Assembly: GCF_001854245.1 (NCBI RefSeq)
Contig: NZ_CP015381.1
Location: 1 to 64,000 of the forward strand
Length of the DNA: 64,000 nucleotides
DNA from: Desulfococcus multivorans
GTDB lineage: Bacteria > Desulfobacterota > Desulfobacteria > Desulfobacterales > Desulfococcaceae
Reading direction: 5' to 3'
The notes below the pieces were generated by a model. It was given only the letters and a program-made list of their open reading frames with translations. It searched no databases and had not been told where the DNA came from. Positions 1-64,000 of this stretch are shown here, in pieces (position 1 is the stretch's first letter; every line of letters starts with the position of its first letter). The position numbers were made by a program, and so were the translations under genes.

Positions 1-7
1 GCCTTAT

Positions 8-70
8 CTCAACTTCCGACTTCCATGATGGTGACCGAATAGATACGGCCTGTGAAAATCGAAAGTTGAA
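8..70. repeat. Palindromic MITE-like element, full 63-bp copy
   Basis: Full copy of the window-wide palindromic family: the left arm starts CTCAACTTCCGACTTCCA and the right arm ends ATCGAAAGTTGAA. Flanks are gccttat on the left and gccttca on the right (5 of 7 identical), a possible eroded target duplication. Positions 71-189 hold nothing else I can support. Confidence 0.8.
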
Positions 71-189
71 GCCTTCAACATAAAAAAAGAGATGGTATTT
101 TTCAGTCCTGTTTTATAGACTTTGAAACATGATGTCTGGTACCGACGACAACGCACCAAGGCCGTCAATTATGATGAAAAAACCATTTC

Positions 190-597
190 ATGTCGAACAG
201 GATGGGTATGAAATTGATTTACATCGCAGCATTCGTAAGCTTTGTTTCAGGGGCATTCGGCTATATCATCGTTCGCTTCTGGGTGATTCCCATCACCCGC
301 TACCGAAAACACAAACAGGGCGTCGCCGCCACCCTGTCCCGATACGCAGACGCGCGAACGTCGGAAAACGCCGGCGACGCCATAACCGAGGATTTTTCGG
401 CTGCCCTCCGCAAACATGCCGCCGACCTGTCCGACGCCTTCAATCTGGATGTCCCTCACTGGTACCGGATGCTGCTGAAAAGCCGGGGAGAGTCTCCCAT
501 CGATGCCGCCCGCCTTCTCATGAAACTGGCCAATACCCGGATCGCCGCTCACAGAGAACGACAGATCGACCGCATCAGGGATGCATTGAGATTGTAA
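190..597 (+). CDS. Small membrane-anchored protein of unknown function
   Basis: A 135-residue protein I do not recognise. One hydrophobic segment near the N-terminus (about residues 8-28, including IYIAAFVSFVSGAFGYIIV) suggests a single membrane anchor or uncleaved signal. It is followed by a basic stretch (RYRKHKQG) and a soluble, probably helical domain rich in Ala, Arg and Asp. The basic residues after the segment fit the remainder being cytoplasmic. No Shine-Dalgarno is clear for the ATG at 190; the in-frame ATG at 205 has a weak AGGATGG just upstream and is equally likely. It stands alone, convergent with the lytic transglycosylase gene. Longer reading frames over the same DNA lack any hydrophobic or domain signal. 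Confidence 0.6.
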   Translation: MSNRMGMKLIYIAAFVSFVSGAFGYIIVRFWVIPITRYRKHKQGVAATLSRYADARTSENAGDAITEDFSAALRKHAADLSDAFNLDVPHWYRMLLKSRGESPIDAARLLMKLANTRIAAHRERQIDRIRDALRL

Positions 598-745
598 CCG
601 GATATGGTGTTCAGGAAAACCCTTTTCTTGAAGCGTATCGACAATCGATGGTCATGGCATGTCGGGAAAGGGTCGATGATCTCGTCAGGTCGTACCAAGG
701 TGGACCGTGAAGTTCGTTGGCTTCACGTCCAATGGACGATGCCGA

Positions 746-1540
746 TCAGTTGACGTGGGTGAGTTGTGTCAGTTTCCCTTCAATACGGACCGGATCAACC
801 GCGACGGGGTGATTATCCTGGTCACGATCTTCCTGTCCTGTTTCTTTTGCCTGTTCTTCCCGAAAACCTTCCATCCATTTCAGCTGACGATAGAACCTGG
901 CTACCCTGCCGATGTAATCCCGGGTCTCCCTGAACGGCGGAATACCATTGTGGCGTTCAACATTTCCGGGACCGGCGTTATAACCGGCAAGGGCATGTCT
1001 TACCCTGCCGTTGAACTGATTGAGGAGCATACGAAAGTATCGGGTTCCACCCATGATGTTTTCGTAGGGATCAAAGGGGTCGCTGACATTCATGAGTTTT
1101 GCCGTATCCGGCATCAACTGCATCAGCCCTTGAGCCCCTTTGATCGATATCGCCTTACAATCAAAATTGGATTCGGCCTTGATGATCGATTTTACCAGGC
1201 AGAAGGGAATATCGTAGGATTGAGCGGCAATGGCAATGTAATCATCGTAGATATCGGTACCTGAAAACGACGTGACCCCGGCATATTGCACGTCGGACGT
1301 CAATGCGGATTCAATGGAAACGGAGGGTGCATCGGACGGATCATTCGGCGGCGATTCGGTATCCCCCTTGATAAAAATCTCATACCGTTCGGAGGTGGGC
1401 ACATTGGTAAAATGCATCACCCCGCTGTCGTCAACATACCTGTATATATCCGCACGCAGGTCTGTTACGGAAGTGCCCAGCAGCCACAGGACGCACAGTC
1501 CGGGAAAATAGAAACGTTTGATGCGTCTTATCAGGATCAT
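746..1540 (-). CDS. Lytic transglycosylase (SLT domain) with N-terminal DUF4124-like region
   Basis: Predicted exported murein lytic transglycosylase, which cleaves the MurNAc-GlcNAc bond to leave a 1,6-anhydro end. The start at 1540 gives a signal-peptide-like N-terminus (hydrophobic residues about 11-24). Residues about 31-55 (DIYRYVDDSGVMHFTNVPTS) match the DUF4124 pattern common in proteobacterial envelope proteins. The catalytic SLT domain runs from about residue 97 to 235: catalytic Glu123 in IIKAESNF, then GAQGLMQLMPDTA and the AGYNAGPGNV motif typical of the Slt/MltC-like fold. The acidic, charged C-terminal tail is not conserved in the family as I know it. A TTG two codons upstream is possible, but ATG is preferred. 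Confidence 0.9.
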   Translation of the reverse strand: MILIRRIKRFYFPGLCVLWLLGTSVTDLRADIYRYVDDSGVMHFTNVPTSERYEIFIKGDTESPPNDPSDAPSVSIESALTSDVQYAGVTSFSGTDIYDDYIAIAAQSYDIPFCLVKSIIKAESNFDCKAISIKGAQGLMQLMPDTAKLMNVSDPFDPYENIMGGTRYFRMLLNQFNGRVRHALAGYNAGPGNVERHNGIPPFRETRDYIGRVARFYRQLKWMEGFREEQAKETGQEDRDQDNHPVAVDPVRIEGKLTQLTHVN

Positions 1541-1624
1541 AGTCAACGCGATTCCCTGAATTTGAACCGGTTAAGGCTTCTGAACGTCAATGGTCATAAT
1601 TTCTATTATACGATTTGAAACAAA

Positions 1625-2035
1625 TCAAGCGAAAAATAAGTCATCCTTTTTTCGCCATACGGTCTGCTGTCGGTATTCCTGATATTTTCGGATCAAAAAC
1701 CGTCCCGGAAAATCCGGCCTGGAAAGATAAGGCACCAGGCTGTCGACCACGGATTGAAACAAACCGTCCGTCACCGGCTTGAGATCCGATGCATCCACAA
1801 AATTTCGTTCCAATACCTTCTCAAAAAGAACCGGATCGCCAAGCGCTTCGCTGATGTCGTTTCGGGTCATTCCAGCCCTCGACAACATTTCAGGATCCGG
1901 AAAATCGACGGGCACCGCCACATTCGCGATGCACGCCACCTGCCATCGATCCGCGGCGATTTTCCTGGATCCGTCATACAATTTCAATGTAAGCCCGTTA
2001 TCCAGGGATAGAGTATCCACCAGTCGTCTTTCCAT
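1625..2035 (-). CDS. Conserved-looking hypothetical protein
   Basis: A 136-residue soluble protein with no motif I recognise. It has no signal peptide or membrane segment; mixed alpha/beta composition begins MERRLVDTLSLDNGLTLKLYD and continues with VACIANVAVPV. The start at 2035 was chosen because GGAG lies about six bases upstream; ATG 2041 and a TTG at 2047 are alternatives. It lies 84 bases upstream of the transglycosylase gene on the same strand, so the two may be cotranscribed. Third-position GC bias and the lack of internal stops support it being real; function unknown. Confidence 0.65.
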   Translation of the reverse strand: MERRLVDTLSLDNGLTLKLYDGSRKIAADRWQVACIANVAVPVDFPDPEMLSRAGMTRNDISEALGDPVLFEKVLERNFVDASDLKPVTDGLFQSVVDSLVPYLSRPDFPGRFLIRKYQEYRQQTVWRKKDDLFFA

Positions 2036-2280
2036 AACCATCTCCAAATTCCGGTCTGCACCGGATCGTCATCTCCTGTTTACAAAATTACAGCCTATAG
2101 GGTGATGCTTTTATGATATGTCTCTTTGCGGAATCGCCGGACTTCGATGCGGTGCTTATACCAAGTTTTGAATGTTTTTAAAACAGCCTTGTCCATAAAA
2201 AGAGAAGGGATCTGTCAAACCACGCTTTCAGGATCTCGGGAGCAATCCGAAAGCAATGAGAGTCCGGTCAGGCTTTTTTG

Positions 2281-2430
2281 ATTTCAACTGTCATGACGGT
2301 GACCAGATAGAGGTGTCGGGAGGATACGGCCGAGCCCATTCAGCGGTAAGCTTCAGCGGCACTTGAACGAAACCGCGCAGCGCGTGGGCCGTACCCTCCC
2401 GGCGTCTGCCTGTGAACACCGAAAGTTGAG
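2281..2430. repeat. Palindromic element, medium-length (150-bp) copy
   Basis: The ends are degenerate arms (TTTCAACTGTCATGACGG ... ACACCGAAAGTTGAG). Inside lies a second inverted repeat built on GGGAGGATACGGCC and GGGCCGTACCCTCCC. In reverse complement it aligns with the long copy at 31332-31565 but lacks about 70 bases of its centre. The rest of the gene-free stretch 2036-2685 is AT-rich with no coding signal I can support. Confidence 0.8.
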
Positions 2431-2685
2431 TTTGAAGTTGTGAACATCCGCTTGTTCATAACCGTGTTACAAGTCATCGATTATTGTCACATTGTTTTCA
2501 GGTATTCAAAACTCGCGGTTTGTCGACACGATATCCACAAAAACTGATCAAACCAAAAAAGCTATTATACCAATGTAATCAAAAAGATAAAAAGTTATTA
2601 CACATATGAACAGCACTAATGAATATGATAGAAGATATATAAATAGAATATTATAGGACGGTACAACCTCGACAAACATCGCTTC

Positions 2686-3420
2686 CTACATCGACGCCTT
2701 GGCGGCAATATCGACATCCGAAATTCCGGATTCGAGATCAGAGAGTTCAGGTGTGTTAATAGATCGGATATGTAAGTCCCTTTGGGGAAAAGGAATCTCG
2801 ATGCGGTGTTTTCTGAATTCCCGATCAACGGCAAAACGAATTTCCGTTTCGACCGAGAGGCCGTTTTCAATATGGGTCCATACCCGAAGTTGAAAGAGCA
2901 GGGCGCTGTCTCCAAAATCCGTAAAAAGGACGACAGGCTTGGGATATTTGTAGACTTCATGAATGGCGCCGGCAATGTCGAAAAGGATCTCTCGAACTTT
3001 TTCGACGTCGCTCCCATAGGCAACGCCGACATTGATGGTTCTCCGGACCCGAAAATCTTTGAAACTCCAATTGGTCACCTGGCCGCTGATAAATTCCGAA
3101 TTGGGGATCAAAAGAGAGGCGTTGTCGTAGGTTTGGATCAACGTAGCACGGACATTGATCTGTTTCACCTCGCCCCATACCCCACCGACCTCGACGACGT
3201 CGCCTACCTGGATAGGGCGTTCGAAGAGCAGAATGATTCCGCTGAAGAAATTGTTGAAAATGGCCTGCAGACCGAATCCCAGGCCGATGCCGAGGCCGCC
3301 GAAGGCAACGGCCATGGATTTGGAGTCGACACCCAGGACGTTCAGCACCATGAGAAATCCGAAAAACCATATGACATACGTAGTGATGACGGTGATCGAA
3401 TTTTTGAGGCCGGCATTCAT
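2686..3420 (-). CDS. MscS-family mechanosensitive channel, C-terminal part downstream of an in-frame amber codon
   Basis: Carries the defining MscS pore and beta domain. The pore helix region AVAFGGLGIGLGFGLQAIF is followed by NFFSGIILLFERPIQVGD, the conserved junction to the beta domain, and then VEVGGVWGEVKQINVRAT. It is in the same frame as the 3460-5259 coding region, separated only by one TAG codon and about a dozen sense codons (P-R-I-F-Q-D-K...). The ATG at 3420 has no convincing ribosome site, so this is most likely the distal part of one interrupted gene rather than an independent protein. If translated by itself it would keep the pore helix and cytoplasmic cage but lose the sensor helices. 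Confidence 0.8.
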   Translation of the reverse strand: MNAGLKNSITVITTYVIWFFGFLMVLNVLGVDSKSMAVAFGGLGIGLGFGLQAIFNNFFSGIILLFERPIQVGDVVEVGGVWGEVKQINVRATLIQTYDNASLLIPNSEFISGQVTNWSFKDFRVRRTINVGVAYGSDVEKVREILFDIAGAIHEVYKYPKPVVLFTDFGDSALLFQLRVWTHIENGLSVETEIRFAVDREFRKHRIEIPFPQRDLHIRSINTPELSDLESGISDVDIAAKASM

Positions 3421-3459
3421 GCCGCTGTCGGTCAGAAATTTATCCTGAAATATCCTGGG

Positions 3460-5259
3460 CTAGATACGAGTCAGCACGTGGGTGACCAAAAGGACGATGG
3501 CGATGCCGAGAAGGTTGACCAGATTGATGTTTAAACTTCCAATCGGGAGCGACAATGTCATCAATTGAACGATGTTTATGAAAAATCGGGTTTTATCGAC
3601 ATACCAGGCAAAGATAAGGCCGATCAGGGATATCCAGAACCATGCCAGCCAACTGATCTGGATGCAAAACCATTTGAACGGTCTGTTTTTGCCGGTTAAA
3701 GCGCCGGCGGATGTGCTGCTTTTCCGAAAATGTTCATGCCATTCCCGGATCATGTGAAAAATGAGCCAGGACCAGAGGGCGATGGAGAGACTGATACCCC
3801 AGGAGATCAGCCAGTAACTCGAAAAAGCCTGGTATCCCGACAAATTGATGATGAGCCCCCCCATCGGAATGAGGTATATGGTGATCATTGCGATTTGGGT
3901 CAGTCTTTTTACGGAAGTGGCAGAGACGGTTTTTGAAATTTTTTCATTGAGTTTATGATTGAATCCCACTGACCAGACAGCCAGGATCAAATAGAAAACG
4001 ATGTTGCAAATTGTGGAAATGATGCTGGTCCGGCCATATAACCAGACCAGAAATACGACGGCGAGGGTGAAATAACGGACGATGCGCATCAATAGACGAA
4101 GCCGGAGCGCCAGAGGCTCGGGAATCTTTTGTTGGACCGTCTGGTTCCAGAATGTGACGGCATCCAGACCCCATCGGGACCATAGCCAGACGAACACCAC
4201 GACGAATCCGATTCCCAGCGGCGCTATTGTAGCGTAGAGGTGCTTCACGAATGCAAAAAAATAGAGTACGACGGCCGTCCATCCCAGAGGAATGGAACGG
4301 CTCGCCATACGGAGCACCAGATGGCGGCGGGGGTAATGTCTGGCGAGTTCATTATCTTTATCCCATTGGATGATTTTGCGCTTGAGCTGGAACATGATGA
4401 CGAGGATTATAAGTGCGAAGAGGATTATCCCTGTGATGCGCAAACGTCCCTTGTCGAGGAGTGCCTGAACGTCATGGTTCAACTTCGAAATGATTCGGTC
4501 CGGAAGATCGCCTATATAATCGTCCAGGCGGGTGATGTCGAAGGCATCCAAACCCGGCTCACCGCGTTTGAAGAGATCTTCCTTCTTCTTTTTCGATATG
4601 GCGTTATCAAACGTGTCTTCCATGACGGAGAGCCGGTCATGAGCCGCTTTCAGCTTTTCTTCAGATGCTTCATATGTATCGACGATCTTCCGGAGCATTT
4701 CCTTTTCGGTATTGAGCAGGTCGTCAAGTGTCTCGATCCGTCGGATCAGCTTGACGGTGATCGGGGTATCGGACTTTCCTTCCCGAATCGTCGCGAGATT
4801 TTCTTGATTCAGAAGAATCTGTTCCTCCACCCTTGCGAGTTGCGTCTCCGCAGCTGTCCTTTCGTCACGGGCCTGAGCCATCATCTCGGACAGGTTCGTC
4901 ATCACGGCATCGCTGTCGCTTTTGGCCTGAAGGATGTCCTGAAGATCGGATGCCGGCTCGACAAGGAGGTTGGCATGGGCTGTTTGTTGGAGGGATGCGG
5001 CCCTCAGCAGGATATCGATCGTCTTTTTGTATCGATCGAGGGCGGTGAATCGTGCCTTCAACGCCTTGATTTCGTCTGCTTCCGTGGTCAGGGCGGTTTC
5101 CACCAGTTGCCGGATATTTTCGTAAGGCACGGCGACGGTTGCATCCGAGGATGAATGATCTTCCCCGGGTGCCCCTTGAGCCGAAAATCCAAAGCCCATC
5201 TCTAACAAAGATATAATGATCAGTCCGACGATGGTGACATACATCCTTTTACAGAGCAT
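3460..5259 (-). CDS. MscS-family (MscK/YjeP-like) channel, N-terminal part ending at an in-frame TAG
   Basis: A 599-residue N-terminal portion of a large MscS-type channel. The start at 5259 follows AGGAGGAACG. A signal peptide (about residues 1-30) precedes a periplasmic coiled-coil region (about 35-260, many Glu/Lys/Ala heptads), then about eight to ten membrane segments from residue 275 onward. It stops at TAG (3460-3462) within what should be the helix leading into the pore (VTHVLTRI-stop-PRIFQDK). The reading frame continues without shift into the pore domain. With the downstream part the full protein would be about 857 residues, normal for large MscS homologues. A recent nonsense mutation (from TGG or CAG) or a sequencing error is the simplest explanation. 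Confidence 0.85.
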   Translation of the reverse strand: MLCKRMYVTIVGLIIISLLEMGFGFSAQGAPGEDHSSSDATVAVPYENIRQLVETALTTEADEIKALKARFTALDRYKKTIDILLRAASLQQTAHANLLVEPASDLQDILQAKSDSDAVMTNLSEMMAQARDERTAAETQLARVEEQILLNQENLATIREGKSDTPITVKLIRRIETLDDLLNTEKEMLRKIVDTYEASEEKLKAAHDRLSVMEDTFDNAISKKKKEDLFKRGEPGLDAFDITRLDDYIGDLPDRIISKLNHDVQALLDKGRLRITGIILFALIILVIMFQLKRKIIQWDKDNELARHYPRRHLVLRMASRSIPLGWTAVVLYFFAFVKHLYATIAPLGIGFVVVFVWLWSRWGLDAVTFWNQTVQQKIPEPLALRLRLLMRIVRYFTLAVVFLVWLYGRTSIISTICNIVFYLILAVWSVGFNHKLNEKISKTVSATSVKRLTQIAMITIYLIPMGGLIINLSGYQAFSSYWLISWGISLSIALWSWLIFHMIREWHEHFRKSSTSAGALTGKNRPFKWFCIQISWLAWFWISLIGLIFAWYVDKTRFFINIVQLMTLSLPIGSLNINLVNLLGIAIVLLVTHVLTRI

Positions 5260-5355
5260 CGTTCCTCCTTGACGGATGTCCTGGAATCCATAACAATCCG
5301 ACGTTTCGACCGGCATATCGCATCGACGGTGTCAGGGGATTCTTAAATTTCGGTT

Positions 5356-5474
5356 TTCAACTATGGTACTCAACTATCGACTTTCTCAGGCCGGTGCCGA
5401 TCACCATCATGAACGTCGACAGTTGAATATGGTAAACGGAAAGCGGCACCGGCCTATGAACACCGAAAGTTGAA
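5356..5474. repeat. Older palindromic element interrupted by a younger copy
   Basis: The outer, degenerate element begins TTCAACTATGGTA (from 5356) and resumes at 5435, ending ACACCGAAAGTTGAA at 5474. Removing the inner 59-bp copy (5369-5427) and one flanking TATGGTA restores a continuous short element of about 50 bases with matching ends. This is a nested insertion. Confidence 0.7.
5369..5427. repeat. Palindromic element (59 bp) with perfect 7-bp flanking duplication
   Basis: The arms are CTCAACTATCGACTTTCT and ATGAACGTCGACAGTTGAA. TATGGTA at 5362-5368 is repeated exactly at 5428-5434, directly abutting both ends, as expected for a target-site duplication. Confidence 0.85.
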
Positions 5475-5516
5475 TCAATACCATATCGGAAAATTCAGGA
5501 AGGATACAACCGGTAA

Positions 5517-5586
5517 CTCAACTGTATTTTCGTGATAGTGACCGGAAAGAGGGGCCGGCTTCGGCCTGTGAACACCGAAAGTCGAA
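5517..5586. repeat. Palindromic element, divergent copy
   Basis: Left end CTCAACTGTATTTTCGTGAT, right end ACACCGAAAGTCGAA, with GGCCGGCTTCGGCC in the middle. The flanks do not match. With the nested pair at 5356-5474 it fills most of the 5260-5648 gene-free gap; I see nothing else there. Confidence 0.7.
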
Positions 5587-5648
5587 CATTGAAGTGTGGG
5601 CGCCGGGGGAGGGCGTTGAAAAAAGAGGGATCAGCGGCGATTTTTCGG

Positions 5649-6458
5649 TCAGGATGAAGCCTTGCCAAAGGTGTCTGAAAAGCTTTTGAACACCTGGGGG
5701 GTCAGCAGATCGGCAAATCGGCGACCGTTTCGGCTGTTCTTTTTATAAAAATCGATACAAGCCTCGAGAACGATCACCACCTCGTCTTCGGAAAACAATC
5801 CGGGTATTTCCGATGCGAGCCGGGGGTGTCGCCCCAATTTCCCACCCAAAAGGATCTTGTATCCCCGGCAGCGTTCCGCAAGGGTGCCCGATGGGCAGGC
5901 CCAGACGCATCGGCCGCAGGAAAGGCATCGTTCGGGGTGGATGACAGGCTGCGCCGCATCCTCCGGCAGCGCTATGGCGTCGTCGGGACAAGCTTTCCGG
6001 CAGGCGCCGCACCGGGTGCAGTCGACATCCGTCAATTTCGGTGGTACTGCGGCGATGATGCCGAAGTCCTTGATTTGGGGCTGGGAGCAGGCGTTGGGAC
6101 ATTCCGCCAGGGTCACCCGGAATTCATGATGGAATTTGAGGGGTCCGTTCACCTGTTTTTTGAGAAAACTCAGCAGATCGGCTTTCCGGAGCAGAGATTC
6201 GAGGCGTTCCATGAGCCGACGGGTATCCCCTGCCCGGTGGGGGCATCCTCCGGGACCGAAGCAGACGTCCAGCTGGTATCCCTTGACCTCGGATGCCATT
6301 CCTTTCAGGAATCTTGTACGGGTGCTGTTTACCTCAGCCAGACCGACCACTGATTTTCCGCCGGCCCTGGCCTCGTTTTCAACCCGATGTCGGACTTTTT
6401 TTCGGACGAAAAAAGGAACTTTTCTGATCTCCGCTTCGGCTTCCGCCGTCCATTTCAT
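5649..6458 (-). CDS. PCP-reductase-domain / siroheme-type sulfite reductase-like 4Fe-4S ferredoxin protein
   Basis: A 269-residue cytoplasmic redox protein. The start at 6458 follows GGAAGGAGATCGTC. The N-terminal residues MKWTAEAEAEIRKVPFFVRKKVRHRVE match the small domain also found at the C-terminus of light-independent protochlorophyllide reductase (PCP_red). The middle has a nitrite/sulfite-reductase-like region with Cys residues in DVCFGPGGCPHR and LAECPNACSQPQIKDFG. The last third is a 2x[4Fe-4S] ferredoxin (CTRCGACRKACPDDAI and CLSCGRCVWACPSGTL). Such proteins occur singly in anaerobes and are usually annotated as sulfite-reductase-like or 4Fe-4S-binding; the substrate is unknown. It is monocistronic here, with a palindromic element in its promoter region. 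Confidence 0.8.
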   Translation of the reverse strand: MKWTAEAEAEIRKVPFFVRKKVRHRVENEARAGGKSVVGLAEVNSTRTRFLKGMASEVKGYQLDVCFGPGGCPHRAGDTRRLMERLESLLRKADLLSFLKKQVNGPLKFHHEFRVTLAECPNACSQPQIKDFGIIAAVPPKLTDVDCTRCGACRKACPDDAIALPEDAAQPVIHPERCLSCGRCVWACPSGTLAERCRGYKILLGGKLGRHPRLASEIPGLFSEDEVVIVLEACIDFYKKNSRNGRRFADLLTPQVFKSFSDTFGKASS

Positions 6459-6498
6459 GACGATCTCCTTCCTTTGGGAATCCGGTTTCATTTGTTTA

Positions 6499-6561
6499 CT
6501 CAACTTTCGACTTTCACAGACCGTAGCTTTCCGGTCACCGTCATGAAAGTCGAACGTTGAG
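6499..6561. repeat. Palindromic element, full 63-bp copy
   Basis: CTCAACTTTCGACTTTCA at the left and ATGAAAGTCGAACGTTGAG at the right, with centre GACCGTAGCTTTCCGGTCACC. It lies just upstream of the ferredoxin gene at 6458, so it falls in that gene's leader or promoter. The flanks (ttgttta / tgttttc) are only loosely alike. Confidence 0.85.
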
Positions 6562-6655
6562 TGTTTTCTTTATATCGAAGGGTACTGCCGATGTCATTGA
6601 CGTAGATCAAGAAAAGCGATTCCGGATGCAGCGGCCGGAAAAAACCATTGGATTC

Positions 6656-7201
6656 TCAATAACGGTTTTGATCTGACAAATTGATGGTGGAAAAGAGCTG
6701 AAGCCGCTTTTTCGGCGGTTTCTCCAGAATCCTGCGGGCCGCACGATATCTTGATTTCCAATATGGGTTGTCCAGACTGGATATCGTGATCCCTTTTTTC
6801 TTGGGCGAGGCATGCGTAAAACGGCCATTGCCGAGATAGATGCCGACATGACCGGTGTTGTTCCGAAACCTGAAGAAGATCAGATCACCGGGCTTCAGGG
6901 ATTTCTCGGAAATCGGAATACCGGTCTTGATCTGCTCCGCCGTGGTTCTGGGAAGTTGAATACCGTACAGGTTTTCATAGAAGCGCATCGCGAATCCTGA
7001 ACAATCGGTCCCGCTGTTGCTGCTTCCGCCGTGCCGGTAGGGAACACCTTGCCAGTTCTTGATTCCCTGCCAGAATCTGACGGAATCGGCATCCTGTTGA
7101 GCGACCGGTGGTTTGACCCGTAAGGGGAGGGCGCCGCAACCCACCAGAAACAAGGATGCCAGGATAATGACCGAGGCGATGGGAAAACGAATCGAGTTCA
7201 T
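6656..7201 (-). CDS. NlpC/P60-family peptidoglycan endopeptidase lipoprotein
   Basis: A 181-residue lipoprotein with a lipobox LFLVGC (Cys22), so membrane-anchored after signal peptidase II cleavage. The NlpC/P60 papain-like domain starts near residue 45. The catalytic Cys67 sits in GTDCSGF, His118 in TGHVGIYLGNG and the third polar residue is probably His130 (FTHAS). Family members cut D-Glu-meso-DAP or cross-links in murein stems. The sequence YRHGGSSNSGTDCSG is the canonical entry to the active site. The ATG at 7201 lies only a few bases from the end of a palindromic element, whose arm therefore occupies the ribosome-binding position; no classical Shine-Dalgarno is present. It could be induced or read through from upstream, but this is not visible here. 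Confidence 0.9.
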   Translation of the reverse strand: MNSIRFPIASVIILASLFLVGCGALPLRVKPPVAQQDADSVRFWQGIKNWQGVPYRHGGSSNSGTDCSGFAMRFYENLYGIQLPRTTAEQIKTGIPISEKSLKPGDLIFFRFRNNTGHVGIYLGNGRFTHASPKKKGITISSLDNPYWKSRYRAARRILEKPPKKRLQLFSTINLSDQNRY

Positions 7202-7203
7202 AA

Positions 7204-7341
7204 CTCAACTTTCGACTTTCACAGGCCGGTGCCGGGAGGATATGGCCCGCGCCCGGCGCGATTCCGTTCAAGTACCGCTAAAGCCTGCTCCGGGCGGCCC
7301 GGAAACTCGCTGGCGCTCAAACAGTCCGGGCCGTCGATCCG
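7204..7341. repeat. Palindromic element, long type, truncated
   Basis: Begins CTCAACTTTCGACTTTCA, then GTGCCGGGAGGATATGGCCC and the same central segment as the long copy at 31332 (CGGGCGGCCCGGAAACTCGC and CGCTCAAACAGTCCGGGCCG). The alignment ends near 7341 and the right half is missing; the radical SAM gene's 3' end follows. This looks like a deletion of the right half. Confidence 0.8.
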
Positions 7342-7377
7342 ATGATGCATTCGAGCGGTACCAACGGGAATGGGAAA

Positions 7378-8448
7378 TCAGTTTCGGCGGCGGCCTTCGT
7401 TCGAAACGGGGTATGCGACGATTCTGTTGTCGAAGGTCTGTATATACCATTCGTTATGGCGTTTTTCAATCACATATTCGGGCAGAAGCGGAATCTTTCC
7501 GCCGCCCCCGGGCAAATCGATCATATACTGGGGTACGCACATACCCGATGTGTGCCCCCGAAGGGCCGACATGATGTCGAGTCCTTCGCGGACGGAGGTG
7601 CGGAAATGGCCGGTGCCCTTCACCAGATCCCCCTGGTGGATGTAGTAAGGTCTGACGCGGATGGCGAGGAGCTTTTGCATGAGGCGCCTCATCACGACGG
7701 GACTGTCGTTGACGCCTTTCAGCAGCACTGTCTGGCAGCCTAAGGGGATGCCCGCATCGGCGAGACGGGCACAGGCTTGCGTCGCGTTCGGCGTTATTTC
7801 CGCCGGGTGGTTGAACTGGATGTTGATGTAAAGCGGTGCGAAGGCCTTGAGTCGCCGGACAAGGGCTTCGGTGATCCGTTGGGGGAGGGTACAGGGGATT
7901 CGGGTATGGATCCGGAGAATTTCCACGTGAGGGATCCCCCGAAGCGGCTTTAAAATGTCTTCGATGAGATGGTCGTCCGAAAGCAGAAAGGGATCACCTC
8001 CCGACAGAATGACATCCCGAATAGCCGGGGTTTCCTGGATATAGGCGATCCCGTTGTCAACAGTGCCGGGTTTCATCGCGTTCGACTTTCCGACCTGTCG
8101 CTTCCGCATGCAGTGACGGCAGAAGAGGGCGCATTGGGAGGACACCAGGAAGACCACTCTGTCAGGATAGCGGTGGATCAGGCCGGGCACGGGCGACTGG
8201 GCTTCCTCCGCCAAAGGGTCGGCTTCGGGAAGGGTGTCTTCCAGTTCTGCCGGATCCGGAATTGCCTGTCGCCAGATGGGATCGCCGGGTTCGCGGATCA
8301 GGGAGAGAAAATAGGGATTGATCCGCATGGGGTATTGGTCGATAACGGGCAAAACGGTTTTTCGGGCGACGGGAAACCTGCGGCAGAGTTCATCGGCCGA
8401 GGTGACGCTTTCCGCGAGAAGATCCTGCCAGGGTCGATCGTTCATCAT
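7378..8448 (-). CDS. KamA-family radical SAM aminomutase (lysine 2,3-aminomutase-like)
   Basis: A 356-residue radical SAM/PLP protein. Cys106, Cys110 and Cys113 (CALFCRHC) form the [4Fe-4S]/SAM site. SGGDPFLL is typical of the family, and the PLP lysine lies in LPGGGGKIPLL. The two Asp residues that bind the substrate epsilon-amino group in clostridial lysine 2,3-aminomutase are conserved here (in YIHQGD and YMID), so a lysine-type substrate is likelier than glutamate. The family also contains EpmB, which makes beta-lysine for EF-P; the sequence around HRYPDRVVFLVSSQC is closer to the LAM branch. Its start overlaps the stop of the upstream transporter gene (ATGA), so they form an operon. It is about 60 residues shorter than clostridial LAM. 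Confidence 0.85.
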   Translation of the reverse strand: MMNDRPWQDLLAESVTSADELCRRFPVARKTVLPVIDQYPMRINPYFLSLIREPGDPIWRQAIPDPAELEDTLPEADPLAEEAQSPVPGLIHRYPDRVVFLVSSQCALFCRHCMRKRQVGKSNAMKPGTVDNGIAYIQETPAIRDVILSGGDPFLLSDDHLIEDILKPLRGIPHVEILRIHTRIPCTLPQRITEALVRRLKAFAPLYINIQFNHPAEITPNATQACARLADAGIPLGCQTVLLKGVNDSPVVMRRLMQKLLAIRVRPYYIHQGDLVKGTGHFRTSVREGLDIMSALRGHTSGMCVPQYMIDLPGGGGKIPLLPEYVIEKRHNEWYIQTFDNRIVAYPVSNEGRRRN

Positions 8449-9155
8449 GCCTGAGTGTTGAAAGGATTGAATCGGGTGTCGATGTCGTAGACATCGATCC
8501 CCTCCCGACGTTTGAGAAAATTGACGATGCCGTAAGTAAACGGCGTCATGAGCGCTTCATAGACCGACTTGACGAGCCATTGGGTGGCGACAGCGGTGAT
8601 GATGCCTGAAGGCGGGATCGTTCCTGCAAAGGCCAGGGTGATGAAAACGGTCGAATCGAGCCCCTGACCGACCAGTGTCGAGCCGATGGTCCGGGTCCAG
8701 AGCCAGCGTCCTCCGGTGGCGATCTTCATTTTGGCCAGAATATAGGCGTTGGTGAATTCCCCAACCAGGTAAGCGGCAAAGGAGGCCGCCAGCAGGCGGG
8801 GCGTATATCCCAGAATCCGGTCGTAGGCGGACTGGGCGTCCCAGAAGCCGGCTGCCGGCAGCGTACCCCCGATCCATATGGCCGCGACGGCGATCAGGTT
8901 GCAGCAGAACCCGAGCCAGATCACCCGGCGGGCCTGACGATATCCGTAGACTTCCGTCAGAATGTCGCCGACAATGTAGCTGACGGGAAAAATGATGACG
9001 GCTGCCGGCAGGATCCAACCTGCGAAGCTGATCAACTTGACGGCGATGATATTGGCAGTGATGAGAGCGGTGATAAAAACGGCGGTCGTCGCAATGAACC
9101 ATTGGGAATAAGAACCCTCAGCCGGTTTTTCCGGAAAGGGGTTGGCACTGGTCAT
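8445..9155 (-). CDS. YhhQ-family queuosine-precursor transporter
   Basis: A 236-residue inner-membrane protein with about six membrane segments and the family signatures VSYIVGDILTEVYGYRQARRVIW and GEFTNAYILAKMKI. YhhQ/QPTR proteins import preQ0/preQ1 for tRNA queuosine modification. The start at 9155 follows GAAGGAAG. Length and motif order match the family. It is the first gene of a two-gene operon with the KamA-family gene; no other queuosine gene lies in the window. A terminator-like hairpin sits between the presumed promoter and the start, suggesting attenuation. Confidence 0.88.
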   Translation of the reverse strand: MTSANPFPEKPAEGSYSQWFIATTAVFITALITANIIAVKLISFAGWILPAAVIIFPVSYIVGDILTEVYGYRQARRVIWLGFCCNLIAVAAIWIGGTLPAAGFWDAQSAYDRILGYTPRLLAASFAAYLVGEFTNAYILAKMKIATGGRWLWTRTIGSTLVGQGLDSTVFITLAFAGTIPPSGIITAVATQWLVKSVYEALMTPFTYGIVNFLKRREGIDVYDIDTRFNPFNTQA

Positions 9156-9178
9156 GAAATCTTCCTTCGGTTGATGAT

Positions 9179-9206
9179 AAAAAAACGGCCGGAGCCGTGC
9201 TCCGGC
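9179..9206 (-). terminator. Terminator-like hairpin in the leader of the queuosine-precursor transporter gene
   Basis: On the minus strand GCCGGAGC and GGCTCCGGC form a perfect stem (8 bp, loop of 3), followed by seven U. It lies about 24 bases before the start codon at 9155. A third segment, GCCGGAG at 9246-9240, can pair with the same 3' arm, so an alternative fold exists. I looked for the short preQ1-I consensus in the leader and did not find it. Confidence 0.6.
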
Positions 9207-9281
9207 TTGATCAAAGGATTCGTCGGTCCTTCATACAGACTCCGGCTGAAAATTTCAAGAGAAGGGCTTTTCAATACTTAA

Positions 9282-9343
9282 CTCAACTTTCGACTTTGAC
9301 AGGCCGTATCTATTCGCTCACATCATGAAAATCGAAAGTCGAA
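9282..9343. repeat. Palindromic element, full copy
   Basis: CTCAACTTTCGACTTTGA ... ATGAAAATCGAAAGTCGAA with centre GGCCGTATCTATTCGCTCAC. Its right end abuts the stop codon of the NAD synthetase gene, so it lies directly in that gene's 3' untranslated region. Confidence 0.85.
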
Positions 9344-11419
9344 TCAATATATATCCGGCATCTTCTCCCGGAGCTCGTTTTGCCACACAACGGCCTCGGC
9401 ATCGCTGGGGGCCCGCCAGTCGCCGCGAGGGGAAAGGGATCCGCCCGAGCCCACCTTGGGTCCGTTGGGAACGGCCGATCGTTTGAATTGGCTGATTTTG
9501 AAGAATCGGTAGACAAAAAGATCGAGCCATTTCCTGATTTCGGAGAGGTCGTACTGATGCCGTTTTTGCGGGGGAATCAGATCGGACCACCGGCCCCGGC
9601 CCGCATCGCTCCAGGCGTGATGGGCGAGAAAAGCGACCTTGCTGGGCGCAAACCCGTAGCGGGTGATGTAAAAGAGATTGAAGTCCTGGAGTTCGTAGGG
9701 TCCGATCTTCTCTTCGGTTCGCTGGGCCGGTTGTTCAGCGTTTTCGGCACCGGCGGGGATCAACTCGGGCGAAATCTCGGTGTTCAGAACGGCCGCGAGC
9801 ACTTCACCGGTTTCATCGTCGAACTGCCGGGTTTCGACGACCCATCGGATGAGGTGCTGGATCAAGGTCTTGGGCACCGAGGCATTGACGTTATAGTGGG
9901 ACATGTGATCCCCGACGCCGTAAGTGGCCCACCCCAGAGCAAGCTCACTCAGATCGCCGGTGCCCAGGACCAGGGCGTGGTGAAGGTTGGCCAGACGGAA
10001 AAGATGGGAAGTCCGCTCCCCAGCCTGAACATTTTCGAAGGTGACGTCGTAAACCGGCTGATTCCGGGCAAAGGGATGATCGATGTCCCGCATCATCTGC
10101 ATGGCCGACGGTCGGATGTCGAGTTCCGCGGCCGATACCGCCAGTGCCGCCATCAGCCTGAGGGCGTTTTCATGCGTGGCACGACTGGTGGCGAACCCGG
10201 GCATGGTGTAGGCGAGAATGTTCTTCCGGGGCAGGCCCAGGCGATCCATGGTCCTGGCGGCCACGATGAGGGCCTGAGTGGAGTCGAGCCCCCCGGAAAC
10301 GCCGATCACCACCCGATCGATGCCCGATGCGGCAAGCCGCTTCATCAGGCCGTGGACCTGGATGTTGTAGGCCTCGTAACAGCGTTCGTCGCACTTGTCG
10401 GCCTCGCTGGGAACGAATGGAAAGCGCTCCACCCGACGGATCAGGGGAATGTCTCCGGTTGGAACGGCAAAATCGAAGGGAATCCGGCGAATGCCGGCAA
10501 GCCGGTCCCGATGAACGCCCACGGCGTCGTTGAAACTCGTCGTCCGCATCCGCTCCTGAACCAGGAGCTCCAGATCGATGTCCGCCAGCACGATCTGTTC
10601 GGTGTCGGAAAAGCGCTCCGATTGGGCCAGAAGTTCGTTGTTTTCATAAATCAGCGCATAACCGTCCCAGGCAAGATCCGTGGTCGACTCCCCGGGCCCG
10701 GCGGCGGAGTATAAATAGGCGGCCAGACATCTGCCCGACTGAACGGCGCAGAGGTTTCGTCGGTAATCGGCTTTGCCCACGGTGATGTTGCTGGCCGAGA
10801 GGTTGGCCAGAACCGTGGCGCCGGCAAGAGCAGTGTAGGTCGACGGGGGGATGGGGGTCCAGACATCTTCGCAGATCTCCACGGCCAGGCAAAAACCGGG
10901 AAAATTGTCGGCCTCGAAGATCAAATCGGCGCCGAAGGGAACGGTATGTCCCATCAGGCGAACCTCCCGGGAGACGGCGTTCATTCCGGAGGTGAACTGT
11001 CGCTTTTCGTAAAACTCCCGATAATTGGGAAGATAGGTCTTGGGAACGACACCCAGGATTCGTCCTCGGTAGATCACCACGGCGCAGTTGAAAAGCTTCC
11101 CCTCGAAGCGCAGTGGCGCTCCCACGATAAGGAGCGGCGAGAGGCTCCGGCTGCCCTCCACCACCTGGAGGAGCGCCGAGGCCGTAACCGATAGCAGGGC
11201 CTCCTGATGAAACAAATCTTCATTGGAATAGGCCGAGAGTCCCATCTCCGGAAATAGCGCCACGGCGGCACGGGATTCGGAAGCCTTTCGGGCGAGATCC
11301 AATGTCCTTCGGGTGTTGAAGACCGGGTCGGCGACCCGGAGCGTCGGCAGGCAGACTGCCGCCCGGATGAAGCCGTGAGTATAGATGGAATGGAATGGAT
11401 GGCTCAAGGGGTCCTCCAT
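9344..11419 (-). CDS. nadE: Glutamine-dependent NAD+ synthetase
   Basis: A 691-residue two-domain enzyme that makes NAD+ from deamido-NAD+, ATP and glutamine. The N-terminal amidase belongs to the nitrilase superfamily: catalytic Glu in [10 protein letters not shown], Lys in [15 protein letters not shown] and the nucleophile Cys in [11 protein letters not shown]. The C-terminal synthetase has the PP-loop [12 protein letters not shown] near residue 373 and, further on, [16 protein letters not shown]. Length and order match the long, mycobacterial-type NadE. Its ATG overlaps the TGA of hslO (TGATG), so translation is coupled. A redox enzyme next to a redox chaperone has no established meaning; it is probably operon convenience. 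Confidence 0.95.
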
Positions 11420-12318
11420 CAGTTATCCTGGATGCCGGAGTCACGAACGGACAACTCCTCGATCAGCGCCTGAAGGGATTCGACGTCAAATACATAGGTT
11501 TTCCGGCAGAATTCACAGGTGAGTTCGACAGGCTCATGCCTCTGGATCAGGGTTTCAATCTCCTTTCTGCCGAGGGCGATGAGCGCCTTTGCGAACCGCT
11601 CCCGGTTGCAGGTGCATCGAAAGGTGAGCGCTCGTTTTTCCAATACGTCAATCGGAATGCCTTCGAAGATTTTGTCGAGAATCTCCTCGGGCGTCAGGCT
11701 TGCATGAAGCATTTCAGTGACGGGGGGGAGCGTTTCAATTCGTCGCGACAGGGTGTCGATGACGGTCTCATCCGCCGGCGGTAAGGTTTGGATCAGGAAT
11801 CCGCCGGCTGCGGTAATTCCTGACGCATCGGCGAAAACACCCAGACCGACGGCAGAGGGAATTTGTTCCGATTCCAGAAGATAATAGGCAATATCCTCAG
11901 CGATCTCACTGGTATAAAGGTGAACGATCCCACGGTAAGGCTCCTTCACCCGCAGATCTTTGGTGACGGTGAGCAGCCCCGCTTTTCCCAGGGCGCCGGC
12001 CACGTCGAACTTGCCTCCGGCAGGCGGCAGGTCCACATGAGGATTGCCCACGTATCCCCTTACGCCGCCGTCGCTGTCGGCTTCCACAACTATCTTTCCA
12101 AGGGGGCCGTTGCCCTCGAACTTCAGTGCCGTCCGTTGACCGGTTTTCATGAGCGCCCCCATGAGCGCTCCGCCGGTGAGGGCTCGACCCAGGGCTACGG
12201 CTGCCGTTGGATATACGTCGTGGCGACGGCAGGCCTCCCGGACCAGACGGGTGGTAATGCAAGCCAAACCTCGAACGTTATCGTGCCGGGCGACGACCCG
12301 AACCAGGTAATCTCTCAC
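11419..12318 (-). CDS. hslO: Redox-regulated chaperone Hsp33
   Basis: A 299-residue Hsp33: a holdase that is inactive when its C-terminal zinc centre is reduced and activated by oxidative unfolding. The zinc ligands are visible as CTCN ([14 protein letters not shown]) and CEFC ([13 protein letters not shown]). The N-terminal core has [25 protein letters not shown] and the family's VRGYVGNP motif. Translation starts with GTG at 12318, preceded by AAAGGAGAGCGTC. It is the first gene of an hslO-nadE operon. For an anaerobe this fits defence against transient oxygen exposure. Confidence 0.95.
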
Positions 12319-12389
12319 GACGCTCTCCTTTGAACGGGTTGATTTTCATGTCTTTGAGATTACTACAGCGCATCCTTTAAAAGTCAACC

Positions 12390-12568
12390 CTCAACTTCCG
12401 GGTTTCGTCAGGGGGACAGCTTTAGAGGCTGAAGACTGAAGACTGAAGGCTGAAGGGGCTAAATGCCCCATTCGTCACAGGCGTACCCCTTCAGCCTTCA
12501 GTCTTCGGCCTTCAGCCTCTTTATGCCAACGACATGGAGCGCAGGCTGTCATGAACACCGAAAGTTGA
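12390..12568. repeat. Palindromic element carrying a second, unrelated inverted repeat
   Basis: The left end CTCAACTTCCGGGTTTCG and right end ATGAACACCGAAAGTTGA are degenerate element arms. Between them lies the strong inverted repeat at 12424-12520. No coding sequence is supported in the gap 12319-12661 apart from this. Confidence 0.7.
12424..12520. repeat. Second inverted-repeat type, GGCTGAAGACTGAAG motif
   Basis: 35-bp arms (12424-12458 and 12486-12520) built from reiterated CTGAAGACTGAAGGCTGAAG, with only a few mismatches, around a 27-base loop. The same motif recurs at 49179-49242. As RNA it would form a very stable hairpin on either strand. Confidence 0.8.
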
Positions 12569-12661
12569 CGTCAACCTTTGAAATTGCAAAATTATGATTA
12601 TTTTGGGGAAAGTATGCAGCATCCCATTATCGCTCAACGGAAAATCCAAAAAGGAGAAAAG

Positions 12662-13666
12662 ATGAGCATTAAAATCGGCATCAATGGTTTTGGAAGAATC
12701 GGTCGCGTGGTGTTCAGGGCCGCCATGAAACATCCGGATATAGAGGTCGTCGGCATCAACGACCTCACCAACGCCGCCACCATGGCCCACCTCCTCAAGT
12801 ATGATTCGGTCCACGGTCGCCTGGACGTCGACGTCGTCGCAAAAGAAGGCGCCATCGTAGTGGATGGGCAGGAGATTCCATACACCGACATCAAGGATCC
12901 GGCCCAGCTGCCCTGGAAGGATCTGGGCGTCGACGTCGTAGCGGAATGCACCGGTTTTTTTCGGGACCGGGACGGCGCCGGCAAGCATCTCATCGCGGGG
13001 GCACGGAAGGTCGTCATCTCCGCGCCGGCTCAAAATCCCGATGTTACCATCGTCATGGGGGTCAATGATCATGAATACCGACCCGATCAGCACCACATCA
13101 TATCCAACGCCTCATGCACCACCAACTGTCTCGCGCCGGTGGCAAAGGTCCTCAACGAAAGCTTCGGCATCAACCGGGGTCTCATGACGACCATCCATTC
13201 CTATACCGGCGATCAGCGGCTGCTCGACTTTCCCCACAAGGACCTGCGGCGGGCCCGGGCTGCGGCGCTTTCCATGATTCCGACCACCACCGGCGCGGCC
13301 AAGGCGGTGGCGCTGGTGCTCCCGGATCTTTCGGGCAAGCTCAACGGCCTGGCTATCCGCGTTCCCACACCCAATGTATCCCTGGTCGACTTCGTGTGCA
13401 CTGTTGCGAAATCGGGGGTGACGGTGAGCGACGTCAACAGCGCCCTCAAGGAAGCCTCCGAGAACGCCCTGAAAGGGATCCTGGGGTACAGCGAACTCCC
13501 CCTGGTGTCGACGGACTACAATGGGTGCGAACTGTCATCCGTAGTGGATGCACCGAACACTTACACCGTGGGCGACATGGTAAAGGTCCTCTCATGGTAC
13601 GATAACGAGACCGGGTATTCCAATCGGATGGTGGATCTTGCCGCCATGGTCGGCGCGTCCCAGTAA
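12662..13666 (+). CDS. gap: Glyceraldehyde-3-phosphate dehydrogenase
   Basis: A 334-residue type I GAPDH, converting glyceraldehyde 3-phosphate, phosphate and NAD+ to 1,3-bisphosphoglycerate in glycolysis or gluconeogenesis. The Rossmann start is SIKIGINGFGRIGRVVFRA, and the catalytic Cys152 lies in SNASCTTNCLAP. The C-terminal WYDNETGYSNRMVDL is canonical. The start at 12662 follows AAAGGAGAAAAG and gives the standard length; an upstream in-frame ATG at 12578 would add 28 unconserved residues. The position before a phosphoglycolate-phosphatase-like gene suggests a loose carbon-metabolism grouping. Confidence 0.96.
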   Translation: MSIKIGINGFGRIGRVVFRAAMKHPDIEVVGINDLTNAATMAHLLKYDSVHGRLDVDVVAKEGAIVVDGQEIPYTDIKDPAQLPWKDLGVDVVAECTGFFRDRDGAGKHLIAGARKVVISAPAQNPDVTIVMGVNDHEYRPDQHHIISNASCTTNCLAPVAKVLNESFGINRGLMTTIHSYTGDQRLLDFPHKDLRRARAAALSMIPTTTGAAKAVALVLPDLSGKLNGLAIRVPTPNVSLVDFVCTVAKSGVTVSDVNSALKEASENALKGILGYSELPLVSTDYNGCELSSVVDAPNTYTVGDMVKVLSWYDNETGYSNRMVDLAAMVGASQ

Positions 13667-13769
13667 GGTCTCCGATCATGGTGTTGAGTATGGTTTGAAT
13701 TTGTCGGGCTCGTTTTTCCGTTGTCGGTCAAACGCGCCCGGTCATCTGTAAAAAGGAGGGGGCGTATCC

Positions 13770-14444
13770 GTGACCATAGGCGCATACAAGGCGATTATTT
13801 TTGACCTGGACGGTACCCTGATCGATTCGGCAGCCGACGTGGGAGATGCCGTCAACCGGGTTTTGAGCCGATACGGCTTTCTCGAGCACCCCGGGGCCGC
13901 TTATTATCGGTTCATGGGCGACGGCGTGGTCGAATTGATGCGGCGAGCGCTTCCGGAAAAGGCCCGGTCGTCGGAGCGAGTCCAGGCGGGCGTCCAGGCG
14001 TTCTTTCGGGAGTACGAGGGGTGCTGGCATCATCATTCCCGACCCTACCCCGGCGTTCCAGAGCTCCTGGACGGACTTTCCGAAAGGGGGGTCCGGCTCT
14101 CGGTCCTCTCCAACAAACCGCATGCCTTCACCACGGCTTTTGTGGAGCGATTTTTTCCGGAATGGACCTTTGCAGCGGTATTCGGTCAACGGGAAGGGGT
14201 GCCGAGAAAGCCCGATCCTGCAGCAGCTCTCGAGATCGCCGATGGGATGGGGATTTCCCCTGCGGCGGTTCTCTTCCTGGGAGATACGCCCACGGACATG
14301 AGGACGGCCAGAGCCGCCGGCATGTTTTCCGTCGGTGCCTGCTGGGGGTTCCGGTCGCCGTCCGAGCTCTCGGCGGGCGGGGCTGAAAGCCTGATCCGCC
14401 ATCCCATGGAGCTGCTGCGCTTTTTTGATGATCCCATCCCCTGA
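13770..14444 (+). CDS. HAD-family phosphatase, phosphoglycolate phosphatase-like
   Basis: A 224-residue HAD hydrolase. Motif I is IIFDLDGTLIDS (nucleophile and acid Asp), motif II is SVLSNKPH, motif III is the Lys of RKPDP, and motif IV is FLGDTPTDMRTARAAG. The cap position and length match Gph/PGP, which removes 2-phosphoglycolate. Substrate choice among HAD enzymes is broad, so the gene symbol is left open. The start is GTG at 13770, with AAAAGGAGGGGG just upstream. It follows gap by about 100 bases on the same strand and may share its transcript. Confidence 0.85.
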   Translation: MTIGAYKAIIFDLDGTLIDSAADVGDAVNRVLSRYGFLEHPGAAYYRFMGDGVVELMRRALPEKARSSERVQAGVQAFFREYEGCWHHHSRPYPGVPELLDGLSERGVRLSVLSNKPHAFTTAFVERFFPEWTFAAVFGQREGVPRKPDPAAALEIADGMGISPAAVLFLGDTPTDMRTARAAGMFSVGACWGFRSPSELSAGGAESLIRHPMELLRFFDDPIP

Positions 14445-14529
14445 TCATTTGACATTCCATCGGTTTTCATCCTAATTTGAATTTTTCAGGCGGGTCATCC
14501 AAAAATTTCAATGCGAGGAAACCATAAAG

Positions 14530-14772
14530 ATGAAAAACGGTCAATGTCCGAAGTGTGGTTCTAAAGAAATCTATTCCGGTGCCGACATCCCCCTCAAAAG
14601 CGGTCCCTTCTCCAGCAACGCCATTCCCATCGGTCTGATGTCGGTGGCCGCTTTGGACAATTATGTCTGTGCGGCTTGCGGGTTGGTGGAGAGTTATATC
14701 GCCGATCCATCCAAGTTGGAAGAGGTGACCCGGCGATGGAACAAGGTTGATCCAGGCGGCGGCAAAAAATAG
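14530..14772 (+). CDS. Small zinc-ribbon protein
   Basis: An 80-residue protein with two CxxC knuckles, CPKCGS near the N-terminus (residues 6-9) and CAACGL in the middle, typical of a zinc ribbon. Between them is a short hydrophobic patch (AIPIGLMSVAALDNYV). The C-terminus is charged (KLEEVTRRWNKVD). AGGAAA lies upstream of the ATG. Similar small proteins are common and uncharacterised; a structural or nucleic-acid-binding role is possible but not shown. The stop is followed at once by a half palindromic element. Confidence 0.7.
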   Translation: MKNGQCPKCGSKEIYSGADIPLKSGPFSSNAIPIGLMSVAALDNYVCAACGLVESYIADPSKLEEVTRRWNKVDPGGGKK

Positions 14773-14773
14773 C

Positions 14774-14806
14774 CTCAACTTTCGACTTTTATGATGGTGA
14801 CCGGAT
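14774..14806. repeat. Palindromic element, left half only
   Basis: CTCAACTTTCGACTTTTA followed by TGATGGTGACCGGAT, then unrelated sequence; the partner arm is absent. Confidence 0.65.
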
Positions 14807-14873
14807 CCTCTGTGGCAGGATATTTGAGAAATAGCTTTGCAACCGCAAAAGGAATGATGGGGACAGGGCCCAT

Positions 14874-16580
14874 ATGAGAGAAAATACCGGCTTTCAGCCG
14901 TTCAGGGGAATCCGTCGTTTTGCGGCTATCAGCCGGGTCCTGGCCAGGCACGGCTATGGAAATGTGGCGGATCGCGTATTCAGACGGACGGCGGCGGACG
15001 AGCGTAACCATCCAGAAAAAAAAGGAATGCCTCGACCAGCGTTCCATTCACCCGTCCGCATCCGCCGGATAATGGAGGAACTCGGTCCGAGTTTCATCAA
15101 GCTGGGACAATTGATGAGTGTGCGGGCGGACGTCTTTCCGCCGGAATACACGGACGAGTTCAAGAAGCTTCAGGACAGCGTCCCGCCGGTGCCGTTCACG
15201 GCCATCCGGGACGTGGTGGAAGGCGAACTGGGCGCCCCCCTTGAACGGATTTTTTCGGAGTTTCACCCTGAAGCCATGGCCGCGGCCTCCGTCGCTCAGG
15301 TTCATGAGGCGCGCCTCATGAACGGCGACCGGGTGGCCGTCAAAGTGATCCGCCCGGGTATCGAGGGAACGATCCGGGAAGACATCCGTGTAATGTACTA
15401 TTTTGCGGAAAAGCTGGAAAAGCTGTTCGAGTTCCTCCGAATCATCGGCGCTGTGAACCTGGTCCGGGAGTTCGAACGGACGGTCTTCCGGGAACTCGAC
15501 ATGTACATAGAGGCCGGCAACATCGAGAAATTTTCGGCCAATTTTTCGGACAGCGACGAGATCTACACGGCACGGGTCTACTGGGCGCACACCGCCCGTT
15601 CCGTTTTGGTCATGGAATATATCGACGGTATCAAGATGGACCAGGTGGACCTGATCCGCCAAGCGGGCATCGATCCAAAGGAAGTCGCCATGATCGGTCT
15701 CAGGTCCTTTTCCCGTCAACTGATGGATTTCGGATTTTTCCACGCCGATCCCCACCCCGGCAACACCATCGTGATGTACGACGGTCGCGTCAGTCTGGTC
15801 GATTTCGGGATCATCGGCTACCTGGACGAAGAGACCATGATGCAGGTGGCCAACATATTTCTCGGGTATGCCGAACATGACTACGACATGATCATGGACG
15901 CCTTCAGGGAGGCCGGCCTCGTTGACGACGACGTTATCGACTTCAAGCGGTTCCGAACGGATCTCAAGGACATGAGCGAACCCTTCTACGGTCGCTCTCT
16001 TCAGACCATCTCCGTGAAGGATGTCTACGAACAGGTCATGCGGCTGGCCTACAAGTACCGCATCCGGCTTCCCCGGAACCTTCTTCTTCTGCTCAAAACC
16101 TTCGTTCAGACGGAGGCTCTGGGAAAGATTCTTGGAAGTGACGCCAGTATACTGGAGGTCACGCGGCCCTATGCCCGGAACCTGCTGCAACGGGGTTACG
16201 ACGCCCGGAAGCTTTTGAAGAATATGGGCCGGGATACGCGATCCATGGGTGCCTATCTGAAGATGATGCCCCGGTTCGCCCACGCCATCTTCAAGCGGAC
16301 CGCCGAAGGAAAACACCGCATCGAGATTCGTCACAGCGGCTTCGACCCTGCAATCGGACGATTCGAACGGGGTCTCAACCGGGCCGTGGTGGGCATGATC
16401 ATCGCCGCCTCGACCATCGCAGGCTCCCTGGTGCTCAATTCACCGAACGGGATTATGAACATCACCCTGGGCGGATTCACTGTTTCTCTCACCATCCTCC
16501 TTGGCATGACCGGTTACTCCATCGCCACGCTTCTGGGCCTCTGGCTCATCATCTCCATCTTCCGGTCGGGAAAGATGTAA
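14874..16580 (+). CDS. UbiB/AarF/ABC1-family atypical kinase
   Basis: A 568-residue ABC1 kinase-like protein. The family's KxGQ motif is in GPSFIKLGQLMSVRADVFPPEY, the Ala-rich nucleotide loop in AMAAASVAQVHEARL, the catalytic-loop equivalent in DFGFFHADPHPGN and the metal site in LVDFGIIGYL. Two hydrophobic segments close the C-terminus (about 500-522 and 533-560), as in UbiB, anchoring it in the inner membrane. UbiB homologues act as ATPases assisting quinone biosynthesis and lipid handling; a menaquinone role is plausible here but not shown. It appears monocistronic, with a weak ribosome site before 14874. Confidence 0.9.
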   Translation: MRENTGFQPFRGIRRFAAISRVLARHGYGNVADRVFRRTAADERNHPEKKGMPRPAFHSPVRIRRIMEELGPSFIKLGQLMSVRADVFPPEYTDEFKKLQDSVPPVPFTAIRDVVEGELGAPLERIFSEFHPEAMAAASVAQVHEARLMNGDRVAVKVIRPGIEGTIREDIRVMYYFAEKLEKLFEFLRIIGAVNLVREFERTVFRELDMYIEAGNIEKFSANFSDSDEIYTARVYWAHTARSVLVMEYIDGIKMDQVDLIRQAGIDPKEVAMIGLRSFSRQLMDFGFFHADPHPGNTIVMYDGRVSLVDFGIIGYLDEETMMQVANIFLGYAEHDYDMIMDAFREAGLVDDDVIDFKRFRTDLKDMSEPFYGRSLQTISVKDVYEQVMRLAYKYRIRLPRNLLLLLKTFVQTEALGKILGSDASILEVTRPYARNLLQRGYDARKLLKNMGRDTRSMGAYLKMMPRFAHAIFKRTAEGKHRIEIRHSGFDPAIGRFERGLNRAVVGMIIAASTIAGSLVLNSPNGIMNITLGGFTVSLTILLGMTGYSIATLLGLWLIISIFRSGKM

Positions 16581-16725
16581 GGCGCCTCTCGGCATGCCGC
16601 ACCGGCCGCGTTCCATTCTCGTTAACGACATCACGCGTTTTCGAAGGAAAACAGCCGCCCCTCTGAAAAGTGTTATCCGGCCGGCCTCACCCATATCGAG
16701 CAGCGTCATTTCATACACGTTTCGG

Positions 16726-16754
16726 TTGACAGTTGACTGCGAGCATAATATATT
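16726..16754 (+). promoter_or_regulatory. Sigma-70-type promoter of the ArsR-family gene
   Basis: TTGACA (16726-16731), a 17-base spacer and TATATT (16749-16754). AT-rich inverted sequence (ATATATT ... ACGATATAT, to 16772) overlaps the expected start of transcription and is a likely operator for the regulator itself. Confidence 0.65.
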
Positions 16755-16780
16755 CCAAAATAACGATATATGGGGTGATC

Positions 16781-17125
16781 ATGAAAGAATTTATCAAAGT
16801 CATGAAGGCGCTTTCGGATCCCAATCGGGTGAAGATGATCAAATTACTGCAACGCCGGATTTTGTGTGTCTGCGAAATCCAGGCCGCGCTAGGTATTGCC
16901 CAGTCTTCGGTCAGCAAGCATCTCAAAATACTGGAAGAGGCGGGACTGATCTTTTTTTCGAAGGACGGCTTGTGGGTCAATTATCAATTGGCCGACGGCT
17001 CGAAAAGCCCCTATGCATCGAGTCTTCTCGGCAACCTTCGCCATTGGCTGGAGGCGGATCCGGAAGTGGTTTGTCTGATGGAACGGCTTCCGGATATCCG
17101 TCGTGAAATCATATGCGGCGACTGA
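16781..17125 (+). CDS. ArsR/SmtB-family transcriptional regulator
   Basis: A 114-residue winged-helix repressor: MKALSDPNRVKMIKLL then ILCVCEIQAALGIAQSSVSKHLKILEEAGLI. The Cys-Val-Cys in the ArsR metal-binding position suggests sensing of arsenite/antimonite-like thiophilic ions. The C-terminus has further Cys residues (EVVCLMERL and IICGD). The start at 16781 was chosen over an upstream ATG because it fits the family N-terminus and gives GGGGTG as a ribosome site. No arsenic-resistance gene follows; the next gene downstream is the first of the N-ATPase operon, so the regulated target is unclear. Confidence 0.9.
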   Translation: MKEFIKVMKALSDPNRVKMIKLLQRRILCVCEIQAALGIAQSSVSKHLKILEEAGLIFFSKDGLWVNYQLADGSKSPYASSLLGNLRHWLEADPEVVCLMERLPDIRREIICGD

Positions 17126-17134
17126 CGTCTTACG

Positions 17135-17155
17135 GTCAATATATCGCTATATGAC
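17135..17155. promoter_or_regulatory. Imperfect palindrome, possible ArsR-type operator
   Basis: The 21-base imperfect palindrome at 17135-17155 has arms GTCAATATA and CTATATGAC, and lies ten bases after arsR and about 190 before atpD. It shares the ATATATCG/CGATATAT core with the sequence over the arsR promoter, so the same regulator could bind both. Confidence 0.4.
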
Positions 17156-17272
17156 GTAATATAGATTGAAATCGGGTCGTAACCTGTTTTTTCACGGACG
17201 ATACAGCCGGGTTTTTCCGGCGTCTTGGGGGCCGAAGCCTCGAGCCGATCTGAAAAACTCATGCGAATCGGG

Positions 17273-17301
17273 TTGACAGCCGCTATGCGGGATCGTAAAA
17301 A
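17273..17301 (+). promoter_or_regulatory. Putative promoter of the N-ATPase operon
   Basis: TTGACA (17273-17278), a 17-base spacer and TAAAAA (17296-17301). It is the best sigma-70-like match in the atpD leader, with start expected near 17308. Confidence 0.5.
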
Positions 17302-17303
17302 AA

Positions 17304-17317
17304 GTAACGTACGTTAC
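17304..17317. promoter_or_regulatory. Perfect 14-bp palindrome at the atp promoter
   Basis: GTAACGTACGTTAC is a perfect palindrome located just after the -10-like box, where a repressor would block initiation. Its binding protein is unknown. Confidence 0.45.
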
Positions 17318-17337
17318 GTTCTGCTATTTTTCAATGA

Positions 17338-18759
<1,422 letters not shown>

Positions 18760-18801
18760 GGCCAAAAACGCAACAAGAAACGGAAAATGATTGCTTGGTG
18801 A

Positions 18802-19194
18802 ATGCCCGTGGAATTGACAATCCATCAGCCGTCCGAAATTTTCCTGAACGATGCGGCCGTCAAGGTCAAGGCCGAGAGCCCGGCAGGGTGTTTCACCCTT
18901 TTGCCCCGTCATATCGACATGGCGACAGCGCTGGTTCCCGGGATACTCTCTTATGAAACGCCTGAAGGCCGGGAGGTGTTTGTGGCTTTGATCGGCGGCA
19001 TTCTGGTCAAACAGGGGAACAGTGTCACCGTTGCTACGCAAATGGCGGTTGAGGGGCCGCTGGGGGACCTGAAAAATGCCGTTGACGTCATGATCCGCGA
19101 GGAAGACGACAGAGATCGCAAGACACGTGCGGCCGTGGCCAGGCTGGAAGCGGATTTTGTTCGACGCTTCATGGAGTTCCGCAAAAATGCCTGA
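18802..19194 (+). CDS. atpC: N-type F-ATPase subunit epsilon
   Basis: A 130-residue epsilon subunit: the N-terminal beta-sandwich (LTIHQPSEIFLNDAAVKVKAESPAGCFTLLPRHIDMATAL) carries the family's 'G.F..LP.H' signature. The C-terminal helical part (about 85-130) is rich in Arg/Glu (EEDDRDRKTRAAVARLEADFVRRFMEF). Couples rotation between the c-ring and the catalytic head and often acts as a brake. Placement right after beta agrees with the N-type order. The Shine-Dalgarno is weak, consistent with translational coupling to atpD. Confidence 0.9.
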   Translation: MPVELTIHQPSEIFLNDAAVKVKAESPAGCFTLLPRHIDMATALVPGILSYETPEGREVFVALIGGILVKQGNSVTVATQMAVEGPLGDLKNAVDVMIREEDDRDRKTRAAVARLEADFVRRFMEFRKNA

Positions 19195-19513
19195 AAAATT
19201 GACCCGATCATCAAAGGCTTTCATCCACGATGTGGATCGACGGGAAAAACGGAAAATTCATGCACGCCGCAAAAAATCAGACGAAGTCTGGTTTGGCCTG
19301 GGGGTGTTCGGATTGGTGGGCTGGTCCGTGGCCGTTCCGGCGGTATTGGGTATTTTTGTCGGCATCTGGATCGACCTGAAATGGCCCGGCCCCCCCTCGT
19401 GGACCCTGATGCTGATGCTGATCGGTGTGATCATCGGGTGCATCAACGCGTGGTGCTGGATTTCCCGTCAACGAAACATCATCACTCGGGAGATGAATAA
19501 TGACGAGGAGTGA
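19187..19513 (+). CDS. atpQ: N-ATPase accessory membrane protein AtpQ (AtpI-like)
   Basis: A 108-residue protein with a basic N-terminus (VDRREKRKIHARRKK) and two membrane helices (about 47-70 and 79-97), separated by a short loop with Asp (WIDLKWPGPPSW). It resembles AtpI, which assists c-ring assembly. In N-type operons this position is AtpQ. It overlaps atpC by eight bases and atpR by 14, indicating coupled translation. A longer upstream start inside atpC is possible but would add non-conserved residues. Confidence 0.8.
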   Translation: MPEKLTRSSKAFIHDVDRREKRKIHARRKKSDEVWFGLGVFGLVGWSVAVPAVLGIFVGIWIDLKWPGPPSWTLMLMLIGVIIGCINAWCWISRQRNIITREMNNDEE

Positions 19514-19814
19514 TCTGCTGCGCTGGGGATTGGCTGCGATGTGGGGCCTGGGGATCGGGGGCTTTTATTTTTACGGCCTCTGGTGGACCCTTGCCGGACT
19601 GTCTAAAAGTACGAAACCCGGACGTTGGCTGGCCGTCAGTTACATGGTCCGGGTGAGCGTGGCAATGCTGGGGTTCTGGCTCGTCGTTCGAAACGATCTG
19701 ATATGCTTTTTCATTACCCTGGCGACATTTTTTCTGATGCGTTTCATCTTGACCCGAACGCTCGGGCCCCCGGAGGGCAATCCCGAAAAATTCATCGGGA
19801 GCGAGCAGACCTGA
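19500..19814 (+). CDS. atpR: N-ATPase accessory membrane protein AtpR
   Basis: A 104-residue protein with three predicted membrane helices (about 8-30, 45-64 and 68-86) and charged residues within the membrane region (YMVRVSVAMLGFW and LMRFILTRTLG). AtpR is specific to N-type operons, and its buried Arg is thought to help c-ring assembly with AtpQ; that role is family knowledge, not seen here. It begins within the end of atpQ and precedes atpB by ten bases. Confidence 0.8.
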   Translation: MTRSDLLRWGLAAMWGLGIGGFYFYGLWWTLAGLSKSTKPGRWLAVSYMVRVSVAMLGFWLVVRNDLICFFITLATFFLMRFILTRTLGPPEGNPEKFIGSEQT

Positions 19815-19824
19815 GGAGGGCGAT

Positions 19825-20508
19825 ATGGAAATCACCCCGGACACGATCGTCTATTGGTCTTGTGGTCCCTTTACCCTGAACGCGACCCTTCTGTTTACCT
19901 GGCTGGTAATGACGGTTATGAGCTTCGGTTCCTGGCTGGTGACGCGACGTCTCACCTCGAGTGTTCGCATTTCACCATGGCAGAACCTGCTGGAATCCAT
20001 TGTCGCGGGTATGAAACGGCAACTGGACGCGGTGTCGAAAACCAGAACCAGGGAATTGTTTCCGTTTGTGGGGACGCTGTTTTTGTTTATCGCGATCTCC
20101 AATCTCCTGTCGGTGGTCCCCGGGTTCAGATCGCCGACGGGATCCCTGTCCACAGCGGCCGCCCTGGCGGTCTGCGTGTTTTTGGCAGTTCCCGTTTTCG
20201 GTATTTCAAAGGTGGGCTTCGTCTCCTATCTTTTGAATTATCTGCGGCCTACGCCCTTGATGCTGCCGTTTAACGTCATGGGGGAGTTGAGCCGGACTCT
20301 GGCCCTGGCCGTCCGCCTCTTTGGAAACATGATGAGCGGCTCCATGATCGGCGCTATTCTATTGATGATCGCCCCCTTGGTGTTTCCGGTGCTCATGCAG
20401 GTGCTGGGGCTTTTGACGGGAATGGTTCAAGCCTATATTTTTGCCGTTCTGGCTGCGATTTACATCAGTGCCGGCATGACGGTGGGAGAGCGGAAGAAAA
20501 CCACTTGA
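19825..20508 (+). CDS. atpB: N-type F-ATPase subunit a
   Basis: A 227-residue membrane stator subunit forming the two ion half-channels against the c-ring. Five to six hydrophobic helices are visible. The essential Arg is in helix 4 (GELSRTLALAVRLFGNMMSG, the ALAVRLFGN motif), and the last helices read LLTGMVQAYIFAVLAAIYI, including the conserved Gln. The start follows TGAGGAGGGCGAT. Its stop overlaps the region just before atpE. Confidence 0.95.
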   Translation: MEITPDTIVYWSCGPFTLNATLLFTWLVMTVMSFGSWLVTRRLTSSVRISPWQNLLESIVAGMKRQLDAVSKTRTRELFPFVGTLFLFIAISNLLSVVPGFRSPTGSLSTAAALAVCVFLAVPVFGISKVGFVSYLLNYLRPTPLMLPFNVMGELSRTLALAVRLFGNMMSGSMIGAILLMIAPLVFPVLMQVLGLLTGMVQAYIFAVLAAIYISAGMTVGERKKTT

Positions 20509-20522
20509 AAGGAGAGACGGTT

Positions 20523-20801
20523 ATGGACAACCTGGGATGGGTTGCGATCATATCGATTTTAACGGCGGGGATGTGTATGGCTGTCGGCAGCATCGGCCCG
20601 GCCATCGGTGAAGCCCGTGCGCTGGTTCAAGCCCTGAATTCCATTGCCCAACAACCTGACGAGACCGGCACGATCACCCGAACGCTGTTCGTGGGCATGG
20701 CCATGGTGGAATCGACGGCGATTTACTGTTTTGTGGTCGCCATGATCCTGATTTTCGCCAATCCGTTCTGGACGTACTTCATTTCCGGGATAAAGGGATA
20801 G
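20523..20801 (+). CDS. atpE: N-type F-ATPase rotor ring subunit c, Na+-type ligand set
   Basis: A 92-residue c subunit: two helices joined by a polar loop (AQQPDE). The ion carboxylate Glu63 is followed by Ser64, Thr65 and Tyr68 (VESTAIY), matching the E-S-T-x-x-Y set that ligates Na+ in the Ilyobacter tartaricus ring. The first helix carries Glu30 (GPAIGEAR), where the classical Na+ ring has Gln, as is usual for N-type rings. The ATG at 20523 follows GAAAGGAGAGACGG; an ATG-like start 18 bases earlier lies before the ribosome site. Na+ coupling is inferred, since at least one N-type ring is reported to use protons. Confidence 0.93.
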   Translation: MDNLGWVAIISILTAGMCMAVGSIGPAIGEARALVQALNSIAQQPDETGTITRTLFVGMAMVESTAIYCFVVAMILIFANPFWTYFISGIKG

Positions 20802-20803
20802 CC

Positions 20804-21559
20804 TTGCTGTTCGACGGTTTTACGATACTGGCTCAGATCCTGAATTTCGTCATCCTGGTGTTGTTGCTGAAACGGTTTCTTTACGCACCCATCCTTCAGG
20901 CCATGGCGGAACGAAAAGCGCGGATCGCGGCCGCCATGGACCAGGCAAAGGCCGCCGAGAAGGAAGCACGGAAACGATCAAAGGAACTCGTCAGGGAAAG
21001 ACAAGCCCTCGCCGACGCGAAAACACGCTTGCTGGCCGAGGCCAGGGAAGACGCCCGCCGATGGCGGCAAAACGCCATAGAGGATATGAAGCACGAGGTG
21101 GATGAGCTCCGCCGGTCATGGGAGGATCGGCTCCGTCAGGACCGTGAGATTTTCCTGAACCATCTCAAGGTTCAGGTTGCCGGCCAGGTCATGCGGATCA
21201 GCGGGAAGGTGTTGAGCGACCTTGCGGATGAGCGCCTTGAAAACCGCCTGGTTGAAGTCCTGGCGGATCGACTTTCCCGGGAAAAGGCCGGGCTTTCGAT
21301 CCATGACGTTTCCGGGGAGGTGAGGGTCCAGTGCGGGATTACGATGACGCCCTCCCAGAGGAAAGCCCTTTGCGGAAAAATCAAGGACCTCTTTCCGGCC
21401 GTACAAAGCGTTTCCATCGAAAAAAAATCGGACCTCGGTTTTGGCCTGAGGCTGACGGCGGGAGACAAGAAGATGGAGTGGAACCTGACCCACTACCTGG
21501 AGGAACTTGAACAGGTTGTTTTAACGGCGCTGTCGCCGGGAGACCGGGAGAATGAATGA
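20804..21559 (+). CDS. atpF: N-type F-ATPase subunit b with delta-like C-terminus
   Basis: A 251-residue peripheral-stalk subunit, much longer than the usual 150-170 of subunit b. One N-terminal membrane helix ([23 protein letters not shown]) leads to a long coiled coil (about 35-120, rich in Ala, Arg and Glu). The last 80 residues (from [21 protein letters not shown] to [25 protein letters not shown]) align by pattern with the C-terminus of subunit delta (the 'D.s.lgG..v..g....d.s....L..l' motif). No separate atpH gene exists in the operon, so this fusion probably supplies the OSCP function. The start is TTG at 20804 with AAAGGGA upstream. Confidence 0.9.
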
Positions 21560-23184
21560 CGGAGAATGATCTGAACACTCTCCTGACGGCAATTGACGGA
21601 GCGGTTGAACAGGCGCTTGAGGAAATGACGCCGAGCACCGTCCCCGAAGAGATCGGGCGCGTCAGGATGCTGGGGCCGGGAATTGCCTGGGCCGAAGGAC
21701 TCCCGGGTGTCAAGGCCGAGGAGCTGCTCTATCTGGGCTCCCAGGTGGCCGGCATGGCCCTGGATCTCCTGCCCGACCGGGTGGGGATCATTCTTTTGGG
21801 AGCTTCCCGGGCATTGCGGGCCGGCGAAGAAGTCACGCGCACCGGCGGCGTGCTGGACATCCCTGTGGGATCCGATTTTGTCGGCAGGGTGATCGATCCC
21901 CTGGGAAACCCGCTGGACGGCAAAGGCCCCGTGAATAGCATCTCTCGTGCCCCCGTATTCAGGGAGGCGCCCAGAATCCTGGACCGGGCTGCCGTTGAAC
22001 GACCGCTTCAGACCGGTCTGAAGGTGGTGGATGCGCTGATTCCCGTCGGTCGTGGACAGCGGGAGTTGATCCTGGGGGACCGCCAGACGGGAAAGACGGC
22101 CCTTGCGGTGGATACCATTCTCCATCAGAAGGGCAAAGGCCTGACGTGCATATACTGCGCCGTCGGTCAGAGAAGCTCGGGAGTCGCCAAAGTGGTGGAT
22201 GAACTGGAGCGGCACGGCGCCATGGGTTACAGCATCGTCATGGTGGCCGAAGGGGACGATCCGCCGGGCCTTCAGTACATCGCACCCTATGCCGCCACGA
22301 CCCTGGCGGAGTATTTCATGCACGAAGGGCGCGACGTCCTTGTCGTCTATGATGATCTGACGCGGCATGCACTGGCATACCGGCAGCTGTCCCTCCTCCT
22401 CCGGCGTCCGCCCGGTCGCGAGGCCTTTCCGGGGGATATTTTTTACGTTCATTCGAGACTCCTGGAAAGAGCCACGCACCTGAAACCGGAACTGGGCGGC
22501 GGATCCCTGACCGCCCTTCCCATTATCGAGACAGAGGCTGAGAACATCTCCGCCTATATTCCGACAAACCTGATATCGATCACCGACGGTCAGATCTACC
22601 TCTCCCCGGGGCTTTTTCACCGCGGTTTTCTTCCCGCGGTGGATGTGGGAAAATCCGTCTCACGGGTCGGCGGAAAGGCCCAAATCGCCGCATATCGGAA
22701 AGTTGCCGGGGATTTGCGGCTTTCTTATACCCAGTTTCATGAACTGGAATCTTTTGCTCGTTTCGGGACCCGGCTTGACGAACAGACCCAAAAGACGCTG
22801 GATCACGGCAGACGGGTTCGGGAAATCCTCAAGCAGGACCGATTCAAGCCAATGACCGAAAGCGAGCAGATCGCCGTCCTTCTGGCCGTGACCCGGGGGC
22901 TCATGGATGATCTGCCCATAGACGCCATGGCGAAAATGGAGCGGGCCATCGTGGAACAGATCCGAAACGATCCCGGCGCCGTTGAAGCGGTCTTGACCGC
23001 CGGGGGCGGAGGTGACGGTGTCTGGGAGGATCTCGTTTCGTGGTTGAAGACGGCAATTGCGGCGACAGGAGGCGATGATGCAGACATTGGAGGCCCTGGG
23101 AAGGAAAATCCGGACCGCCCACGACCTGCTGGGGGTGGTCAAGACCATGAAGAGCCTGGCCGCCGTAAGCATCCGGCAGTATGA
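21556..23184 (+). CDS. atpA: N-type F-ATPase subunit alpha
   Basis: A 542-residue non-catalytic nucleotide-binding subunit. The P-loop is GDRQTGKT near residues 174-181, with the family motifs [32 protein letters not shown] and [13 protein letters not shown]. It overlaps atpF by four bases. Its last 35 or so residues (Gly-, Pro-, Asp-rich, out of family pattern) are read from the same DNA as the start of atpG: the gene runs 107 bases into the gamma gene in another frame. Confidence 0.95.
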
Positions 23185-23965
23185 ACGAGCGGTCGAATCC
23201 CTGGAAGCGTATCGTCGCGTCATTGACGCCGGCTGGCGGGTCCTGTTGCGCCATGGCGTAGCAGATGTTCGTGAAAGTCCCTTGAAGGGAGCCGTGTGCA
23301 TGATCATTGCTTCGGATCAGGGGATGTGCGGACAGTTCAACGAGGCAATCCTGAAGCACGCCCTGGCACAGGCTCCCGGGCTTGCGGGAGAGGGATCGGA
23401 ACTCGCCTTCTGGACCTTTGGAGAGAAACTTCGAGGCGCCCTGGCCGATGCCGGGTATCGGGATCAAGGCCATTTTGCCGCTCCCGGCAGCCTTTCCACC
23501 ATCCACGAGAAGGTTCGGGCGGTGATCCAACGGATTGAGCAGTGGCGATCGGAAAAGGGAACCGAACACTTTTATATCTGTCATAACGTGGTCATCGAAA
23601 GAGGCGGCTATCGACAGGTCTGTGTCCGGCTCCTGCCCTTGGACAGGACGTGGGCGCTTGCCCACGCCAGGGAAAAATGGCCCGGCCGGTGTATCCCCAT
23701 GCTTGGCCTGCCGGGGAATCTCATGTTCAAACATCTTTTGCGACAATACCTGTTCGCTGCGTTATTCCGCGCCTTTGCCCAATCCCTGGCCGGTGAAAAC
23801 GCGGCGCGACTGATGGCCATGCAGGCGGCCGAAAAAAACATTCTGGAGCTTCTCGACAATCTTCAGGCCGGTTTCCGGGAATTGCGACAGAATTCCATTA
23901 CCGACGAACTCCTGGATATCATCTCCGGGTTCGAGGCCTTGAACGACGAAAACCCCGCCCTGTAA
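23078..23965 (+). CDS. atpG: N-type F-ATPase subunit gamma
   Basis: A 295-residue central-shaft subunit, diverged from housekeeping gamma. The N-terminal helix ([33 protein letters not shown]) and C-terminal helix ([44 protein letters not shown]) form the coiled coil. [14 protein letters not shown] is the conserved core 'sDrGLCGgfN' region. The start at 23078 is preceded by GGAGG with good spacing; ATG 23075 is adjacent. It is the last gene of the operon; the 84 bases to the convergent RF3 gene show no clear terminator. Confidence 0.93.
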
Positions 23966-24049
23966 CGAAAAACGATTCCTTTTGATCGCTCTTTTTGCTG
24001 CCCGGGTATCCGCGCACTGCGGCGGTGCTCAAGGCGGCCGTGCGATGCA

Positions 24050-25648
24050 TTACCGGTGTTCGCGGGTTTTTGTAAAAACGACCTCCGGCCACTGTTCCGC
24101 CACGAATTCGATCCGCCATTCCCCATCGGCCAGAAAGGTCAGGTTCCCTTCCGCATCCAGCGCCAGGTGCGCCTGGTTGGCCCGTTCGAAGGCCGAGAGT
24201 CGCTTCGGGTCGTCGCACTTCACCCAGCGGGAGGCGACATAGTCCACGTGTTCATAAACGGCATCCACGCCATACTCGGCCTTGAGCCGCGCCATGGTGA
24301 CGTCGAACTGCAAAATGCCCACCGCCCCCAGGATGAGGTCGCTTCCCATGAGCGGGCGAAACAACTGAACCGCGCCTTCCTCCACCAACTGCGTCAACCC
24401 CTTCCTGAGTTGCTTGGATTTCAGGGGGGATTTCAGCTGTACGCGGCGAAAATGCTCCGGGGCGAAATTCGGGATGCCGGTGAAGCTGAGCGGCTCTTTT
24501 TCCGAAAAGGTGTCGCCGATTTTGATCGTCCCGTGGTTGTGAATGCCGATGATGTCGCCGGGCCAGGCCTCCTCTACGGCAGTGCGATCCTGCGCCATGA
24601 ACATGATCGGATTGGCGATGAGGATATCCTTGTCGATGCGGTGGTGACGCACCCGCATCCCCTTCTGAAATCGGCCCGAACAGACGCGCAGGAAGGCGAG
24701 CCGATCGCGGTGGGCCGGGTCCATGTTGGCTTGAATCTTGAAGACAAAACCGGAAAACGGCTCTTCCCCGGGAAAGACCGTTCGGGTTGTCGCCTGCCTG
24801 GGAAGCGGGCCGGGTGCGATCTCCACAAAGGTGTCCAGGAGCTCGCGTACACCAAAATTGTTGACGGCGCTGCCGAAGAAGACCGGAGTCTGGCTTCCTT
24901 TGAGGAAATCCTGAAGGTCAAACGGGTTGGCCGCCCCCTCCAGCAGGGCCACGTCCTCCCGCAGTTCATCGGCCTGGCGGCCCAGGATCTCGTCCAGTAT
25001 CGGATCGCCGAGGTCCCGGATGGTGACACTGTCGTCGGGGAGGCGCTCCCGGCCGGGCGTGAAAAGGGTCAATTCCCTGCGGTGGATGTTGTATGTACCC
25101 TTGAATCTTTTGCCCATGCCGATGGGCCAGGACAGGGGCGCGCATTCAATCTGCAAGGTTTCTTCGATATCGCCCAGGATGTCCAGAGGCGGCATGCCTT
25201 CACGATCGAGCTTGTTGACAAAGGTCAGGATGGGGGTGTTGCGCATTCGGCAAACCGCCATCAGTTTTCGGGTCTGGGCTTCGACCCCCTTGACGCTGTC
25301 GATGACCATGACGGCGCTGTCCACGGCGGTGAGCACCCGGTATGTGTCTTCTGAGAAATCCTGATGCCCCGGGGTGTCCAGAAGATTAATTTCGAAATTG
25401 CGGTAATCGAACTTCATGACCGAGCTGGTCACCGAAATGCCGCGCTCCCGTTCGATAGCCATCCAGTCGCTGGTGGCGTGGCGGCTGGCCTTTCGGGCCT
25501 TCACCGATCCGGCCATTTGGATAGCCCCGCCGAAGAGCAGCATTTTCTCTGTGAGGGTCGTCTTGCCGGCGTCCGGGTGACTGATGATCCCGAAGGTGCG
25601 CCGGCGGTCGATTTCCTGGTTTTGTGATTTGGAGGACGGGTGATTCAT
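24050..25648 (-). CDS. prfC: Peptide chain release factor 3
   Basis: A 532-residue translational GTPase that recycles RF1/RF2 after peptide release. The G1 motif is [10 protein letters not shown] (residues about 22-31); [19 protein letters not shown] is the switch I signature specific to RF3. The G3 motif is [14 protein letters not shown] and G4 is FVNKLDREG. Domain II and the C-terminal domain are complete, with the family length of about 530. It is convergent with the atp operon and preceded by a gene-free 635-base stretch; no ribosome site stands out before 25648. Confidence 0.95.
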
Positions 25649-26283
25649 GGTGTTGATTTTTTTCCTGATTGTTAAAACGGGCGTTCGCGGCGGCCGTCAA
25701 TATTGATCGAAGCGGCGCGGTATGCCGCGCAACCGTTGGGTTGACGAAAACGAGTTGAAACTGTCGGGACTTCAGGCGGGAACGTGAAACCGGATCTCCG
25801 CCGGTTTTTCCCGCATGATATTGATGATTTTCAGGGTGGTGTCGTGCTGGATACCGCGCTGTCGGGGATGGACTTTTTCATGAGGTGAATCATGCCGATC
25901 GGTTATGGAATAATAAGGTGATATGTTGAAAAAAGATTCATGTATTGTGTTTCATAAAGGGTATGGCGACATATGTCAAGTCAAGCCATTCCATCCCGCC
26001 GTCGGTTCATGCCGCATATCTTTCAGGACCGCTGCTTTCGGTTATATCGGCGCAGTTGAATGGAATCCATTGTTTTTTTATCCTCCCATGGTTATAACCA
26101 CCGTGATTCAACCCGGTGTTCAGGGTTTGTTGCCATTATTGTGATACGAAGTTGAGGCCATTATCGGTATTGCCGAAGGGAGGATTACCCGGCGTTTTAC
26201 CTTCTGCCGTGCCGGAGATCCTGAAACAACCGTCTATCCTCGCGTTGTTTGTCGAGGGGATTGAAGAAAGGAGAAACCCCACC
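25649..26283. other. Gene-free stretch between prfC and pldA
   Basis: I find no convincing gene here. It has one terminator-like hairpin (25787-25809), a short run on the minus strand (about 25776-25870) that reads like a protein fragment without a start codon, and an AT-rich part (25890-26110) that probably holds the pldA promoter. No palindromic element is present, unusually for a gap of this length in this window. Confidence 0.5.
25787..25809 (+). terminator. Terminator-like hairpin with no obvious gene upstream
   Basis: AAACCGG and CCGGTTT enclose a seven-base loop and are followed by a short T run. No plus-strand gene ends here, so it may be the remnant of a lost gene or end a short RNA. 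Confidence 0.35.
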
Positions 26284-27306
26284 ATGAACCCTTTTAAAAT
26301 GATGGCCTTTCTGCTGGGCGTTTTTTTGATGCCGGTCGTAACGGCCGCGGAAAACTGCCTCGACATGGACGCTTGTATGACCGAGGCCGTGCGTTCTGCG
26401 GCGGAGGATACCACTATCGGCGAATTGAGACGGCGGTGCGAGGCCTGCATCGAAAGCCAACGGGCCGAAAGCCCGCCTCTGGATGCTGAGCGTTTGTCCG
26501 ATGAAAAGCCGTCTCCTATTGACACACGGATGAAAGAAGAGGCGGAAACCCGACAGATCGGGTTTGCCCTGACGACGCATCGCCCCAATTATGTTCTGCC
26601 CTTCGTTTACAACCATTCCCCCAACACCAGTGTCTACCCGGGGGACCTGTCCGAGGGAGACGTTGACAACACCGAAGTGAAGTTCCAGGTCAGTCTCAAA
26701 TATCAGTTGATCGACAATATCTATAAAGACAACTGGCATGTCTATGTCGCCTATACCAACCTTTCCTATTGGCAGGCCTACAACAGTGACTATTCAAGCC
26801 CGTTTCGGGATACCAACCATGAACCCGAAGCGTGGCTGCAATATGATACCGACTGGGAACTCTTCTGGGGGATCAAGAGCCGGATGATTCAGGGGGGCTT
26901 CTCGCACCAGTCCAACGGACGTACCGAGCCTTTCTCCCGCAGCTGGAATCGGATTTTTCTCAACCTGGTATTTGAAAAGGAAAATCTCGCCGTTTCCATC
27001 AAGTCCTGGTACCGCATCCCGGAAGACGATGAAGACGACGACAATCCGGACATCGACCGGTATATGGGATATGGTGAACTGAATGCGGCTTATAAATGGG
27101 GGGACAACACCTTTTCCCTGGTGTTCCGGAACAACCTGAGAAGCTCCGGCAACAAAGGGGCCGTCGAGCTGGGATGGAGTTTCCCCCTCTACAAGAAGCT
27201 TAAAGGATATGTCCAATACTTCAACGGGTACGGCCAGAGCATCCTGGACTACAACGATTCGGCCAACACCATCGGCGTCGGCCTGGCGCTTTCGGATATC
27301 CTTTGA
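26284..27306 (+). CDS. pldA: Outer membrane phospholipase A
   Basis: A 340-residue outer-membrane beta-barrel lipase that hydrolyses acyl chains of phospholipids misplaced in the outer leaflet. A signal peptide ends near residue 21 (VVTAAE). The catalytic triad block is GFSHQSNGRTEPFSRSWNR with His208, Ser210 and Asn211, followed by the conserved Arg/Asn. Upstream YTNLSYWQAYNSDYSSPFRDTNHEPE is the family's calcium/strand motif. Alternating hydrophobic strands with aromatic ends continue to the C-terminus. The start at 26284 follows GAAAGGAG. The Cys-containing region at about residues 22-60 (CLDMDACMTEAV ... RRCEAC) is an unusual extension before the barrel. Confidence 0.92.
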   Translation: MNPFKMMAFLLGVFLMPVVTAAENCLDMDACMTEAVRSAAEDTTIGELRRRCEACIESQRAESPPLDAERLSDEKPSPIDTRMKEEAETRQIGFALTTHRPNYVLPFVYNHSPNTSVYPGDLSEGDVDNTEVKFQVSLKYQLIDNIYKDNWHVYVAYTNLSYWQAYNSDYSSPFRDTNHEPEAWLQYDTDWELFWGIKSRMIQGGFSHQSNGRTEPFSRSWNRIFLNLVFEKENLAVSIKSWYRIPEDDEDDDNPDIDRYMGYGELNAAYKWGDNTFSLVFRNNLRSSGNKGAVELGWSFPLYKKLKGYVQYFNGYGQSILDYNDSANTIGVGLALSDIL

Positions 27307-27307
27307 A

Positions 27308-27376
27308 CTCAACTTTCGACTTTCATAGGCACCTCTATTCGTTATCCTGTCACCATCATGAAAGTCGAAAGTTGAA
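27308..27376. repeat. Palindromic element, full copy with near-perfect flanking repeat
   Basis: CTCAACTTTCGACTTTCA ... ATGAAAGTCGAAAGTTGAA. The flanks ctttgaa (27301-27307) and cttttaa (27377-27383) match at 6 of 7; the left flank contains the pldA stop codon, so the insertion sits exactly at the end of that gene. Confidence 0.85.
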
Positions 27377-27404
27377 CTTTTAATACGTTTTGCAGGGCTC
27401 ACCC

Positions 27405-28016
27405 TCAGGCGGCCAACCTGGCCGCGATGGCGGCGACGTGTCGGCCCTGAAACCGGGCGGCGTCCAACTCGTTCCGGCTGGGCATCCGCTCACCCGAAAC
27501 CCCGGCGATGGTTGATGCCCCGTAGGGGGATCCTCCGGTGATCTCGTCGATGCGCATCTGACCCTGAAAGGTGTAAGGCAAGCCCACGATTACGAAGCCG
27601 TGGTGGAGGAGCGTGATGTGGAACGAAAGAAGGGTCGATTCCTGTCCCCCGTGCTGGGTATTGCTGCTGGTGAAGACGCTGCCCACCTTGCCCACGAGGG
27701 CGCCATTGGCCCACAGCTGTCCCGTCGCGTCGAGGAACTGGCGCATCTGCCCGCACATGTTGCCGAACCGAGTGGGTGTCCCGAAAATGACGGCGTCCGC
27801 CTCGGCCAGTTCCGCCACGGTGCAGACCGGAATGTGGGCCATGGCCTTCTGAGCCTCCAGAGCCCCCATTTTTTCGAGGACGTCCCGGGGAAGCGTTTCG
27901 GGCACCCGCCGCAGCACCGCTTCCGCGTTGTCGATCTCCCCGACCCCCATTGCCACGGCCTCAGCCATTTTGTGAATATGTCCGTAGGCGGAATAATAAG
28001 CGATAAGCACTTTCAT
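27405..28016 (-). CDS. wrbA: WrbA-type NAD(P)H:quinone oxidoreductase
   Basis: A 203-residue flavodoxin-like FMN enzyme performing two-electron reduction of quinones, protective against oxidative stress. It starts [22 protein letters not shown] (the FMN phosphate loop). [34 protein letters not shown] is diagnostic for WrbA, and [11 protein letters not shown] is the late FMN-contact motif. The start at 28016 follows AAAGGAGGGTTGC; longer upstream reading would add an unconserved Arg-rich tail. It lies 90 bases downstream of the J-domain gene on the same strand, so cotranscription is plausible. Confidence 0.93.
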
Positions 28017-28105
28017 GATGCAACCCTCCTTTGTAGGGAGATTGTCGTGATTTGGAAAGTGAAAAGAAGCCGTCCGTTCTGTTGAAGCCCTTCCATGCCG
28101 GTGAT

Positions 28106-28774
28106 TCAAGCGGCGACGCGAAACCATACTCTCAGATCAAAACGCTCCATCCCGAACGCTTCCAAGGCAACGCGGACGACATGATCCTTCTCGAGGCCCG
28201 GCGGAAAAGGAACCTGAACCGATATGTTTCTCACGATCACACCGCTGCCCCGGCAGTGGCGGCACCTGTGGAAAAATCCGCTGCCGGCACCGCGACAGGA
28301 GGGGCAGACATCGGGTGCGGGAACCATGATGGCCACGCTGCCGCCCGACATCGCCTGCTCCCGGGTGAGGGGCACCTCGACGCTCACATCCTCGACACCG
28401 CCGAACTCGGTGTGGCTTCGATGGCGCCGGCTCGTCCTGAAGTGTTGGCGAGGATTTTCAAAGATCACCTCAATGGGCGCGATGCCCGGGGAAGCCGTCT
28501 GGCGCCGTCTTGGGATAAGTGGTTCCGGGCCCGGGTAAGATGCCGGTTGCGATTCGCGTCGATGCGGTTGCGATTTCAGGTTTTTCTCGTATGCTTTTCG
28601 CCTCTGGGCGTCTCCCAGAACGGTGTAAGCCTCCTGAATCTGCCGAAACGCCTCGCTGTCGCCTTCAAAGTGGTCTGGGTGATACGTTTTGGCCAACCGG
28701 CGGTAAGCGGATCGGATCTCTTCAAAAGAGGCATCGGTCGTGACGCCGAGAACAGCAAAATAACTCCTGGCCAT
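28106..28774 (-). CDS. J-domain co-chaperone with a single reduced zinc centre
   Basis: A 222-residue DnaJ-like protein. The J-domain is residues 1-65 ([33 protein letters not shown]) with the HPD motif needed to stimulate DnaK ATPase. A basic, Pro-rich linker follows (about 65-120). Then comes a beta domain ([23 protein letters not shown]) holding only two CxxC pairs ([10 protein letters not shown] and CRHCRGSG) instead of DnaJ's four. The C-terminus is [17 protein letters not shown]. It is shorter than DnaJ/CbpA and is best seen as a specialised J-protein. The start has GAGGGAGTGAGG upstream. Confidence 0.85.
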
Positions 28775-28859
28775 AACCTCACTCCCTCAAATATCCTTAG
28801 CCGCAGCCCCGGGAAAAGGGGTCTTGGGTCGGAGACATACGCGCAGCCGATCTCCCTCG

Positions 28860-28888
28860 ACACCGGCCTGTGAAAGTCGAAAGTTGAG
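28860..28888. repeat. Palindromic element, right half only
   Basis: CACCGGCCTG followed by TGAAAGTCGAAAGTTGAG; no left arm. The rest of the gap to hypD (28889-29102) is AT-rich and probably holds promoters but no gene I can support. Confidence 0.65.
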
Positions 28889-29102
28889 TTATCTTTTTTC
28901 TAAAAAATAATGAATTCGGAATGTGTGTCAAGAGATGAGGCGAGATAATCCGAGGCGGTTCGAATGTGAATCGACAGGCGGTACACGGCGTCGATAAAGC
29001 GGCTGTCTCCGCTCTTTCAGATCATATCAGGATCACAAAGTGGTTGCCGGAAAACGGTTTATCCAGTATGAATCTTTTTTTGAAAGGACAGGGTGGATTC
29101 CC

Positions 29103-30209
29103 GTGAGATTCATGGAAGAATATCGCGATCCGGAGATCGCCCGACAGCTCATTTCCCGGATTGGCGCCCAGAGCCGAAAACCCGTCCGATTGATGGAGGT
29201 TTGCGGTACCCATACCATGAGCCTTTTCAAGAGCGGCATCCGAACGGTGCTGCCGGAAACCGTCTCGTTGATTTCCGGACCGGGGTGTCCGGTTTGTGTG
29301 ACGGATCCCGGCGACATCGACGCATTTGTCGACATCGCGCGAACCGAGGGGGTGACCACGGTCACCTTCGGCGATCTGATCCGGGTGCCCGGAACCACGA
29401 CCTCTCTGGAGCGGGAGCGCGCCGCGGGCGCCGACATCCGCGTCGTTTACTCCGCCGCCGACGCCCTGGTGCTCGCCCGGAACCACCCCGAACGTCGCAT
29501 CGTATTTCTTGGCGTCGGATTTGAAACCACGGCCCCTACCATTGCGGCTTCCATCGCCTCGGCCAAAGCGGAAGGGCTCTCCAACTATTCCGTCTTTTCG
29601 GTTCACAAGCGGATCGTACCGGCCCTTTTCGCTCTCATGGAGATGGATATTCCCATCGACGGATTTCTCCTGCCGGGGCATGTCTCTATTGTAATCGGCG
29701 TCGAGGCCTATCGTGCTTTCTTTGAACGGTACCGCGTCCCCTGCGTCATCGCCGGATTCGAGCCCGGCGACCTTCTGGACGGTATCCGCCGTCTGGTTCG
29801 GCAGATCGAGACGAAACGGCCCGCGCTGGAAAACGCCTATCCCCGGGCGGTGAATGCCGAAGGAAACCTCAAGGCCCTGGCACTGATGACGTCGGTTTTC
29901 ACCCGGGTCGATGCCCGCTGGCGGGGGATGGGGCGGATTCCAGAGAGCGGATTGGCCGTGGGGGAGGCGTTTCGCGCCTTCGATGCCCATCGGATCTTCG
30001 GCGTTGTTCCCAGGGATGCCGTCGAGCCTCAGGGCTGCGAATGCGGCTATGTGATCACCGGCCGGAAAACGCCTCCGGAGTGCCGTCTGTTCGGCAAGAC
30101 CTGCTCCCCGGTTCACCCGGTCGGTCCGTGCATGATCTCGAGCGAGGGAACCTGCGCGGCGTACTACCGTTACCATACGAAAGCGGCTGCCGAGAAAAAT
30201 TCCTTATGA
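29103..30209 (+). CDS. hypD: [NiFe] hydrogenase maturation protein HypD
   Basis: A 368-residue Fe-S scaffold on which the Fe(CN)2CO unit is built with HypC. Cys34 in MEVCGTHT, then GPGCPVCV (Cys62 and Cys65), are the catalytic motifs. The C-terminal four-Cys cluster site is visible in GCECG ... CRLFGKTC ... PCMISSEGTC. The GTG at 29103 was chosen because MRFMEEYRDPE aligns with the E. coli start MRFVDEYRAPE; an ATG at 29040 would add 21 extra residues. It overlaps hypE by four bases. hypA, B, C and F are not adjacent. Confidence 0.93.
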   Translation: MRFMEEYRDPEIARQLISRIGAQSRKPVRLMEVCGTHTMSLFKSGIRTVLPETVSLISGPGCPVCVTDPGDIDAFVDIARTEGVTTVTFGDLIRVPGTTTSLERERAAGADIRVVYSAADALVLARNHPERRIVFLGVGFETTAPTIAASIASAKAEGLSNYSVFSVHKRIVPALFALMEMDIPIDGFLLPGHVSIVIGVEAYRAFFERYRVPCVIAGFEPGDLLDGIRRLVRQIETKRPALENAYPRAVNAEGNLKALALMTSVFTRVDARWRGMGRIPESGLAVGEAFRAFDAHRIFGVVPRDAVEPQGCECGYVITGRKTPPECRLFGKTCSPVHPVGPCMISSEGTCAAYYRYHTKAAAEKNSL

Positions 30210-31219
30210 AAGACGATACGATTACCCTGGACCACGGGAGCGGTGGAAAGCTGTCCCATCGACTCATCCTGGACACCGTCCTGCCCGTGTTCGACGATCC
30301 CGCACTCCGATGCCTTGACGACGGGGCCGTTCTGGAGACCGAAGGGGGCCGAATCGCATTTTCGACCGATACTTACGTGGTTGATCCCCTATTTTTCCCC
30401 GGCGGCAACATCGGAGACCTCGCCGTCAACGGCACCGTCAACGATCTGGCCATGTGCGGTGCGGTGCCCCTGTACCTCAGCGTCGGCATGATCATCGAGG
30501 AAGGGTTTCTCCGCCGCGATCTCGATGGGATTCTCGAGACCATGCAACGGGCGGCTCGAGCGGCCAGCGTTCGAATCGTCACAGGGGACACCAAGGTGGT
30601 CCCCAGGGGTGCGGTCGACAAAATCTTCATCAACACGGCGGGTATCGGTGTTGTTCCAGAGGGGGTCTGTGTTTCGGGCCGCAACGCCCGGATTGGAGAT
30701 CGGGTCCTGGTGAGCGGCACCCTCGCCGATCACGGCATGACCATCCTGACCCGGCGGGAGGGACTTCGGTTCGAATCATCGCTCCAAAGCGATACCGCTC
30801 CCTTGAACCATATGGTGGCGGATATGCTCGACGATTGCGGAGGAGATATCCACGCGCTTCGGGATCCCACACGGGGGGGTGTGGGAACGTCTCTCAACGA
30901 AATTGCCGAATCGTCCGGTGTGACCATCCGGATTCATGAGGATCGCATCCCCGTCAAGAGAGCCGTGGCAGGTCTCTGCGAACTTCTGGGGATCGACCCG
31001 CTTTACGTCGCCAATGAAGGAAAACTCGTCGCAGTGGTTGCCCCTGAGGCGGCCTTTCGCGTTCTTGACAGGATGCATGCCCACCCCATGGGAAGAGACG
31101 CCCGCATTATCGGAGAGGTGACGGCGGCCGATATTGTGCCGGTGATCATGACCACCCGGATCGGTGGGACACGAATCGTGGATATGCCCACCGGCGAGCA
31201 GCTCCCTCGGATCTGCTGA
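30206..31219 (+). CDS. hypE: [NiFe] hydrogenase maturation protein HypE
   Basis: A 337-residue AIR-synthase-fold enzyme that dehydrates the thiocarbamoylated C-terminal cysteine to thiocyanate, providing the cyanide ligands. The N-terminal LDHGSGGKLSHRLI and GDLAVNGTVNDLAMCGAVP are family motifs, and GDTKVVPRG is the nucleotide contact. The C-terminus is exactly the required PRIC-stop, with Cys as the last residue. Start ATG 30206 overlaps the hypD stop (ATGA). Confidence 0.95.
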   Translation: MKDDTITLDHGSGGKLSHRLILDTVLPVFDDPALRCLDDGAVLETEGGRIAFSTDTYVVDPLFFPGGNIGDLAVNGTVNDLAMCGAVPLYLSVGMIIEEGFLRRDLDGILETMQRAARAASVRIVTGDTKVVPRGAVDKIFINTAGIGVVPEGVCVSGRNARIGDRVLVSGTLADHGMTILTRREGLRFESSLQSDTAPLNHMVADMLDDCGGDIHALRDPTRGGVGTSLNEIAESSGVTIRIHEDRIPVKRAVAGLCELLGIDPLYVANEGKLVAVVAPEAAFRVLDRMHAHPMGRDARIIGEVTAADIVPVIMTTRIGGTRIVDMPTGEQLPRIC

Positions 31220-31331
31220 ATTGCCGAAACCGTATCGGATCCATACTGGAATACCCTATAGTGGCGAAGGATACTTATAATGCGGATATTTGTCTTTTTT
31301 CAAAACACATGAAACGGTCTCAACCTTCGAC

Positions 31332-31565
31332 CTCAACTTTCGACTTTCATAGGCCGGTGCCGGGAGGATACGGCCCGCGCCCCACGCGGTTTCGTTCAAG
31401 TGCCGCTAAAGCTTGCTCCGGGCGGCCCGGAAACTCGCTGGCGCTCAAACAGTCCGGGCCGCTGATCCTCCGCGGCGCTTAAGCGGCACTAAAACTCACC
31501 GCTGAAGGGGCGCGGGCCGTATCCTCCCGGCACCTCTTTCCGGTTACCATCATGAAAGTCGAGAA
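31332..31565. repeat. Palindromic element, longest copy (about 230 bp)
   Basis: The left arm is CTCAACTTTCGACTTTCA and the right arm ATCATGAAAGTCGA, with a degenerate end. Inside, GTGCCGGGAGGATACGGCCC and its complement form a nested perfect inverted repeat of about 27 bp. Further inside are GTGCCGCTAAAGC / GCTTAAGCGGCAC and CGGGCGGCCCGGA / TCCGGGCCG. As RNA the whole would fold into a branched structure. The remainder of 31220-31591 is short AT-rich spacer. Confidence 0.85.
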
Positions 31566-31591
31566 ACTGAAAAAATCGGGAGCGATGACAA

Positions 31592-33073
31592 ATGGCGGCG
31601 CTATTGTGGTATTTCGCGGTCTTTCTCTATTTTGGGGCCGCCGGAGCTTTGATGCTCTACGGCCTCAACTGTTATGTCATGATCTTTCTTTTCCACCGGG
31701 GGCGGCGTCGTGCGGCACGCCGCCTCGAGCGTGTCGCAGCACGATTCGGTGACCCCGCTCTACGGGACGATCTCCCTGTAGTGACGACCCAGATCGCTGT
31801 CTACAACGAAGTGAATGTGGTGGAGCGGGTGATCCGGGCGGTTTGCCGAATGCGGTATCCGAGAGATCGCCACGAGATCCAGATTCTCGACGATTCCTCC
31901 GACGAAACCGGTGATATCGTCGACCGGATGGCCGAATCGATGGCAGCCGAGGGTTTTGATGTGCAGGTTATCCGACGAAATACGCGAACCGGATTCAAGG
32001 CCGGCGCACTGGCCGCCGGTCTCGAGGTCGCCAAAGGGACGTTGGTGGCGGTCTTCGATGCCGACTTCGTTCCTCCCGAAGATTATCTCCTCCGGACCGT
32101 CCCGTTTTTCATGACCGATGATCGTCTGGCCCTCGTTCAGGCCCGGTGGGGGCATCTGAACCGGAAGCGATCCTTCCTCACCCGGGCGCAATCCATCGGG
32201 ATTGACGGTCATTTCATGGTGGAGCAGGCCGCTCGGAACTGGAACAATCTCTACATGAACTTCAACGGAACCGCCGGCATCTGGCGGCGGTCGGCCATCG
32301 ACGACGGCGGAGGGTGGGCCTGGGACACGTTGACCGAGGATATGGACCTCTCCTACCGGGTTCAGTTTGCCGGATGGCGGACGCTGTTTCTGCCGGATCT
32401 GGTGGTGCCGGCGGAGATTCCCGAGGACGTCAATGCCTTCAAGAGCCAGCAGTTCCGATGGGCCAAAGGATCCATCCAGACGGCGCTCAAGCTGTTCCCG
32501 CGCCTCGTGCATCAACCGGTACCGATTTTTCAGAAAATTCAGGCTTTTTTTCATATGACCCATTACCTGATCCACCCCATGATGCTTGTCGTGGCGGTTC
32601 TGGCCCTGCCTGTTCTCCTGGGGTTCGACCTGAAAGGGGGCCCGCTTTTTTTCGGAGCCGTCGCCTGTATCCTCCTGGTTTCCATGACGGCACCCAACGC
32701 CCTTTACCTCGTCAGCCAACGGGCGGCTTATACCGACTGGCTGCGTCGAGTGCTCATCATGCCGGTTCTCGTTGTGGTCGGTGTCGGCATCGCTCTGTCC
32801 AACACACGGGCGGTCGTCGAGGCCCTGATCGGGCACGATAGCCCCTTCATTCGAACCCCCAAACGGGGCGACCGCGAGATCAAGCGTTACCGTACGGCTT
32901 TTCCGGGGTTGGCATTCGCGGAAATACTGTTGGGGGGGTATTGTGTCATGACCTTTCTGGCGTATCTGAAGGCCGGAAAATATCTGATCGGCCCGTTTCT
33001 GGCTGTCTATGCCGCCGGATTTCTCTTTGTCGGCCTTCTGACCCTGGCCCCCCGCCTGTTCAGGGAGGGATGA
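31592..33073 (+). CDS. Membrane glycosyltransferase, cellulose-synthase-like GT2
   Basis: A 493-residue processive-type GT2. An N-terminal membrane pair (about 4-35) leads to the catalytic domain: TQIAVYNE, ILDDSSDET (first Asp), VAVFDADFVP (DxD), then GTAGIWRRSAI, TEDMDLSYRVQFAGW (TED) and the QxxRW equivalent QQFRWAKGS. Four more membrane helices close the C-terminus. All D,D,D,QxxRW residues are present, so it should be active, making or transferring a beta-linked sugar to a lipid or polymer. It overlaps the next gene by four bases, so both probably act in one glycolipid or polysaccharide pathway. Confidence 0.9.
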   Translation: MAALLWYFAVFLYFGAAGALMLYGLNCYVMIFLFHRGRRRAARRLERVAARFGDPALRDDLPVVTTQIAVYNEVNVVERVIRAVCRMRYPRDRHEIQILDDSSDETGDIVDRMAESMAAEGFDVQVIRRNTRTGFKAGALAAGLEVAKGTLVAVFDADFVPPEDYLLRTVPFFMTDDRLALVQARWGHLNRKRSFLTRAQSIGIDGHFMVEQAARNWNNLYMNFNGTAGIWRRSAIDDGGGWAWDTLTEDMDLSYRVQFAGWRTLFLPDLVVPAEIPEDVNAFKSQQFRWAKGSIQTALKLFPRLVHQPVPIFQKIQAFFHMTHYLIHPMMLVVAVLALPVLLGFDLKGGPLFFGAVACILLVSMTAPNALYLVSQRAAYTDWLRRVLIMPVLVVVGVGIALSNTRAVVEALIGHDSPFIRTPKRGDREIKRYRTAFPGLAFAEILLGGYCVMTFLAYLKAGKYLIGPFLAVYAAGFLFVGLLTLAPRLFREG

Positions 33074-35178
33074 TCCCCGTGAAAGGTTTTCCGGGAGGTC
33101 GCCGATCCGGCACCAAAACCGAATGGTTGCCTTACGCCGTCGCCGTCCTCCTGCTGATTGTCTTATGCTGTGCCGGAGGACGATTCAGGGATATCGGCCG
33201 GACGCCCCTGCTTTTTCTCGGATATACCTTCCACTCGGGTTGCTTCATTGTTCTTTTCGCGGCGACATGGACCGCATGCCTGGCCCTGACCCTCTGCTTT
33301 CCCCGGAGCGTATCCCGCAGGCGACGAATCCGGGCGATCCTCGTTCCGGCGCTGATCTGCCGGGTGTGCCTTCTGCCGTTTCCCCCATCCGACGACATGA
33401 ACCGCTATCTCTGGGAAGCGCAGCTTGTCCGGGAAGGCATCAACCCCTACATCCATCCCCCCGATGATCCCGTCCTGGCGGAACTCGCCCGAAAAGATCC
33501 GTTTCATGCGGGCATCAATCATCCGAACATCCCCGCCGTCTATCCGCCTTTGATGGTGGTGGGCTTTTCCGCTCTCATTCGGTTGGGCTACACCCCTCTG
33601 GTCATCAAGACCGCGGTGATACTGTTCGATCTGGGCACCCTTTTTCTGCTGATGCGTCTTTTTTCCCATCGCCGTCTGGACGAGCGATGGGCGGTCCTCT
33701 ATGCCTTCAATCCGGTGGTCCTGCATGCCTTCGCCGGCCAGGGACACCTGGACGCGATCCACAATTTTTTTCTCCTGGCCGCCTTGTGGCTTTACGATCA
33801 AAAACGCTGGGGCTGGATGTTTTTTGCGATCGGGCTTGCCGTTCAGTCCAAATACGTGGCGATTCTGATCCTCCCGTTTTTATTCAATCGGGATAGCCGT
33901 CCCTGGTTCTGGGCGGCTTTGCCTGTCGTTGTGCTCCCCTGTCTGCCGTTTTTGGACGGCGGTCTGGCTCGGATCTTCGACGCCCTGATGCTTTTCGGCA
34001 CCCGGTTCGCATTCAACGGTCCGATTCACGGCCTTCTCCGGTGGATGCTGGGAGGGATCGCTCCGGCCACGGGGATTTGCCAAGGAATCCTCGTCGGTAT
34101 GCTGATTCTGGGGTACGGGTATTTCCATCCCCGGCGGAATCGTCGATTTTACGATGATCCGGCATCGGGCTGCTTTTTTGTCCTGGGAGCGCTGCTGCTT
34201 CTATCCCCGACGGTCCATTTCTGGTACATCGCCTGGATCGTTCCGTTTCTGGCCCTGAAACCCTTTGCATCGTGGATGGTTCTCTGTCTTACCGTCAGCG
34301 TCGTTTTCACGGCAGAGGGGTATCGGTATTTCACCGGGCAGTGGCGTATGCCCGACGGTGCGCCGCTATGGGTGTGGCTCCCATTCTGGGCATTGTTTTT
34401 GCTGGATGTCCGCCGCAGTCTGCATCGTCTCAAAAGCCCCGCGTTGGGCCGGCCGCCGGAAACGGTGAGCGTGGTGATTCCCGCCAAAAACGAAGGTGCC
34501 CGCGTGGCCGCCTGCGTGAGTTCGGTGCTCCGGGATCGCTTCGTAGTGGAAGTGATTGTCGTGGACGGCGGATCGACGGATGATACCATTGCGGAGGCAT
34601 CACGGGCGGGAGCCCGGATCATTCGCCATCCGGCCCTTCCGGAAAGGGGCGGCGGCCGGGGGGGACAGATCCGCGCCGGGGTGGCGGCAGCGGTCGGCGA
34701 CATTATCGCCGTGGTCCATGCCGATACTCGAATCGCTGCACCGGCGTTCAACGACATCGTCGGGCTGCTCCGACGTCAATCCATGATCGCCGGCGGCGCT
34801 GTCGGCGGAAGGTTTGACGGACAGGGGTGGCGTTTTCGCCTGCTCGATACGGCCAATGATTTCCGAGCGGCTTTCCTGGGGATCAGCTTCGGGGATCAGG
34901 TCCAATTCTTTCGACGCGGGCTGCTTGCCGCGACGGGGGGGTATCCGGATATGCCGATTATGGAGGATGTCGAACTGAGCCTGCGACTGCAGAACCTGGG
35001 GCGGGTGGTTTTTCTTTTCGGAGACGCTAAGATCTCCCCGCGGCATTGGCGGTTCGGCGTTTCCCGACGTACGGGCCTCATTCTCCGCCTGTTTCTGACC
35101 TACACGGGGGCGCGGTTGTTGGGACGGCGACCCGACACCCTCGTCATGTACCGGGCTTACTACGACAGAACGCCTTGA
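33070..35178 (+). CDS. Fusion of a polytopic membrane glycosyltransferase and a GT2 (TIGR04283-like) domain
   Basis: A 702-residue protein. The first 450 residues hold about ten membrane helices with luminal/periplasmic motifs (PPSDDMNRYLWEAQLVREGINPYIHPPDD and HPNIPAVYPPLMV) resembling polyprenol-phosphate-dependent mannosyltransferases (GT-C fold). Residues about 460-702 form a soluble GT2: VSVVIPAKNEGARVAACVSS, IVVDGGSTDDT and RGGGRGGQIRAGV ... VVHADTRI. This matches the TIGR04283 type, often found alone and linked to selenium/rSAM genes. The start at 33070 overlaps the upstream GT2 gene. The combination suggests synthesis and use of a lipid-linked sugar by one polypeptide. Confidence 0.85.
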   Translation: MIPVKGFPGGRRSGTKTEWLPYAVAVLLLIVLCCAGGRFRDIGRTPLLFLGYTFHSGCFIVLFAATWTACLALTLCFPRSVSRRRRIRAILVPALICRVCLLPFPPSDDMNRYLWEAQLVREGINPYIHPPDDPVLAELARKDPFHAGINHPNIPAVYPPLMVVGFSALIRLGYTPLVIKTAVILFDLGTLFLLMRLFSHRRLDERWAVLYAFNPVVLHAFAGQGHLDAIHNFFLLAALWLYDQKRWGWMFFAIGLAVQSKYVAILILPFLFNRDSRPWFWAALPVVVLPCLPFLDGGLARIFDALMLFGTRFAFNGPIHGLLRWMLGGIAPATGICQGILVGMLILGYGYFHPRRNRRFYDDPASGCFFVLGALLLLSPTVHFWYIAWIVPFLALKPFASWMVLCLTVSVVFTAEGYRYFTGQWRMPDGAPLWVWLPFWALFLLDVRRSLHRLKSPALGRPPETVSVVIPAKNEGARVAACVSSVLRDRFVVEVIVVDGGSTDDTIAEASRAGARIIRHPALPERGGGRGGQIRAGVAAAVGDIIAVVHADTRIAAPAFNDIVGLLRRQSMIAGGAVGGRFDGQGWRFRLLDTANDFRAAFLGISFGDQVQFFRRGLLAATGGYPDMPIMEDVELSLRLQNLGRVVFLFGDAKISPRHWRFGVSRRTGLILRLFLTYTGARLLGRRPDTLVMYRAYYDRTP

Positions 35179-35392
35179 CCTCCCGGGGGATTGCCTCATA
35201 AAAAAAAAGATTTGAAATCTCGAAGCTTTTTTAGGAGAATCGTTTTTTGAGGTTTGAGCATCCTGACCCGAAACGCACGAAAGGAGGTTTATGATCCAAA
35301 GACACGGCACTACTTCGAAGCAGAACGTCAATTCATGTTGCCCGGTTGACCATCTAAGCCGGACTGTCATCCAAGAAGGAGGAAGGCCCCCG

Positions 35393-36424
35393 ATGAAGAA
35401 GCTCTTTCCGTTCTATACCCGTATAGGGTTCGTTTTTTGTCTTTGTTTCTCTCTGTTCAAGGTCTTTCCGGCGGCGTCGGCGGCTGAAGCCGTCAATTTG
35501 ACCTACAGCAGCTTTTTTCCCCCTACGCACGTGCAAAGTCAGCTTTCAGAATCCTGGTGCCGGGAGGTTGAAAATCGCACCGACGGTCGTATCAAAATTC
35601 AGTATTACGCCGGTCAGACACTGACCAATACCAAACAGACGTATGACAGCGTCATGGAGGGTATCGCCGATATCGGCACTTCGGGACTGGCGTACACCCG
35701 CGGCAGATTTCCCCTGATGTCCGCCATCGACCTGCCCTTTGGCTATACCTCAGGAGTCGCCGCGACCGCAGCCGCCAACGAAGTCTACGCGAAGTTCCAA
35801 CCCAAAGAGTTCAGCGATACGAAGGTCCTTTATTTTCACGCCCACGGCCCCGGTATGCTCCATACCCGGGAAAAGGCCGTCCGAACCCTTGAGGATATAA
35901 AAGGTCTGAAGATCAGATCCACGGGAACCAGCGCCGAGGTGGCCGCGGCATTGGGGGGAACGCCGGTACCCATGCCCATGCCCGAATCCTACCAGAGTCT
36001 TCAGAAAGGAGTGGTCGACGCTTCCATGCATCCGGTGGAAGCCAACAAGGGATGGAAGCTGGGAGAGGTGACCCGATATGCGACCTTTGCCTATCCCTCC
36101 GGGTACACAACCGTCTTTTTTGTCGTCATGAACAAGGACAAATGGAACAAACTCGACCCCAGGGACCAGAAAATCATCGAGGAAATCAATGTGGAATGGG
36201 CGGGCAAACACGGAGAGGCCTGGGACTCGAGTGATATGGAAGGCGTGCGCTTTTTTCTGGAACAGGGCAACACGATTTTGGGTCTGGATGCCAAAGAAAG
36301 CGCCAAATGGGAAAAGGCCGTTGCGCCGCTCATCGATATGTACGCCGCGGATCTCGACAAGAAGGGATTGAATGGAAAGGGCGTGATCGGAGCGATCCGC
36401 GAATCCCTTAAAAATTTTCAATAA
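35393..36424 (+). CDS. dctP: TRAP transporter substrate-binding protein, DctP type
   Basis: A 343-residue periplasmic receptor. The signal peptide is about residues 1-31 (ending ASAAEA). The DctP fold motifs are LTYSSFFPPTHVQSQLSESW, GRIKIQYYAGQTL and GLKIRSTGTSAEVAAALGGTPVPMPMPESYQSLQKGVVDA, where Arg and the PxPE segment contact a carboxylate. Expected ligands are organic acids; which one cannot be told. The start at 35393 follows AAGAAGGAGGAAGG. First gene of dctPQM, and separated from dctQ by a strong stem-loop. Confidence 0.92.
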   Translation: MKKLFPFYTRIGFVFCLCFSLFKVFPAASAAEAVNLTYSSFFPPTHVQSQLSESWCREVENRTDGRIKIQYYAGQTLTNTKQTYDSVMEGIADIGTSGLAYTRGRFPLMSAIDLPFGYTSGVAATAAANEVYAKFQPKEFSDTKVLYFHAHGPGMLHTREKAVRTLEDIKGLKIRSTGTSAEVAAALGGTPVPMPMPESYQSLQKGVVDASMHPVEANKGWKLGEVTRYATFAYPSGYTTVFFVVMNKDKWNKLDPRDQKIIEEINVEWAGKHGEAWDSSDMEGVRFFLEQGNTILGLDAKESAKWEKAVAPLIDMYAADLDKKGLNGKGVIGAIRESLKNFQ

Positions 36425-36448
36425 TCCACGAAACGAATCCATCATTGC

Positions 36449-36487
36449 CGCAGAAGTGCGTCCTGACATACAGGACGCACTTCTGCG
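36449..36487 (+). promoter_or_regulatory. Strong intercistronic stem-loop between dctP and dctQ
   Basis: CGCAGAAGTGCGTCCTG and its perfect complement (17 bp, five-base loop ACATA) lie 25 bases after dctP. There is no T run, so it is more likely an mRNA stabiliser or partial terminator that raises receptor over permease expression. Confidence 0.75.
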
Positions 36488-36522
36488 AAGAACGGAGAGC
36501 GGAACAGAGGCAACGCGCTATC

Positions 36523-37008
36523 ATGAAAGTTTTCTGGAAAATAATTCAATCTGTATCGGACGGAATGAAATCCGTCGGTGCCCTGTTTCTTGTCGGAATG
36601 ACGCTTCTGACCTGTGTTGATGTGGTCGGTCGGTTTTTCAAGCATCCTGTTTTCGGCTCGGTCGAACTGGTGACGCTGATGGGGGTTTTCGGGGTGGCCT
36701 TTTCACTTCCCTTTACCCATGACACCAAAGGCCATATCGGGGTCGAATTGTTTGTCTCCAGATTGTCGCGAAAAACCCGTATTTTGATCGATATCTGCAC
36801 GGCATGTTGCAGCCTCGGGTTTTTCGGCCTGGTGACGTGGCGCATGATTGACTATGCATTGAAGATGAAGAAATCCGGCGAGGTTTCCATGAACCTGGAA
36901 CTGCCCGAGTATCTGACCCTTGTTGTGACGGCATTCTGTTTTGGGATGCTTTCCCTGGTCGTTATCAAAGGGCTTGTTGATAATATTGAGAGAATAAAAG
37001 AAAAATGA
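36523..37008 (+). CDS. dctQ: TRAP transporter small permease subunit DctQ
   Basis: A 161-residue inner-membrane protein with four helices (about 15-38, 48-68, 85-107 and 128-150) and the family signature VDVVGRFFKHPVFGSVELV in the first half. It bridges the receptor and the large permease. The ATG at 36523 lies 35 bases after the stem-loop; the ribosome site is weak (ACAGAGGCAACG). It overlaps dctM by four bases (ATGA), so the two are translationally coupled. Confidence 0.9.
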   Translation: MKVFWKIIQSVSDGMKSVGALFLVGMTLLTCVDVVGRFFKHPVFGSVELVTLMGVFGVAFSLPFTHDTKGHIGVELFVSRLSRKTRILIDICTACCSLGFFGLVTWRMIDYALKMKKSGEVSMNLELPEYLTLVVTAFCFGMLSLVVIKGLVDNIERIKEK

Positions 37009-38318
37009 ATCCCACATGGATTGGTATTATCGGTATTGTTGTGATGATTATGCTGTTTCTAACGAGAATGCCTGTCGCCTATGTGATGGCCATCATCGGT
37101 TTTCTGGGATTCAGTGTTATTATTTCATTTCAGGGCGGCTTGAACCTTCTGGCCCGCAGTTTTTACGAAACCTTCTCTTCGTATGGACTGACAACGGTCC
37201 CCCTGTTTATCCTGATGGGCCAACTGGCGTTCAACAGCGGCATGAGTCGAAGGCTCTACGATACGGCCTACAAGTTCCTGGGCGGCATCCGAGGGGGCTT
37301 GGCCATCACGACGGTTTCAGCGTGCACGGCATTCGGGGCTGTCTGCGGTTCAAGCCCGGCGACGGCCGCAACCATGGCCACCATCGGACTGCCGGAGATG
37401 CGGCGCAAGGGATATGCCGATGAGTTGGCGGCCGGTTCCGTGGCATCGGGAGGGGGGCTGGGCATGATCATGCCCCCCAGCGTGGTGCTCATCATATACG
37501 GTGTCATGACCGAGCAGTCCATCGGCAAGTTGTTCGTCGCGGGCATCCTGCCGGCCTTTCTGGTCACGATTCTGTTTATTGTCACGATCATGATCTGGTG
37601 CGGTTTATCCCCGGACCAAGGGCCCCGGGGCGAACGCTTTACCTGGTCGGAAAGGCTTCGCTCTCTCATGGATCTGGGTGAAACATTTACGGTTTTTGCG
37701 CTGGTGATGGGCGGCCTTTTCATCGGGTTGTTCACGCCTGTCGAGGCTGCCGGGGTGGGTGTTTTCGGGGTCACGGCCGTTGCACTGTTCCGCCGGAAGC
37801 TCAGCTGGAAAAGCTTTGTCGCCGCCCTCTATGAAACCCTCCGCACATCCTGCATGGTGATGATGCTCATCGCCGGAGCCACCATCTTTGGCAAATTTCT
37901 GGCCGTCACCCGGATTCCTTTCGACATTGCATCATGGATCGGCGGATTCAGTCTCCCCCCCATCACCATTCTTTTCATGGTGGTGGTGGTCTATTTTTTC
38001 GGAGGGTGCTTCATGGACTCTCTGGCTCTCGTTATGCTGACCGTTCCGATTTTTTTTCCCCTGGTCGTATCCCTGGGGTATGATCCCATATGGTTCGGGA
38101 TCATCATCGTGATGGTGACGGAGATGGGGGTCATCACGCCACCCGTGGGAATCAATGTATACGTGGTTTACGGTGTTGCCAGGTCGCTGCCGGGGGGCAT
38201 GTCCCTGGAAGCCATTTTCAAGGGTATCATGCCGTTCATGCTGGCGATCCTCGTGGGCATTATTATTCTCGCTGTTTTTCCTCAGATCATTCTGGTGCTG
38301 CCGAACCTGATGTACTGA
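37005..38318 (+). CDS. dctM: TRAP transporter large permease subunit DctM
   Basis: A 437-residue Na+-coupled permease of 11-12 helices. Family motifs are LLARSFYETFSSYGLTTVPLFILMGQL, SACTAFGAVCGSSPATAATMATIGLPEM and ASGGGLGMIMPPSVVLIIYG. In the second repeat MTEMGVITPPVGINVYVVYG carries the second Na+/substrate site. The sodium coupling fits the neighbouring theme of an Na+-type ATPase. It is the last gene of the operon. Confidence 0.95.
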   Translation: MNPTWIGIIGIVVMIMLFLTRMPVAYVMAIIGFLGFSVIISFQGGLNLLARSFYETFSSYGLTTVPLFILMGQLAFNSGMSRRLYDTAYKFLGGIRGGLAITTVSACTAFGAVCGSSPATAATMATIGLPEMRRKGYADELAAGSVASGGGLGMIMPPSVVLIIYGVMTEQSIGKLFVAGILPAFLVTILFIVTIMIWCGLSPDQGPRGERFTWSERLRSLMDLGETFTVFALVMGGLFIGLFTPVEAAGVGVFGVTAVALFRRKLSWKSFVAALYETLRTSCMVMMLIAGATIFGKFLAVTRIPFDIASWIGGFSLPPITILFMVVVVYFFGGCFMDSLALVMLTVPIFFPLVVSLGYDPIWFGIIIVMVTEMGVITPPVGINVYVVYGVARSLPGGMSLEAIFKGIMPFMLAILVGIIILAVFPQIILVLPNLMY

Positions 38319-38361
38319 CCGGATAACCAACAGCTGTCTGTATGCGTTAGCCGTATCCTTC

Positions 38362-38392
38362 CGGCACCGGCCTATGGAAGTCGAAAGTTGAG
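38362..38392. repeat. Palindromic element, right half only
   Basis: GGCACCGGCCTATGG then AAGTCGAAAGTTGAG; preceded by CCGTATCCTTCC, resembling the inside of long copies. No left arm. Confidence 0.65.
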
Positions 38393-38425
38393 CAATATTC
38401 TTTTACGGCGGGGGGAAAGAGACGG

Positions 38426-38453
38426 TTGACAAATATTGGGTTCCATGTAAACT
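38426..38453 (+). promoter_or_regulatory. Putative promoter of the molybdenum-related gene block
   Basis: TTGACA (38426-38431), 16 bases, TAAACT (38448-38453), followed about 72 bases later by the ModE-like start. Confidence 0.55.
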
Positions 38454-38525
38454 ATTGAAAATAGAAAATTGCGCCACTTGAAAACCGTTTGGGAACGGAA
38501 CGGGTGGGAATGGAGATATTCGACC

Positions 38526-38864
38526 ATGGAAAAAGACAAACCGATCCAATGGCGGCTGAGATCCAAGATATGGCTCGAGGTGGAAGGTCGTCCGGTCATG
38601 GGTGAAGGTCGCATGGCCATGCTCCAGGCAATCTATCGCCACGGATCGATCATCGAGGCCTCACGGGAAACCGGGATTCCCTATCGCAAGATGCGGGGAG
38701 CCATACGGGACATGGAAAAGATCATTGGCCGGCCTTTGGTCCATGCCTACCGGGGGGGCGACGACGGCGGGGGAGCCGTCCTGACGGCGGATGCCCTTTC
38801 GCTGATCGATTCCTTCAAGAAATTCTCGTCCGACGTTCAGAAGGAAGCGGGTGTTCGACTTTAA
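38526..38864 (+). CDS. ModE-like winged-helix regulator lacking the molybdate-binding domain
   Basis: A 112-residue LysR/ModE-type HTH protein: RSKIWLEVEGRPVMGEGRMAMLQAIYRHGSIIEASRETGIPYRKMRGAIRDMEKIIGRPLVHA, then RGGDDGGGAVLTADALSLID, the wing typical of ModE N-terminal domains. The C-terminal MOP (molybdate-binding) domains are absent, so any metal response must come from another partner. It heads a block of FmdE, molybdopterin-binding and MoeA genes. The start at 38526 was chosen for fit; a longer reading from 38469 lacks a ribosome site. Overlapping palindromes just downstream could be its operator. Confidence 0.85.
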   Translation: MEKDKPIQWRLRSKIWLEVEGRPVMGEGRMAMLQAIYRHGSIIEASRETGIPYRKMRGAIRDMEKIIGRPLVHAYRGGDDGGGAVLTADALSLIDSFKKFSSDVQKEAGVRL

Positions 38865-38884
38865 CGGCACAGGCAGTAATTTTA

Positions 38885-38909
38885 TGCCACCGAGTGGCAA
38901 AATTTGCCA
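38885..38909. promoter_or_regulatory. Two overlapping palindromes before fmdE, candidate ModE-like operator
   Basis: TGCCAC-CGA-GTGGCA (38885-38899) overlaps TGGCAAA-A-TTTGCCA (38895-38909), the latter perfect. They lie 21 bases after the regulator gene and 36 before the next start, and cannot be part of the window's common repeat. Confidence 0.5.
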
Positions 38910-38945
38910 TTCGGGTTTGACACATCAATAAGGAGACCCTATCGC

Positions 38946-39581
38946 ATGAAATCATTTGATGCGTTGCTCGCGGAATCGGCCGAGCGGCACGGGCACTTGT
39001 GTGCCGGCCAGGTCATCGGGGTGCGCATGGCCATGTTGGGGTGCCGTTTAGTCGGTATCGAAAACCCCAAAGCGCCGCAGTTCCGTAAGAAACTGATTGT
39101 CTATGTTGAAATCGATCGATGTGCCACCGACGCCATCGAAAGCGTGACCGGGTGCCGGATGGGAAGACGATCCCTGAAATTCAAGGACTTCGGCATCAAT
39201 GCAGCGACATTCGTTAATATCGATACAAGGGTGGCCTACCGCATCGTGTCTACGGAAACCTCCAGGAATATCGCGAAAGAATACGCCCCGGAGGAACGGG
39301 ATATCCGCCGTCAGCAGTTGGAGGGCTATAAACGCATGCCCGACGACCTTCTTTTTGAAGTGCAGCGGGTCGGGGTGAATCTGCCTGAATGGGAAATGCC
39401 CGGACCGCCGCGTCGTCACGCGGTGTGCAGCCGGTGCGGCCAGATGGTCCGGGACGGTCGGGAGGTTCGCATCGGCAGTGAAAGCTTGTGTCGGTTGTGT
39501 GCCGGAGAAAGTTATTTTTACCCCATCGCGGATCCGGATAACCGGATGCATGGGGATTCATTTAAGGAGATCGGAACATGA
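38946..39581 (+). CDS. FmdE-family protein with C-terminal zinc finger
   Basis: A 211-residue protein of the FmdE group (named after formylmethanofuran dehydrogenase subunit E). The N-terminus HGHLCAGQVIGVRMAMLG and VEIDRCATDAIESVTGCRMGRRSLKFKDFG are the conserved core with metal-binding His/Cys. The C-terminal CSRCGQMVRDG ... CRLCAGE is a treble-clef zinc finger. In bacteria without methanofuran these proteins accompany molybdenum/tungsten enzymes such as formate dehydrogenase; the neighbours here (ModE-like, MoeA, MobB) agree. It overlaps the next gene by four bases. Confidence 0.9.
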   Translation: MKSFDALLAESAERHGHLCAGQVIGVRMAMLGCRLVGIENPKAPQFRKKLIVYVEIDRCATDAIESVTGCRMGRRSLKFKDFGINAATFVNIDTRVAYRIVSTETSRNIAKEYAPEERDIRRQQLEGYKRMPDDLLFEVQRVGVNLPEWEMPGPPRRHAVCSRCGQMVRDGREVRIGSESLCRLCAGESYFYPIADPDNRMHGDSFKEIGT

Positions 39582-40606
39582 TTCAAGTCGTCAGAATCGA
39601 GGATGCGGTAGGACACCCCCTGGCCCATGACGTTACCGAAATTCGACCGGGTGAATTCAAGGGACCCGCATTCCATCGGGGACACATTCTGAGTTGTCGG
39701 GATCTGGATCATCTGCGCCGGCTGGGAAAAGAGCACCTCTATATCCTGAAGCCCGAAGACGACGAAGTCCATGAAGATGATGCCGCCAAGGCGATTGCCG
39801 GGGCGCTCTGCGGCGAGGGGGTCGGTTGGCACGATGCTCCTCGGGAGGGAAAGATTCTTCTTCGTGCGACCCGGGACGGAATGCTCAAAGTCGATGTGAC
39901 GGTTCTGAACCGTTTCAACGTCATTGGGGAGGTGATGTGCGCCACCCGGCATACGCACACCCTGGTCAAGCGGGGTGAGGAGGTGGCGGCTACACGGGCC
40001 ATTCCGCTGCTGATTTCCCGGAAAACCGTCGAGGCGGCCGTCAGTGAAGCCCGGAGCGCCGAGGCCGGCGTCCTGCAGGTGCTGCCTCTGAAGCGGGCCG
40101 AGGTCGGTGTCATGATTACCGGCAGCGAGGTGTTTTACGGCCGAATTGAGGATAAGTTTCAACCCATAATCCGTAAAAAGGTGACGGATCTGGGCGGCCA
40201 TGTGATCGATGTCGTGTTTTTGCCCGATGACGACGCCCTGATTGCCGAGGCGGCGCTGAAGTTCGTGGAACGCGGCGCCGATATTATCGTCACGACGGGC
40301 GGCATGTCGGTGGATCCCGACGACCGTACCCGGTTTGCCCTCGCACAGGCCGGTGCCGTGGACATGGTATACGGTTCAGCGGTGCTTCCCGGGGCCATGT
40401 TCATGATCACCTACCTGAAGGGGGTTCCCGTGCTGGGCATCCCGGCCTGCGGCATCTTCGCAAAGACCACCGTTTTCGATCTGATCTATCCCCGGGTGCT
40501 CACCGGTGAAAAGATCACTCGCCGGGAGATTGCCGAACTGGGCCACGGCGGCCTGTGCCTCAACTGCAGGAAATGTGTTTACCCGATGTGTCCTTTCGGA
40601 AAATAA
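39578..40606 (+). CDS. Molybdopterin-binding protein with C-terminal cysteine cluster
   Basis: A 342-residue protein. The C-terminal half is a MogA/MoaB-like molybdopterin-binding domain (VGVMITGSEVFYGRIEDKF, then GADIIVTTGGMSVDPDD and PGAMFMITYLKGVPVLGIPACG). The first half (about 1-165) is an associated domain with unknown role. The tail CLNCRKCVYPMCPFGK (C-x2-C-x2-C-x4-C) could bind an Fe-S cluster, which MogA lacks. It probably handles molybdopterin or its adenylate together with MoeA encoded directly downstream. The start follows AAGGAGATCGGAAC. Confidence 0.88.
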   Translation: MIQVVRIEDAVGHPLAHDVTEIRPGEFKGPAFHRGHILSCRDLDHLRRLGKEHLYILKPEDDEVHEDDAAKAIAGALCGEGVGWHDAPREGKILLRATRDGMLKVDVTVLNRFNVIGEVMCATRHTHTLVKRGEEVAATRAIPLLISRKTVEAAVSEARSAEAGVLQVLPLKRAEVGVMITGSEVFYGRIEDKFQPIIRKKVTDLGGHVIDVVFLPDDDALIAEAALKFVERGADIIVTTGGMSVDPDDRTRFALAQAGAVDMVYGSAVLPGAMFMITYLKGVPVLGIPACGIFAKTTVFDLIYPRVLTGEKITRREIAELGHGGLCLNCRKCVYPMCPFGK

Positions 40607-40640
40607 GAATCGCCCCGGCGGGGCTTATCAGGAGTGGTAA

Positions 40641-41858
40641 ATGATCGATGATCTGGCGATAGGGTTGGAAGAAGCTTTTGAAATGACCTTGGATCGCATT
40701 GCGCCCCTGACGTCGGAATCAGTGGATTTGATCGAGGGTGTCGATCGGGTGGTTTCCGAGGACTTGGCGGCTCTGGTGGACTCCCCGTCTGTTGACGCCT
40801 CCCTGAAAGACGGCTACGCGGTGCTTTCCGATGAGGTGGCTGCCGCCTCCGCCGAACACCCCGTGCGGCTTTCGGTGACCGGTATGATGGCTGCGGGTGA
40901 AAAACAAGATATTCGGGTGGTGCCGGGGACGACGGTTCGGGTATTGACGGGTGCTAAAATTCCCACCGGCGCCGATGCGGTGGTATCCGAGGAGTTCGTC
41001 AAGATCGAAGGCCGCGAGGTGCTTGTCGGGACGTTTGCTGAAATCGGCCGCAATATTTTAGCCCGGGGCAGCGACGTCGGTCGTGGGAAGGTCGTTGCCA
41101 GAAAGGGCAGCCGCCTGACGCCGGGTATGGTGGGGATGTTGGCCGCCGCAGGCCACAGCAGCGTTTCGGTGATTCGGACTCCCATGGTGGGGATTCTCGC
41201 CACCGGTGACGAGGTCGTGGCTCCCGGCCAGCCTTTGCCCGAAGGAAAGCTTTACGCCAGCAACATCACCACTCTGGGGGCATGGTGCCGCCGCTATCGG
41301 ATGAAGACCCGACTGGCCTTGGTCCGTGATGATCCCGAAGAGATCTACAATGTTTTGAAAACGCTTTCGAATCATGCCGACGCCGTTGTAACCAGCGGCG
41401 GAGCCTGGACCGGAGACCGGGATATGGTGGTGCGGATTCTCGATCGTCTGGGATGGCAACGGGCGTTTCACCGGATTCGTATCGGTCCTGGAAAGGCTGT
41501 GGGATTCGGCCTTCTGGAGGGAAAGCCGGTTTTCATTCTTCCAGGCGGACCGCCTTCCAACCTGATGGGTTTTCTGCAGATCGCTCTTCCGGGGTTGTTG
41601 AAATTGGCCGGTCACGGTCGGCCGGGCCTGCCCGTTATTCCGGTTCGAACCGCATCGGATCTTCTGGGCCGCCATCCTCGCTGGACTCAGTTCATTTTTG
41701 GAATGATCGAAACACGGTCGGATCTTCCGGTTTTTTATCCCCTGAAAGGGGCAAGCCGCCTACAATCCATGGCCGAGGCCGAAGCCGTTATCGCCATACC
41801 TGAGGGCGAAACCGTGATTCCGGCCGGCACGGTGATTCCGGCGCAACTTTTGGAATAA
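40641..41858 (+). CDS. moeA: Molybdopterin molybdenumtransferase
   Basis: A 405-residue MoeA, which inserts molybdate (or tungstate) into adenylated molybdopterin. The N-terminal LTSESVDLIEGVDRVVSEDLAALVDSPSVDASLKDGYAV carries the conserved 'D..DGYA' region (here with Lys). Domain III has IGILATGDEV-type motifs (VGILATGDEVVAPGQPLPEGKLYASN), VTSGGAWTGDRD and ILPGGPPSNLMGFLQIALP. Domain IV closes the protein. A CAGGAGTG ribosome site precedes the start. It is the last plus-strand gene of the molybdenum block and convergent with mobB. Confidence 0.93.
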   Translation: MIDDLAIGLEEAFEMTLDRIAPLTSESVDLIEGVDRVVSEDLAALVDSPSVDASLKDGYAVLSDEVAAASAEHPVRLSVTGMMAAGEKQDIRVVPGTTVRVLTGAKIPTGADAVVSEEFVKIEGREVLVGTFAEIGRNILARGSDVGRGKVVARKGSRLTPGMVGMLAAAGHSSVSVIRTPMVGILATGDEVVAPGQPLPEGKLYASNITTLGAWCRRYRMKTRLALVRDDPEEIYNVLKTLSNHADAVVTSGGAWTGDRDMVVRILDRLGWQRAFHRIRIGPGKAVGFGLLEGKPVFILPGGPPSNLMGFLQIALPGLLKLAGHGRPGLPVIPVRTASDLLGRHPRWTQFIFGMIETRSDLPVFYPLKGASRLQSMAEAEAVIAIPEGETVIPAGTVIPAQLLE

Positions 41859-41901
41859 TCCATGCAAGACGGAGGGACCCACGACTGCCGAATACAGGGA
41901 T

Positions 41902-42426
41902 TCAGGCTCCCGGGATGTCGCCGGAAGAAATGAGGAATCTGGCCTGAACAAGGTCGGCCAGGGCAAAGACGTCATCGATATGGAACCGGGGCACGCCAAG
42001 ATCCATGGGCACGTCCGACATAACGGCAAACAGCGTGCCCGGATTTGCTTTGTCGTGCATGGGGTGCCGGTGGGCTGTGCTCAGGAAGATTTCGATCTGA
42101 GGCATCCCGGCGTTTTTATAACCTTCGGTCAAAACAATGTCCATATCCGATAGCTGTTCGGCGACAATCCGGTTGAGATCGACCTCCTTGGCCACATCCT
42201 TGATGACCGAAAGCTTCCAGGGGGAGGAAATAACCACGGCATCGGCCCCGGCCTGTTTGTGACGCCAGGTGTCCTTGCCTTCGTGGTCGATGTCGAATCC
42301 GTGGGTGTCGTGTTTGACTGTGCCGACCCGGTAACCCCTTCGTTTCAACTCGGGGATGAGCTTTTCCAGAAGAGTGGTTTTCCCCGAGCGTTTCTTGCTG
42401 ACGATCGAGATGACGGGCGGTTTCAC
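41902..42426 (-). CDS. mobB: Molybdopterin-guanine dinucleotide biosynthesis protein MobB
   Basis: A 174-residue P-loop GTPase-like adaptor for MGD synthesis. The Walker A is VSKKRSGKTTLLEKLIPEL, then VGTVKHDTHGFDIDHEGKDTWRHKQAGADAVVISSP, which is diagnostic, and VLTEGYKNAGMPQIEIF. Translation probably starts at GTG 42426, overlapping the uspA stop codon (GTGA). A longer frame would run back into uspA. MobB here, with MoeA opposite, shows the organism makes bis-MGD-type cofactor for formate dehydrogenase or similar enzymes. Confidence 0.92.
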   Translation of the reverse strand: MKPPVISIVSKKRSGKTTLLEKLIPELKRRGYRVGTVKHDTHGFDIDHEGKDTWRHKQAGADAVVISSPWKLSVIKDVAKEVDLNRIVAEQLSDMDIVLTEGYKNAGMPQIEIFLSTAHRHPMHDKANPGTLFAVMSDVPMDLGVPRFHIDDVFALADLVQARFLISSGDIPGA

Positions 42427-42956
42427 GTCAGGCCTCTTTTTTTTGCAGGATTCGGGGGAACTACCAGGACCGGCAATTTTGCGCCGCGAAGGACGTTTTT
42501 GATGGTCGCCCCGACGGAGGTCCCGGTGATGAAGCCCTGGTGGGCGCCCATGACGATAAGGTCGCAATTGTGTTTCCCGGCCTGGGTGATGATGTCTTCC
42601 ACCACCTCGCCGTCCGTGAGGACGATCTCACGGGAATGGTATCCACAGGCGTTGTCTTCGATACCCGCTTCGGCGCAGAACTTCTCCAGCGCTTCACGGA
42701 TCACTCGATTTCCGGATCTTTTGTCGATCAGATTATCCCGGGCTGTTTTAGCGTGGGCTTCCGTATACGACTTCCATTTCTCTTCCCCCAGCATTCCCCG
42801 GAGCTGGGATTCCACGTATTCCGGTATCTTTTCGATCACGTGAAGCAACACCAGCGTCGCCTGGTACCGGGTGGCCAGGGAGGCGGCGAATTCAAAGGCC
42901 GGTATGCAGTTTTCGGTGAGGTTCGTGGCTAAAAGGATGGATGAAACGGATTTCAT
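42423..42956 (-). CDS. Universal stress protein
   Basis: A 177-residue UspA-fold protein: SSILLATNLTENCIPAFEFAASLA at the start, the HVIEKIP strand, and near the C-terminus DLIVMGAHQGFITGTSVGATIKNVLRGAKLPVLVVP with the ATP-binding G-x2-G-x9-G(S/T)-like pattern. A longer middle insertion (helical, rich in Glu/Lys) distinguishes it from minimal UspA. It is translationally coupled to mobB and lies downstream of alr on the same strand. Confidence 0.92.
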   Translation of the reverse strand: MKSVSSILLATNLTENCIPAFEFAASLATRYQATLVLLHVIEKIPEYVESQLRGMLGEEKWKSYTEAHAKTARDNLIDKRSGNRVIREALEKFCAEAGIEDNACGYHSREIVLTDGEVVEDIITQAGKHNCDLIVMGAHQGFITGTSVGATIKNVLRGAKLPVLVVPPNPAKKRGLT

Positions 42957-43082
42957 ACTGTCTTCGCCTTCCTGAGAGCTGATGTTGGCTTACCGTCGTT
43001 CCCGGATATCGGCGGGGATGTCATTTCGGCCCCTCCCGCCCGCTCCGCATGATCAGTAGGATAATAATGTTCGAAACTTATG

Positions 43083-44303
43083 TCAATATCGTTCGTTATC
43101 TTCAGATCGGTCGCCGGGAAGGACCGAAGATCCCCGCCATGTATAAACTCTCGGCACCCGGGCCATAACCGAGGAAACCACCTCGTAGTTGATGGTTCCC
43201 AGCCACCCGGCGATCTCGTCGGCGGAGATGCTTTCGCGGCCTTGATTCCCCAGGATCACCACTTCATCCTCGGCTTTGATGCCGGGGACATCACCGACGT
43301 CGAGCATGGTCAGATCCATGCAGATCCGCCCGATGACGGGTACCCTGAGGCCCCCGGCCAACATGATCCCGCGAGAGGAGAGCCCACGGGGATATCCATC
43401 CGCATATCCTACCGGGACCGTGGCGATAACGGTGGGCTTCGGGGTTGTGTAGGTGCTGCCGTAGCTCACCTGGAATCCAGCAGGAACGGATTTGATCTGT
43501 GCGATTCTGGCCTTCAGGGTCATGGCGGGGATGAGGTCTATCCGGGATCTGGCGACGTCGTTGGAGGGATACAGGCCGTAAACGGCGATACCCGGACGAA
43601 CCATGTCGAGATGGGTTTCCGGCATATCGATGACGGCCCCACTGTTGGCGGCATGGCGCAGGGGAAAGGTGACGCCGCTTTGAGCCAGTTCGGAAAGGGT
43701 TGTCATGAACCGTTCGAACTGGCGTCCGGCACTGGTTTTATCCCGATCGTCGGCGGAAGCAAAGTGGGTGTAGATGCCTTCCGGGATGAGCCCCTCGAGA
43801 TGGGCGATGCGTTCGATTTCCCGAACACTGTCCGATCCGTGGAGGATATCGAGATCTGGTGCCGCAAGCCCGATTCGGCCCATTCCGGTGTCAAGCTTGA
43901 CGTGAACCGGAAGGGGTTTCCCGGCCGCAAGAGCGGCTGCCGACATGGCCTTGGCCGTGGCATGGGAAAACACGGTAGGGGTCAGATCATATTTCAGCAG
44001 ATCCGCCGTGGCGTCGGGAGCGGTATATCCGAAAAGCAGTATGGGGGCAGTTATCCCGGCCCTGCGGAGTTGGATGCCTTCGTCGATTCGGGCCACCCCC
44101 AGCATGTCCACCCCGTCGGCCAATGCCTGCCGTGCCACCGGTATCAGGCCGTGGCCGTAGCTGTTTGCCTTGACGGCAACGAGCATTCGAACCGCCGGAC
44201 CAATGAGGCGCTTCAGGGCTTTCAGATTGTGGTGAATGGCGCCCAGGTCGATTTCCGCCCAGACGACATGTTTTTTCAGAGATTTTTTTCGTTCTTCTCC
44301 CAT
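43083..44303 (-). CDS. alr: Alanine racemase
   Basis: A 406-residue PLP enzyme interconverting L- and D-alanine. The PLP lysine is Lys45 in MLVAVKANSYGHGL, and the second catalytic base, Tyr, lies in FQVSYGSTYTTPKP. DTGMGRIG and RPGIAVYGLYPS are family motifs, and RICMDLTMLDVGD is in the C-terminal beta domain. The start at 44303 follows GAGGAATTGG and lies 16 bases after the aminotransferase stop. Coupling to that gene suggests joint D-alanine metabolism. Confidence 0.95.
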   Translation of the reverse strand: MGEERKKSLKKHVVWAEIDLGAIHHNLKALKRLIGPAVRMLVAVKANSYGHGLIPVARQALADGVDMLGVARIDEGIQLRRAGITAPILLFGYTAPDATADLLKYDLTPTVFSHATAKAMSAAALAAGKPLPVHVKLDTGMGRIGLAAPDLDILHGSDSVREIERIAHLEGLIPEGIYTHFASADDRDKTSAGRQFERFMTTLSELAQSGVTFPLRHAANSGAVIDMPETHLDMVRPGIAVYGLYPSNDVARSRIDLIPAMTLKARIAQIKSVPAGFQVSYGSTYTTPKPTVIATVPVGYADGYPRGLSSRGIMLAGGLRVPVIGRICMDLTMLDVGDVPGIKAEDEVVILGNQGRESISADEIAGWLGTINYEVVSSVMARVPRVYTWRGSSVLPGDRSEDNERY

Positions 44304-44319
44304 TCCAATTCCTCGCGCG

Positions 44320-45162
44320 TCAGTCTTTTCCCTCACCGTAGGCGCAGGTGTATGCGGCGAAAATCTTCATCACCCAACGGGTTCGAGGTCCTGGGGTTCC
44401 GTCGCCGAGCGTCCGGTCGTCCATACGGACAACGGGAAGGATCTCCTTGTTGGAGGCGGTGATGAAGATTTCGTCCATCATCGGTATCTCATTCTTCTGG
44501 ATGTCTCGAATGTCGATGTCGAATTCATTCTGCATCAATTTTAATACAACCTGACGGGTAATGCCAGGTAAAACGGCGATGCCGGGCGTCACCAGGTGAT
44601 CTCCGAAAAAAGCGAAAAAGTTGGTGGTGGTGCCTTCAAGGATACGATTGTATCGATCGGTGTAGACCGCTTCCACGGCGTTCTCCCGTCTCGCACGGGA
44701 GAGGGCTATGATGGCGGGAAGGTAATGGGTGCTCTTGGCGCCGGGAATATAGCGTTCGTGACAGGTGGTGATGACGGCGACGCCGTTCCGGTACCATTCT
44801 TCCGGGTACGGATGCTGAGGGGTCACCATGACCAACAACTTAGGGCTGTTGCCGGGAGTGATGGAATCCGGGCTGACCCCCCCGGTGATGACAATCCGGA
44901 TGTTGGCCTCCGTCAGATCGTTACGGGACAAGGTCTTCATCGTGATGTCGAGAATTTGCCGGCGGGTCCGAGGCATGGGCAGATCGAGCAGTCGGGCGGA
45001 GGTTTCGAGACGCCGGATGTGGTCTTCCAGATGAAAGGGGCGAAGGTTGTACGTGCGCAGAAAATCGAAGACCCCGTAACCCCGGAGCAGTCCGAGGTCG
45101 TTCACGGAAATCATCGCCTGATCTTCCTTAACGAAATGATCGTCTATGTAAAACACGTTCAT
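44320..45162 (-). CDS. Class IV aminotransferase (branched-chain or D-alanine type)
   Basis: A 280-residue fold-type IV PLP enzyme. VNDLGLLRGYGVFDFLRTYN is the N-terminal signature, Lys143 (PGAKSTHYLPAI) is the Schiff-base lysine, and EGTTTNFFAFFGDHLVTP contains the phosphate-binding Thr residues. BCAT, D-amino-acid aminotransferase and aminodeoxychorismate lyase share this fold. Encoding directly before alanine racemase makes a D-alanine/D-glutamate transaminase attractive, but the specificity loop does not settle it. The start at 45162 follows AAAGGGGGCGCG. Confidence 0.88.
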   Translation of the reverse strand: MNVFYIDDHFVKEDQAMISVNDLGLLRGYGVFDFLRTYNLRPFHLEDHIRRLETSARLLDLPMPRTRRQILDITMKTLSRNDLTEANIRIVITGGVSPDSITPGNSPKLLVMVTPQHPYPEEWYRNGVAVITTCHERYIPGAKSTHYLPAIIALSRARRENAVEAVYTDRYNRILEGTTTNFFAFFGDHLVTPGIAVLPGITRQVVLKLMQNEFDIDIRDIQKNEIPMMDEIFITASNKEILPVVRMDDRTLGDGTPGPRTRWVMKIFAAYTCAYGEGKD

Positions 45163-45303
45163 CGCGCCCCCTTTTTCTGTTTCAGTGCGGAATGTGTCTG
45201 AATGGATGCTCAAGACGGGCCTGCTGATTTATGCTACGGCATTCGGGAGAAAAACGCCAGTTTTTCCAACTGTCTTCTTTGAGGTTTTTTTCTTGCGATT
45301 CTT

Positions 45304-45528
45304 TTGTGTTCCGGCGATAATTTCCCTTCAAAGCTTTTGAGGTTCGTTATCGTAGCCCAACGCTGTGAACCCTGCATCCGGAACCCTGTCAAAGCGGCTG
45401 TCGAAACGGGGGGGTCTCGTGGGGAAATCCTGGAGGCTTCAGGAATATCCATCCTGATGGCGGGTGGTCCCGCCATGGCGTATACGGCAACGGTGGTCAT
45501 GGAAGTTCCGGATCAGATGGGCGTTTGA
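45304..45528 (+). pseudogene. Fragment of an AhpD/carboxymuconolactone-decarboxylase-like gene
   Basis: Residues after a weak TTG start read VAQRCEPCIRNPVKAAVETGGSRGEILEASGISILMAGGPAMAYTATVVMEV, a good match to the C-terminal half of CMD/AhpD-like proteins with the redox CxxC pair. The N-terminal half expected for the family (about 40 residues) is missing: the upstream DNA is blocked by stop codons in this frame and nothing matching is seen in others. The usual His after the second Cys is Asn. Probably a decayed gene; a short functional peptide cannot be excluded. The surrounding gap 45163-45694 has no other gene. Confidence 0.5.
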
Positions 45529-45694
45529 GTGCAGGCGTGTTAAAAATAAATGCATTTCAATGAGTTGAAATATTTTTTGGGTTTGAATAAAATAGCTTGA
45601 TTTTTGTTGTCGTATCATTGTATTTCGCGCGAAAAAGGGCTCAAGCCCAATGGCATTTTCGGTCCCAACGATGTTTACAACAAGGAGAACATTC

Positions 45695-47023
45695 ATGGAA
45701 CATACGCCGGCCATCGCGGAGCGCTCGTCCGACCGTCAGGCACCTTCGTTTTTAGAGGAGGCGGACGACGAACCTCCTGATTCCTCCGAAGTCTTGAGAC
45801 ATCCCCAAGCATCCTCAACCCCACCCATGGGGAAAAGCGCCAAAAACGGTTTGATCGTGCGCTTTCCCGTCAGTCGAACAACCGCGACCAACCCGGTTTC
45901 ACGCATGTTCCGGAAGCGCTTTTTTCCCAAGGTATCCGGAAAACTCTGGAACGATTGGCACTGGCAGGTTGCCCATCGGATCCGCACCGCGGCGGAACTG
46001 ACCCGATATATCCCTCTGCTTTCGAAGGACGAGGAACAGGCGCTGTATCAGGCGGATATCCGTTTACCCCTTGCCGTTACACCCTATTACATGAGTCTGG
46101 TATCGCCTGCGGATCCGGATCAGGCCCTGCGTCGAACAGTAGTTCCGGTATATCGGGAACTGATCAGGACGCCCGGGGAGGCCGACGACCCCCTATCCGA
46201 GGAGGCTCAAAGCCCGGTCCCGGGACTGGTACACCGCTATCCGGACCGGGTGTTGCTCCTGGCCCTGGATTTCTGTTCGACCTATTGCCGCTATTGCACC
46301 CGTTCCCGGGTGGTGGGGCATGGGGCCCTGCATCCTACCCGAACCCGGCTTGAAAGGGCGTTGACCTATATCGAATCCAAACCGGAAATCCGAGACGTGC
46401 TCCTTTCGGGAGGAGACCCTTTTCTGCTGGGAGACGACCGGCTGGAATGGATTCTCTGCCGTCTTCATCGAATTCCCCATGTGGAAATCATTCGCATCGG
46501 CACCAAGGTGCCGGCTGTTTTGCCCCAGCGCATCACCCCCAAACTGGTCAAGATGTTGAAGCGGTATCACCCCCTGTGGATGAGTCTGCACTTTACGCAC
46601 CCGGACGAGTGTACCCCTGAATCTCAGCGGGCGTGTTCCCTTCTCGCCGATGCAGGGATTCCGCTGGGATCACAGACGGTGCTGCTGAAAGGCGTCAACG
46701 ATACCGTGGATATCATGAAAAATCTGGTGCATTGCTTGATGAAGATGCGGGTGCGCCCCTATTACCTGTATCAGTGCGACCCCATTTCCGGCTCTTCCCA
46801 TTTTCGGACGCCGGTGGAAACGGGCATGGAAATCATTCGGGGGCTCAGAGGTTTTACCTCCGGCTATGCCGTGCCCACCTATGTGGTGGATGCCCCGGCC
46901 GGCGGGGGGAAGATTCCCCTCATGCCCGATTATATCATCGGCCGGGAAGGTAGAAACCTGGTCATGAAGAACTATGAAGGCAACCGGTATCAGTATCCCA
47001 ACGCTTTTTGCGATCCGATATGA
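45695..47023 (+). CDS. Lysine 2,3-aminomutase-like KamA radical SAM protein with N-terminal extension
   Basis: A 442-residue KamA-family protein starting after ACAAGGAGAACATTC. Residues 1-75 are a low-complexity, acidic then basic extension absent from the paralogue at 7378-8448. The SAM cluster Cys are 194, 198 and 201 (CSTYCRYC). SGGDPFLLGDD and the PLP site APAGGGKIPL are present. Both Asp residues that bind the lysine epsilon-amino group in clostridial LAM are kept (YLYQCD and YVVD), so a lysine-like substrate giving a beta-amino acid is predicted. It heads the cluster with two ATP-grasp genes and a GNAT-deacetylase-GNAT gene. Confidence 0.88.
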   Translation: MEHTPAIAERSSDRQAPSFLEEADDEPPDSSEVLRHPQASSTPPMGKSAKNGLIVRFPVSRTTATNPVSRMFRKRFFPKVSGKLWNDWHWQVAHRIRTAAELTRYIPLLSKDEEQALYQADIRLPLAVTPYYMSLVSPADPDQALRRTVVPVYRELIRTPGEADDPLSEEAQSPVPGLVHRYPDRVLLLALDFCSTYCRYCTRSRVVGHGALHPTRTRLERALTYIESKPEIRDVLLSGGDPFLLGDDRLEWILCRLHRIPHVEIIRIGTKVPAVLPQRITPKLVKMLKRYHPLWMSLHFTHPDECTPESQRACSLLADAGIPLGSQTVLLKGVNDTVDIMKNLVHCLMKMRVRPYYLYQCDPISGSSHFRTPVETGMEIIRGLRGFTSGYAVPTYVVDAPAGGGKIPLMPDYIIGREGRNLVMKNYEGNRYQYPNAFCDPI

Positions 47024-47191
47024 TTTCAAAATGTTATTCAGGGGAGGCTCCGGATGTTCGAGAGGCGCTTTCCCTTTTTGTTTTCCCGATTCATCTGCCG
47101 GCGCCGGGAGAAGGTTTGTTGGATCACCAGGGCATGACGCTGACTGAAACCCGGACCCGGCATCAACTGTCGTATGAGGAGATTTTGCACA

Positions 47192-48190
47192 ATGACCATG
47201 ACTATCGGCCTGACCTACGACCTGCGGTCTGAGTATCTCGCCCAGGGCTATTCGGCGTTGGAGACGGCGGAGTTCGATCGGGACGACACTATCGCAGCCA
47301 TTGAAACGACCCTTCGGGAGCTGGGTCACCGAACCGAGCGTATCGGGAACGGGCGTCGGCTGGTCGAGGCCCTGGCAGGGGGGCGGCGCTGGGACCTGGT
47401 ATTCAATATCGCGGAAGGGCTCAACGGCATCGGCCGGGAGGCTCAGGTGCCGGCGATGCTGGATCTCTACGGGATTCCCTACACCTTTTCCGACCCCATG
47501 GTCATGAGCTTGACGCTGCACAAAGGGATGACCAAACATGTGATCCGGGACGCCGGTGTCCCCACCAGCGATTTTCTTGTTGCGGAGAGCGGGGCCGATG
47601 TCCGGAGGGTCGGCTTCATGCCGCCCTACTTTATCAAACCCGTGGCCGAAGGAACGGGCAAAGGCGTCAGCCCCGCCTCGATCATCCGGGACCGAAGCGC
47701 TCTCGTTCAAGCCTGTGAGGAGATGATCCAGGATTTCCGCCAGGCCGTCATCATCGAGCCGTACCTGCCCGGCCGAGAGTTCACCGTGGGTATTCTGGGA
47801 ACCGGCACCGTTGCGCGCATACTGGGAACTATGGAGGTGCACCTGAAAGATACGGCCGAGCCGGGAGTCTATTCCTATGTGAACAAGGAGGAGTGTGAGG
47901 CGCGTGTCGTCTACCGCCTGGTCCGGGCCCTGGATGATCCCGTGGTTGCCGAAGCCGAAGACGTGGCCCTTTCGGCCTGGCGGGTACTGGGGTGTCGGGA
48001 CGCGGGACGGATAGATATCCGTTGCGATGCCGGAGGGCGGCCGCTGTTCATCGAGGTCAATCCCCTGGCCGGCATTCATCCCCAACACTCGGATCTGCCC
48101 ATTATCTGCAATCAACTGGGCTTTTCCTACCGGAGACTGGTTCAGGCCATCGTCGAGTCGGCCGTTGTCCGGATACGGAAGCCGGGTTGA
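47192..48190 (+). CDS. ATP-grasp ligase, D-Ala-D-Ala ligase-like (first of two)
   Basis: A 332-residue ATP-grasp enzyme expected to join an amino acid carboxylate, via acyl phosphate, to an amine. DLVFNIAEGLNGIGREAQVPAMLDLYGIPYTFSDPMVMSLTLHKGMTKHV parallels the Ddl N-domain. YFIKPVAEGTGKGVSPAS is the nucleotide-binding loop, and GRIDIRCDAGGRPLFIEVNPLAGIHPQHSDLP holds the two Mg ligands (Asp, Glu, Asn). It starts MTMTIGLTYDLRSEYLAQGYS, unlike true Ddl. The start at 47192 has GAGGAG upstream; TGATG joins it to the next gene. Confidence 0.88.
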   Translation: MTMTIGLTYDLRSEYLAQGYSALETAEFDRDDTIAAIETTLRELGHRTERIGNGRRLVEALAGGRRWDLVFNIAEGLNGIGREAQVPAMLDLYGIPYTFSDPMVMSLTLHKGMTKHVIRDAGVPTSDFLVAESGADVRRVGFMPPYFIKPVAEGTGKGVSPASIIRDRSALVQACEEMIQDFRQAVIIEPYLPGREFTVGILGTGTVARILGTMEVHLKDTAEPGVYSYVNKEECEARVVYRLVRALDDPVVAEAEDVALSAWRVLGCRDAGRIDIRCDAGGRPLFIEVNPLAGIHPQHSDLPIICNQLGFSYRRLVQAIVESAVVRIRKPG

Positions 48191-49179
48191 TGCGGGTCGT
48201 CATTGTTCACGACAGTGTTTCGGCATCGGATCGCCCCGATGCGCTGGATGTGGTGGTCCAGGCCCGGGCCGTGGCCACAGCCCTCGAGGAACTGGGTCAT
48301 TCGGTCGAGATTCTTCCCTGCACGCTCGATCTTGCAGGCCTCTGCGACGCCCTGAGGTCCCGTCGGCCTGAAAGGGTTTTTAACCTGGTGGAATCCCTGG
48401 CCGGGCATGGACGCCTGATTCACCTGGTACCGTCATGTCTGGACGCTCTGGGCTATTCCTACACCGGCGCGAGAACGGCGCCGCTGTTCCTGTCCTCACA
48501 CAAGGTTTTAGCCAAGGATCGCTTGAAACGGTTCGGTCTGCCCACGGCCGAATGGGTGGGGCCCTGCCCCGGATCTCCCCCGCCTGAGCATACGAGCATA
48601 AAAGCAGGCGTCTGGATCATCAAGTCCGTCTGGGAGCATGCATCCATCGGTCTGGACGAGAACGGCCTGGTCGCCGTGTCGGACATCCGCGAATTATGGT
48701 CTTTACTGGAAGCGCGCGCGCCGGATCTTGGGAAACTCTGTTTTGCCGAGTGCTACATCGAGGGGCGCGAGTTCAACCTCTCCCTTCTGGCCCAACCGGG
48801 TGGACCGCGGGTATTGCCGCCCGCGGAGATCCGTTTCGAGGGGTATCCCGTCGGAAAGGCGCGGATCGTCGACTACCGCGCCAAGTGGGATGCCGCGTCC
48901 TTTGAATATCATCATACGCCTCGGGGCTTTGATTTTGGCCCCGAGGATGCCGGGCTTCTGGCCGAGCTTCAGGACCTGGCCCGGAATGCCTGGGCCGCTT
49001 TCGGACTATCGGGTTATGCCCGGGTGGATTTTCGGGTGGACGAAAACGGGCAGCCCTGGATTCTGGAAATCAACGCCAATCCCTGTCTGTCGCCGGACGC
49101 CGGTTTTGCAGCGGCCCTGGACCGGGCCGGAATTTCCTATACCGAGGCCGTCGGGTATATCCTGGCGGACGTGGTTTAG
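48190..49179 (+). CDS. ATP-grasp ligase, D-Ala-D-Ala ligase-like (second)
   Basis: A 329-residue paralogue of the preceding protein but well diverged. FNLVESLAGHGRLIHLVPSCLDALGYSYTGARTAPLFLSSHKVLAKDRL again mirrors the Ddl N-domain. WIIKSVWEHASIGLDENGLV is the ATP loop, and GYARVDFRVDENGQPWILEINANPCLSPDAGF gives the Mg-binding Asp, Glu and Asn. Arg-Asp-Tyr in RIVDYRAKWD may be in substrate contact. Its ATG overlaps the previous TGA. Two different ligases in a row suggest two successive condensations or one for each end of a substrate. Confidence 0.88.
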   Translation: MRVVIVHDSVSASDRPDALDVVVQARAVATALEELGHSVEILPCTLDLAGLCDALRSRRPERVFNLVESLAGHGRLIHLVPSCLDALGYSYTGARTAPLFLSSHKVLAKDRLKRFGLPTAEWVGPCPGSPPPEHTSIKAGVWIIKSVWEHASIGLDENGLVAVSDIRELWSLLEARAPDLGKLCFAECYIEGREFNLSLLAQPGGPRVLPPAEIRFEGYPVGKARIVDYRAKWDAASFEYHHTPRGFDFGPEDAGLLAELQDLARNAWAAFGLSGYARVDFRVDENGQPWILEINANPCLSPDAGFAAALDRAGISYTEAVGYILADVV

Positions 49180-49276
49180 GCTGAAGACGGAAGGGGTGGG
49201 CTTCGGAAAAACGGCATGCTTATCCCCCTTCGTCTTTCAGCCGCTTTCCGGTCAACATCGCGAAAATCGAAAGATG
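49179..49276. repeat. GGCTGAAGACGG inverted repeat joined to a palindromic-element right arm
   Basis: GGCTGAAGACGGAAGGGG (49179-49196) and CCCCTTCGTCTTTCAGCC (49225-49242) form a near-perfect hairpin like that at 12424-12520. It is followed by TCCGGTCAACATCGCG and AAAATCGAAAGATGAG, the right part of the common element. The right arm ends 13 bases before the next start codon. Confidence 0.75.
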
Positions 49277-49289
49277 AGAAGTGACAACC

Positions 49290-51542
49290 ATGCTGCGCAT
49301 TCGACGCGTTTATGACGACACCTTGCCGGTAAATCGGGAAATCATCCGACAGGTCAAAGAGATCCTGCGGACCCGTTTCCCGGCAGCGCCCCGGGAGGAC
49401 ATCGATCAACTCGGTGAAAAACTCCGAAATCCCTTCAAACAGCGCTTTCGGAGCGTCCTTTTCGTCGCCCAGACCCTGAAAGGCCGGGTTCAAGGGTTTG
49501 CGCTTTTACTGCACGAGCCGGAGATCGGATTCACCTTTCTGGACTGGATCGCCATGGCCGGCGGGAAGGCCGGCAGCGGCATCGGCGGGGCTCTTTATGA
49601 CAGGGTTCGGCAGGAATCTCTGGCGTTGGCGGTTAAGGGGCTGTTTTTCGAATGTCTGCCCGACGCCCCGGACCGTTGTCCCGATACGGCGCTCCTCAAG
49701 GAGAATCAGGATCGACTTCGCTTTTATGAACAATATGGCGCCCGTCCCATTGTCGACACGGCTTATGAATCTCCCGTCAATGCGGGGGATACCTGCATGC
49801 CCCATCTTGTCTATGACGGTCTGGAAGCCCAGCGGCCGTTGCGCAGGAGCTTTGCCCGGAAGGTGGTCCGGGCCGTTCTGGAGCGTAAATATGCCGCTCT
49901 GTGTCCGGCCGACTACGTGGAGCGGGTGGTGGCTTCCTTCAGGGATGATCCGGTGGCGCTGCGGGAATACCGGTATCTCAAGCCCGAGGCCGCAAGAACC
50001 CGCGTCGATATTCGAACCATGGAGCAGATTCCGCTGATCGTCAACGATCGCCACGACATTCACCATGTGCATGATCGGGGCTATGTGGAGGCTCCGGTTC
50101 GGGTCCGGAGCATCCTGGCCGAACTGGAGAAGAGCGGGCGTTTCACCCTGATCAAGCCCCAAGCCTTTCCCGACAAGCACATCCTGGCTGTCCATGATTC
50201 CGACCTCTTCGGTTATCTCCGGCGGGCCTGTGCCGAGGTGCCCGAGGGAAAATCCGTTTATCCCTATATTTTCCCCATCCGCAACAAGGCCCGCCCGCCT
50301 AAGGAGCCGTCGGTGCTGGCGGGCTATTACTGCATCGACACGTTTACACCTGTCAATCGAAACGCCTACCCCGCGGCGCGGCGGGGCGTGGACTGCGTCC
50401 TGACGGCGGTCCGGGAAATTCTGCGCGGTCATCGCCTGGCCTACGCTCTGGTGCGGCCCCCGGGTCATCACGCCGAGCGGCAGGCCTTCGGCGGCTTCTG
50501 CTATTTCAACAACACCGCCGTTGCAGCGCAGTATCTCTGCGCTTACGGTAAGGTGGCTATCCTTGATATCGACTACCATCACGGTAACGGACAGCAGGAC
50601 ATCTTTTATCAGCGGAACGATGTGCTGACCCTCTCCATCCATGGTCACCCCAGTTTTGCCTACCCCTATTTCAGCGGATTTGCAGAGGAACAGGGGGACG
50701 GTGACGGCGAAGGCTTCAACCTCAATCTGCCGCTTCCGGAAGCTGTTGACGGCCCTGTCTATCGGCGCACCCTTGAAAAAGCCGTCACCCGGATCCGGGA
50801 TTTCAACCCTCAATTCCTGGTGGTGGCCCTGGGGCTGGATACGGCCAAGGGAGATCCCACCGGAACCTGGTCGCTCCGAGTGAAGGATTTCGAGGAGAAC
50901 GGCCGCATCATTGGAGCCATGGGGTTCCCGACAGTCGTTATCCAGGAAGGAGGATACCGAAATCGCACCCTCGGCAGGAACGCCATGGGATTCTTCAAAG
51001 GCCTGATCGAGGCGCACCACCACTGGGGCCGAAACCGGCAGGAGCCCCGGGAGCGGCTTCATGGGGTCGGTTTCCGTGAAGTTATAGAGCCCCCGGACGT
51101 GGAGCGGGTGCGTCGATTGGTGGATATCACCGGTTTCTTCTCGGCCGAAGAGGTGGCGATCGCCGCTGAACTGGTTCAGGAGCGACTTGAGAAGGGACCC
51201 GACAGCGGCTATGAATTTGTTATGGGCGACCATTACGGGCGCCTGGCCGGGTATACCTGCTTCGGCCGGATTCCCGGTACGACGGCCAGTTTTGATCTCT
51301 ACTGGATCGCCGTCCATCCGGAGTTCCAGGGCCGGGGCCTGGGACGGCGTCTGCTCCAGGAGTCCGAAAGACGAATCAAGGCGGTCGGCGGGGCGCGCAT
51401 CTATGTCGACACCTCTCAACGGTCTCAGTACGCCGGCACCCGGGCGTTCTATGAAAGCTGCGGATACCGACTCGAGACCGTGCTGGCCGATTTTTACAGT
51501 CCCGGAGACGGGAAGGCCATATACTGCAAAGTCATCGGTTGA
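49290..51542 (+). CDS. GNAT-histone-deacetylase-like-GNAT trifunctional protein
   Basis: A 750-residue fusion. Residues about 1-185 are a GNAT acetyltransferase-like domain (AMAGGKAGSGIGGALYDRVR is the acetyl-CoA loop, though not the classical Q/RxxGxG/A). About 250-590 is an arginase/deacetylase fold of the acetylpolyamine amidohydrolase/HDAC class II group: RPPGHHAERQAFGGFCYFNN (active-site His pair near residue 390), DIDYHHGNGQQD (Zn-binding Asp and His) and VIQEGGY. About 600-750 is a canonical GNAT (IAVHPEFQGRGLGRRLLQESERR). Joining an amide deacetylase to acetyltransferases suggests reversible N-acetylation of one small amine. Start ATG 49290 preferred over GTG 49281. Confidence 0.9.
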   Translation: MLRIRRVYDDTLPVNREIIRQVKEILRTRFPAAPREDIDQLGEKLRNPFKQRFRSVLFVAQTLKGRVQGFALLLHEPEIGFTFLDWIAMAGGKAGSGIGGALYDRVRQESLALAVKGLFFECLPDAPDRCPDTALLKENQDRLRFYEQYGARPIVDTAYESPVNAGDTCMPHLVYDGLEAQRPLRRSFARKVVRAVLERKYAALCPADYVERVVASFRDDPVALREYRYLKPEAARTRVDIRTMEQIPLIVNDRHDIHHVHDRGYVEAPVRVRSILAELEKSGRFTLIKPQAFPDKHILAVHDSDLFGYLRRACAEVPEGKSVYPYIFPIRNKARPPKEPSVLAGYYCIDTFTPVNRNAYPAARRGVDCVLTAVREILRGHRLAYALVRPPGHHAERQAFGGFCYFNNTAVAAQYLCAYGKVAILDIDYHHGNGQQDIFYQRNDVLTLSIHGHPSFAYPYFSGFAEEQGDGDGEGFNLNLPLPEAVDGPVYRRTLEKAVTRIRDFNPQFLVVALGLDTAKGDPTGTWSLRVKDFEENGRIIGAMGFPTVVIQEGGYRNRTLGRNAMGFFKGLIEAHHHWGRNRQEPRERLHGVGFREVIEPPDVERVRRLVDITGFFSAEEVAIAAELVQERLEKGPDSGYEFVMGDHYGRLAGYTCFGRIPGTTASFDLYWIAVHPEFQGRGLGRRLLQESERRIKAVGGARIYVDTSQRSQYAGTRAFYESCGYRLETVLADFYSPGDGKAIYCKVIG

Positions 51543-51545
51543 AAA

Positions 51546-51609
51546 TCCTGTCTCGACTTTCATAGGCCGGTGCCTCTGTCCGGTCAACATCATGAACGTC
51601 GAAAGTGAA
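51546..51609. repeat. Palindromic element, degenerate full copy
   Basis: Left end TCCTGTCTCGACTTTCAT, centre AGGCCGGTGCCTCTGTCCGG, right end ATGAACGTCGAAAGTGAAT. It directly follows the GNAT-deacetylase gene. The gap 51610-52009 holds no supported gene. Confidence 0.75.
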
Positions 51610-52009
51610 TAGGAAATTCTTCCGGTGATAAATTTTTCCTGACACGTGGAAAAAACTCCGACACCCTCCCCATCCGATATCCCATTTCCCATCCATGGGT
51701 TGTGTCAATAAAACAAGCTTTTTCAAAATATTGTGATCCTGTCTTTCGGATCCTGCTGGTATGGAAATTGCTCCATGTGAGACGGCTATTCAATGAGTTT
51801 CTCTGCAGCCTTCCGAGCTGCGCAGGTATCTGATGCCGGCCCGTAAACTTGTGGGTCCGGCGGCCCTCATCGGATCTCCGCCCAATGTCCAGGCCTGCGG
51901 CTCGCGCTGTTTCAGATCGCCGATACGGATCTCCATGAAGAATGCGGCCGCCCCGGCCTCTTGTGGCACCAGGCCCTGGTATACGGATGGTATCCAGAAA
52001 GGAGAAAAA

Positions 52010-52912
52010 ATGGAGCAACGGATAAAGGTTCTCATGGTGGATGATGAGGCCCAGTTTCGGGCGACGACATCCAGGATATTGAACAAGAAAGGCTTTGCAA
52101 CCACCATTGCCGGCAGCGGTGAGGAGGCGATCGGGATTCTGGAGGAGCACCCTCAGGACGTGATCATTCTCGACATCAAGATGCCCGGCATGGACGGACA
52201 CGAGGCTCTGAGCGAAATCAGGAGAATACGCCCGGAAACCCAGGTGATCATGCTCACCGGTCACGGAGCCGGGGATTCCGCCAAAGCATCCCTCGGAAAG
52301 GGCGCTTTCGACTATCTCAGCAAGCCGTGCGACATCGATCTTCTGGCCTTGAAAATCAAAGAAGCGTTTAAGGCGTCCCACAAGGATTTCAAAAAAGAGG
52401 AAAAGAACGCCGGCAACATCATGATCCATATCGAGGATTACACCACCATCCGGCCGGAGCAGACGGTAAGGGAAGCCATTCAGGCCCTCATGCGCTCCTT
52501 CGAAGGGTTGATTTCCTCGAGTCGTGTCATGGAAACCGGGCATCGTTCCCTTCTGGTCCGCGGTCCCGGTCAGGATGTGATCGGCATCATCAGCATCCTG
52601 GACCTCCTCGAGGCGGTTCGACCGGGCTATCTGAGCGCGGCGAAGCCCTCCATGGCCGACAGCATCCAGTATTCGCGGATGTTCTGGACCGGTCTGTTTT
52701 CAAGCCAGGTCAAGGCCCTGGCCGATAAATCCGTAGCGGAGGTCATGTCCGATACTCCGCCGTGCATGGATGAGGATACCAACCTGATGGAGCTGGCCGA
52801 CTTCATGTACACCCATCAGGTCAGGCGGGTGCTCATCACCCGTGCGGACAGGGTCGTCGGCGTGGTTCGTGAGCAGGAGCTGTTTTTTGAAATGGCTCAT
52901 ATCATTTTTTAA
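52010..52912 (+). CDS. Response regulator receiver protein with CBS-domain pair
   Basis: A 300-residue protein. The receiver domain is residues 5-125 with Asp11/Asp12 (MVDDE), phospho-acceptor Asp55 (VIILDIKMPGMDG), Thr in MLTGHG and Lys in YLSKPCD. Residues about 140-300 hold two CBS motifs (IEDYTTIRPEQTVREAIQALM ... GIISILDLLEAV and VAEVMSDTPPCMDEDTNLMELADFMYTHQVRRVLITRADRVVGVV), which usually bind adenine nucleotides. There is no DNA-binding domain, so output is probably by protein contact. The start at 52010 follows GAAAGGAGAAAAA. It is 47 bases before an SLC13 transporter gene, a pairing that recurs in deltaproteobacteria as I recall; regulation of transport is the likely role. Confidence 0.9.
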   Translation: MEQRIKVLMVDDEAQFRATTSRILNKKGFATTIAGSGEEAIGILEEHPQDVIILDIKMPGMDGHEALSEIRRIRPETQVIMLTGHGAGDSAKASLGKGAFDYLSKPCDIDLLALKIKEAFKASHKDFKKEEKNAGNIMIHIEDYTTIRPEQTVREAIQALMRSFEGLISSSRVMETGHRSLLVRGPGQDVIGIISILDLLEAVRPGYLSAAKPSMADSIQYSRMFWTGLFSSQVKALADKSVAEVMSDTPPCMDEDTNLMELADFMYTHQVRRVLITRADRVVGVVREQELFFEMAHIIF

Positions 52913-52927
52913 TTGTTTGAAATCAAT

Positions 52928-52944
52928 TTGACATCGATCGTCAA
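52928..52944. promoter_or_regulatory. TTGAC-GTCAA inverted repeat before the SLC13 gene
   Basis: TTGACATCGATCGTCAA lies between the regulator and transporter genes: five-base arms around an ATCGAT core. Could be an operator; evidence is only the symmetry. Confidence 0.3.
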
Positions 52945-52959
52945 TGAAGGAGGAGGGTT

Positions 52960-54897
52960 ATGAATCCATCAATAAAATCCGGTGACGCCCGAACCGATCA
53001 TGATCTTGCGTCATCCCACGCTGTGGATGCACCCGTGACCCGAAAGAGCGCCATCAGGAAAAAGAAAGCTTCCGGCTATGACAAGTATGTTGATTGGAAG
53101 CTGTTTATCATCCCTGTGGTGTTGCTCTTCGGCATTTTGATCATGCCGACGCCATACAGCATGAAAGACGTGGGTACGGAATACAAGGTCGGCCCCAAAG
53201 CGGTGACCAACTTCCTCGCCAAGGCGCTTTTTAACCAGGAAACGCCTTATCTCGAACAGTGGCAGCTCCTTACGGTTCAGATCATGGACCAGAACATGCG
53301 GATGGGCGCCCTGGGCAAGGACCGCTTCCTGAAAAGAGACGCCAAGTGGCTCAGGCAGAACAAGATCGCCTCGGACAAGGTCAATCTGGCGCAGGCCATG
53401 GCCTGGGTCAGCGACAATGTTCCGGATGAACGGTTTCGCGGACTCATGAAAAGTGCGCTGGATCTTCGCAGGGACAACCTCAAATACGAAACCCTGACGG
53501 GAGATGACAAGGCAGCCGCCGATACCGGCGCCTGGCACATCCAGGTCGCCATCGCCATGGGCGCCTTCGTGGTCTTCTGTTTTCTGACGGAGTGCATCCC
53601 GCTTCCCGCCGTCTCCTTCTGCACCGGTCTTCTGCTGGTCTTCACCGGCGTGGTCACCCGCTCCGAAGTGGCCCAGCTCTACTGGGATGACGCCGTCTGG
53701 TTCATCATGGGCAGCCTCATGTTCGCGGCCGCCTTCGTCAAGACCGGGGTGGACAAGCGGGTCTGCCTGGCCATGTTCAAGAAACTCGCGGTTCCCAACG
53801 TGAAGATGATCAGCATGATTTTCTTTCTGATCATCTCACCGCTGGCGGCCGTCATCTCGGACCACGCATTGGCGGCCATGTTCCTCCCCATCGCCATGCT
53901 GCTCTATCAGAACAGTCTGACCCAGGAAATCCCGGAGGACCCCGAGCTGGGCAAAATGCTGATGATTTCCATCGCCATGGCCTGCAATATCGGTGGGCCC
54001 GGCGCCCCGTCGGGCGGTGCTCGCAACGTCATCCTGATGACCTATCTGAGCGACATGTTCGGCATGGATATCGGCTATTTTCAGTGGATCACCTACTGTG
54101 CGCCCTTTCTCGTCGTCATGATCCCGGCCACCTGGCTGCTGGTCAACTGGCAGTTCAAGCCCCGCATTCATTCTCTGGCGCCGGCCATGGACCAACTCAG
54201 GAAAGAGATCGACAAGATGGGCGGCTGGAGCCGGAACCAGATCAGTGCCCTCATCATCTTCGTCATCATGGTCTTCGGCTGGTTCACGGAGAAAACCTTC
54301 TATGAAATGGGGATCTTACCCATTCGATTGGGCCTGGGCGTCCTGGCCATGGCCGGCGCGGTAGCCTACCTTATGGCCGGCATCGTGAACTGGCGGGATT
54401 ACCAGGAAAAGGTGGACTGGGGCGTGGTCTGGCTCTACGCCGGCGCCATCATCTTCGGCCGCACCCTGGACGGCACCGGTGCAGCCTATTGGCTGGCCCG
54501 GAGCGTCATGGACCTGCTCGCGCCCCTGGGCATGAATTCAGGACTGCCGCTTCTGGCCATATCCAACGGGATCACGGCCGTTGTCACCAACCTCATGGCG
54601 GACGGACCGGCCGCGGCGGCCGTGGGGCCCATCACGCTGAACATGGCGGGGCTCGCCCACCCGGGCACGGCCTACCTGCCCTTCATGGCCATGTCCACGG
54701 CCATCGCCTCTTCTTTTGCATACTGCCTGATTATCGGCACGCCGCCCAACGCCATCGTCTATGCCAGCGGTTACCTCGAACCCAAGGACTTTCTGCGGGT
54801 CGGCATCCCGCTCTGGTTCCTGGCCAACATCGTTCTGCTGCTTCTGACCGCGGTGTATTGGGTCGTCCGGGGATTCGGGGCACTGCCGAACTTCTGA
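52960..54897 (+). CDS. SLC13/DASS-family sodium-coupled anion transporter
   Basis: A 645-residue permease, larger than the usual 450-500 because of an N-terminal extension of about 190 residues with one membrane helix (WKLFIIPVVLLFGILIMP) and a soluble region with YLEQWQLLTVQIMDQN. The transport core has about eleven helices plus re-entrant loops. SDHALAAMFLPIAM and GGPGAPSGGARN resemble the first SNT-type site, and LMADGPAAAAVGPITL the second half; GTPPNAIVYASGYL is the conserved C-terminal motif. Substrates in the family are sulfate or dicarboxylates. The start follows AAGGAGGAGGG. Translated after the CBS response regulator. Confidence 0.92.
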   Translation: MNPSIKSGDARTDHDLASSHAVDAPVTRKSAIRKKKASGYDKYVDWKLFIIPVVLLFGILIMPTPYSMKDVGTEYKVGPKAVTNFLAKALFNQETPYLEQWQLLTVQIMDQNMRMGALGKDRFLKRDAKWLRQNKIASDKVNLAQAMAWVSDNVPDERFRGLMKSALDLRRDNLKYETLTGDDKAAADTGAWHIQVAIAMGAFVVFCFLTECIPLPAVSFCTGLLLVFTGVVTRSEVAQLYWDDAVWFIMGSLMFAAAFVKTGVDKRVCLAMFKKLAVPNVKMISMIFFLIISPLAAVISDHALAAMFLPIAMLLYQNSLTQEIPEDPELGKMLMISIAMACNIGGPGAPSGGARNVILMTYLSDMFGMDIGYFQWITYCAPFLVVMIPATWLLVNWQFKPRIHSLAPAMDQLRKEIDKMGGWSRNQISALIIFVIMVFGWFTEKTFYEMGILPIRLGLGVLAMAGAVAYLMAGIVNWRDYQEKVDWGVVWLYAGAIIFGRTLDGTGAAYWLARSVMDLLAPLGMNSGLPLLAISNGITAVVTNLMADGPAAAAVGPITLNMAGLAHPGTAYLPFMAMSTAIASSFAYCLIIGTPPNAIVYASGYLEPKDFLRVGIPLWFLANIVLLLLTAVYWVVRGFGALPNF

Positions 54898-54919
54898 TCC
54901 CAGCGGCAGCTTTCCAACA

Positions 54920-54958
54920 GGGAAACCGCCTTCCGGCTTATGGGGAGGACGGTTTCCC
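54920..54958 (+). terminator. Hairpin after the SLC13 gene
   Basis: GGGAAACCG and CGGTTTCCC flank an inner C-rich/G-rich pairing, 22 bases after the stop. No T run follows, so termination is uncertain. Confidence 0.5.
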
Positions 54959-55143
54959 ACCCCCCTTCCGGGGGTATTTCCCCACCCATCATTGACTTGA
55001 GCGCTTTTATGCATAATTAATTTGCTTAAAACGTTTTGATTTGCTTGAGTCGCCTCTCGCTCAGCATGGCGTCTTTTCGACCGCAGGTTCCTTCACTTCC
55101 GCGCTTTTTCATTCTTCTTGGTAGCGGGTTTGCTTCATCGAAA

Positions 55144-55206
55144 CTCAACTTTCGACTGTCATCGGCCATATCCATCCGGTCACCATCATGAAAGTCGAAA
55201 GTTGAA
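55144..55206. repeat. Palindromic element, full 63-bp copy with perfect 7-bp flanking duplication
   Basis: CTCAACTTTCGACTGTCA ... ATGAAAGTCGAAAGTTGAA, centre GGCCATATCCATCCGGTCACC. ATCGAAA occurs at 55137-55143 and again at 55207-55213. The rest of the gap 54959-55375 shows no gene. Confidence 0.9.
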
Positions 55207-55375
55207 ATCGAAAGAAAACGCTTTTTTTCCCTGTACGGGAGACGGCGGGAATACGGCCGCAAAAATGCGCCGGATACGTGTTCGCCCGAACATTGATGTG
55301 TGCCGGCGGATGTTGTCTCGCGCGGAGACCGGCCGATAATTCGGATCCGGGCTTGAAACACGGAGGATGAAAACA

Positions 55376-56836
55376 ATGACGACAACGACATTCAGGGTAG
55401 TGAGATGCGACGGCAGCAGTGTATTGCTTGAAAAGGCGGCCGTAGACGGTTTTCGTGAACGACTGAGGGGAACGCTTATTACCCCTGCGGATGAAGCATA
55501 TGATTCGGCGCGACGGGTATGGAACGGCATGATCGATCGGCGGCCGGGGCTGATGATCCGGTGTGCGGGAACGGCCGATGTTATCGCCGCCGTTAACTTT
55601 GCGCGGGAGCACGGTCTCCTGATCACCGTTCGCGGCGGCGGTCACAATGTGGCCGGAAGCGCATTGATGGACGATGGTTTTGTGATCGACCTATCGGGGA
55701 TGAGAGGCGTGCACGTCGACCCGGAAGGCCGGCTGGCGCGTGTCGAGGGCGGCGCGCGCCTTCGGGACCTTGACCACGAGACCCAGGCTTTTGGCCTTGC
55801 CGCTCCCGTTGGCGTGGTGTCGGCCACCGGTGTCGGAGGGCTCACGCTTCACGGCGGCGCGGGATGGCTGCTGAGAAAACACGGATTTTCCATTGACAAC
55901 CTGGTGTCTGTGGAGATGGTGACCGCAGATGGGCAGTTTCGGAAGGCCAGTGAAAACGAAAACTCCGATCTATTCTGGGCCGTCCGGGGCGGCGGGGGAA
56001 ATTTCGGCGTGGTGACCGCCTTTGAGTTTCGATTGCACCCCGTAGGGCCTCGGGTATGGATGGCCGTTCCCATGTACCCGCTGGAGCAGGCGGAAACGGT
56101 GGTCAACGGACTTCGGAACTACATGGCCGAAGCCGATGAGAATTTGATGGTGCTGGCGGTCTTCTGGAGTGCACCGGATGCGCCGGAGATTCCGGCGGCG
56201 GTGAGAGGCGCGCCGGTCGTCATTCTGATGGGCTGCTATACCGGGCCTTTTGAAGTTGGCGAGAAAGCCATCGCGCCTCTCCGGACGCTGGGCCGTCCCG
56301 TCGCGGATCTCAGCGCTCCCATGCGTTGGGTCGAAGTACAGAAATTTCTGGACGCGGATTATCCTGACGGGGCGTTTTATTATTGGAAATCCCTCTACCT
56401 CGACCGCCTGGATACAGCAGTAATCCGGTCTCTTGTCAAATATACGGAAAACCGTCCTTCATCCCTCTCCTCCATCGATATCTGGATGCTCGGGGGGGCC
56501 TCTACGACTGCCCCGACATCGGAGAGTGCGTTCTGGCGGCGGGATGCGCCGTTCATGCTGGGTATCGAAGCCAACTGGAAGCGGCGTGAAGAGGCTGATA
56601 AAAACATTGAATGGGCACGCCGTCTGCATAAGGCTATGCGTCTCTACTCCCGTGATGGGATTTACCTGAACTTTCCCGGTTTTATGGAAGACCGGGACAC
56701 CCTTCTGAGGTCGGCCTACGGTCCGAATCTGGCACGGCTCAGAGCCGTGAAAGCGCATCACGATCCCACCGGTCTTTTCTCCGGATTGTTGAACATGGGC
56801 GCCGGGACGGGATTCGGCGCGCATGAAAGAAGTTGA
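55376..56836 (+). CDS. FAD-linked oxidoreductase, BBE/VAO type
   Basis: A 486-residue flavoprotein. The FAD-binding PCMH domain has MIRCAGTADVIAAVNFAREHGLLITVRGGGHNVAG with His90 as the likely covalent flavin attachment, then GVVSATGVGGLTLHGGAGWLLRKHG, where berberine-bridge-type enzymes often have a second attachment Cys (absent here: only single attachment expected). The C-terminus has the BBE-like segment YLNFPGFMEDRDTLLRSAYGPNLARL followed by AHHDPTGLFSGLLNM. Substrates are various alcohols and sugars; unknown here. The start at 55376 has GGAGG at nine bases. Such oxidases use O2, odd in a strict anaerobe. Confidence 0.9.
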   Translation: MTTTTFRVVRCDGSSVLLEKAAVDGFRERLRGTLITPADEAYDSARRVWNGMIDRRPGLMIRCAGTADVIAAVNFAREHGLLITVRGGGHNVAGSALMDDGFVIDLSGMRGVHVDPEGRLARVEGGARLRDLDHETQAFGLAAPVGVVSATGVGGLTLHGGAGWLLRKHGFSIDNLVSVEMVTADGQFRKASENENSDLFWAVRGGGGNFGVVTAFEFRLHPVGPRVWMAVPMYPLEQAETVVNGLRNYMAEADENLMVLAVFWSAPDAPEIPAAVRGAPVVILMGCYTGPFEVGEKAIAPLRTLGRPVADLSAPMRWVEVQKFLDADYPDGAFYYWKSLYLDRLDTAVIRSLVKYTENRPSSLSSIDIWMLGGASTTAPTSESAFWRRDAPFMLGIEANWKRREEADKNIEWARRLHKAMRLYSRDGIYLNFPGFMEDRDTLLRSAYGPNLARLRAVKAHHDPTGLFSGLLNMGAGTGFGAHERS

Positions 56837-56900
56837 CTCAACTTTCGGCGGACATAGGCCGTATCCATCCGGTCACCATCATGAAAGTTGAAAAGTTAAC
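56837..56900. repeat. Palindromic element, full but degenerate copy
   Basis: CTCAACTTTCGGCGGACA, centre TAGGCCGTATCCATCCGGTCACC, right end ATGAAAGTTGAAAAGTTAAC. It starts directly after the oxidoreductase stop codon. Confidence 0.8.
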
Positions 56901-56916
56901 AGGATCGGCACCGTCG

Positions 56917-57846
56917 CTATTTCGATGCGGAGCAGGGCTTGACGGCGTTGGAAACGGGAACTTCGGATATCGTCCCGCCCTGGCTGATGAAGATTCCGCT
57001 CAGAATCAAAACCGCCGCGAGATACTGCTGGGGGAGGAGTTGTTCGTTCAGGATCAGCCATCCGAGAATGATGGTGAATACCGGGATCAGGTTTACAAAT
57101 ACGGATGCCTGGTTGACGGGAATGCGGCTGAGGCTGAAATTATAGAGACCGTAGGCGCCGATGGTTACGAAGGCGCCCAGGTAGACCACCGCGAAGAGAC
57201 CCGGGATGTCGATTTCCGAGGGCAGGGTGGTCGACGGCAACAGAAGCAGCGGCGTATAGAAAAGGCAGCCGGCCGCGACCTGGGTTGCGGTCAGAAAAAC
57301 CGGCGAATAAAAACGGCTGAGCTTTTTCAGAGTGATAATATAGCCTGTGGCGCATATCATGGCCACGAATTCCAGGAAGTTGCCCAATGGCGGATTGGGA
57401 GCGTTTTCCGATGCCTGACCCGTCACGCTCAGCCAGCACGATCCTGCAATGGCCAGGGCCAGCCCGATGACCGTCTGTCGGGACAGATGCTCCTTCAGGG
57501 TATAGTGAGCTGCCACCGCAGCCAGAAGCGGCAGGGTGCCGGCGATGATACCGGCCTGGGAGGCCGTGGTATACGCCAGGGCCTTGGCTTCAAAGATAAA
57601 ATAGAGGCACGGTTCGCAAAACGCCATGAACACCAGGTATTTTATCGTACCTTTCTTGAGCCGAATCGATCTGAAATACCGGAAAAAGAGCAGAAAACAG
57701 AGGCACGCCACCGCCATGCGTCCGAAGATCACCACCACGGGATCGTAGGTGCGAAACGCGATTTTCAAGGCGGGAAAAGAACTGGACCAGAGGATCATTG
57801 CGCCGATCAGGCTTGCGTAACAGATGAGACGGTACCGGGTGTTCAC
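56917..57846 (-). CDS. EamA/DMT-superfamily permease
   Basis: A 309-residue inner-membrane protein of ten helices in two EamA repeats: ASLIGAMILWSSSFPALKIAF opens the first and GNFLEFVAMICATGYIITLKKLS the second; VTIGAYGLYNFSLSRIPVNQASVFVNLIPVFTIILGWLILNEQL is the classic repeat-2 end. Exports metabolites or amino acids in many bacteria. The start GTG at 57846 follows AAAGGA at long spacing; the upstream TTG lies inside a palindromic element, so is unlikely. It stands alone on the minus strand. Confidence 0.9.
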   Translation of the reverse strand: MNTRYRLICYASLIGAMILWSSSFPALKIAFRTYDPVVVIFGRMAVACLCFLLFFRYFRSIRLKKGTIKYLVFMAFCEPCLYFIFEAKALAYTTASQAGIIAGTLPLLAAVAAHYTLKEHLSRQTVIGLALAIAGSCWLSVTGQASENAPNPPLGNFLEFVAMICATGYIITLKKLSRFYSPVFLTATQVAAGCLFYTPLLLLPSTTLPSEIDIPGLFAVVYLGAFVTIGAYGLYNFSLSRIPVNQASVFVNLIPVFTIILGWLILNEQLLPQQYLAAVLILSGIFISQGGTISEVPVSNAVKPCSASK

Positions 57847-57877
57847 GATGTTGTACGTTCCTTTATAAATATATTGA

Positions 57878-57936
57878 CTCAACTTTCGACTTTCATAGGC
57901 CGGTGCCGGTCATCGTCATGAAAGTCGAAAGTTGAA
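57878..57936. repeat. Palindromic element, 59-bp copy with flanking duplication
   Basis: CTCAACTTTCGACTTTCA, centre TAGGCCGGTGCCGGTCATCG, right end ATGAAAGTCGAAAGTTGAA. TATTGA at 57872-57877 recurs at 57937-57942 (seven bases, ATATTGA, if the element ends one base earlier). Confidence 0.9.
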
Positions 57937-58016
57937 TATTGATTTTGTATGTCCATAACTGCATAATATGAACCTCGGACTACCAACCGTCAACCGTGTC
58001 TCGGAGGATACCGCAA

Positions 58017-58484
58017 ATGATGTATTCATGGACCAGCATCCAGGATGAGCTGCCGCCGTCCGAGGAAGAGGTGTTGGCATTCGTGTCTCACCCCGACCTG
58101 AAAGACTTCAGCTATAACGTCATGATCTACGACGCCGACGCCAATGTGTGGCGTGAATCCCAGGGAAGAAGAACGAGCAGGCACGTCACGCATTGGATGC
58201 TTCTGAGTCCCCCGGAAGACGTCTTTACACAAGACAAGGGTGAGCCCATCACAGAACCCAGGCCGAATCGTCGGGAGAGCGACCGCAACAAGGATATCGT
58301 CTGTTGGCTCCTGGAGGGACGGTCTCCCAGAGAGATCTCGGAGATGTACGATCTCAGCATCGGCCGTGTCCGAGTCATCATCAAGCGGGTCATCAAGAAG
58401 ATCGCGCCGGGTATGGTCCTGTCAACCCGGGAGATGCGACGGATCCGGGAGCATCTGATCTCGAAGATCCGGGATGAGCTTTAG
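58017..58484 (+). CDS. DUF551-like protein with C-terminal helix-turn-helix
   Basis: A 155-residue protein. The N-terminal MMYSWTSIQDELPPSEEEVLAFVSHPD ... VTHWMLLSPPE fits the DUF551 pattern (W-x2-hx-DxLPxxxxxVL and VTHWxxLPxPP), known mainly from phage and hypothetical proteins. The C-terminal half (about 95-155), RNKDIVCWLLEGRSPREISEMYDLSIGRVRVIIKRVIKKIAPG, reads as a sigma-like/LuxR-like HTH. The pairing suggests a small regulator. The start follows CGGAGGATACCGC. No target is evident; the flanking genes are on the opposite strand. Confidence 0.75.
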   Translation: MMYSWTSIQDELPPSEEEVLAFVSHPDLKDFSYNVMIYDADANVWRESQGRRTSRHVTHWMLLSPPEDVFTQDKGEPITEPRPNRRESDRNKDIVCWLLEGRSPREISEMYDLSIGRVRVIIKRVIKKIAPGMVLSTREMRRIREHLISKIRDEL

Positions 58485-58499
58485 GTTCGCGGTATTGCA

Positions 58500-59441
58500 T
58501 CATGAGGCGGGAGACTCCCGTATGGCGAAAAATTCCGATGCGTTCCTATTCAATACCCTGTCCAGCTCCTCGTCGGTAAGTCCCGAATCCCGAAGCCGTT
58601 TCAATTCTCTGTCCCAGGCATAGGGAATATTGGGAAAGTCGGATCCGTACATGATTCTGTCCAGGCGATAGTGCTTCAGGTCTATGGGGTCGGCGATGGG
58701 GAAATAGTCCGTCAACACCATGGTGGTGTCAAGCCAGAGATGATCGTATTTTTCGATCAACTGTCTGTATTCGCGGATCTCGCTGAAGCCCAGGTGGGGA
58801 ACACAGATGTGAAGATCTGGAAAATTAACGAGAACGCTTTCCAGTTTGTCGGCCGCGCAGATTTTATGGGGATCGCACCGGTAAACAGGGCTTTTCGGCT
58901 CTTTTCCGAAATGAATCACAACCGGTTTACGGTTGGATTGGCAGACATCGAAGATGAGGTGGGCGGCATCCGAATCGATGTCGAAGCATTGTACATGGGT
59001 ATGGAGCTTTACGCCGCCCAGACCGTCATCGAAAGCTTCCTGCAGGATCGTATCGGCGCCCTCCTCGCCGGGAAAGACGGTGGCCATGCCGGTAACGCGG
59101 CCACGGTATCGCCGGCATTGCCGTACCATGAATTGATTCAGGTCCCTTGCAATCCCCGGGGAATGCGCATATTGAAGTGCGATGATATGATTTACGCCCC
59201 GGGACAACAGAAAATCGAATACTTCGGCGGCGGTCAAGGCGTATCGGATATGCCAGGCGTTCCGATCAAACCACCGGCGTATGGCTTCAAAGAGATTGTC
59301 CGGGAAGATATGGATATGGGCGTCAATCACTCTCGGAAATCCGCGGGGGATCGCGTCGCCTTCCGAGTCGTTCAGTGTTGGGAGATCCGGGCTTAGCATC
59401 GTTTCATTCCAATCGTTTTTTTTCGTATACAGCGAATTCAT
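58500..59441 (-). CDS. Amidohydrolase family (ACMSD-like TIM barrel) protein
   Basis: A 313-residue metal-dependent hydrolase or decarboxylase. VIDAHIHIFPDN is the HxH metal site, VKLHTHVQCFDID the next strand, VVIHFGKEP the third His, and RIMYGSDFPNIPYAWDRELKRL the catalytic Asp motif of the amidohydrolase_2 family. Substrates range from aminocarboxymuconate semialdehyde to hydroxybenzoates; none is indicated here. It starts 18 bases after the stop of the poly-gamma-glutamate hydrolase-like gene, so cotranscription is likely. Confidence 0.85.
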   Translation of the reverse strand: MNSLYTKKNDWNETMLSPDLPTLNDSEGDAIPRGFPRVIDAHIHIFPDNLFEAIRRWFDRNAWHIRYALTAAEVFDFLLSRGVNHIIALQYAHSPGIARDLNQFMVRQCRRYRGRVTGMATVFPGEEGADTILQEAFDDGLGGVKLHTHVQCFDIDSDAAHLIFDVCQSNRKPVVIHFGKEPKSPVYRCDPHKICAADKLESVLVNFPDLHICVPHLGFSEIREYRQLIEKYDHLWLDTTMVLTDYFPIADPIDLKHYRLDRIMYGSDFPNIPYAWDRELKRLRDSGLTDEELDRVLNRNASEFFAIRESPAS

Positions 59442-59459
59442 CGCCGTCAATTGAATATC

Positions 59460-60143
59460 TCAATCCGTATTGGTAAGCGGCCGCGTTTCCGCGTAGATGA
59501 GCGCAAAGGGCGAGACGGCCCTGCGAACCGCCTCCGTGAACCGGGTGAAGATCGCCGTGGAATAGTACCTTCCTTCGGGTGTCAGGTCCTGGAACATCAT
59601 GAGGCGCAAGCCGCGGCTGATTTCCATTTGAACGCCCATGCCGCGGCGACACAGGTTGCAGATGTTTTTCAGACTCGTCGCACCGAAACGACGATCTATG
59701 CAATCCGTTGCCTGAAATCCCGATTCGTGCAACTCTCGGCGTATATGATGCTTCAATTCGGCATCCAATCCTCCCAGATGGACGATCGGGGTCATGATCG
59801 CGCTGCCGTGAATTGAGATGGCGACATCCGATTGGCAGACGATGTCCAGGACGGTGGGTTCGTCAAATCGGGTGCTGGTGATGTGCAACGCCAGATTTCC
59901 GCCGGGTTTGATGCCTTCAAAAGCGTAAAAAGAATGATCCCATCCGGCAATGGCGTTGGCGATTCGGGTTGACCCGGGCTCGATCTCACCGCCGTGGATA
60001 CTCAGAATGGCGACACCGGTGCTTCCGAGTCGCCAACGAATGCGGTAATCAATCCCTCGGCGTTCGCAGGCGTTAAGGTTTTCAAAACTGCTGTAGCGAT
60101 CCATACCGCCTCTGTAAAGATCTCCTTTCTTAAACAGGATCAT
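59460..60143 (-). CDS. Poly-gamma-glutamate hydrolase-like zinc protein
   Basis: A 227-residue protein of the phage/bacterial gamma-PGA hydrolase family (DUF867-like). ILSIHGGEIEPGSTRIANAIAG supplies metal-ligand His and Glu, AISIHGSAIMTPIVHLGGLD the second His and the conserved GG-D, and NICNLCRRGMGVQMEISRGLR the C-terminal Glu region. The family is related to carboxypeptidase-type Zn folds and cleaves gamma-linked glutamate. The start at 60143 follows AAGGATATGGC; a longer frame upstream to 60350 has no support. Downstream of murI on the same strand, which supplies D-glutamate. Confidence 0.82.
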   Translation of the reverse strand: MILFKKGDLYRGGMDRYSSFENLNACERRGIDYRIRWRLGSTGVAILSIHGGEIEPGSTRIANAIAGWDHSFYAFEGIKPGGNLALHITSTRFDEPTVLDIVCQSDVAISIHGSAIMTPIVHLGGLDAELKHHIRRELHESGFQATDCIDRRFGATSLKNICNLCRRGMGVQMEISRGLRLMMFQDLTPEGRYYSTAIFTRFTEAVRRAVSPFALIYAETRPLTNTD

Positions 60144-60359
60144 TTCGCCATATCCTTCATAAAACCGGGAAGGATGAAACGTCAAGCGTCTTCTGGACGG
60201 TTGCTCTGGGTTCTGTTTTAGCCCGCTCCAGATCGAGTGGAATAATTCCCACCGATGTATGATATACCATCTCCGAATTGCGGGTGGGGCTTTTGCCCCC
60301 TCGCGGCATATCGGGGAAACGCCATGCCTGAAGACCATGACATCCGCCATTTGGAAAGA

Positions 60360-61241
60360 TTATCCGGTGTGGTGTTCGTTGTCGTCGGATGACGGCAGGC
60401 TCCGGACGTCGGGGCAGGATCCCCAGAGTTCCCCGATGATCCTTCTTGCGTGATCGATGGGGCCGCTGGTCCAGAAGCGTTCGGTTCCGGGCCGGCTGCC
60501 GCATGATGCGATGTTGTCCGCATTGAGGCGACGTCTCAGCTCCTTCGCCACCGCGGCGGCAGGGTCGATCACGGTAATGGTGGGTCCGGCGACGGCCTTG
60601 ATCATGGGTGAGAGGAATGGATAATGGGTGCACCCCAAAACAAGCGTGTCGGCGCCTTTTTCGAGGAGAGGCGTGACATAGTTTTCCACCAGGGAGACGG
60701 TTTTCCGACCGCCCAACTCCGCGCGCTCCACCTGCTCAACAAGGCCGGGACATGCCTGCAGGAGAATGCGCACGCCGTTTCCATGGCGGGCGATCAGACG
60801 TGAGACTCTGTCGCTGGCGATGGTCTGCCGGGTGGCCAGAACGCCGATCACCCCGGATCGCGTCATGCCGGCGGCGGGCTTTATGGCCGGTTCGATGGCT
60901 ACCACCGGAACGGGACAGCGCGTGCGGAGCCCGTCGACCGCAACACCCGTGACCGTGTTGCAGGCCGCCACAATGGCCTTGACCCCCTGTACCAGGAAGA
61001 AGTCGGCGATGACCGATGCCCGTTTCTCGATAAAATCCCTGGGCCGGTCGCCGTAGGGTGCGTAGCCCGAGTCGGCGACATAGAGCAGATTCTCCTCCGG
61101 CAGCGCCTTGCGGATTTCACGAAGCACAGACAAGCCGCCCATCCCGGAGTCAAAGACCCCCACGGGAGCGTTGGCGGCGGCGCCATGCACCCCTCGAAGT
61201 CGGGGCGTCGGGATGTTCGTTGGCGCCATGCGCCCTGTCAT
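60360..61241 (-). CDS. murI: Glutamate racemase
   Basis: A 293-residue enzyme making D-glutamate for peptidoglycan. GVFDSGMGGLSVLREI, the catalytic Cys in IVAACNTVTG and the second in LVLGCTHYPFL are all present. The N-terminal 25 residues are an unconserved extension; start at 61241 or the ATG at 61229 both possible. It is about 215 bases before the gamma-PGA-hydrolase-like gene on the same strand. Confidence 0.95.
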   Translation of the reverse strand: MTGRMAPTNIPTPRLRGVHGAAANAPVGVFDSGMGGLSVLREIRKALPEENLLYVADSGYAPYGDRPRDFIEKRASVIADFFLVQGVKAIVAACNTVTGVAVDGLRTRCPVPVVAIEPAIKPAAGMTRSGVIGVLATRQTIASDRVSRLIARHGNGVRILLQACPGLVEQVERAELGGRKTVSLVENYVTPLLEKGADTLVLGCTHYPFLSPMIKAVAGPTITVIDPAAAVAKELRRRLNADNIASCGSRPGTERFWTSGPIDHARRIIGELWGSCPDVRSLPSSDDNEHHTG

Positions 61242-61417
61242 CCGACTGACCGGATGACGCCGAACCAGGCGGACGCAGGGGTCTCCCGTATTGCCTCCTC
61301 GGTTTGATGGGGCTGCAGAAAACGGACGTTCATCTCTCCTCTCCCTTGTGACGGAAACGTTGATGGTTTTCCTGTACGACGCCAGAGATATTTACACCTA
61401 TGGAGGGTTTTTTACAA

Positions 61418-61480
61418 CTCAACTTTCGACTTTCACAGGCCGTATCTATCCGGTCACCATCATGAAAGTCGAAAGTTGAG
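61418..61480. repeat. Palindromic element, near-consensus 63-bp copy with flanking duplication
   Basis: Perfect 18-bp terminal inverted repeat: CTCAACTTTCGACTTTCA / TGAAAGTCGAAAGTTGAG, centre CAGGCCGTATCTATCCGGTCACCATCA. TTACAA at 61412-61417 is repeated at 61481-61486. It is the best reference copy. The remainder of 61242-61672 shows no gene. Confidence 0.95.
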
Positions 61481-61672
61481 TTACAATAGAATCGAGATGA
61501 CTCGGGCGGCCTTGGTGCAGTGTAGGGTTTCGGGAAACATTTTTATTGAGATTCGAATACAATATCTTTATATTATAGCAAATATACAGCAGGAAAGTTT
61601 CCGTTTCGCCCGAGGATGCGCGTCTGTGTCGGCGGAGATGACTGCACCGAAACCTGAAGAACGAGGAGTTTG

Positions 61673-64000
61673 ATGATTGTGAAAAAGAAGATATATGTCG
61701 TCGCCTGTGCCGTTCTATCCGTTGACCTGCGTCACGCAGTCGAGCGGCTGGGGATGGATGTCGTATTCCGGTTCCTGGAGGCCGGCCTCCACGATCGGCC
61801 GAACCTGCTGCGGGAGAAACTCCAGGGAGCTGTAGACGAGATCAACGCTGCGGGTGACGCGTCGCGAATCGTCATCGGCTATGGTATCTGCGGCCGCGGA
61901 TCGGTAGGTGTCAAAGCCGGCGACGTTCCCATGGCCATCCCACGGGTGCACGACTGCATCGCCCTTTTTTTGGGCGGCGACGCAGTCTACCGACGTGAAT
62001 TCCGCAAGGCCCCGGGAACCTACTACATTTCCGCCGGTTGGTACGAAGAGAAAACCGAGCCCCTCTCCCAGCGCCGTCTCTGGGCCGGCTACGGTGCGGA
62101 GCGGCTGCATTACGATGATCTGGTGAGGACATATGGGGTTGAGGCTGCCGACCGAACCTTCCGATTTCTGAACAGCTGGAAGACGCATTACCGTCGGGCG
62201 GCCTTTATCGATACCGGCGCAGGGAAATCGTTGAAATACGAGCAATACGCCCGGGACATGGCTGAAGAATACGGCTGGGATTTCGAGCGGATCGAAGGTG
62301 ACCATGCGCTGATGGAGAGGCTCCTGAAGGCGATGGAAAGCAGCGACGACATACTGGTGGTGCCGCCCCATCACGTCATTGGCTTCGACGCGCTTCGGGC
62401 CGGTCTGACCGCCAATCCCGCCTGGACGGGTCGAGCTGCGGACGCCTCCGGTCCCCAGGTGATGGTGGTGGACGACGTCCGGCCCTCCCTCCCGCGGCCC
62501 GACACCCGTCCCGCTTATGGGCGTGAAGAGGGGCCTCCAATGGTCAAAACCGGCTTGGGGATCGATGCGGGGGGCACCTACACTGATGCGGTGATCTATG
62601 ACGTTGCCCGTGGAAAAACTCTTTCAAAGAGCAAGGCCCTGACCACAAAATGGGATTTTACCCGGGGTATCGGGGAGGCGCTCGCCGGCCTCGACGGCGA
62701 GCGCCTCCGGACGGTGGAAATGGTGGCCCTCTCCACGACGCTTGCCACCAACGCCATTGTTGAGGGGGAAGGACAGAAGGTCGGTATGATCCTGATGCCG
62801 CCCTACGGGCTTTTCGACAGCCGGGACATCGCCTATGAACCCAAGGCCGTGGTCTCCGGCTCTCTCGAGATTTCGGGTCAGGAGCGGACCCCCGTCGACC
62901 CGGAGGAAGTCCGACGCATCGTCCGGCGGATGGTCGACCGGGATCAGGTTCGGGCCTTTGCGGTATCGGGGTTCGCGGGCAGTATCAACCCGGTTCACGA
63001 ACTGGCGGTAAAGCGGATCATCCGGGAGGAGACAGACCTCTTCGTGACCTGCGGTCATGAGCTGTCGGACATCCTCGATTTCAAGGTCCGGGCCCACACC
63101 GCCATGCTGAACGCCAGGATCATCCCACGCCTGGCCAGGCTTCTCGTGGATCTTGAAGCGGAGCTTTCCCGCTTCCACATCCACGCCCCAGTGGTGGTGG
63201 TAAAGGGGGACGGCACGCTCATGAGCGCGGCCATGGCCAAGGAGCGCCCGGTGGAGACGATACTTTCGGGACCTGCGGCCAGCGTGGCCGGCGCCCGGCA
63301 CCTTACGGGGCTTGCCGACGCTCTGGTGGTGGACATGGGGGGCACCACCACGGACACGGCGATCCTTCTGGGTGGAGGGGTATCCCTTTGTGACAGCGGC
63401 TCCAACGTGGGGGGGCACAAAACCCACGTCAAGGCTTTGGAAATCCGTACCCGTGGCCTGGGCGGCGACAGTCTGATCCAGATGGAGAAAGAGTCGATCA
63501 TCATCGGTCCCCGTCGGGTCGCCCCCATGGCCTGGCTGGGGACCCGTCACCCGGCCGCGGACCGGGCCGTCGCCTACCTGGAGACACGGATCCACCGATA
63601 TGCAGCATCCACCCGGGGCATGCAGATGCTGGCCCTGAACGGGACCCCGGAGGATATGGACCTGACCGATTCGGAGCGGGAGATCGTCGATCTCCTTGCC
63701 GAGAGGCCCTTCAGCATCGACGAAATTCTCGAAAGAACCGGGGCCATGATCGAACGGGCGTTGCCCATCCGGCGCCTCGAGGAATACGCCGTTATCCAGC
63801 GTTGTGGCCTCACCCCGACGGACCTGCTTCACATTACCGGTCGCTTCGATCGATGGGATGGTCGGACTGCGTCGCGATATGCCGCCATATACGCGGCCCT
63901 GGAGAAAAAAGATACGGCGGAGATGGCCGAAGCCATGCTGGATAAGGTCGTCCGGGATCTGGCCTTGGAATTGCTCAAGCGGGAGTTGGACGGCAAGATC
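61673..64000 (+). CDS. DUF1638 domain fused to hydantoinase/oxoprolinase (3' end beyond window)
   Basis: An open frame of 776 codons continuing past the last base. Residues about 1-260 are DUF1638: KIYVVACAVLSVDLRHAVE, IVIGYGICGRGSVGVKAGDVPMAIPRVHDCIALFLGG and FRKAPGTYYISAGWYE, with conserved Cys residues. After a short linker, residues from 290 form a hydantoinase/oxoprolinase (ASKHA fold) ATPase: TGLGIDAGGTYTDAVIYD (phosphate 1), STTLATNAIVEGEG, and LVVDMGGTTTDTAILLGGGV (phosphate 2). GAGGAG precedes the ATG. DUF1638 proteins are often found near corrinoid methyltransferases, where a reductive activase would be expected; the fusion suggests a cofactor-reactivation role. An internal ATG at 62540 with GAGGGG nearby could start the second domain alone. 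Confidence 0.85.
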   Translation, partial: MIVKKKIYVVACAVLSVDLRHAVERLGMDVVFRFLEAGLHDRPNLLREKLQGAVDEINAAGDASRIVIGYGICGRGSVGVKAGDVPMAIPRVHDCIALFLGGDAVYRREFRKAPGTYYISAGWYEEKTEPLSQRRLWAGYGAERLHYDDLVRTYGVEAADRTFRFLNSWKTHYRRAAFIDTGAGKSLKYEQYARDMAEEYGWDFERIEGDHALMERLLKAMESSDDILVVPPHHVIGFDALRAGLTANPAWTGRAADASGPQVMVVDDVRPSLPRPDTRPAYGREEGPPMVKTGLGIDAGGTYTDAVIYDVARGKTLSKSKALTTKWDFTRGIGEALAGLDGERLRTVEMVALSTTLATNAIVEGEGQKVGMILMPPYGLFDSRDIAYEPKAVVSGSLEISGQERTPVDPEEVRRIVRRMVDRDQVRAFAVSGFAGSINPVHELAVKRIIREETDLFVTCGHELSDILDFKVRAHTAMLNARIIPRLARLLVDLEAELSRFHIHAPVVVVKGDGTLMSAAMAKERPVETILSGPAASVAGARHLTGLADALVVDMGGTTTDTAILLGGGVSLCDSGSNVGGHKTHVKALEIRTRGLGGDSLIQMEKESIIIGPRRVAPMAWLGTRHPAADRAVAYLETRIHRYAASTRGMQMLALNGTPEDMDLTDSEREIVDLLAERPFSIDEILERTGAMIERALPIRRLEEYAVIQRCGLTPTDLLHITGRFDRWDGRTASRYAAIYAALEKKDTAEMAEAMLDKVVRDLALELLKRELDGKI

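What the first reader, a model, noticed from the sequence alone, without database searches (positions are those of the whole stretch)
45695..51542. KamA, two ATP-grasp ligases and a GNAT-deacetylase-GNAT fusion form an undescribed-looking pathway
A lysine-2,3-aminomutase-like enzyme should give a beta-amino acid (beta-lysine if the conserved Asp pair reads true). Two different D-Ala-D-Ala-ligase-like enzymes could join it to one or two partners, and the last protein both adds and removes acetyl groups. N-acetyl-beta-lysine is a known osmolyte made by an aminomutase and a GNAT; this cluster adds ligases and a deacetylase, suggesting a conjugate whose acetylation is reversible. The first two ligases overlap by one base, which supports coupled synthesis.
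Basis: inference. Interest (0 to 1): 0.8.

Follow-up and report, generated by a model that had tools for sequence, protein, structure and literature searches.

The report
Conserved beta-lysine peptide pathway genes
Four neighbouring bacterial genes, kept together in many distantly related bacteria, look like an assembly line that turns lysine into beta-lysine, attaches it to one or two unknown partners and caps the product with an acetyl group, but the molecule itself has not been identified here.

Summary
In detail: KamA (45695-47023), two different Ddl-like ATP-grasp ligases AG1 and AG2 (47192-48190, 48190-49179, one base shared) and a GNAT-deacetylase-GNAT fusion (49290-51542) lie on one strand. 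KamA, AG1, AG2 and the last GNAT lie together in 39 of 65 examined loci, 38 in this order, over several phyla. In 192 genomes of the class, 55 of 63 AG1 genes lie 17-757 bp behind this KamA type. Neighbours are fused in other genomes. All 57 cluster KamA rows keep residues aligned with lysine-2,3-aminomutase R134, D293 and D330. The ligases are probably not D-Ala-D-Ala ligases; the genome has a separate Ddl. The GNAT-deacetylase module is optional (15 of 65 loci). Best reading: an acetylated beta-lysine conjugate built in the order KamA, AG1, AG2, GNAT. Product, partners and the osmolyte role are inferred. The rows listed by ten searches of an open-licence library named no such gene set; an ATP-grasp survey recalled as possible prior art was not held.

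The parts
45695..47023 (+). KamA-family radical SAM aminomutase (lysine-2,3-aminomutase-like)
   Evidence: Pfam and NCBIfam; aligned with 2a5h; lysine-site residues
47192..48190 (+). AG1, Ddl-like ATP-grasp ligase with a conserved Asp where Ddl has Leu282
48190..49179 (+). AG2, second Ddl-like ATP-grasp ligase with an invariant Trp where Ddl has Tyr216
49290..51542 (+). GNATn-HDAC-GNATc fusion protein (GTG at 49281 is an alternative start)
49290..49829 (+). N-terminal GNAT domain (GNATn), divergent
50085..50999 (+). histone-deacetylase / acetylpolyamine-amidohydrolase-like domain, catalytic residues kept
51081..51539 (+). C-terminal GNAT domain (GNATc), the core acetyltransferase; closest solved structure 2r7h

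Best explanation
The genes encode a self-contained pathway for a small N-acetylated conjugate of beta-lysine. KamA turns L-lysine into beta-lysine. AG1 joins beta-lysine to a first partner by ATP-driven amide formation. AG2 adds a second partner. GNATc caps an amine with acetyl. Where present, the GNATn-HDAC module, here fused to GNATc, can remove and re-add an acetyl group, so the product's charge could be reset. As no transporter recurs beside it, the product is probably a cytoplasmic solute; a compatible solute is the likeliest role. Shown: the gene set, its conservation, its fusions, kept catalytic residues, the lysine-type site. Inferred: every reaction, the order, the product and the role.
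For: KamA+AG1+AG2+GNATc lie together in 39 of 65 loci, 38 in this order, across several phyla. In 192 class genomes cluster-type KamA (over 590 bits) is in 69, AG1 (over 380 bits) in 62, both in 59; 55 of 63 AG1 genes lie downstream of that KamA on the same strand with gaps of 17-757 bp, median 92. Fusions, counted in 65 loci: KamA=AG1 in 2 (one genus), AG2=GNATc in 9, HDAC=GNATc in 7; these link neighbours and suggest the order. Cluster KamA rows fall in several separate places of the tree (6 label changes, at least 5 forced by starred branches), among them families f92/f93 in one clade with this genome's second KamA, so an aminomutase is kept or re-recruited. R134/D293/D330 equivalents in 57 of 57. 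AG1 has Asp at the Ddl Leu282 position in 50 of 51 main rows (one gap), which would fit a cationic acceptor. GNATc matches 2r7h by sequence, GNATn by predicted fold, and the HDAC catalytic residues are kept. Nearest solved deacetylases by sequence are acetylpolyamine amidohydrolases. No flanking family in more than 4 of 110 scanned proteins.
Against: No product or substrate is known. The Asp pair is also in all 18 other KamA rows compared, so it says lysine-type only. Five class genomes have KamA-AG2-GNATc without AG1 beside them (L064-L068), L085 has only KamA-AG1, and L024 shows KamA-AG1 followed by 1.4 kb without AG2 or GNATc, so both ligases are not always in the cluster. L052, L053, L090 and the f62 loci L078-L080 show no GNATc nearby. 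No salt-linked regulation found; hosts were not shown to be halophiles; AblB is not avoided.
Confidence: 0.5

Rival explanations
1. A beta-lysine-containing stress cofactor (for example a low-molecular-weight thiol or redox buffer) rather than a bulk osmolyte: two ligases add amino acids, the GNAT caps, the deacetylase recycles, as in mycothiol-type logic.
For: Ligase-ligase-GNAT plus deacetylase logic; several hosts bear names of anaerobic groups such as Desulfosarcina, Desulfotignum and Bacteroidales; no recurrent transporter. The mycothiol comparison is recalled.
Against: No flanking family recurs in more than 4 of 110 proteins, so no thiol-related partner is seen; nothing shows cysteine as a partner.
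Confidence: 0.12
2. A secreted peptide natural product or metal chelator built on beta-lysine.
For: Ddl-like ATP-grasp ligases and beta-amino acids occur in natural-product pathways (recalled); the patchy distribution (62 of 192 class genomes) would fit.
Against: No recurrent export or uptake gene among 110 flanking proteins (MFS in 4); the module keeps one compact composition over phyla.
Confidence: 0.1
3. KamA acts on another diamino acid (ornithine or a lysine derivative such as acetyl-lysine), so the conjugate is not a beta-lysine one.
For: Below the cut-offs of the curated aminomutase equivalogs: lysine 484.6 of 525.4, glutamate 421.1 of 650, arginine 374.6 of 600 bits.
Against: Best equivalog score and only solved relative are lysine 2,3-aminomutase; lysine-site residues kept.
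Confidence: 0.18
4. Ordinary N-epsilon-acetyl-beta-lysine osmolyte genes (ablAB) with unrelated ligases next door.
For: KamA plus GNAT is the abl recipe (PMC1224877, passages).
Against: GNATc is not AblB by these models (no TIGR03827 listed for the fusion protein; no match in the genome); AG1/AG2 linkage and fusions are too consistent; the KamA of L099, which has AblB next to it, lies apart from the cluster rows in the tree.
Confidence: 0.08

Closest known systems
ablA-ablB N-epsilon-acetyl-beta-lysine pathway of methanogens and some bacteria
   Same: Lysine 2,3-aminomutase followed by a GNAT acetyltransferase; beta-lysine as intermediate
   Different: Two added ATP-grasp ligases, another GNAT family, optional GNAT-HDAC module; KamA below the AblA cut-off
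N-acetylglutaminylglutamine amide (NAGGN) osmolyte pathway
   Same: Logic of an N-acetylated small peptide solute made with an ATP-grasp ligase and a GNAT (pathway recalled; solute named in PMC1224877, passages)
   Different: Here a radical SAM aminomutase and two Ddl-type ligases; the asparagine-synthetase-like partner of the NAGGN pathway (recalled) is not among the four genes
D-Ala-D-Ala ligase (Ddl) family
   Same: AG1 has the Ddl fold (Z 33.0, rmsd 2.5 over 295 residues to 8evz); ATP-site lysines kept (roles recalled)
   Different: Far below Ddl cut-offs; Ddl Tyr216 and Leu282 replaced; the genome has its own Ddl
Acetylpolyamine amidohydrolase (6phr, 3q9b)
   Same: Closest solved deacetylases by sequence; catalytic residues kept
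   Different: Fused between two GNATs; Glu106 and Glu117 of 3q9b align with Ser344 and Phe355

Membership tests
AblA (lysine 2,3-aminomutase equivalog, TIGR03820) | curated score cut-off 525.4 bits | tested here: not met
   484.6 bits
Lysine-type KamA enzymes | CX3CX2C cluster motif, R134, D293 and D330 equivalents (roles of the three residues recalled) | tested here: met
   57 of 57 cluster rows; alignment to 2a5h
ablAB pathway | AblB acetyltransferase (TIGR03827) in the genome | tested here: not met
   no match in G000
EpmB (EF-P lysylation) | TIGR03821 cut-off 369.3 bits | tested here: not met
   239 bits for the cluster KamA
D-Ala-D-Ala ligase | Ddl fold with ATP site | tested here: met
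   AG1 model Z 33.0 to 8evz; AG2 by sequence only, 56.1 bits to 8evx
D-Ala-D-Ala ligase | curated cut-off TIGR01205, 245.65 bits | tested here: not met
   AG1 118.2, AG2 71.3 bits; own Ddl 314.4
D-Ala-D-Ala ligase | second-substrate site Tyr216, Ser281, Leu282 (E. coli numbers; roles recalled) | tested here: not met
   AG1: Glu in 44 of 51, Ser kept in 50 of 51, Asp in 50 of 51; AG2: Trp in 58 of 58, Ala in 46 of 58, Gly in 56 of 58
Acetylpolyamine amidohydrolase | HDAC catalytic residues (His-His, Asp-x-His, Asp, Tyr; roles recalled) | tested here: met
   H396, H397, D431, H433, D525, Y559 invariant in 12 of 12 rows
Acetylpolyamine amidohydrolase | acidic gorge residues Glu106 and Glu117 for polyamine binding (roles recalled) | tested here: not met
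   aligned with Ser344 and Phe355; Phe355 invariant in 12 of 12 rows
NAGGN synthesis (TIGR03103/TIGR03104, names recalled) | match to the GNAT/ATP-grasp synthetase model | tested here: inconclusive
   not listed for KamA, AG2 or the fusion; for AG1 only 25 of 36 families were shown
beta-lysine conjugate synthesis | enzyme activity and product | not testable with these tools
   needs assays and metabolite analysis

The most novel reading that the evidence does not exclude
A widespread, so far unnamed class of small N-acetylated beta-lysine peptides in bacteria, made by aminomutase, two Ddl-derived ligases and a GNAT in linear order, and in some lineages switched between acetylated and free forms by one polypeptide that holds both acetyltransferases and the deacetylase.
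Probability: 0.45. Interest if true: 0.78.

Novelty: new variant of a known kind. Interest (0 to 1): 0.62.

Why it matters
If true, about a third of the sampled genomes of this class (62 of 192) carry a pathway for a metabolite that I could not find described, and automatic annotation by best match would file its genes as D-alanine ligases and an aminomutase. It would extend beta-amino-acid chemistry from single amino acids to conjugates, add a case of Ddl-type ligases used outside the cell wall, and give a defined four-gene cassette that can be moved into E. coli and tested directly.

Tried and rejected
Canonical D-Ala-D-Ala ligase role rejected: pocket residues differ and the genome has its own Ddl. 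AblB identity of GNATc rejected. The second KamA of the window (7378-8448) was considered as a partner and set aside: it is nearly 40 kb away and groups in the tree with three solo rows and the f92/f93 cluster rows. It scores 422 bits to the AblA and 231.4 to the EpmB model, both below cut-off, so its own role is open, although the genome has an EpmA match over the cut-off. Mutual exclusion of AblB and the cluster: not found. Riboswitch link to Na+ or c-di-AMP, known for ablA of Dehalobacter (PMC9337991, passages): no such hit at gathering scores in the window or in 20 loci. Recurrent neighbours: 110 of 143 flanking ORFs from 38 loci scanned (proteins over 700 aa and some short ORFs left out), no family in more than 4. 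Two c-di-AMP cyclase (DAC) neighbours were seen there, too few to mean anything. Trans-replacement of AG1: of the 10 class genomes with cluster-type KamA but no strong AG1, 9 have a weaker AG1-like gene elsewhere; the five lowest-scoring of those were opened and belong to a distinct Ddl-like family with Trp at the Tyr216 position and without Asp301, so I do not claim that they replace AG1. Against that idea too: G008 has a tandem AG1-like protein but no cluster-type KamA. Plasmid spread: 20 records, all below 60% identity; the 10 listed are at about 30%, and the two opened have unrelated neighbours. Class of the Bacteroidota genome of L026: 1 of 198 genomes, the centre itself, so the cluster is rare there. 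Literature: searches; the listed rows name no such gene set, but four lists were cut (20 of 31, 20 of 87, 15 of 41, 15 of 34 shown), the library holds open-licence papers only, and a 2009 survey of ATP-grasp ligases (Iyer and colleagues, recalled) that might mention it was not held.
Full report
What is there. The window is the first 64 kb of a single-contig 4.46 Mb genome. Between 45695 and 51542 four genes run on the plus strand. KamA (45695-47023) has Radical_SAM and LAM_C domains. AG1 (47192-48190) and AG2 (48190-49179) both have the Ddl C-terminal domain, are related to each other (27% identity, hhalign probability 100) and share one base at their junction. The last gene (49290-51542) encodes GNATn-HDAC-GNATc. 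Pfam sees only the last two domains in the whole window protein; the first is a GNAT too: 15 of 15 rows, window included, match Acetyltransf_1 at E up to 0.1 (best 2.4e-11; the window row alone 0.022) and the predicted structure (mean pLDDT 88.2) matches GNAT structures, best 2r7h at E 6.7e-8. 2r7h, a protein from Desulfovibrio (title), is also the closest solved relative of GNATc by sequence profile (185.9 bits).

Is it one unit? A scan of one genome per species found 35 loci with an AG1 relative. KamA, AG1, AG2 and GNATc are all present in 39 of 65, in this order in 38 (L021 is rotated). Many of the rest are cut by contig ends (for example L006, L010, L012, L029, L031, L039). Departures that contig ends do not explain, or not wholly: KamA-AG2-GNATc without AG1 in L064-L068, with a 68-residue AG1 remnant in L066; KamA-AG1 only in L085; KamA-AG1 and then 1.4 kb without AG2 or GNATc in L024, whose genome shows no AG2; KamA-AG1-AG2 without GNATc in L052, L053 and in the family-f62 loci L078-L080, where a gene that reads by eye like a response regulator lies between AG1 and KamA; AG1-AG2 without KamA or GNATc in L090; L034, where AG2 is gone and only a GNATc remnant is detectable; L036, with two proteins without Pfam match and a second AG1-like gene in place of AG2 and GNATc.

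Statistics in an unchosen sample. In 192 genomes of the class, drawn evenly by the tool, cluster-type KamA (over 590 bits; the next hit is 552.8) is in 69 genomes, AG1 (over 380 bits) in 62, both in 59. Of 63 AG1 genes, 55 lie downstream of that KamA on the same strand; my window was 6 kb, the actual gaps are 17-757 bp, median 92. The 8 others are in genomes without such a KamA (G009, G138, G191) or have it on another contig (G108, G113 second copy, G120, G156, G159); the second G113 copy does have a KamA end beside it at the contig edge (L069). In 297 genomes of the phylum 78 have AG1 at E up to 1e-80 and 100 have KamA at E up to 1e-150; I did not compute adjacency there, but the two f82 and three f93 loci that I opened show KamA, AG1, AG2 and GNATc side by side.

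Fusions and modules. Same-ORF pairs: KamA=AG1 in L050 and L051 (one genus); AG2=GNATc in L013, L015, L022, L037, L064, L065, L066, L081, L091; HDAC=GNATc in L005, L008, L010, L011, L017, L067, L069 and the window. GNATn and HDAC are in one ORF in all 14 loci that show both. HDAC is present in 15 of 65 loci: fused to GNATc (7); as a separate gene before AG1 in L025-L029 and L033 (Bacteroidota) and L081 (7); before a separate GNATc in L019 (1). So the three-domain protein is a core acetyltransferase with an optional acetyl-editing module attached. Fusions join neighbours in the order KamA, AG1, AG2, GNATc, which is why I propose that order for the reactions (inference).

KamA. It aligns over 362 residues with lysine 2,3-aminomutase 2a5h. 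The residues aligned with its R134, D293 and D330, known to bind substrate carboxylate and the epsilon-amino group (recalled), are R218, D377 and D414, identical in 57 of 57 cluster rows and in 18 of 18 other KamA rows; I compared no glutamate or arginine aminomutase sequence. It is below the cut-offs of the lysine, glutamate and arginine equivalogs. In a tree of 75 KamA rows one fully supported clade holds 44 cluster rows and one solo row; other cluster rows fall elsewhere, among them f92/f93 rows in a clade with this genome's second KamA. Thus different KamA lineages have been joined to the same ligases, or the KamA was exchanged.

Ligases. AG1 has the Ddl fold (pLDDT 92; Z 33.0, rmsd 2.5, 295 residues). 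The genome has another, canonical Ddl (314.4 bits, over cut-off). Aligned with that Ddl and with E. coli DdlB, both keep the two lysines of the ATP site (roles recalled). At the second-substrate site (E. coli numbers, roles recalled) Tyr216 is Glu in 44 of 51 AG1 rows and Trp in 58 of 58 AG2 rows; Leu282 is Asp in 50 of 51 AG1 rows (one gap) and Gly in 56 of 58 AG2 rows (two gaps). An added Asp in AG1 would suit an amine-bearing acceptor such as beta-lysine (inference).

Deacetylase. Its closest solved relatives by sequence are acetylpolyamine amidohydrolases (6phr, 248.5 bits). H396, H397, D431, H433, D525 and Y559 (catalytic by recall) are invariant in 12 of 12 rows, so it should be active. 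Glu106 and Glu117 of 3q9b, recalled as polyamine-binding, align with Ser344 and Phe355, so the substrate is probably another acetylated amine.

Role. Beta-amino acids, and a dipeptide with masked charges, are known compatible solutes (PMC1224877, passages), and ablA of Dehalobacter is under a Na+ and c-di-AMP riboswitch pair (PMC9337991, passages). Pelobacter carbinolicus was proposed to make acetyl-beta-lysine with ablAB (PMC3543383, passages). For the present cluster I found no direct salt link: no Rfam hit at gathering scores in the window, three unrelated riboswitches (one SAM, two cobalamin) in 20 loci, no recurrent flanking family, no avoidance of AblB. The lack of a recurrent transporter beside the genes favours an internal solute or cofactor over a secreted product.

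Verdict. The chemistry is a reasoned prediction. Novelty: known enzyme kinds in a combination for which the listed rows of ten searches of an open-licence library show no description; prior mention in a survey that was not held cannot be excluded.

Noticed in passing
window 7378-8448 (-): A second KamA-family gene, below the AblA and EpmB cut-offs, overlapping the end of an upstream ORF (8445-9155 -). The genome has an EpmA match over its cut-off, so a role in EF-P lysylation is possible but untested.
   Followed up: partly
window 52007-52912 (+): A response-regulator receiver domain fused to CBS domains, directly upstream of a DASS-type anion symporter gene (52960-54897).
   Followed up: no
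L066 (G002) near 4589-4801: A 68-residue remnant of AG1 between KamA and an intact AG2=GNATc fusion, suggesting loss of AG1 there.
   Followed up: partly
L034 after 8970: In a Humidesulfovibrio MAG the cluster has no AG2, and only a remnant of GNATc is detectable.
   Followed up: partly
L036 5452-7298 (+): In a Spirochaetales MAG two proteins of 402 and 202 aa without Pfam match at E up to 0.001 sit between AG1 and another AG1-like ligase behind KamA.
   Followed up: partly
L078-L080: In family f62 the order is AG1, then a gene that reads by eye like a response regulator (in L079 and L080 preceded by a further 361-362 aa protein), then KamA-AG2; no family search was run on these.
   Followed up: no
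L054-L056: In family f9 a single 673-676 aa protein holds two AG1-like ligases in tandem. In G010 the cluster-type KamA stands alone elsewhere (L063); G008 (L054) has no cluster-type KamA.
   Followed up: partly
L057-L062: A distinct Ddl-like family (Trp at the Tyr216 position, SPPG motif) in 6 opened loci; with an unopened seventh hit of like score (G079), the 7 genomes all have cluster-type KamA. Meaning unknown.
   Followed up: partly
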